Made by a program: the position numbers and the translations under genes
Part shown: in pieces, positions 1 to 21,004 of the stretch
Position numbering within the stretch: the first letter of the stretch is position 1
Layout: each line of letters starts with the position of its first letter
From: a virus
IMG/VR virus record: IMGVR_UViG_3300010400_000057
Location: 1-21,004 of that record
DNA length: 21,004 nt
Direction: 5' to 3' (one strand)
The notes under the pieces: generated by a model
What the model saw: the letters and a program-made list of their open reading frames with translations, nothing else
Databases searched by the model: none
What the model was told of the DNA's origin: nothing

Positions 1-153
1 GTCCTCGAGCTCGTCGATCAGATCGCTCACCGCCTCCGCCTCGGTCTTGCCATGGCAGACGCGCTTGCCGAGGTCGTACTCACCCATGCACGCGCTCCAC
101 TCGTAGCCGTTGTGCCAGGTGTGGATGTCGTGACGTTTGTGCTGGAGGCTCAT
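1..153 (-). CDS. Small early phage protein, C-terminus cut by window edge
   Basis: An open frame reads from an ATG at 153 down to base 1 without a stop (51 codons visible). Its ATG overlaps the TGA of the upstream gene (bases 150-153, ATGA), the same coupling used by every other gene of this leftward operon. The visible protein begins MSLQHKRHDIHTWHNGYEW and contains a W-x-C/W-x-A-C-like aromatic/cysteine region followed by GKRVCHGKTEAEAVSDL, a pattern seen in small phage proteins that fold as a short beta sheet followed by a helix. I do not recognise a named family. It is the last visible member of the operon driven from the left promoter. The true end is outside the window. Confidence 0.7.
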   Translation of the reverse strand, partial: MSLQHKRHDIHTWHNGYEWSACMGEYDLGKRVCHGKTEAEAVSDLIDELED

Positions 154-380
154 GGCTTCTCCGGTAGCTCATCGATCGACCGCGCGATTCGCACATTGCG
201 GCGATACTGATCCGGCGACGTCCATCTCGGCTTGTGCTGGCCGCAGAACACCTTGATCGGGCTGTCCAGATCGACATCGGTTTCACCGGGCCGCCAGCCG
301 TAGACGCCTATCACGGCATCCCGGAAGCACTGCGAGCGGTGCTGACACTGTTTCGTGATCGGCTTCGTTTGCTTGCTCAT
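150..380 (-). CDS. Hypothetical early phage protein (76 aa)
   Basis: The ATG at 380 overlaps the TGA of the preceding gene by ATGA, and its own TGA overlaps the next ATG in the same way, so it is a coupled member of the leftward early operon. The protein is small, basic and has three cysteines (C13, C19 and C46, the last in FCGQHK), which could form a minimal metal-binding site, though the spacing matches no family I can name. No membrane segment or signal peptide is visible. Function unknown; its position suggests a role in early takeover or lysogeny-related accessory activity, which is inference only. Confidence 0.7.
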   Translation of the reverse strand: MSKQTKPITKQCQHRSQCFRDAVIGVYGWRPGETDVDLDSPIKVFCGQHKPRWTSPDQYRRNVRIARSIDELPEKP

Positions 381-646
381 TTCGCTACATCCTCATCCGT
401 CTGCGAGTCGGCGCAGATCGCCAAGAAATCCGCTTTTGCGGCCTCGCGAATCTGCTCACTGCACGTCGCAAACCCGATAGTGGTGATGCCCTTGAAACCG
501 GGCAGACTGTCCACGTACTCGTGGACGTCGCTGAAGGGGCCGCATGTGATGCCCGTGAATGCGCCAATGATCGCGGCCTGACGGCGAGTGAGTTTTCTCA
601 CGGTGTGGGAGCGCTGCGAGGCGGTTTCTTCTACGGAGCGGGTCAT
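377..646 (-). CDS. Hypothetical early phage protein, LTRxQAAIIGAFTG family (DUF7736-like)
   Basis: I start this 89-aa protein at the ATG at 646, which overlaps the upstream stop (ATGA), rather than at an in-frame ATG at 727 that would run through the upstream gene. The core contains KLTRRQAAIIGAFTGITCGP followed by FSDVHEYVD and ends with a helix rich in A, K and E. This 'LTR-QAAIIGAFTG...CGPFSDxHEY' arrangement recurs in small proteins of many tailed phages and corresponds, from memory, to DUF7736. No biochemical role is known to me. It sits in the middle of the left early operon, with overlaps on both sides. Confidence 0.78.
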   Translation of the reverse strand: MTRSVEETASQRSHTVRKLTRRQAAIIGAFTGITCGPFSDVHEYVDSLPGFKGITTIGFATCSEQIREAAKADFLAICADSQTDEDVAK

Positions 647-861
647 ACCTGACTCCCGAACGGAGCGGTGGCGCGGAACACTTCCCGGCCCATCGCTTCG
701 TATTCCTGCGGCCAGCGTTTCCAGCACTCCTCGCAGAAATCAATCTCGCCGGGGGCGAATGTTTCACCGAGCTTCGACTTGCAGCGCAAACGGAATAGCC
801 GGTCGCGCACATCCTCGAACGTAGTTGCGTCAGTGATTTCCTGTCCGGTCAGCCTGCTCAT
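643..861 (-). CDS. Hypothetical early phage protein with CxxC knuckle (72 aa)
   Basis: The start is placed at the ATG at 861 (MSRLTGQEITDATTFEDV), overlapping the TGA of the upstream gene; an ATG 12 bases further upstream lies inside that gene and is less likely. A single FCEECWKRW motif gives one CxxC knuckle, preceded by a lone RCKSK cysteine, so a small zinc site is possible. No membrane segment is seen. The protein is coupled to the gene after it by ATGA. I do not recognise the family; the conclusion that it is real rests on the unbroken chain of overlapping starts and stops. Confidence 0.72.
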   Translation of the reverse strand: MSRLTGQEITDATTFEDVRDRLFRLRCKSKLGETFAPGEIDFCEECWKRWPQEYEAMGREVFRATAPFGSQV

Positions 862-1295
862 GTAAGCCTCCACACCGGCACGCCGTGACGCGCGGCGATT
901 TCAGCCTTCGCTTCTCCGGCCGGCGCCGAATTCACGAATCGCGCGAACTCCATGCCAGGCGGCAGGTTGCGGCGGTGGGCTTCGCTGATGCGCGACTCCA
1001 TGGCGACTCGCTCAGGGTTACGCTCCCATTCGATGCGGGCGGCTTCGAGCTTCGCGGCTTCCGCGCCCTGAATCTCAGCCTTCACGATGCGCAGGGGCTT
1101 GCCAGTGTTCCGGCAAACGCAGGTGGAGCCGTAGTGCAGGATTTCGCCGGATTCGATCATCTGCACGATGTACGTGGACTTGAGCGGCGATTTGCCGCAG
1201 CAGTCGCATACCGTCACTTCGTCCGTGATACCGAGCACCTGAAACAACGCCGGGTTCGGGCGCGACGCGCTCTTGCTCTCTCCGGTGATGCTCAT
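858..1295 (-). CDS. Phage zinc-ribbon-like protein (145 aa)
   Basis: The start at 1295 (MSITGESKSA) overlaps the stop of the lipoprotein gene upstream by ATGA. Residues ~25-60 hold TVCDCCGKSPLK and, after a beta-like stretch, LHYGSTCVCRNTGK: two cysteine pairs in the layout of the 'C-x-x-C-G...YGS-x-C' zinc-ribbon proteins common in the early regions of proteobacterial phages. The remainder is a charged helix (IQGAEAAKLEAARIEWERNP) and an Ala/Glu-rich tail. The known relatives have no assigned biochemical function; nucleic-acid or protein binding through the ribbon is inference. Second gene of the left operon. Confidence 0.75.
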   Translation of the reverse strand: MSITGESKSASRPNPALFQVLGITDEVTVCDCCGKSPLKSTYIVQMIESGEILHYGSTCVCRNTGKPLRIVKAEIQGAEAAKLEAARIEWERNPERVAMESRISEAHRRNLPPGMEFARFVNSAPAGEAKAEIAARHGVPVWRLT

Positions 1296-1597
1296 CGCAG
1301 CGGCCTCCACTCCAGAGTGAGCCCGGCGCGGTTGTCACCGGCATCGTGGGAGGTATCGAGCAGCGACTCGTGCGAGAGCACGGCGCCCACGGTGAAATCG
1401 GCATGGCGGTATAGGGGAACGTCCACCTCGAGCCGGCCGACGTGGCCGCCGTGGTAGTTCTTCTCTCCGACCTTGCGGTCGAAGGTGTTGGTGACCGCCT
1501 GCGTGACGGACCCGCGGATGGCGGTGTCCTTCAGGGTCGCGCAGCCCGTCAGCGCGAGCAGCGTGACGGCCATCGAGATCATCCGTGCGTTGTCCAT
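1292..1597 (-). CDS. Small predicted lipoprotein, first gene of the left early operon
   Basis: The 101-aa product starts MDNARMISMAVTLLALTGC, a lipoprotein signal with a hydrophobic run and an LTGC lipobox (acylated cysteine at residue 19). It should be exported and lipidated, and with Ala at +2 sorted to the outer membrane. A strong GGAGGG ribosome site lies just before the ATG at 1597, and the left promoter is about 35 bases upstream. The mature part ends in beta-rich segments (DVPLYRHADFTVGAVL; AGLTLEWRP) that suggest a small barrel-like fold. Early phage lipoproteins such as T5 Llp and phi80-type Cor block receptors and prevent superinfection; a similar role here is inference from position and topology, with no sequence match claimed. 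Confidence 0.8.
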   Translation of the reverse strand: MDNARMISMAVTLLALTGCATLKDTAIRGSVTQAVTNTFDRKVGEKNYHGGHVGRLEVDVPLYRHADFTVGAVLSHESLLDTSHDAGDNRAGLTLEWRPLR

Positions 1598-1636
1598 CTG
1601 CCCTCCGTTCCCGCTCGGTGTTGAGCGTCGGAACGA

Positions 1637-1666
1637 ACTTTAAACCATGCTTAATACGCGTGTCAA
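1637..1666 (-). promoter_or_regulatory. Left early promoter (PL-like)
   Basis: Read on the minus strand, a perfect -35 TTGACA (1666-1661) is followed after 18 bases by TAAAGT (1642-1637), which matches TATAAT at four positions. Predicted transcription starts near 1630, leaving a leader of about 33 bases before the lipoprotein ATG. Operator OL2 overlaps the -35 and OL1 lies in the spacer, so bound repressor would block polymerase. Spacing and operator placement are identical to those of the rightward promoter at 2152-2181, which supports both calls. Confidence 0.82.
1640..1655 (-). promoter_or_regulatory. Operator OL1
   Basis: On the minus strand this reads ATTAAGCATGGTTTAA, an imperfect palindrome centred between bases 1647 and 1648 in the spacer of the left promoter. 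It matches the operator at 2164-2177 in the TTAAGCATG-TTTA core. Its centre is 22 bp from that of OL2, two helical turns, as expected for cooperative dimer binding. Confidence 0.78.
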
Positions 1667-1676
1667 GCATGCTTAA
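1663..1676 (-). promoter_or_regulatory. Operator OL2
   Basis: On the minus strand this reads TTAAGCATGCTTGA and contains the perfect 10-bp palindrome AAGCATGCTT (1665-1674), which also occurs intact at 2166-2175. It overlaps the -35 box of the left promoter. The site is presumably bound by the repressor encoded at 1854-2108 and by the Cro-like protein. Confidence 0.82.
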
Positions 1677-1853
1677 TGCAAGTCGCGATAATCTAGCGCG
1701 CCGATGCGATAAAAGCGCTTGATTGAGCAGTAGTGGGATTTAGGGGGCTAGGGCGCCTACGGACGGGCCAATAACATAATTACAGGCAGGGCGCGATGAA
1801 GCACATCAGGACCGTGCAAATGGGGAATCTGATCTGGGTCGAATTCCGGCGGA

Positions 1854-2108
1854 TCAGCGAGGGAGAATCGGCGGTCTCCGAAACTTGCCGGTTATGGCGG
1901 TCCTGGGATCGCGCGACTCGCCAAAGCATACCCAATAGGGATCGGCGCCGAAATAGGCGCAGAACTTCAGGAAGTTCTCGGGCTTTATGCCAGTGGTGGC
2001 ACCCGACTCCCATTGGGCAATCGCCGCGGCGCTGACGCCGACGATCTTGCCCATGGCCTCCATGCTGAGGCTTTGGGACTTCCGTAACATCTTGATTCGA
2101 TCGGCCAT
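1854..2108 (-). CDS. Phage HTH repressor, short CI-type
   Basis: This should be the lysogeny repressor. From the ATG at 2108 it is 84 aa: MADRIKMLRKSQSLSMEAM, then an HTH_3 (XRE/CI-type) core with recognition-helix region GVSAAAIAQWESG at about residues 26-38, and the usual C-terminal helices ending FGADPYWVCFG. An upstream in-frame ATG at 2171 lies inside operator OR1 and is unlikely. The gene is divergent from cro. Unlike lambda CI or LexA-type repressors it stops shortly after the HTH domain, with no Ala-Gly cleavage site and no S24 peptidase domain, so RecA-stimulated self-cleavage is not expected. It may be naturally short or truncated; I saw no peptidase coding in the next 170 bases. 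Confidence 0.88.
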   Translation of the reverse strand: MADRIKMLRKSQSLSMEAMGKIVGVSAAAIAQWESGATTGIKPENFLKFCAYFGADPYWVCFGESRDPRTAITGKFRRPPILPR

Positions 2109-2120
2109 CGTTTCCACGGC

Positions 2121-2134
2121 CGAAGCATATGGGG
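2121..2134. promoter_or_regulatory. Possible weak operator OR3
   Basis: CGAAGCATATGGGG keeps the AAGCAT half-site and is centred 21 bp from OR2, continuing the two-turn spacing of OR1 and OR2. It overlaps a minus-strand TATGCT (2129-2124) that could be the -10 of the repressor's own promoter, with only a weak -35 around 2153-2147. That layout resembles PRM/OR3 of lambda. The site is degenerate and the call is tentative. Confidence 0.4.
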
Positions 2135-2141
2135 CGCCTTC

Positions 2142-2155
2142 CTTCGCATGATTGA
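2142..2155 (+). promoter_or_regulatory. Operator OR2 (degenerate)
   Basis: CTTCGCATGATTGA matches the operator consensus in GCATG-TT-A. Its centre (2148.5) is 22 bp from OR1, exactly the OL1-OL2 spacing, and lies 3.5 bp upstream of the -35 start, exactly as OL2 does at the left promoter. The geometry, more than the sequence, supports it. Confidence 0.65.
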
Positions 2156-2181
2156 CGGCGTCGTTAAGCATGCTTTATGCT
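2152..2181 (+). promoter_or_regulatory. Right early promoter (PR-like)
   Basis: TTGACG (2152-2157), an 18-base spacer and TATGCT (2176-2181) form a promoter pointing into cro. Operator OR1 fills the spacer and OR2 overlaps the -35. The predicted transcription start, about seven bases after the -10, falls on or next to the cro ATG at 2188, so the cro message may be leaderless. Confidence 0.78.
2164..2177 (+). promoter_or_regulatory. Operator OR1
   Basis: TTAAGCATGCTTTA, containing the perfect palindrome AAGCATGCTT (2166-2175) shared with OL2. It sits between the -35 and -10 of the right promoter. Centre-to--35 distance (18.5 bp) is the same as for OL1 at the left promoter. Confidence 0.85.
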
Positions 2182-2187
2182 CTTGGG

Positions 2188-2406
2188 ATGCGGAAAGCCG
2201 ACGTCCTGAAGCATTACAAGACCGCCACAGCAGTTGCTGAAGCGCTCGATATCAGCGTAGCGGCGGTCTCGCAGTGGGGCGATCTCGTGCCGCCATTCTC
2301 TGCAAAGCGCCTCGCGCTGCTCAACGCAGCGCTGCCGTTCAATCCGGCGCTGTACCGAAATTCTTCCCAGAAGTGGCGTCGCATCGCGACAGCCCTTTCA
2401 GCTTAG
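2188..2406 (+). CDS. cro: Cro-like repressor
   Basis: The 72-aa protein starts MRKADVLKHYKTATAVAEAL and carries a Cro-type HTH (DISVAAVSQWGDLVPPFSAKR), the pattern of P22/lambdoid Cro proteins, in which the recognition helix is followed by SQWG and a V-P. It would bind the AAGCATGCTT operators and shut down early and repressor transcription, favouring lytic growth. I chose the ATG at 2188 because a longer frame from a TTG at 2152 would begin inside the -35 box of the right promoter. No proper Shine-Dalgarno precedes 2188, which fits a leaderless message. It is divergent from the HTH repressor gene. Confidence 0.87.
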   Translation: MRKADVLKHYKTATAVAEALDISVAAVSQWGDLVPPFSAKRLALLNAALPFNPALYRNSSQKWRRIATALSA

Positions 2407-2533
2407 TTTTTGTTGTATGCGCAACCTTGCAGTAGTCGGGAGCGTGCGCGCAAGACCAGTCAGCTTAGGTAAAAGAACCAAGTTGCATGAGGTTTAACGG
2501 AATTCGTCGCATTGGACAGAACGTAGAGACATT

Positions 2534-3460
2534 TTGAGTTTTGTGGCCGCGTCCGACAGACGCGCGGCCGGGGGTAGTGATGAACAAGATTTTCGGCCCG
2601 CGCTGATGGCTGGGTACACCCCGGTATTTGATACCGTCTTCAACGGGACACTCTGCGGAAAATGGCCCGTGCTCCCGGTGTGGCTGACATTACTACCGCT
2701 TGCTGACTGGCAAGGCCATATCGACATGACGCCGGAAGCGATCGCCGCGCGCACCGGCTGGCCGCTCGAGCTGCTCAAGCAGGGCATCGCCGAGCTCCTG
2801 AAGCCTGATCCACATAGCCGCACGAAAGCCGAGGACGGTTGCCGACTTGTGCCACTCGATCCGGAGCGCAACTGGGGATGGCGCGTCGTCAACATTCAGG
2901 TGTACCGCAACAAGGCCAGTGGCAGGAATCAGGTGGAGGATGGCCGGAACGCAGCCAAGGTACGCCGCTATAAGAAGAGACACCCGAGGACACCACCGGA
3001 CACCGGTGGACACCATGGGACACCGCCGGACACTAACTCATACTCATACTCATACACAGACTCAAACAAGAAGAAGACTAAGAACTCTAGGGCTGCTGCG
3101 CAGCCCGAGCCGGGCGAGTTCGTCGAGCTCCGCCGCGATTACCCGAAACGTGCCGGTAGTCAGCGCTGGCACGACGCACTCGGCGCCTACAAAGCGAGAG
3201 TGGGCGAGGGGGCCGACCCGCAGGCCATCCTCGCAGGCGTTCGTCGCTACGCCGCATTCATCCGCGCTCTAGGCAAAGAGCGGACCGAGCACGTCCAGCA
3301 AGCGGCGACCTTTCTCGGCAAGAACCGCGGCTTCGAATTGCCGTGGACCCCACCAGCAAAACCGGAGACCGCCGGCGATCGCCTGATGCGAACGCTGAAC
3401 GGCGATGACTCCAAGGTGATCGAGCATGAGCCAGAATTCCCAGCCCTCAAAGGCCACTGA
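2534..3460 (+). CDS. Phage replication initiator, lambda O-like
   Basis: This 308-aa protein should initiate phage DNA replication. The N-terminal part (from about residue 25, MAGYTPVFDTVFNGTLCGKW) has the conserved start of phage replication proteins with a winged-helix domain: PVWLTLLPLADWQGHIDMTP, then an A-A-R-T-G-W-P helix. A low-complexity linker (about residues 148-180, P/T/D/G/H then S/Y/T and lysines) separates it from a C-terminal domain (FVELRRDYPKRAGSQRWHDA) typical of partner-binding modules. The linker DNA holds 10-bp repeats that may be the origin. The start is uncertain: TTG at 2534 has only a weak ribosome site, and the ATG at 2606 (residue 25) is the family-like start but also lacks one. 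The following gene overlaps its end. Confidence 0.8.
   Translation: MSFVAASDRRAAGGSDEQDFRPALMAGYTPVFDTVFNGTLCGKWPVLPVWLTLLPLADWQGHIDMTPEAIAARTGWPLELLKQGIAELLKPDPHSRTKAEDGCRLVPLDPERNWGWRVVNIQVYRNKASGRNQVEDGRNAAKVRRYKKRHPRTPPDTGGHHGTPPDTNSYSYSYTDSNKKKTKNSRAAAQPEPGEFVELRRDYPKRAGSQRWHDALGAYKARVGEGADPQAILAGVRRYAAFIRALGKERTEHVQQAATFLGKNRGFELPWTPPAKPETAGDRLMRTLNGDDSKVIEHEPEFPALKGH
2978..3037 (+). repeat. Six 10-bp iterons (GGACACCNNN), probable replication origin
   Basis: GACAC occurs at 2979, 2989, 2999, 3009, 3019 and 3029, exactly every 10 bp. The middle four units are GGACACC plus three variable bases; the first begins A and the last has T for the final C. Ten is not a multiple of three, so the repeat crosses all reading phases and cannot be a protein repeat. 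It lies inside the initiator gene between its two domains, as the lambda origin lies in gene O. Confidence 0.72.
3034..3090 (+). other. A+T-rich stretch beside the iterons, possible unwinding element
   Basis: Directly after the last iteron come three tandem ACTCAT units (about 3035-3052) and then a purine-rich strand (CAAACAAGAAGAAGACTAAG). I count 22 G or C in the 60 bases 3031-3090, well below the surrounding sequence. Iterons followed by an easily melted stretch is the organisation of lambda-type origins. It also encodes a Ser/Tyr and Lys/Asn linker. Confidence 0.55.
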
Positions 3461-4019
3461 GGTATGGCGGCGCTTCGCCGGCATGTTCGGCCGGGAAGCG
3501 GTAGCGCGAAAGTACGGGGAGGAAATCCCGGACGAGTGGCACGCCATGCTCGGGAAGCTCACTGAGTTTCAGGTGGGGCGCGGCGTTCGCATGCTCGCCT
3601 ACAGCGGCAAGCAGCATGTGCCGTCATTGCCGGAGTTCGTGAAGCTCTGCCGCGATGCTGAGCACGATCGGGAGTTTCAGTCAAAGCCTGCACTGCCGGC
3701 GCCAGATGGTGGATTCGATCAATGGGCGATTGCCGGCAATCGCCAGCTCATGCGCTACATCACCACGAAGCTGGCCGAAAAATCTAAATTTCTGGGTGAG
3801 CCGGCCACTCGCGAAGCGATGCAGGACCCTGAGCGCGATCATCTAGCAAATGCGGATGCCCATCCGGATTTCGTTCGCCGCGTACAGCTTCTTGTCGCAT
3901 ACAAAAATCGCTGGGTGTCTCTCGTGCGGGAGCTCGATGTCGGCGAAGGCGTCGATCCGAAGGAGCAAGAGGCGCTATGGGGCAATTGCATGCGCGAAGC
4001 CGAGGCGCAGTTCGCATGA
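3426..4019 (+). CDS. Replication protein, lambda P-like partner (putative helicase loader)
   Basis: The 197-aa protein (MSQNSQPSKATEVWRRFAGM) overlaps the 3' end of the initiator gene by 35 bases and has an AAGGTGA ribosome site. The N-terminal 80 residues (a W-RRF..FG helix, GEEIPDEWHAMLGKLTEFQV, GKQHVPSLPEFVKLCRD) match the organisation of phage replication P-type proteins that load the host DnaB helicase at an O-bound origin. No AAA+ Walker motifs are present, so it is not a DnaC-type ATPase. The C-terminal half is helical and charged. Assignment rests on the N-terminal motif and the O-P gene order; the helicase-loader role is inference. Confidence 0.7.
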   Translation: MSQNSQPSKATEVWRRFAGMFGREAVARKYGEEIPDEWHAMLGKLTEFQVGRGVRMLAYSGKQHVPSLPEFVKLCRDAEHDREFQSKPALPAPDGGFDQWAIAGNRQLMRYITTKLAEKSKFLGEPATREAMQDPERDHLANADAHPDFVRRVQLLVAYKNRWVSLVRELDVGEGVDPKEQEALWGNCMREAEAQFA

Positions 4020-4228
4020 GCCGCGTGTTCTTCGACGGCGAAACCGAGCTCGCGAAGCGCTGCGGCATCACGAACCTGTGGGATGGCGATACCACCGCAG
4101 CCTCGCGACGCGAGCGCATTCGCCTGAAGGTCCTCGAGCTTGATCCGGCCATCGCGTGGCGCGGTCCGAACGGCAAGCCGGAAACCTACGCCGTGGCGTA
4201 CACCAGAATCTTTGGTGATCCACCGTGA
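4016..4228 (+). CDS. Hypothetical phage protein (70 aa)
   Basis: The ATG at 4016 overlaps the previous stop (ATGA) and the TGA overlaps the next GTG (GTGA). The product, MSRVFFDGETELAKRCGITN..., is a small mixed-charge protein with a basic helix (ASRRERIRLKVLEL) and ends in a YAVAYTRIFGDPP segment. It has no recognisable domain, signal or membrane segment. Its place between a helicase-loader-like gene and a nuclease-like gene suggests a DNA-metabolism accessory, which is inference. Confidence 0.72.
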   Translation: MSRVFFDGETELAKRCGITNLWDGDTTAASRRERIRLKVLELDPAIAWRGPNGKPETYAVAYTRIFGDPP

Positions 4229-4479
4229 GACGGAGATTTCGTGCCGACGAAACTCAGCGAGACATTGTGGCTGCTCTTCGCGCGGCTGGCGTGCTTACGC
4301 AGTCAATCGGGTACCCGTGTGATCTGCTGTGTCGACGAGGAGAGCGGTACTACCTTCTCGATTGTGACGGGATCACCCAATACCGACGCCGCGATGCGAA
4401 GCAGCTTGAGAACTTTGCGACGTGGGGCGTCCTCGTCGTACCGAATCCGCAAGCGGCACTGAAGGCGGTCGGGCTGTGA
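4225..4479 (+). CDS. VRR-NUC-like protein, probably lacking a catalytic lysine
   Basis: The 84-aa protein, started at GTG 4225 (GTGA overlap), follows the layout of the small VRR-NUC/Holliday-resolvase-like phage nucleases: an N-terminal D-E-x-Q helix (ADETQRDIVAALRAAG), a P-x-D-L strand (GYPCDLL, D33), a hydrophobic catalytic strand (YYLLDCDG, D46) and a C-terminal V-V-P segment before an A-L-x-A-V-G helix. In the active family the strand reads LLExK; here it is LLDCD, so the lysine position is aspartate. The protein may be inactive, bind branched DNA without cutting, or use another residue. It lies where lambdoid phages often carry a resolvase. Confidence 0.62.
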   Translation: MRRRFRADETQRDIVAALRAAGVLTQSIGYPCDLLCRRGERYYLLDCDGITQYRRRDAKQLENFATWGVLVVPNPQAALKAVGL

Positions 4480-4697
4480 AGCGCGCGTTCTTCCGCAAGC
4501 TCACTCCTGAGGGCTGGGACTTGATCCGTGCGCAGGCAGAGATTCAACTGCATGCGATGAGCGTGAAGGAGATCGCTGCCGCCACCGGCCTTAGCACCAC
4601 TGGCGTCTGGCTGATTCTCGACAAAATGCGCGATGACCTTCGTGCAGGGCACGCGGTTTCACGTGAAACTATAAAATTTTCAGTTCGCGCCGGGTAA
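4476..4697 (+). CDS. Small HTH DNA-binding protein
   Basis: GTG 4476 overlaps the upstream stop (GTGA) and gives 73 aa; a longer ATG at 4422 would run inside the upstream gene. Residues ~28-55 (MSVKEIAAATGLSTTGVWLI) are a clear helix-turn-helix, followed by a helix (LDKMRDDLRAGHAVSRE). It is the last early gene before the tail module, the position where many phages encode a late-gene activator or antiterminator (Q, RinA). That role is inference. Its 3' end carries a parS-like palindrome at 4655-4670. Confidence 0.75.
   Translation: MKRAFFRKLTPEGWDLIRAQAEIQLHAMSVKEIAAATGLSTTGVWLILDKMRDDLRAGHAVSRETIKFSVRAG
4655..4670. promoter_or_regulatory. parS-like palindrome (GTTTCACGTGAAAC)
   Basis: GGTTTCACGTGAAACT contains the perfect 14-bp palindrome GTTTCACGTGAAAC (4656-4669). 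The bacterial chromosomal ParB site parS has the consensus TGTTTCACGTGAAACA, so 14 of 16 positions match and all of the inner 14 do. It lies within the last codons of the HTH gene, just upstream of an A+T-rich TATAAA and the first late gene. It could instead be an operator for a late-gene regulator. Confidence 0.6.
4670..4675 (+). promoter_or_regulatory. Possible late-promoter -10 (TATAAA)
   Basis: TATAAA followed by ATTTT stands out in this G+C-rich sequence and lies 43 bases before the first late gene at 4719. No recognisable -35 is present 16-18 bases upstream; the palindrome at 4656-4669 occupies the spacer region. An activator-dependent promoter is possible; low confidence. Confidence 0.3.
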
Positions 4698-4718
4698 CTA
4701 ATCCGCGACACTCGGGGG

Positions 4719-5789
4719 ATGACCCGCGCCTCGCTTGCGTTCGTTCTGCTGCTCGTCAGCTTCGCCGCCCCCGCGCAGATTCAGTTTGGAACTGCGTACT
4801 CCACCGACGGCAACACCTGTCTCACGCCTAAGAACCTGGACGGCGCCACGATCACCGGCAAGGTCTGTGTGGTCCTGACGGCCTGCAAGCCGCCGATCGA
4901 CTTCAACCTCACCTGCGGCACGTTCACAGATACTTCGCACGAGAACACCGCGCCGTGTGACTACAAAGGCGGCGAGGGGAACCTCGTCAGCTTCCCGACC
5001 GGCTCTTGCACGATGACCGCCGGAGCCCTCACCGCGAAGTTCACCGTCACCGGGGCCACTCCTGTCCCGCCGACTGTTCCGCCGCCGACCTCGACGAAGC
5101 CGGGCGAAGCGAAACTGACGTGGGCGCCCTCGGCAACTTGGTCTGATGGCAGCACGCTCACCACGGGCACCGGCTACGTGATCAATTACGGGCTCACGTC
5201 CGCGGCTGCGGATCACCGTCTGGAATTGCCCGGTGCGAATCTCACGGGCTACACGATCACCGGGCTCGAGCCGGGCGTGTGGTATTTCACCGTGCAGACG
5301 GAAGCCATGACCGCTGCAAGCCCGCCCGCGCCGGTCACGAGCCTCGCCTCTACACCCGTGGTGAGTATCACGGTGGGCTCAGGCACGACACCGCCTCCGA
5401 CCTGTAGTGCCGCACCGGCTGTGGAATCGCGTCAGGTGACTTGTACGCCGCCGCTCGTAGGGAACTGGACCCAATCCCACGGGTGGACCTCGATCGCCGC
5501 TCCTGCGTGCTGGCAAGCAGATGCATGGCTACCTACGCAACCTCCGGTCGGGCAATGCGCGCTGCCTTCGCCGCTTCTCACCGCCGGACCATTGAGCTAT
5601 TCGCTAGGAGGCACCGCGACTGCTCCGACGATGACGGCGATCGGTCTCATCGCTGCCGGGCTTCCGTGCGGACCTGACACGAAGACCGTCGCCAATGTGA
5701 AGTACTGCCGCATCGTGCGCGCGCAGACCGATTTCGTGAACTGGCCGACGGACCTCAAAGCCGTCGACATCTGGGCCAAATCCCAATGA
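4719..5789 (+). CDS. Secreted-type phage protein with fibronectin type III domain
   Basis: The 356-aa product opens with a Sec signal peptide (MTRASLAFVLLLVSFAAPAQ, probable cleavage after A-P-A). A cysteine-containing beta domain (~22-110) follows, then a Pro/Thr linker (PPTVPPPTSTKPG), an FnIII-like domain (~125-215: KLTWAPSATWSDG, YTITGLEPGVWYFTVQ), another Pro/Thr linker and a Cys/Trp-rich C-terminal region (WTQSHGWTSIAAPACWQAD). FnIII domains are common in virion tails and aid weak surface binding. A cleavable signal peptide is unusual for a virion protein and implies export to the periplasm. First gene of the tail module; its stop overlaps the next ATG. Exact role unknown. Confidence 0.75.
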   Translation: MTRASLAFVLLLVSFAAPAQIQFGTAYSTDGNTCLTPKNLDGATITGKVCVVLTACKPPIDFNLTCGTFTDTSHENTAPCDYKGGEGNLVSFPTGSCTMTAGALTAKFTVTGATPVPPTVPPPTSTKPGEAKLTWAPSATWSDGSTLTTGTGYVINYGLTSAAADHRLELPGANLTGYTITGLEPGVWYFTVQTEAMTAASPPAPVTSLASTPVVSITVGSGTTPPPTCSAAPAVESRQVTCTPPLVGNWTQSHGWTSIAAPACWQADAWLPTQPPVGQCALPSPLLTAGPLSYSLGGTATAPTMTAIGLIAAGLPCGPDTKTVANVKYCRIVRAQTDFVNWPTDLKAVDIWAKSQ

Positions 5790-6142
5790 GCGCTGACTTC
5801 ACCATCCGGATCGAGATACCCCCGATCCATCTTCACCTTCACTCGGTGGCCGAGAGTTCGCTTCTCGCCGCCATTCTCGACCTCAAGGAAATCATCATGG
5901 CAAGCAATACCGAACTCACTGCGAAGCTCGATGCCGTCGCGGCCCAGCAGCAGAAGACGATCGGCGAAATCGCCGCATTGCAGACGAGCGTCACCGCCCT
6001 TAGACAGTCCGTCGCCGACCTGCAGGCCGTGATTGCAGCCGGTGGCGAGCCGCCTCCGGAGCTCGTGGCGGCAGTCGACAAAGTCGCATCGCTCGCGCAG
6101 CAGGTTGACGACGCGATCCCGGATGCCCCGCCGACCGTGTGA
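5786..6142 (+). CDS. Coiled-coil phage protein with possible internal start
   Basis: The ATG at 5786 overlaps the previous stop (ATGA), giving 118 aa: a beta-like N-terminus (MSADFTIRIEIPPIHLHLHS), then a heptad-rich coiled coil (ELTAKLDAVAAQQQKTIGEI, ALQTSVTALRQSVADLQ) and a Pro-rich joint before a last helix. An in-frame ATG at 5897 (MASNTELTAKL) is preceded by AAGGAA at good spacing and could make an 81-aa short form consisting only of the coiled coil. A trimerising or tail-associated role fits the module; no specific family recognised. Confidence 0.72.
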   Translation: MSADFTIRIEIPPIHLHLHSVAESSLLAAILDLKEIIMASNTELTAKLDAVAAQQQKTIGEIAALQTSVTALRQSVADLQAVIAAGGEPPPELVAAVDKVASLAQQVDDAIPDAPPTV

Positions 6143-6381
6143 TGAGGCCACTGCGCAAGGCCGTGACGATGTTTGCCGCACGCTACGTAATGCGTGCGAT
6201 CTACCAATGCGGCGGCAACGTCACGGCCGCGGCTCGTCAGTTGGGCATCACCCGCTCGCACGTGTACGTCGTCCTGCGCCGGAATGGCATTGCTCGCGTG
6301 GCGAGCTCGACCTACCAAAAGCCGGGCCGGCCGCTGCACACCTTCACGACCTCACCGAGGCAGGACGAAGCGAGTCACTGA
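6139..6381 (+). CDS. Fis-type HTH protein in the tail module
   Basis: GTG 6139 or ATG 6142 starts an 80-aa protein containing an HTH_8 (Fis C-terminal type) motif: AARYVMRAIYQCGGNVTAAA then RQLGITRSHVYVVLRRNGI. In Fis and NtrC-type proteins this domain binds DNA as a dimer. The tail after it (TYQKPGRPLHTFTTSPRQDE) is short and basic. It starts across the previous stop and its TGA shares a base with the next ATG (TGATG). A DNA-binding gene among tail-fibre genes suggests local control or a conserved moron; function inferred only. Confidence 0.78.
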   Translation: MMRPLRKAVTMFAARYVMRAIYQCGGNVTAAARQLGITRSHVYVVLRRNGIARVASSTYQKPGRPLHTFTTSPRQDEASH

Positions 6382-6665
6382 TGCCGTTCATCCTGACGGG
6401 GGATACGAGTGAGCACGGCAGCCCTGCGCCGGTTCTGGTGCTCGACAGCAATGACCAGCAGGTGCTGGTGCATCCCAACTCCCTTGCCTCAGGGGATGTG
6501 ATCGTCTTCGCCAATCGCGGCCTTGCGACCTCCGCGGCGGCTCGTATGGCGCTGCCACTTGAGCTTGTGGAGCTCACCGCGATCGAGAACGACAACCTTG
6601 GCCGCTTCGACATGCGAAGCGTGATCGCACGCGAAAAAATCTCGAGCAAGGTGAGGCAGGTGTGA
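6381..6665 (+). CDS. Hypothetical tail-module protein (94 aa)
   Basis: The ATG at 6381 overlaps the previous TGA by one base; a longer frame upstream is a shadow of the HTH gene. The product (MPFILTGDTSEHGSPAPVLV) is beta-rich in its first 60 residues, with VLVLDSNDQQVLVHPNSLAS and GDVIVFANRG strands, and ends with a charged segment (FDMRSVIAREKISSKVRQV). No signal or membrane segment. Neighbours are fibre-like proteins, so a small virion-tail component is likely but not shown. Confidence 0.72.
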   Translation: MPFILTGDTSEHGSPAPVLVLDSNDQQVLVHPNSLASGDVIVFANRGLATSAAARMALPLELVELTAIENDNLGRFDMRSVIAREKISSKVRQV

Positions 6666-6666
6666 T

Positions 6667-7377
6667 GTGGCACTCGGATTCGTCCAGGTCGCCGCGGTCT
6701 CAGGCTTCAGCACCACCTCCTACACGGTCCCCATCTCGACCCCGACGCAGAACAATCTGCTCGTCTCGACGATGTTCACGCGCGGTACTGCCGCGATCAA
6801 TCCGACCGGATTCACCACCGCTATCGAGGTGGTCAATTCCACTGAGGATGATCGTGAGCGCATTACGTACAAGATCGCAGGGGTTGCCGAGCCTGGGCCG
6901 GTGTGGAGTGGACTTGATACGGGGGATGGCGCCGGCACCTGTGCGGACTGCTACGAATTCTCAGGCAACGACACGGTCTCCCCGCTTGATCGCACGGCGA
7001 GCACGGGCCGCACCGCCACCGTCACCTCGGTTGCCAGCGGCACGACCTCGGCCCTTCTCGACCCGGATGAGGTGTGTGTGGCGGCCTGCGCTCATCGCGG
7101 GCTCGTCAATGTCTCGACGATGTCGAACAACTACACCCAGGGGACGGACATCAACGATGGCGCCCCGACGGGCATGTGTGGCCTGCAAAGCGGCTACCGC
7201 ATCGTCGCCTCCAATTCTGCGCAGAGCACGACCTTCAGTTGGAACAACGCGGACACCGTCATGGCGGCCATTGCGACTTTCAAGCTCGAACGACTCAAGG
7301 AAATCGGCCCGCCCGCGCGACGCAAACCCCGTCAGGGCGGCCTAGTGATGGACCTCAATCTCAAAGAGTGGTGGTGA
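6667..7377 (+). CDS. Putative tail fibre/appendage protein
   Basis: GTG 6667, one base after the previous stop, begins a 236-aa protein (MALGFVQVAAVSGFSTTSYT). It is rich in Thr, Ser, Ala, Gly and Val with alternating beta strands (NLLVSTMFTRGT, ERITYKIAGVAE, RTATVTSVASGT) and ends in a typical jelly-roll-like closing (YRIVASNSAQSTTFSWNNAD, VMAAIATFKLE). This pattern is that of small beta-sandwich appendage proteins encoded in phage tail-fibre operons. The C-terminal 35 residues are basic and end in KEWW. The stop overlaps the next ATG. No specific name can be given. Confidence 0.7.
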   Translation: MALGFVQVAAVSGFSTTSYTVPISTPTQNNLLVSTMFTRGTAAINPTGFTTAIEVVNSTEDDRERITYKIAGVAEPGPVWSGLDTGDGAGTCADCYEFSGNDTVSPLDRTASTGRTATVTSVASGTTSALLDPDEVCVAACAHRGLVNVSTMSNNYTQGTDINDGAPTGMCGLQSGYRIVASNSAQSTTFSWNNADTVMAAIATFKLERLKEIGPPARRKPRQGGLVMDLNLKEWW

Positions 7378-7595
7378 TGATCACAGTGCAACTGCAACCC
7401 GACGGTCCGATCACCGAAATGGACGAGTCCCTGCTCGAGAAGCGCGAGGGCGTCATCGACAACGACGTGGAGTACACGACGTGGGTCGAGTATTGGATCC
7501 CCGGAACGACTGACCGCGCGGTGCATCGCTCGGTCCATGTTCACCTGAAGCAGGGACTGATTTTGAACCCTGTGCAAGGTCAAATCGGTGGGTAA
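7377..7595 (+). CDS. Hypothetical protein (72 aa)
   Basis: The ATG at 7377 shares a base with the upstream TGA. The product (MITVQLQPDGPITEMDESLL) has acidic helical and beta segments (YTTWVEYWIPGTTDRAVHRS) and a hydrophobic C-terminus (VHLKQGLILNPVQGQIGG). The HNH endonuclease gene starts eight bases before its stop, so its 3' end may have been reshaped by that insertion. Longer in-frame sequence upstream is a shadow of the preceding gene. No family recognised. Confidence 0.65.
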   Translation: MITVQLQPDGPITEMDESLLEKREGVIDNDVEYTTWVEYWIPGTTDRAVHRSVHVHLKQGLILNPVQGQIGG

Positions 7596-8025
7596 GCCAG
7601 CAGCGGAGCGATTTCTTTCGTACGTAGCCAAGGCGAACAGCGGCTGCTGGGAATGGACTGGCTACCGTTTGCCGAGAGGGTATGGCCTGTTCAGCATGAA
7701 CGGCTCGCACGTTCTAGCGCATCGGGCCGCTTATGAATTGTTCAAAGGCGAGATAGACGACGGAATGCTCGTGATGCATTCCTGTGACAACCCGAGCTGC
7801 GTGAATCCCGATCACCTCACCAGCGGCTCACAGAAGGACAACATGGCAGATGCCGCGCGCAAAGGGCGGACTGCACAGAAACAAAGGCACGGACGCTGCA
7901 AGCTGACTGCTTCGCAAGTTGAAGCGATTCGCGCAGCGGAAGGCTCTCAGTACGAAATCGCGCGCCGATTTAGCATCAGTCAGACGCATGTCTGGCAGTT
8001 GAAACATCGAGCGCGCTGGTCCTAA
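7588..8025 (+). CDS. HNH homing endonuclease (HNH_3 type)
   Basis: Begins at GTG 7588 inside the end of the previous gene and encodes 145 aa. The catalytic domain is diagnostic: CWEWTG and GYGLF near the N-terminus, AHRAAYELFKGEI, then H-x-CDNPSCVNPDHL (~68-81) followed by GSQKDNMADAARKGR. This is the free-standing HNH_3 family of phage homing endonucleases, which cut intron-less alleles and spread by repair. The C-terminal RCKLTASQVEAIRAAEG plus YEIARRFSISQTHVWQLK is an HTH that would supply target specificity. It stands between two tail genes, not inside an intron, so it is a free-standing mobile gene. Confidence 0.92.
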   Translation: MGKPAAERFLSYVAKANSGCWEWTGYRLPRGYGLFSMNGSHVLAHRAAYELFKGEIDDGMLVMHSCDNPSCVNPDHLTSGSQKDNMADAARKGRTAQKQRHGRCKLTASQVEAIRAAEGSQYEIARRFSISQTHVWQLKHRARWS

Positions 8026-8034
8026 TTCGGAGGA

Positions 8035-8466
8035 TTGGCAGCCATCGCAAATACTCAGGAAGTGGGCTACACCGCCAAACAGGCCGCGCTCGCCGCGATC
8101 GTCAACGCCGTCTCGCTCAAAGCGGCACTCTACCTCGTCAGCGCGACGACCAACGGCAGCAATGGGGCGTATACCGCAACCGGTGAAGTCACCGGGACGA
8201 ACTACACCGCAGGCGGAGTCGCGGTCACCAATGCGAACACGGCCGGCCTCACCTCATCGACCACGTTCTGGACGCCTTCCGCCTCGATCGTCTACACGAC
8301 CGTCACACTCTCGACCGCCTTTGATGCGGTGATGATCTACGACACCGGCCAGAGCAATCGCAATCTCGGTGTCTTCACCTTCGGCAGTCAGACGGTCACC
8401 GCCGGCACCTTCACCCTCACGATGCCGACGAACAACAGCTCGACCGCGCTCATCCGCGCGACCTGA
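8035..8466 (+). CDS. Putative tail protein (beta-rich, 143 aa)
   Basis: The frame opens after the HNH gene and encodes a Thr/Ala/Asn-rich beta protein (residues AIANTQEVGYTAKQAALAAI, then NAVSLKAALYLVSATTNGSN) resembling small virion proteins built from repeated beta hairpins. The start is uncertain. TTG 8035 follows GGAGGA with no spacer, which is too close; ATC 8044 has a good nine-base spacing and would give IANTQEVGYTAK. No ATG or GTG is available nearby. The gene end is followed by a strong AGGAGG site for the next gene. Confidence 0.7.
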   Translation: MAAIANTQEVGYTAKQAALAAIVNAVSLKAALYLVSATTNGSNGAYTATGEVTGTNYTAGGVAVTNANTAGLTSSTTFWTPSASIVYTTVTLSTAFDAVMIYDTGQSNRNLGVFTFGSQTVTAGTFTLTMPTNNSSTALIRAT

Positions 8467-8476
8467 AGGAGGCGAC

Positions 8477-8680
8477 ATGAGCCTTGCCAGTGATTACGCC
8501 GCCGCGGAGGCGGCCACGAATGCGACGGTTCCGACTCCATGGACTGGCCCCGGAGGGCTTCTCACCGCCACGGTGCTCGAGGATGGCAGTTGTCTCCTCG
8601 TCGTGAGCGGGCGGCGCTATCCGGTTCCCGGAGTGGTGCTTCTGTCCTTCGCGGCGTGGGTCAATTCGACTTTCGGCTAG
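8477..8680 (+). CDS. Hypothetical tail-module protein (67 aa)
   Basis: The ATG at 8477 has an excellent AGGAGG six bases upstream, so the longer in-frame ORF is rejected. The product (MSLASDYAAAEAATNATVPT) is a short helix followed by a beta-hairpin-rich region (GGLLTATVLEDGSCLLVVSG, RRYPVPGVVLLSF), similar in style to the other small tail-module proteins. It ends four bases before the GIY-YIG gene. Unknown function. Confidence 0.72.
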   Translation: MSLASDYAAAEAATNATVPTPWTGPGGLLTATVLEDGSCLLVVSGRRYPVPGVVLLSFAAWVNSTFG

Positions 8681-8683
8681 CTA

Positions 8684-9250
8684 GTGACATCCACGGTCTA
8701 CTCGTTGAGTGCAGCCGATGGCGAAGTTCGCTACATCGGAGTCACGCGTGCGTCTCTGAATGTACGCCTGACCAAGCATTGCTCAGATGCCAAGCAGCGA
8801 TGTTCGTTACCAGTTCATTGCTGGATTGTAGCTTTACCGCAGCGACCGACGATCAAGGCGCTATGCATCGTCGCGGATCGTCATGCGTGGGAGTACGAGC
8901 GACGATTCATAGCCGGTTTCAGGAAGTTTGGCGCCGCACTTTTGAATCAAACGGCGGGGGGGCGAGGTTTCAAAGGCCTGCTCAAACGCGGCGCGGTATG
9001 GAACAAGGGGAAACCATTCCTGCAGATGATCGGCAATCAGTATGCCGCTGGGCGAAAGTCCCCAGCGCATGCCATCGAAGCACGGGCTATTGCGAACAGA
9101 GAGTCATGGGCTGATCCGGAGCGCAGAGCCAAACGACAAGCTGCGATCGCTGCTGTAAATGCCAGCCCTGAAACGAAGAGGCGCAGATCAGATGCGATAA
9201 AAGAGTTTTGGCGTAAACGTAAGGAGAAGGCAAATTCTGCTCCTTACTAG
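8684..9250 (+). CDS. GIY-YIG homing endonuclease
   Basis: GTG 8684, three bases after the previous stop, starts a 188-aa protein without its own ribosome site, so translation probably depends on reinitiation. The GIY-YIG nuclease core is visible: VYSLSAADGEVRYIGVT (~5-21; tyrosine pair and Y-I-G), catalytic arginine in LNVRLTKHC, glutamate in AWEYERRFIAGF and the closing NQTAGGRG. The C-terminal half (VWNKGKPF, then ADPERRAKRQAAIAAVNASP and ETKRRRSDAIKEFWRKR) resembles the NUMOD3-type DNA-binding repeats of phage homing enzymes. It is a second endonuclease, of a different family, 0.66 kb from the HNH gene. Confidence 0.88.
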   Translation: MTSTVYSLSAADGEVRYIGVTRASLNVRLTKHCSDAKQRCSLPVHCWIVALPQRPTIKALCIVADRHAWEYERRFIAGFRKFGAALLNQTAGGRGFKGLLKRGAVWNKGKPFLQMIGNQYAAGRKSPAHAIEARAIANRESWADPERRAKRQAAIAAVNASPETKRRRSDAIKEFWRKRKEKANSAPY

Positions 9251-10574
9251 TACGAGTGACGTCATCCGGATCATTACCGGAAGTGCGGCTGCGGTCGATT
9301 GCCACGCGTCATGGATGGATAACGCCTCCGGCACGATCACCCCGGGACGCACCAACACCGCATCGATCAGCACGGCCACGACGACGACGGTCGTCGCATC
9401 CCCCGGCGCCAGCACACAGCGCAACGTCAAGAACCTGACCGTCCACAACACTCACGCGACGGTTTCGACAACGGTCACCATCGAGCATTTCGATGGGACG
9501 AACGCCGAAACCTTGTGGGACGGAACACTCCTCGCCGGCGAATCGGTGATTCAGGATGAGATCGGCGTCTGGACGGCCTACACCTCCGGCGGCATCCCCA
9601 AGACGACGACGTTCGTCGGTCCCGCGGATGTGCAGATCTTCACCGCCACAGGCGCCAACACCTGGACCAAGCCCACCTCGTTCACCCCGAAAGTGGTGAT
9701 CGTGAAATTGTGGGCGGCCGGAGGCGGAGGGGGCGCCGGAGCTTCGCTCGCGACGGCGGTGATCGCCAAAGGTGGAGGGGGTGGAGGAGGCGGTGGATTC
9801 GCGCGCGAGAGTTACAACGCCGCAGACCTGGGCGCCACGGTCACCGTCACGATCGGTGCGGGCGGGGCTGCGGGGACTCCCGGCGCGGCCGGTGCCGCCG
9901 GTGGAAATGGCGGCGTCGGCGGCAATAGCACCTTCGGGACCTCGCTCACCGTCTTTGGCGGGGGTGGCGGGGCGGGTGGCGCTATCAGCGGTGTGGCGAC
10001 CGGCGGCGGTGGCGGTGGGGGCTCGGGAGGTGCTGGTGGAGTCGGCAGCACCACGGGCGGCACCGGAGGATTGCCGACCGCGGCCACCAACGGATCAGGG
10101 GGGCAGGGCGTCACGGGAGCGGCCGCCACGGGGACCTCAGCCAATGCGGAATTCGGTGGCGCGGGTGGCGCGGGCATCAACGCGACCCCGACGGGCGGTG
10201 CGGTAGGAGGCTCGAGCCTTTTCGCAGGCGGCGGAGGAGGCGCGGGCGGAAGTCACAACGCGACTCCGGCCATTGTCGCAGGAGGGGCCGGGGGCTCCTC
10301 CAATTCCTACACCGCAGGGGGTGGAGGATCGGTCGGTACCGATGGCGCCTCGCCGACCGCAGGAACCGCAGGAGCCGCTGGCGCCAGTGACAAGGGCGGT
10401 GCGGGCGGTGGTGGTGGTGGAACGACGGTGACGGCTTCAACCAACGGCGCAGCGGGCGGGGCCGGCGGACGCGGCGGTGGCGGTGGCGGCGGAGGAGGCG
10501 TGGGCCAGAACCCCGGCCTGGGAGGGGCGGGTGGCCTCGGCGGCAATGGCTACTGCGTCGTCTTCACCTGGTAG
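9234..10574 (+). CDS. Polyglycine-rich tail adhesin
   Basis: An N-terminal beta domain (TSDVIRIITG, SWMDNASGTITPGRTNTA, VKNLTVHNTHATVSTTV) is followed by FTATGANTWTKPTSFTPKVV, the hallmark strand before phage glycine-rich domains, and then about 270 residues of Gly runs ending GGNGYCVVFTW. Such domains pack as polyglycine-II helices and form receptor-binding tips, as in T-even gp38-type adhesins. The first ATG is at 9315, but the frame codes conserved-looking sequence back to 9234 and AAGGAG (9221-9226) is correctly spaced for ATT 9234 (or CTG 9237). I therefore place the start there, overlapping the end of the GIY-YIG gene. Likely host-recognition protein. Confidence 0.8.
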   Translation: MLLLTSTSDVIRIITGSAAAVDCHASWMDNASGTITPGRTNTASISTATTTTVVASPGASTQRNVKNLTVHNTHATVSTTVTIEHFDGTNAETLWDGTLLAGESVIQDEIGVWTAYTSGGIPKTTTFVGPADVQIFTATGANTWTKPTSFTPKVVIVKLWAAGGGGGAGASLATAVIAKGGGGGGGGGFARESYNAADLGATVTVTIGAGGAAGTPGAAGAAGGNGGVGGNSTFGTSLTVFGGGGGAGGAISGVATGGGGGGGSGGAGGVGSTTGGTGGLPTAATNGSGGQGVTGAAATGTSANAEFGGAGGAGINATPTGGAVGGSSLFAGGGGGAGGSHNATPAIVAGGAGGSSNSYTAGGGGSVGTDGASPTAGTAGAAGASDKGGAGGGGGGTTVTASTNGAAGGAGGRGGGGGGGGGVGQNPGLGGAGGLGGNGYCVVFTW

Positions 10575-10583
10575 TCGCAGTGA

Positions 10584-11528
10584 ATGAGCAACGACCTGAT
10601 TCTGGAAAAGTGGTTCGACTGGGACCTGCCCGCGACCACGTCCTCGAATGTCACCGTCGGGCTATCGGGTCAGTCGATCGCCTTTCTCGCCGGGACGCTC
10701 ACGCCCTCGACCACCAAGGCCCTCACGGGTCAGGCCGAAACCTATGCGATCGGCGCTCTGGCTCCAGTCAATGCGCCCGCACTCACCGGCAGCGCGATCG
10801 CCTTCAGCAGTGGAGCTCTGCTCGCCGCAGCGAATGTGGCGCTCGTCGGTTCCGCGGAGACCTACAGCACAGGCTCGCTCACCCCGAGTACCTCAGTCGG
10901 CCTCACCGGCCAGTTGATCAGCTTCAGCACCGGCACCTTCTCGCCCCAGATCGGCGGCGATGTGACGGTTGCGCTCACCGGCACCGTACTCAGCTTCGCC
11001 CCTGGAACTCTCTCGGGCGATCACACGCTCAGCCTCAACGGACAGGCGGCGAGCTTCAGTGCCGGAGCCCTCACCCCGACGCCGCTCATAGGGCTATCGG
11101 GTGCGGCGCTCGCCACGTCAACAGGCGCACTTACCCCCTCGAGCGATGTGTCGCTCACGGGCGCGCAGCTCCTCTTCAGCACAGGCACGATCAGCGCACA
11201 GGCCGGCGGGGATATCACCCTCGCCCTCACCGGAGCGAGCTTCGCATTCAATGCGGGGCAGCTCGGCCCCTCCGGTGGGGATCAGCCCGAGACTCCACAG
11301 GTGGGCAGCGGCGCCGCTCAGCGCGAAGCCCCAAGGACCCTGCGGGATATCGAGCGCGAGCTATTCCGCGCCGTCGAGCCGTTCGAGAATCCCGAGATCA
11401 CGTTGCCTATCCCGCGCATGACCGAGAGGGCACAGCCCACCAACATTTCCATCGATATCCCGGTCATCGCACCGCGCGCCGTACGCTACGATGTTGAAAT
11501 CATGAGCATTCTGTGGATGTTGTCGTGA
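10584..11528 (+). CDS. Tail/virion protein with ten ~20-residue repeats
   Basis: This 314-aa protein begins MSNDLILEKWFDWDLPATTS. Residues ~22-230 are ten repeats of the form (V/A)xLTGQxxxFSxGxLTPxx: the L-x-G core falls at 27, 47, 67, 87, 107, 131, 151, 171, 191 and 215. The C-terminal ~80 residues differ: a Pro/Gln linker, an acidic helix (TLRDIERELFRAVEPFENPE) and a hydrophobic end (DVEIMSILWMLS). The repeats probably form a regular beta solenoid or fibre shaft; the C-terminus could be an anchor. It is the last gene before the terminase. Repeats of this kind occur in other phage tail regions, but I know of no assigned function. Confidence 0.77.
   Translation: MSNDLILEKWFDWDLPATTSSNVTVGLSGQSIAFLAGTLTPSTTKALTGQAETYAIGALAPVNAPALTGSAIAFSSGALLAAANVALVGSAETYSTGSLTPSTSVGLTGQLISFSTGTFSPQIGGDVTVALTGTVLSFAPGTLSGDHTLSLNGQAASFSAGALTPTPLIGLSGAALATSTGALTPSSDVSLTGAQLLFSTGTISAQAGGDITLALTGASFAFNAGQLGPSGGDQPETPQVGSGAAQREAPRTLRDIERELFRAVEPFENPEITLPIPRMTERAQPTNISIDIPVIAPRAVRYDVEIMSILWMLS
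10662..11267 (+). repeat. Ten tandem in-frame ~60-bp coding repeats
   Basis: The repeat unit is 20 codons, except that units 6 and 10 are preceded by a four-codon insertion containing Gly-Gly-Asp-Val/Ile-Thr. The in-frame period (60 or 72 bp) shows a protein-level repeat. The amino-acid pattern is more conserved than the DNA, so the array is old rather than newly amplified. Confidence 0.8.
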
Positions 11529-11550
11529 GCCATTTAACAGTGCGATAACA

Positions 11551-11820
11551 ATGCCATTCGCGAAAGGACAGTCCGGCAACCCGCGTGGGCGGCCGAAGGA
11601 AGACCTAGAGGTCAAAGCGCTCGCTCGCAAGCACACGCGTGAGTCCATCGAGCGCTTGGTGTACTGGCTGAGGAGCGACAACCCCAAGGCGTCCGTGTCG
11701 GCGGCGAACTCTTTGCTCGATCGCGCTCATGGCAAGCCTGCTCAGATGATTCTCGGTGACAGCAACTCGCCGGTGGTCGTGCAGATCGTGAGCTATGCCA
11801 ACCGTACGCCTACCGAATAA
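11551..11820 (+). CDS. terS: Terminase small subunit-like protein (DUF5681 N-terminus)
   Basis: The 89-aa protein starts MPFAKGQSGNPRGRPKEDLE, the F-x-KGQSGNPxGRPK motif of DUF5681, found in small terminase subunits and related DNA-binding proteins encoded next to terL. The rest is helical (LARKHTRESIERLVYWLRSD), with a NSLLDRAHGKP segment that is also typical. It should bind packaging-site DNA and recruit the large subunit. No Shine-Dalgarno is visible before ATG 11551. The terL start overlaps its end by 26 bases. Confidence 0.82.
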   Translation: MPFAKGQSGNPRGRPKEDLEVKALARKHTRESIERLVYWLRSDNPKASVSAANSLLDRAHGKPAQMILGDSNSPVVVQIVSYANRTPTE

Positions 11821-13129
11821 TTGGGAGCCGCGTCCCTATCAGATGCCGGCATGGCTCGCGCTGGAAAGCGGTAAGCGCCGCGCGGTTCTGGTGTGGCATC
11901 GCCGTGCAGGCAAGGACGACATGGCGCTGCACTGGACCGCGTGCGCCGCGATGCAAAAGCCCGCGACCTACTGGCACATGCTCCCGCAGGCGAATCAGGC
12001 GCGCAAAGCGATTTGGGAGGCGATCAACCCGCACACCGGCCTGCGCCGTATCGATGAGGCATTTCCGCTCGCCATCCGTGAGACCTCGCGCGAGCAGGAG
12101 ATGATGATCAAGTTCAAGAACGGCGCGACGTGGCAGGTCGTGGGCGCCGACAACTTCAACGCGCTGGTGGGTTCGCCTCCCTACGGCATTGTGTTCTCCG
12201 AGTACTCGCTGGCAGACCCTGCGAGCTGGGATTACCTGCGCCCGATCCTGGCCGAGAACGGCGGGTGGGCCTTGTTCATATACACCTCTCGCGGCAAGAA
12301 CCACGGCTACACGCTGCACAAGATGGCGCAGCGCAATCCTGCGTGGTTCCACCAGCTTCTCACCGTCGATGACACGAAGGCCATCAAGGCCGAGGTGATC
12401 GAGGAGGAGCGCCGCTCCGGCATGTCCGAGGACATGATCCAGCAGGAGTACTACTGCTCGTTCGAGGCGGCCAATCCCGGCGCGTACTACGGCAAGGAGA
12501 TGGCGCAGGTTTGGAAAGAAGGGCGCGTGTGCCGCGTGCCCGTGGAAGCCGGCATCGACTGCGAGACGTGGTGGGACCTTGGCATGGATGACTCGATGTC
12601 CATCTGGATCACGCAGACCATCGCTCGCGAAATCCGCTGCGTGAACTACATCGAGGAGAACGGCGAGGGGCTCGGGCACTACGCAAAGAAGCTCAAGGAC
12701 TTTGCAACCGAGCACCGTGTGACCTACTCGCGCCACGTCATGCCGCACGACATCAACGTGCGCGAGCTCGGCACTGGCAAGAGCCGCAAGGAAGTTGCTC
12801 AGGGCATGGGCATCACGCCGATCACCGTCGCTCCCAAGCTCGAAATCGAGGACGGCATCGAGTGTGTGCGCCGTATGCTGCCCTTCTGCTGGTTCGATGA
12901 GGAACGCTGTGCGCGCGGCATCTCCTGTCTCACCGAGTACTCGAAGGACTGGGACGAGCGTAATCGCGTCTTCGCCACGCGGCCCAAGCACAACTGGGCA
13001 TCCCATGGCGCCGATGCCGCGCGGACGATGGGCGTCACACACCGATTCGCAGAGCTCGAGGCGATCGTGAATCAGGCGATCACCAACAGCGCACGCGACT
13101 ACAACCCCCTCGAACGCGAGAGTGCCTGA
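11795..13129 (+). CDS. terL: Terminase large subunit (packaging ATPase/nuclease)
   Basis: The 444-aa protein drives DNA packaging into the prohead. ATPase motifs: Walker A WHRRAGKDD (34-42), Walker B GIVFSEYSL with catalytic E136, and coupling motif FIYTSRG (161-167). The RNase H-like nuclease has acidic residues in WWDLGMDD (D261), MPHD (D319) and SHGADAAR (D407). Length and motif order are normal for podoviral terminases with a W-H-R-R-A-G-K-D Walker A. Start ATG 11795 overlaps the small-subunit gene and gives the usual N-terminus (NNWEPRPYQ). Long open frames on the opposite strand here are G+C-bias shadows. Confidence 0.96.
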   Translation: MPTVRLPNNWEPRPYQMPAWLALESGKRRAVLVWHRRAGKDDMALHWTACAAMQKPATYWHMLPQANQARKAIWEAINPHTGLRRIDEAFPLAIRETSREQEMMIKFKNGATWQVVGADNFNALVGSPPYGIVFSEYSLADPASWDYLRPILAENGGWALFIYTSRGKNHGYTLHKMAQRNPAWFHQLLTVDDTKAIKAEVIEEERRSGMSEDMIQQEYYCSFEAANPGAYYGKEMAQVWKEGRVCRVPVEAGIDCETWWDLGMDDSMSIWITQTIAREIRCVNYIEENGEGLGHYAKKLKDFATEHRVTYSRHVMPHDINVRELGTGKSRKEVAQGMGITPITVAPKLEIEDGIECVRRMLPFCWFDEERCARGISCLTEYSKDWDERNRVFATRPKHNWASHGADAARTMGVTHRFAELEAIVNQAITNSARDYNPLERESA

Positions 13130-13131
13130 CC

Positions 13132-13335
13132 ATGTCCACGCTCACCGCCGCCCAACGCCGCCGACTCTCGGCGTCGAAGTTCGCAGGTCCGAACCGTAGC
13201 TATCCGGTGAACGACCGCTCTCATGCCGCGAACGCCAAGGCACGCGCGCATCAACAGCTCAATCGTGGCAATCTCTCATCGGCCACGTATCGGCGGATCG
13301 TGGCGAAAGCCAACCGCGTATTGGGGAGAAGCTGA
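13132..13335 (+). CDS. Small basic phage protein (DUF6582-like)
   Basis: The 67-aa product (MSTLTAAQRRRLSASKFAGP, then RSYPVNDRSHAANAKARAHQ) follows the short phage pattern 'L-T-A-A-Q-R...S-x-F-A-x-P-x-R-x-Y-P-x-x-D-x-x-H-A-x-N-A-x-A-R', which occurs as a stand-alone gene or fused domain in head gene clusters and corresponds, from memory, to DUF6582. It is strongly basic, consistent with DNA or capsid contact. It starts two bases after the terL stop, and its TGA shares a base with the next ATG. Confidence 0.78.
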   Translation: MSTLTAAQRRRLSASKFAGPNRSYPVNDRSHAANAKARAHQQLNRGNLSSATYRRIVAKANRVLGRS

Positions 13336-13679
13336 TGGCCCGCGTTGCCCGAGCTGCTGCAAAGCTCGATATCAGTCGCCTGGGGCACAAGAAGCCGGGC
13401 ATTCTCGATGTCTTCAATCCCGGCGGGCGCGTCTCAGCCAACATCGCCTCAGGAGCGCCGATCACAGCGCGCAACATCCTGGACCCGGACAACGCGATCC
13501 TCCACGCGCCGCCCGGTGCGCCACCGCCGCCACCCACATTCCCGGATGTGGCTGGAGCCCAGTTGGCCGCCAAGCGCAACGTGCGCCGGCGCGCGACCTC
13601 AAGCGGCCTCGGGAGCACGATCCTCACCGGCGGCTATTCACCGACTGGCCAAGCGAGCCCTGTGCTGGGTGGCGGATGA
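13335..13679 (+). CDS. Head-region protein with SGLGSTILTGG C-terminus
   Basis: This 114-aa protein has a GGGGAGA ribosome site before ATG 13335. It is basic at the N-terminus, has a proline-rich centre (HAPPGAPPPPPTFPDVAGAQ) and closes with RRRATSSGLGSTILTGG. That Arg-rich, S-G-x-x-S-T-I/L-L-T-G ending is shared by small proteins that precede the portal gene in many proteobacterial podoviruses. The function is unknown to me; its conserved position suggests a head or internal virion component. Its stop overlaps the next ATG (ATGA). Confidence 0.75.
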   Translation: MARVARAAAKLDISRLGHKKPGILDVFNPGGRVSANIASGAPITARNILDPDNAILHAPPGAPPPPPTFPDVAGAQLAAKRNVRRRATSSGLGSTILTGGYSPTGQASPVLGGG

Positions 13680-13912
13680 GTATCAAAGACGAATGGGTTG
13701 AGCTTGTTGGCAAATCAATTGCGGCATCGGCGAAGGATGCTCAATCCAAATCTCCGGATGAACTGACCAATGAGGAGAAGTTCGCGCTGGCGATCATGGC
13801 GGGATGCGAAACAGAGTTCGTGTCGGTTAGCGGTGGCTGGGCATATCGGCTGAAGAATCCTATCGCCATCAGCAAGATCGATGGGCAGTTTATCGTGAGT
13901 GAACGTCGATGA
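13676..13912 (+). CDS. Hypothetical protein (78 aa) upstream of portal
   Basis: ATG 13676 overlaps the previous stop and TGA 13912 overlaps the portal ATG, so the gene is coupled on both sides. The protein (MSIKDEWVELVGKSIAASAK) is acidic and helical, with an EEKFALAIMAGCETEF helix and a beta-hairpin end (GWAYRLKNPIAISKIDGQFI). A longer in-frame ORF from 13223 is a shadow of the preceding genes. Unknown function; base composition is slightly less G+C-rich than its neighbours, so it may be a later addition. Confidence 0.72.
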   Translation: MSIKDEWVELVGKSIAASAKDAQSKSPDELTNEEKFALAIMAGCETEFVSVSGGWAYRLKNPIAISKIDGQFIVSERR

Positions 13913-15657
13913 GCGCAGCCGCCAAATCCGTGACCGATGCGATCGGCGCCGAGCCGATGAAGGCGCGCCTCGAGCGCATCCGCAATTCCCTGTGCGCAGC
14001 TCGCGAGCCCTACATTCCGTTGTGGCGTGACCTTGCCGACAACTTCCTGCCCTTCCGCGGTCGCTGGCTGAACGAGCAGCCGAGCCAGAAGATCAGGCGC
14101 AACCTCAAGATCATCAATGAGACCCCGCTCATCGCCCAGCGCACCTTTGGTGCCGGCATGCAGGCGGGAGTGACGAGCCCCTCTCGTCCGTGGTTCCGAT
14201 TGAAGCCGGCCCAGCGCGGTCTCATTGAGGCAGAAGGCGTGCGCGAGTGGCTGTACGAGGTGGAGACAGAACTGCGTAATCTCTTCTCGCAGTCGAACTT
14301 CTATTCGTCCATGCGTCCGTGCTACAGCGAGTACGGCGTGTTCGGCACGCTGGCGCTTGGCATGTACGAGGATGACGAGGTGGCCCTTCACTGCTGCCCG
14401 TACACGATCGGCAGCTACTACATCTCGGTCAACTCCAAGGGCGAGGTGGATACGTTCTGCCAGGAGTTCAAGTGGACGGTGCGCCAGATCGTCGAGCGCT
14501 GGGTGAAGGACCCGGCGAATCCCAATGATCCCGGCTGGGCGAACATCTCAACCGAGGTCAAGAGCAAATGGGGCCGGCCGCAGGAACGCGAGCAGTGGAT
14601 CGACCTCGTCTACCTCGTGCTGCCGAACACCGATCGCCAGTTGGGCAAGCTCGATGCCTCCGGCATGCCCTACCTTGCGGTCTACTACGAAGCCGGCAAG
14701 CGAAACGATGACAAGCTTCTCGAGCAGAAGGGCTTCCGCGAATTCCCGATCATGGTCGCGCGTCTCTCAACCAACGAGGGCGATTCGTACGGGACAGGGC
14801 TGGGCGTGGACTGCCTGGGCTCCGCGAAGGCGCTGCAGCTACAGGAGAAGCGCAAGGCGCAGGTGATCGACAAGGAAGTGGACCCGCCCATGAAGGGCCA
14901 TCCCTCCTTGCGCAATCAGAAAGCCTCGCAGCTCCCAGGCGATATCACCTTCGTCGAGCCCTCCGTGGGCCAGGTGGGCTTTGAGCCGGTGTCGCAGTGG
15001 AAGCCAGATCGCTCTGGCATGCTCGAAGACATCGCCTCGATCGAGCAGCGCATCAACACGATCATGTTCGCCGACATCTTCGCGCTCTTCATCCAGGGCG
15101 AGGACAAGGACGAAACGGCGACCAAGACCGCGGCGAAACAGCAGGAGAAGCTCTTGATGCTCGGGCCGGTGCTCGAGGACATCAACCGCTTTTTGAACAA
15201 AGTGATCGACCGCTCGTTCTCGATCTCGCTGCGTCAGGGATTGCTGCCGCCTCCTCCTCAGGCATTGCAGGGCCAGCCGCTCAAGATCGAATACGTCTCG
15301 ATATTGGCCCAAGCCCAGAACATCGTCGCGGTGCAGGGCGTGCAGCAGTTCACCGGCTACGTGATGGGATTGGCGCTCCAACAGGCCGAGATGCAGCAGC
15401 CCGTCACCGCGCTCGACAAGCTCGACATCGATCAGGCGATCGATGAGTACGGCAACTTGTTCGGTGTGGTGCCGACCATCATCGTTCCGGATGACAAGGT
15501 GGCGGTGATTCGCGAGACGCGCGCGAAGGCTCAGGCCGCCGCCCAGCAGCAACAGCAGGCCGCTGAGATGATCCCCGCGGCCGCACAGGCTGCGAAGAAC
15601 CTCGGCCAGACCCCGCTTGGCACCGGCTCAGCCCTCGATGCGCTGACCGGCACGTAA
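13909..15657 (+). CDS. Portal protein (podoviral head-tail connector)
   Basis: The 582-aa protein matches the podoviral head-to-tail connector family (PF12236): N-terminal helices (LERIRNSLCAAREPYIPLWR, DLADNFLPFRGRW), INETPLIAQRTFGAGMQAGV, TSPSRPWFRLKPA, and a stem/crown region of long helices (INTIMFADIFALFIQGEDKD). It forms the dodecameric DNA channel at the packaging vertex. The C-terminal ~60 residues are Gln/Ala-rich (AQAAAQQQQQAAEMIPAAAQ), as in relatives. Length is normal. ATG 13909 overlaps the previous TGA. An AGGAG site follows its stop for the next gene. Confidence 0.95.
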   Translation: MSAAAKSVTDAIGAEPMKARLERIRNSLCAAREPYIPLWRDLADNFLPFRGRWLNEQPSQKIRRNLKIINETPLIAQRTFGAGMQAGVTSPSRPWFRLKPAQRGLIEAEGVREWLYEVETELRNLFSQSNFYSSMRPCYSEYGVFGTLALGMYEDDEVALHCCPYTIGSYYISVNSKGEVDTFCQEFKWTVRQIVERWVKDPANPNDPGWANISTEVKSKWGRPQEREQWIDLVYLVLPNTDRQLGKLDASGMPYLAVYYEAGKRNDDKLLEQKGFREFPIMVARLSTNEGDSYGTGLGVDCLGSAKALQLQEKRKAQVIDKEVDPPMKGHPSLRNQKASQLPGDITFVEPSVGQVGFEPVSQWKPDRSGMLEDIASIEQRINTIMFADIFALFIQGEDKDETATKTAAKQQEKLLMLGPVLEDINRFLNKVIDRSFSISLRQGLLPPPPQALQGQPLKIEYVSILAQAQNIVAVQGVQQFTGYVMGLALQQAEMQQPVTALDKLDIDQAIDEYGNLFGVVPTIIVPDDKVAVIRETRAKAQAAAQQQQQAAEMIPAAAQAAKNLGQTPLGTGSALDALTGT

Positions 15658-15667
15658 GGAGAATCCC

Positions 15668-15970
15668 ATGACCCTGATTCCCGTCGTTCAGCCATCCTCA
15701 TCCGCGCGCTCGACCTATGGAGCTCGCAGCATGCCCGAGGATATCGTGGTGGGCGCAAGTCCTTTTGTGCTGCAGAACACGAACGACTTTGGCGTGCGCG
15801 TGTTCATCATCGGCGGCGATCTAACGGATGTGGAATTTCAGTCACAGCCGTGGGATCCGAGCGTGTGGTATTCGTGCGGGACCGTGCGTACGCTCGTTCT
15901 CAACTCCGGTGACTCGATCCGCGTGACCTATGGCGCGGGTGCGCCGACGATGGCGTGGAGCGCGTTTTGA
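15668..15970 (+). CDS. Small virion-associated protein (100 aa)
   Basis: ATG 15668 has AGGAG nine bases upstream. The product (MTLIPVVQPSSSARSTYGAR) is a beta-rich single domain (IVVGASPFVLQNTNDFGVRV, FIIGGDLTDVEFQSQPWDPS, TVRTLVLNSGDSIRVTYGAG) with the look of a small beta sandwich. Located between portal and Bbp19 genes it is probably a head or connector accessory protein. Family not recognised. TGA 15968-15970 overlaps the next TTG. Confidence 0.75.
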   Translation: MTLIPVVQPSSSARSTYGARSMPEDIVVGASPFVLQNTNDFGVRVFIIGGDLTDVEFQSQPWDPSVWYSCGTVRTLVLNSGDSIRVTYGAGAPTMAWSAF

Positions 15971-16092
15971 AAGCGCACTGGGCAGCGTATTTCACATGTA
16001 TGGGCGCATTCGCTGGCCTGTGCTGGCTCGTGTTTAGTGAGCGTGGAAATGCCATCATCACGTGGATGAAACAGCGTGGCAGACGAGACTGA
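15967..16092 (+). CDS. 41-aa single-pass membrane protein
   Basis: TTG 15967 overlaps the previous stop (TTGA) and has GGAG six bases upstream. It encodes 41 residues with one hydrophobic segment (WAAYFTCMGAFAGLCWLVF, ~5-23) and a basic C-terminus (MKQRGRRD), predicted N-out/C-in by the positive-inside rule. It overlaps the Bbp19 start by 17 bases. Small single-span proteins in phages include holin-like, spanin-like and exclusion proteins; which, if any, applies here is unknown. An internal ATG at 16000 would give a shorter form with only part of the segment. Confidence 0.62.
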   Translation: MKAHWAAYFTCMGAFAGLCWLVFSERGNAIITWMKQRGRRD

Positions 16093-16387
16093 GCGAGTTT
16101 CCTCCAACGACCCGCGCAAGCTCAAAGAGCAGGGCGCGCGCGTTAAGGATCGCGAGAAGCAGGACGCCGAGGATTTGAAAGCGGTGCTCGCTACGCCCGA
16201 GGGACGCAGGCTGGTGCGAGGTCTGCTCGCCGAGTGTGGTGAGCACCGCACGAGCTTCAGCACGAACGCGATTCAGATGAGCTTCAACGAGGGCGCGCGC
16301 AACGTGGGCCTGAAGCTCAAAGCGCGCATCATTCGGGCTTCGCCGGAGTGGCTCGCTGAGCTTCTGCAATCCGAGCCTTCTCAGTAG
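16076..16387 (+). CDS. Bbp19-family phage protein
   Basis: From GTG 16076 the 103-aa protein has a charged N-terminal helix (SNDPRKLKEQGARVKDREKQ) and then the Bbp19 signature: DLKAVLATPEGRRLVRGLLA, ECGEHRTSF, NAIQMSFNEGARNVGLKLKA. This family is named after Bordetella phage BPP-1 and lies between portal and scaffold genes in related podoviruses. Its role is not established; the position suggests head assembly. Its last 59 bases overlap the 3' end of an oppositely oriented gene, so the two are convergent and antisense to each other. Confidence 0.88.
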   Translation: MADETERVSSNDPRKLKEQGARVKDREKQDAEDLKAVLATPEGRRLVRGLLAECGEHRTSFSTNAIQMSFNEGARNVGLKLKARIIRASPEWLAELLQSEPSQ

Positions 16388-16676
16388 CCAAGGCCGTTTC
16401 CCACCCTTCCGACAATTCAGGATATTCGATATCGCCTGCTCTGCCTCCATGCGCTTCGTGCTGACTATGCAAGAAAGCTAGAGTTTTCTGTTTGTCGACC
16501 GCGCATGAAGTGGCGAGAAAATAATGGGGGAGGCCTTCTCGGAAGACTAGGCGAAGTGTCATCTCACCAATGACGACAATTTGGCGCGGCATTGGTTTAT
16601 GGTGATGGTCGAACCATTCATGCACTCGCCAGTATCCCTTCCAATCTTGCTCGTTAGGAATGCGTGGCTCGATCAT
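16329..16676 (-). CDS. Hypothetical protein, third gene of antisense cassette
   Basis: The 115-aa product (MIEPRIPNEQDWKGYWRVHE, WFDHHHKPMPRQIVVIGEMT) starts by ATGA overlap with the gene before it. It has a His cluster, aromatic residues and a Glu/Ala/Lys-rich C-terminal helix. No family recognised. Its base composition is visibly less G+C-rich than the head genes around it, as expected for a recently acquired accessory gene (moron). The 3' end overlaps bbp19 on the other strand by 59 bases. A host-interaction or anti-defence role is possible from context only. Confidence 0.7.
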   Translation of the reverse strand: MIEPRIPNEQDWKGYWRVHEWFDHHHKPMPRQIVVIGEMTLRLVFREGLPHYFLATSCAVDKQKTLAFLHSQHEAHGGRAGDIEYPELSEGWETALATEKARIAEAQRATPAKPE

Positions 16677-16861
16677 TCTGGTTCTCTCTGAGATTCAGCA
16701 ATCCTGTCCGGATTGGATACAGAGCACATTGGACATGGCGTAGGTTCACGTGGCGCAGTCCAGCTGATCTGGCAAACGGTGCACCGGCCACGCATTGATT
16801 TTTCTCCGGGCTTCACCGGCGCATAGGTAAGCGGGCCATTGATTGGGTCGAAGAATCCCAT
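16673..16861 (-). CDS. Small zinc-ribbon protein, second gene of antisense cassette
   Basis: I start at the ATG at 16861, which shares a base with the TGA of the HTH gene (TGATG), giving 62 aa (MGFFDPINGPLTYAPVKPGE). A longer in-frame start at 16972 would run through the HTH gene and is rejected. Two cysteine pairs, CTVC and CPMC, 14 residues apart between the pairs, form a four-Cys zinc ribbon in the middle of the protein. Zinc ribbons bind nucleic acid or protein; no specific family recognised. Confidence 0.7.
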   Translation of the reverse strand: MGFFDPINGPLTYAPVKPGEKSMRGRCTVCQISWTAPREPTPCPMCSVSNPDRIAESQREPE

Positions 16862-17052
16862 CACACCACTCGCCGGTCCCGATTGAGCTTCCAATCTTCC
16901 AGTCTCTCGGCGACGTAGCGCCGGCGTTTGCCTGAGAGCACGCAGGGTATCTGGGCGCCGGACTGGACCCACTTTCGGAACGTCTTGAGACTCACCCCGA
17001 GATATTCAGCCGCTTCGCGCGGGCGCATTAGTTCCGCTTTTTGGGCTCTCAT
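16861..17052 (-). CDS. Excisionase/AlpA-like HTH protein, first gene of antisense cassette
   Basis: The 63-aa protein has a classic HTH_17 winged-helix motif: MRPREAAEYLGVSLKTFRKW followed by VQSGAQIPCVLSGKRRRYV and an LEDWKLNRD end, as in excisionase- and AlpA-like regulators. It probably binds DNA and regulates its own three-gene cassette; the 22-bp palindrome at 17119-17140 is a candidate site. GGGAAC precedes ATG 17052; an internal ATG at 17028 is an alternative. Regulators of this size often accompany phage accessory genes. With no integrase in view, a true excisionase role is less likely. Confidence 0.82.
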   Translation of the reverse strand: MRAQKAELMRPREAAEYLGVSLKTFRKWVQSGAQIPCVLSGKRRRYVAERLEDWKLNRDRRVV

Positions 17053-17118
17053 GTTCCCAGAATTATCCCTCTTACTGCCCCGCTATTCCAGCGTGGTTTC
17101 AGCCTGCATATAAGTAAT

Positions 17119-17140
17119 TCCGCAATTCACAAATTGCGGA
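17119..17140. promoter_or_regulatory. 22-bp perfect palindrome, candidate operator or RNA hairpin
   Basis: TCCGCAATT-CACA-AATTGCGGA: two perfect 9-bp arms and a 4-base centre, between the divergent HTH gene (start 17052) and the scaffold gene (start 17147). It may be the operator of the HTH protein. In the scaffold mRNA it would form a hairpin hiding the GCGGAG ribosome site before GTG 17147. No T-run follows on either strand, so it is not an intrinsic terminator. Confidence 0.65.
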
Positions 17141-17146
17141 GTCTCA

Positions 17147-17797
17147 GTGCCAGGCGAAAACACCATGACCCCGGCCAGCGCAGCAGCGCCGGCTGTCACA
17201 CCCGCAGCTCCGGCTGCACCACCGACAGCCACGCCACCTGCGGCAGCAACTCCTCCTCCGATTCTCGGCGCAGACCCGAATGCACCGCCCGCCACGCCGG
17301 CGACCCCGGCCGCGAAAGTCGTTCCCGAGAAGTACGAGCTGAAGGCGCCCGAAGGCCAGACGCTCGATCAACTGGGCCTCGATGCGTTCACCCCCGTGTT
17401 CAAGGAACTCGGGCTCACGCAGGAGCAGGCGCAGAAGCTCGTCGACACGCAGTTCAAGGTGACGGACGCCGCGCTGAAGGCGGCTGAGAAGACGATCGGA
17501 GATCAGGTCGCTGCGGAGACCGCGACGTGGGCGAAGGCATGCCGTGAAGACAAGGATTTCGGCGGCGCCAATTTCGAGGCCAACGCGAAGATCGCCAACA
17601 AGGCGCTCGCCGCATTCGGCACTCCGGAGTTGCGCGAAGCGCTGATCTCTTCGGGCTATGCGAATCACCCAGCGTTCGTGCGCCTCTTCTGGACGATTGG
17701 CCAGAAACTCGCCGAATCCACCGCGCCATCGGGCACCACGCCCAACGCGCAGAAAACCACTCCGGAACGCGTGCTCTACCCGAGCATGAATTCCTAA
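17147..17797 (+). CDS. Capsid scaffolding protein
   Basis: The 216-aa protein has an Ala/Pro-rich N-terminus (SAAAPAVTPAAPAAPPTATP), then helical, charged segments (YELKAPEGQTLDQLGLDAFT, ELGLTQEQAQKLVDTQFKV, ETATWAKACREDKDFGG) and ends TPERVLYPSMNS. This is the layout of scaffold proteins encoded just before the major capsid gene in BPP-1-like podoviruses. It would guide prohead assembly and be lost on maturation. GTG 17147 (GCGGAG upstream) and ATG 17165 are both possible starts. No protease motif is evident. Confidence 0.82.
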   Translation: MPGENTMTPASAAAPAVTPAAPAAPPTATPPAAATPPPILGADPNAPPATPATPAAKVVPEKYELKAPEGQTLDQLGLDAFTPVFKELGLTQEQAQKLVDTQFKVTDAALKAAEKTIGDQVAAETATWAKACREDKDFGGANFEANAKIANKALAAFGTPELREALISSGYANHPAFVRLFWTIGQKLAESTAPSGTTPNAQKTTPERVLYPSMNS

Positions 17798-17814
17798 CGC
17801 ACTGAGGTGAATTC

Positions 17815-18834
17815 ATGGCCACTCTGGCTACTGGCTCCCTGACCCTGTACGACGCTGCGAAGCGCATGGACCCCAACGGGTCCGCCGCGGTCGTCGCCGA
17901 GCTTCTCTCGCAGATGAACGACAACCTCGAAGATATGGTCGTCGTCGAGGGCAACCTCCCCACCGGTCACCGCGTGACGATCCGCACCGGTTTGCCGACG
18001 GTCTACTTCCGCCAGATCAATGCCGGCGTGCCGACTTCGAAGGCAACCACCGCGCAGGTCGACGAAGGCGTCGGCCTGATGGAGTCGTACAGCGAGGTCG
18101 ACGAACGACTCGTGAAGCTCGCCTCGGTCGGCTCATCGCTGCGGCTATCCGAGGACAAGGCGTTCCTCGAGGCGATGAATCAGCAGCAGACCGACACGAT
18201 GTTCTACGGCAACGTCGCGACGGATCAGAAAACGTACACGGGGTTCTCGACCCGCTACAGTTCACTCTCCGCCGGCAACGGCGCGAACATCATCGATGCC
18301 GGCGGCTCGGGCGCCGACAACACCTCCATCTGGCTCATCGGCTGGGGCGAGAACTCGATCTTCTGCACTTACCCGAAGGGCACGCAGGCCGGGTTGCAGA
18401 TGAACGATCTCGGCAAGGACACCGTGATCGATGCGAACGGCGGCCGCTTCCAGGCATGGCGCACGCAGTTCGTGTGGGAGAACGGCCTCGTCGTGAAGGA
18501 CTGGCGCTACGGGGTACGCATCGCGAACGTCGACGTGTCTGACCTCGTTGGGCAGGTCACCACGCAGGCGGCCACCGCTGCCACGCAGATCATCTACCTC
18601 ATGAGCCGCGCGCTCGATCGGTTGCCGAGCTTCGGCAACATCCGCCCGGTGTTCTACATGAACCGCACGGTGTTCTCGATGCTGCGCATCGCCGCTCTCG
18701 CCAAGAGCGCGAACGCCCTCGCCATCGTGCCCGCCCTCTCGCAGTTCGGCACTCCGCAGAACCGGCTGGAGTTCATGGGTGTTCCCATCCGCAATGTGGA
18801 CCGGCTGATCCTGGCCGAGACGCGCGTGACCTGA
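17815..18834 (+). CDS. Major capsid protein (BPP-1 Bbp17-like)
   Basis: A strong GAGGTGA site precedes ATG 17815. The 339-aa protein has the sequence of the HK97-fold capsid proteins of BPP-1-like phages: MATLATGSLTLYDAAKRMDP, VVEGNLPTGHRVTIRTGLP, the spine region YSEVDERLVKLASVGSSLRL, and NRTVFSMLRIAALAK with MGVPIRNVDRL near the end. It builds the icosahedral shell. Length fits the family. It is followed by the cement gene, as in BPP-1. Codon use is strongly G+C-biased, consistent with high expression. Confidence 0.92.
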   Translation: MATLATGSLTLYDAAKRMDPNGSAAVVAELLSQMNDNLEDMVVVEGNLPTGHRVTIRTGLPTVYFRQINAGVPTSKATTAQVDEGVGLMESYSEVDERLVKLASVGSSLRLSEDKAFLEAMNQQQTDTMFYGNVATDQKTYTGFSTRYSSLSAGNGANIIDAGGSGADNTSIWLIGWGENSIFCTYPKGTQAGLQMNDLGKDTVIDANGGRFQAWRTQFVWENGLVVKDWRYGVRIANVDVSDLVGQVTTQAATAATQIIYLMSRALDRLPSFGNIRPVFYMNRTVFSMLRIAALAKSANALAIVPALSQFGTPQNRLEFMGVPIRNVDRLILAETRVT

Positions 18835-18850
18835 ACGAGGACTTACGAAC

Positions 18851-19303
18851 ATGCTCACCGATGCACTCTTGCAGTTCTCCTCAGCTCAGGCGGTCACCGC
18901 CTCTGCAGTGTCGACGAACACCGTCGATCTTCTGCAGGCCCGCGACATGGGGCCGGGCGAGGAGCTCAACATCTCGATCACCGTCGACACCACGGTCACC
19001 GCGGCGGGCGCCGCGACCGTCAACTTTCAGGTGATCACCTCGGCGGCGGCGAATCTCTCCTCGCCGACCATCATCATCCAGACGGATGCGATCCCCAAGG
19101 CGAACCTTGCCGCGGGTCAGCGCATCGACCTGCCGATCCCGCATCAGACCCTCGCGCAGGGCACCGCCTTGGGACAGCGTTACCTCGGTGTGCAGTACAC
19201 CGTGGCGACGGGTCCTCTCACGGGTGGCGCCTTCACGGCGGTGGGCGTGATCGACTACGCCGACGTGCAGAAGTCCTACCCGTCCGGCTTCGTGGTGACC
19301 TGA
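18851..19303 (+). CDS. Capsid cement protein (Bbp16-like)
   Basis: The 150-aa protein (MLTDALLQFSSAQAVTASAV, STNTVDLLQARDMGPGEELN) is beta-rich throughout and ends VIDYADVQKSYPSGFVVT. It matches the Bbp16-type cement protein that in BPP-1 forms a jelly-roll dimer sitting at the capsid two-fold axes and stabilises the non-crosslinked shell. AGGA precedes ATG 18851. The major capsid gene lies 16 bases upstream, the usual order. Confidence 0.87.
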   Translation: MLTDALLQFSSAQAVTASAVSTNTVDLLQARDMGPGEELNISITVDTTVTAAGAATVNFQVITSAAANLSSPTIIIQTDAIPKANLAAGQRIDLPIPHQTLAQGTALGQRYLGVQYTVATGPLTGGAFTAVGVIDYADVQKSYPSGFVVT

Positions 19304-19316
19304 AGGGGAATGACAC

Positions 19317-19625
19317 ATGAGCCTCAAGAAATACCGCGTCATTTCCGAATCCTTCTGGGACGGCGTGCAACTGCACAAGCAGGGCGCCGAAATCACACTG
19401 GAGACCGACGATGTGCAGGTCGCGTGGGATTCACGCTCGCTGCAACCGCTCGGGGATGCTCCGGTGTACGAGACCGACAAGGAGGGCAACAAGAAGGTCT
19501 CATCCAAGAAGCCCAAGGCGGCGAAGCCTCCGGAGCCGGGAAAGCCTGAGCCGGCAAAGCCCGTCATGCACGGGCCGGTGGGTGGGCAGAAGCCGCCTGA
19601 GCCGAAGCCTCAATCCGAAGCTTAG
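19317..19625 (+). CDS. Small head accessory protein with Pro/Lys-rich tail
   Basis: AAGGGGA precedes ATG 19317. The first ~50 residues are a small beta domain (MSLKKYRVISESFWDGVQLH, GAEITLETDDVQVAWDSRSL). The rest is a low-complexity tail rich in Lys, Pro, Glu and Gly (SKKPKAAKPPEPGKPEPAKP), probably disordered. It lies directly after the cement gene. No family name can be given; a minor head protein is likely from position. The next ATG follows its stop directly. Confidence 0.78.
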   Translation: MSLKKYRVISESFWDGVQLHKQGAEITLETDDVQVAWDSRSLQPLGDAPVYETDKEGNKKVSSKKPKAAKPPEPGKPEPAKPVMHGPVGGQKPPEPKPQSEA

Positions 19626-19991
19626 ATGGATGAGACCCGCAAGGCGGCATCAGTCGGCCAGCTCCAGGAGCTGAACAAGACTGTTGCCGCCTCCATCGAG
19701 AAAGCGAGCACCGAGAGTGCGGCGGCTGTTGGGGCCGTCGCCTCTCGTCTGATCGCGCTCGAGAACAAGATCGATGCGTGCGCGCAGATGTGCCAGCAGA
19801 TGATGGCTGAGGAGCCTGATCCGGTTGACCTCTCGCCCGTGATCGCCGTCATCCAGGCGCAGGGCGAGGCGCAGATGGCGGTTCTGAAGCAACTGCTCGA
19901 GATGATCGCGCGCCCCCTCACCCGCACCGGTGAAGCGCGCTTGCCAGATGGCGGGCTCATCCAGTTGCAGGTATCCGAGACGCGCAACTGA
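19626..19991 (+). CDS. Coiled-coil phage protein (121 aa)
   Basis: ATG 19626 immediately follows the previous TAG. The product is almost entirely helical, with heptad-like segments (VGQLQELNKTVAASIEKAST, AVGAVASRLIALENKIDACA, VIAVIQAQGEAQMAVLKQLL) and a short beta end (LPDGGLIQLQVSETRN). There are two close cysteines (CAQMC). Position between cement and tail adaptor suggests a structural or assembly factor; family not recognised. Confidence 0.75.
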   Translation: MDETRKAASVGQLQELNKTVAASIEKASTESAAAVGAVASRLIALENKIDACAQMCQQMMAEEPDPVDLSPVIAVIQAQGEAQMAVLKQLLEMIARPLTRTGEARLPDGGLIQLQVSETRN

Positions 19992-20004
19992 GCTCGGGGG
20001 AAAC

Positions 20005-20661
20005 ATGCCGAGCGAAGTCGACATCGCAAACATGGCTTGGTACCGGGTCGGCTCCTCGATCCGCATCACGAGCCTGAACGAAACCGTCGAACGCACCGAG
20101 CCGGTTCGTCAGGCCGGCTTCTGGTACCCGATTGTGCGCGATCAGGTGTTGGCCTCCGCCCCGTGGGGCTGCGCGCGCAAGTGGGTGGCGCTCGCGCAAT
20201 CCACCGATCCGGTCGCTCCTGGCTGGACCTACGCCTATCAGTACCCGAGTGATTGCATCCAGGCTCTCGCAGTGTGCGATGCCGGCGGATTGCGCGATGG
20301 CGCGACGTGGCTCTCGTGGTGGAACACCGATCGCAACGTCAGCGTGCCGAAGGTTCCCTTTCAGGTCGGCACGAGCGCTAATGGCTCGTCGAACATCATC
20401 CTCACGGACATCTCGCCTGCCTATCTGTTCTACATCTTCCGGCAGACGCAGACCGCAGTCTACCCACCGCTCTTATGCGATGCGTTCGCATGGAAACTTG
20501 GCGCCGAACTCGGGAGTGCGACGAACGCAAACGTGGCGCGCGTCACGCGCTGCCTGCAGATGTATCAGCCGACGCTCGATCGGGCGATGGCTCAGATGCA
20601 GAACGAGGCGAAGGCAGACCCCGCTCCTGATTCGCCCTCGATCCAAGTGCGCTCGTGGTGA
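20005..20661 (+). CDS. Tail adaptor protein (podoviral gp11/TTPA-like)
   Basis: GGGGGAA precedes ATG 20005, so the longer in-frame ORF is rejected. The 218-aa protein begins MPSEVDIANMAWYRVGSSIR and shows the family pattern of a short helix, ITSLNE, a helix, then FWYPIVRDQVLASAPWGCAR, with a middle beta insert (LSWWNTDRNVSVPKVPFQVG) and a helical C-terminus (LLCDAFAWKLGAELGSATNA). This matches podoviral adaptor or tubular protein A-type subunits that dock on the portal. Its TGA overlaps the next GTG. Confidence 0.85.
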   Translation: MPSEVDIANMAWYRVGSSIRITSLNETVERTEPVRQAGFWYPIVRDQVLASAPWGCARKWVALAQSTDPVAPGWTYAYQYPSDCIQALAVCDAGGLRDGATWLSWWNTDRNVSVPKVPFQVGTSANGSSNIILTDISPAYLFYIFRQTQTAVYPPLLCDAFAWKLGAELGSATNANVARVTRCLQMYQPTLDRAMAQMQNEAKADPAPDSPSIQVRSW

Positions 20662-21004
20662 CACTCTCGCAGCCGAACTTCTCGGGCGGTGAGATCACCC
20701 CTCTCGCCCACGGCCGCACGGACCTTACGAAGTACGGCACGAGCCTGCGCACCGCTCGTAACTGGATCATTCGCCCGCACGGGTGCCTGATGAACCGCGC
20801 AGGGCTTGAGTTCGTCGACCGCACCAAATACGTCGGCGCGCAGAAGTCTCGCCTGATCCCGTTCGTATTCTCCGACACCCAGTCCTACATGCTGGAGTTC
20901 GCCGCGGGCTTTATCCGCGTGTACATCGATGGCGTGCGCGCGACCTCGCAGGCCTCGGTCAATGCCACGATCACGAACGTTCAGGACACGCTCATCGGGC
21001 TCAC
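20658..21004 (+). CDS. Tail hub/nozzle-like protein, C-terminus outside window
   Basis: GTG 20658 overlaps the adaptor stop (GTGA). The visible 115 codons give VTLSQPNFSGGEITPLAHGR, then TDLTKYGTSLRTARNWIIRP and HGCLMNRAGLEFV. This 'F-S-G-G-E-x-x-P-x-x-x-G-R-x-D-L-x-K-Y...R-x-x-R-N-x-x-x-x-P-x-G' opening belongs to a large podoviral tail protein conserved next to the adaptor and likely equivalent to the nozzle (tubular protein B). The gene continues past the window, so length and later domains cannot be judged. Confidence 0.85.
   Translation, partial: MTLSQPNFSGGEITPLAHGRTDLTKYGTSLRTARNWIIRPHGCLMNRAGLEFVDRTKYVGAQKSRLIPFVFSDTQSYMLEFAAGFIRVYIDGVRATSQASVNATITNVQDTLIGL

Follow-up and report, generated by a model that had tools for sequence, protein, structure and literature searches.

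Protein-coding units nested antisense within an operon, and expressed mutually exclusively with it, have been reviewed under the concept of the noncontiguous operon (PMC7154746). In staphylococcal phages 80alpha and PhiNM2, sense and antisense expression are mutually exclusive at ith/tha; ith runs antisense inside the S. aureus phage cI operon, was formerly annotated as an excisionase, and encodes a protein that inhibits a defence protein (PMC11087260). XisF4 of the Pf4 prophage is an excisionase that regulates a divergent promoter as well as promoting excision, and it adjoins the repressor (PMC7379572). In P2-like and P4-like prophages, antiviral genes cluster in hotspots flanked by conserved genes (PMC9122126), and HK97 gp15, cited in PMC9936078, is an example of a moron. 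For Bbp19, the literature searched returned nothing but unrelated papers.

Here we describe a locus with the gene layout of a noncontiguous operon, in which a gene is transcribed inside, and against, an operon of one function. It was analysed in a 21,004-base IMG/VR viral contig (IMGVR_UViG_3300010400_000057), referred to as the window, and the same layout is found in every relative that carries the gene. The late region of the window is of the BPP-1/epsilon15 kind, with genes for a DUF5681 protein, large terminase, portal, Bbp19, scaffold/protease and a GP7-type capsid. Elsewhere in the window, an HTH_3 repressor-type gene (1854-2171, minus strand) and a P22_Cro-type gene (2152-2406, plus strand) overlap at their starts and form a temperate-phage immunity region. 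HNH_3 and GIY-YIG endonuclease-like genes, possibly homing endonucleases, lie upstream of the terminase gene (7588-8025 and 8684-9250), and positions 9315-10574 encode a fibre- or adhesin-like protein of 419 aa whose C-terminal half is very glycine-rich and exceeds 70% G+C.

An antisense gene chain between bbp19 and the scaffold gene

The original prediction placed three antisense genes, encoding an HTH protein, a zinc-ribbon-like protein and an orphan, between bbp19 and the scaffold gene, and all three were confirmed as real minus-strand ORFs in those places (Table 1). The HTH stop codon and the start of ORF B are joined in TGATG, the stop of ORF B and the start of ORF A in ATGA, and ORF A overlaps the 3' end of bbp19 by 59 nt. 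No credible plus-strand gene was found between the end of bbp19 (16387) and the scaffold start (17147). A start/stop-coupled chain of at least 700 nt arose in none of 2,000 dinucleotide-preserving shuffles of the region, and three chained ORFs arose in 13 of 2,000. The own-frame codon score of ORF A was above 99% of shuffles; that of ORF B did not rise above them (p 0.16), and B is therefore the least certain of the three as a gene.

Table 1. Features of the antisense unit and its surroundings (positions in the window unless a relative is named)
Feature	Position	Strand	Remarks
bbp19 homologue	16076-16387	+	Upstream neighbour of the antisense unit; PF25181 2.3e-13
ORF A	16329-16676	-	115 aa; orphan cargo, private to the window contig
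ORF B	16673-16861	-	62 aa; CxxC...CPMC, two CxxC-type knuckles, zinc-ribbon-like; cargo, private to the window contig
HTH_17/excisionase-fold regulator gene	16861-17052	-	63 aa; conserved first gene of the antisense unit
HTH-scaffold divergent intergenic region	17053-17146	.	47% G+C; presumed operator/promoter region
Hairpin TCCGCAATT(CACA)AATTGCGGA	17119-17140	+	3' arm includes part of the scaffold Shine-Dalgarno (GGAG), 6 nt from the GTG start
Scaffold/protease gene	17147-17797	+	Downstream neighbour, divergent from the HTH gene; phrog_458 6e-51; GTG start
Hairpins before the scaffold gene in relatives	L029 2426-2444; L191 8822-8842; also L195, L201, L202

The product of the first gene belongs to the Pfam family HTH_17 (PF12728; E 2.9e-10, 40.7 bits, cut-off 27) and also scores above the cut-off of the excisionase family TIGR01764 (E 3.3e-9, 37.0 bits, cut-off 28.8). 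An AlphaFold (AF2) model made from a 16-member alignment confidently predicts a winged HTH (pLDDT 83.9), and the closest solved folds in Foldseek are the RdfS excisionase, Nu1-type terminase domains, Pukovnik Xis and BldC. By itself, this predicted fold does not separate excisionase, regulator and packaging roles. A PADLOC match to mad1, the HTH component of the MADS defence system (4e-7), is due only to the common HTH, and the assignment was rejected (NCBIfam NF047737, 20.4 bits against a cut-off of 80). Nor does the gene have the location and full-length fold of a terminase small subunit: it encodes 63 aa of HTH only, is antisense, lies more than 3.7 kb downstream of the large terminase gene, and resembles such proteins in fold only.

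The lower G+C content attributed to the whole cassette is a property of its last two genes. ORFs A (52.6%) and B (54.0%) fall below the neighbouring genes (60-65%), also have a low GC3, and thus show the base composition of moron or accessory genes, whereas the HTH gene (60.4%) is like its neighbours. As had been predicted, the two downstream proteins match nothing known. Neither gave a significant match in Pfam, PHROGs, NCBIfam or PADLOC; ORF A matched no profile in any library, and ORF B gave weak, sub-threshold rubredoxin-like matches only. Pattern and tblastn searches of viral contigs found no relatives of either, the single-sequence pattern search being one that detects close relatives only. 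No relative of ORF A was found in the genome collection, in plasmids, in phages or in the whole records of 12 kin, and ORF B had one chance-level match in phages. A single-sequence AF2 model of ORF A was unreliable (pLDDT 47.6).

Distribution of the HTH gene and turnover of the genes behind it

Relatives were gathered via their capsid and portal proteins, and Bbp19, scaffold and any HTH gene were then placed in each. Both Bbp19 and scaffold could be placed in 190 loci, some carriers of the HTH gene being present under more than one locus id. Among these loci, every bbp19-scaffold gap longer than 120 bp contained an antisense HTH_17 gene, with the single exception of L240. The gene occupies this position in 16 distinct contigs, all uncultured: the window and 15 others (L029, L030, L083, L173, L176, L179, L180, L182, L191, L193, L195, L198, L201, L202 and L206). 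A search of 8 carrier records gave exactly one HTH_17 match per record. In the first survey, non-carriers in which both genes could be placed had gaps of no more than 93 bp; in the wider survey, L240 excepted, the limit was 120 bp. BPP-1 and phiV10 gave no HTH_17 match, and in both of them bbp19 and the scaffold gene abut or overlap with no antisense gene. At its bbp19-scaffold joint, L240 has an antisense ORF (7510-7659, minus strand) for a membrane-protein-like product of 49 aa, served by a good ribosome-binding site. On the plus strand of L240, a hairpin that resembles a terminator and includes a T-run directly precedes the scaffold gene (about 7690-7715).

In a portal tree of 60 relatives, a branch with 100/100 support separates the 15 carriers included from 45 non-carriers; one change is sufficient to explain the trait, with no loss among the carriers. 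All 15 relatives of the portal clade with a complete bbp19-scaffold stretch have the HTH gene, and none of the 45 outside it does, which bears out the expectation that a reverse-oriented unit headed by a small HTH gene would be absent from most relatives. Portal identity among the carrier phages goes down to about 41%. The HTH gene is, by pairwise codon comparison, under purifying selection, with dN/dS well below 1 (dN 0.27, dS 4.2 for the window and L029; dN 0.49, dS 1.45 for L029 and L030). Trees of HTH proteins that include other phage HTH_17 proteins neither support nor reject a single origin (p-AU 0.49), so two separate insertions at one site are possible. A search of the genome contig collection for bacterial prophage relatives, by capsid, confirmed none.

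The contents of the region behind the HTH gene differ between carriers. In most, the region is empty or overlapped by bbp19; L030 has an antisense tRNA-His (GTG) gene there (4951-5024, minus strand); and L191 has, at the corresponding site, three chained minus-strand orphan ORFs (8280-8591, 8045-8278 and 7797-8054; 103, 77 and 85 aa) that are unrelated to A and B. PADLOC defence-system models matched neither A, B nor the L191 cargo. Because the contents vary in this way, from nothing to a tRNA gene, three orphans or A and B, we regard the region as a cargo slot. A and B are missing from L029 and L030, an accessory pattern that the HTH gene does not share.

Presence and absence in relatives therefore split the proposed cassette, which can be rejected as a single recently gained unit. 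Recent gain probably applies to A and B, which are private to the window contig and G+C-poor. The HTH gene is an old, fixed core gene of the clade; since it is also kept without cargo in most carriers, it is neither recent nor merely a limiter of cassette expression, as had been suggested. Conservation as a head component, the alternative raised for the whole cassette, holds for the HTH gene within its clade and not for A or B. An anti-host or exclusion function of A and B as accessory genes is possible.

The divergent region and the border of the scaffold-capsid half

The HTH and scaffold genes diverge from an intergenic region that is 60-138 bp long across carriers and G+C-poor in most. Inverted repeats are enriched in this region: 15 were found where 5.7 are expected from the intergenic regions of the clade, a number reached in none of 300 shuffles. 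In about half of the carriers, and rarely in non-carriers, a strong hairpin lies immediately upstream of the scaffold gene, its end 1-9 nt from the start codon and its 3' arm often including Shine-Dalgarno bases. A stem score of at least 16, ending no more than 9 nt from the scaffold start, was seen in 7 of 15 carriers compared to 0 of 36 non-carriers, the start of the latter being a confirmed ATG at only 16 of the 36 positions. The arms vary in sequence yet stay complementary in L029, L030, L191, L195, L201 and L202. Arm changes that keep complementarity are no less consistent with an RNA structure than with a DNA operator; the repeats, being unlike between members, do not demonstrate a shared operator and may act as RNA. 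A sigma-70 promoter scan of both strands of the region gave nothing above chance. The hairpin was also considered as a minus-strand terminator and rejected: there was one weak match in the window, the number of matches was not above that in shuffles, and the L191 repeat has no following T.

The genes on the two sides of this region appear to have different histories. The capsid tree splits the carriers (p-AU 0.0025 for keeping them together), and the window's scaffold protein is matched more closely by HTH-less relatives (E 1e-33) than by carriers from other lineages (E 4e-5 at best). These two results suggest that the scaffold-capsid half was probably exchanged in the ancestor of the window, L029 and L030. 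The recombination border in the window lineage would then probably lie between the HTH gene and the scaffold gene, within 17053-17146, with the HTH gene having probably stayed with portal and Bbp19. The Bbp19 and HTH sequences are too short for their trees to confirm the exchange. If HTH control of the scaffold and capsid genes is real, it persisted across a swap of its target genes, because those genes came from HTH-less relatives.

Proposed role of the antisense unit and comparison with known systems

We give about an even chance to the reading that the locus is an antisense regulatory unit, specific to the clade and lying within the head operon, that is, a noncontiguous operon, with a cargo site at its 3' end. 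Its fixed first gene would encode a small DNA-binding protein of the MerR/excisionase fold and would be transcribed away from the scaffold-capsid half; the 3' end of the unit would be a turnover site that gains short accessory genes, such as B and A in the window. While the late promoter is silent, in lysogeny or early infection, we infer that the minus-strand unit would be transcribed from a promoter of its own in the divergent region. The HTH protein would bind the repeats of that region and limit its own synthesis, and the bound protein would hold down transcription or readthrough into the scaffold-capsid genes. Once the late operon is on, sense transcription through portal and bbp19 would run across the antisense unit and silence it. 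The temperate-type immunity genes of the window (HTH_3 repressor and P22_Cro) count in favour of this reading. A more ambitious version, which we advance only tentatively, is that throughout the clade the HTH protein, the antisense transcript and the ribosome-binding-site hairpin jointly ensure that scaffold-capsid synthesis and the lysogenic or early state exclude each other, the unit doubling as a landing site for accessory genes.

The same repressor and Cro-type genes would also suit an ordinary moron, a lysogenically expressed accessory locus in which the HTH protein controls only itself and its cargo while A and B target the host or superinfecting phages. The orphan, G+C-poor and variable cargo and the precedent of antiviral hotspots between conserved prophage genes (PMC9122126) point the same way, but an HTH gene that is never lost and is held under purifying selection without cargo in most carriers does not, nor does the lack of any defence-system match for A, B or the L191 cargo; we consider this explanation rather unlikely.

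A role in packaging or head assembly, as a free-standing Nu1-like terminase small-subunit domain or a packaging modulator, is very unlikely given the orientation of the gene, which would preclude co-expression with the late genes among which it lies. That location favours such a role, as do a match to phrog_57 (2.7e-4) and further Foldseek matches to terminase small-subunit DNA-binding domains (7lw0, TM 0.64; 1j9i) and to a phage-satellite packaging redirector (6hn7). However, the winged-HTH fold is common to many regulators, and a small DUF5681 protein already precedes the large terminase.

The best profile and fold matches of the HTH protein are excisionases and would make it a recombination directionality factor of the carrier phages, which is highly improbable because integrases are missing from most carrier records. 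Only one of 8 such records contained a tyrosine integrase, at a distance of about 20 kb, and none of the 8 a resolvase or serine recombinase; records may be incomplete, and three of those lacking an integrase are 41-46 kb long. The HTH gene, moreover, lies in the head operon and does not adjoin an integrase gene.

Typically, aca genes come after acr genes. Hardly probable at all is a toxin-antitoxin or anti-defence operon with the HTH protein as repressor of small toxic or anti-defence proteins A and B: small overlapping genes do accompany the HTH gene, but many relatives keep it without them, its first position reverses the usual acr-aca order, and A and B match no family, so that the anti-defence architecture originally proposed fits poorly.

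The invariant antisense HTH gene is a more interesting fact than the orphan cargo, and one that is visible only with relatives at hand. Antisense genes in phage operons are usually written off as transient morons; here such a gene appears ancestral and is invariant across deeply diverged phages. It has stayed constant in a virion-making operon while its neighbours on one side were probably replaced and those behind it keep changing. The locus thus offers a testable case of nested antisense genes as stable regulatory parts of late operons, and it marks the region behind the HTH gene as a specific place to look for new accessory phage genes.

The head operons of BPP-1, epsilon15 and phiV10 share with the window the order portal, bbp19, scaffold/protease and capsid; those of BPP-1 and phiV10 differ from it in their overlapping or abutting bbp19 and scaffold genes, which leave no antisense gene between them. 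The ith/tha locus likewise has a small excisionase-annotated gene antisense inside a multi-gene phage operon, but the operon around it serves lysogeny (cI), whereas the one in the window is a late head operon, the antisense protein of the window is a clear HTH, and its reciprocal expression is a prediction. XisF4 resembles the role proposed for the HTH protein, being an excisionase-type regulator at a divergent promoter; it differs in that it also excises and sits beside a repressor, while the HTH protein of the window has no known integrase partner. The HTH site and the P2-like and P4-like hotspots both place small, variable cargo between a pair of conserved phage genes, but the HTH site is headed by a fixed antisense regulator and its cargo is tiny and matches no defence family. 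Like morons, the antisense unit adds genes of differing base composition among virion genes; morons are gained and lost, whereas the HTH gene is invariant in its clade.
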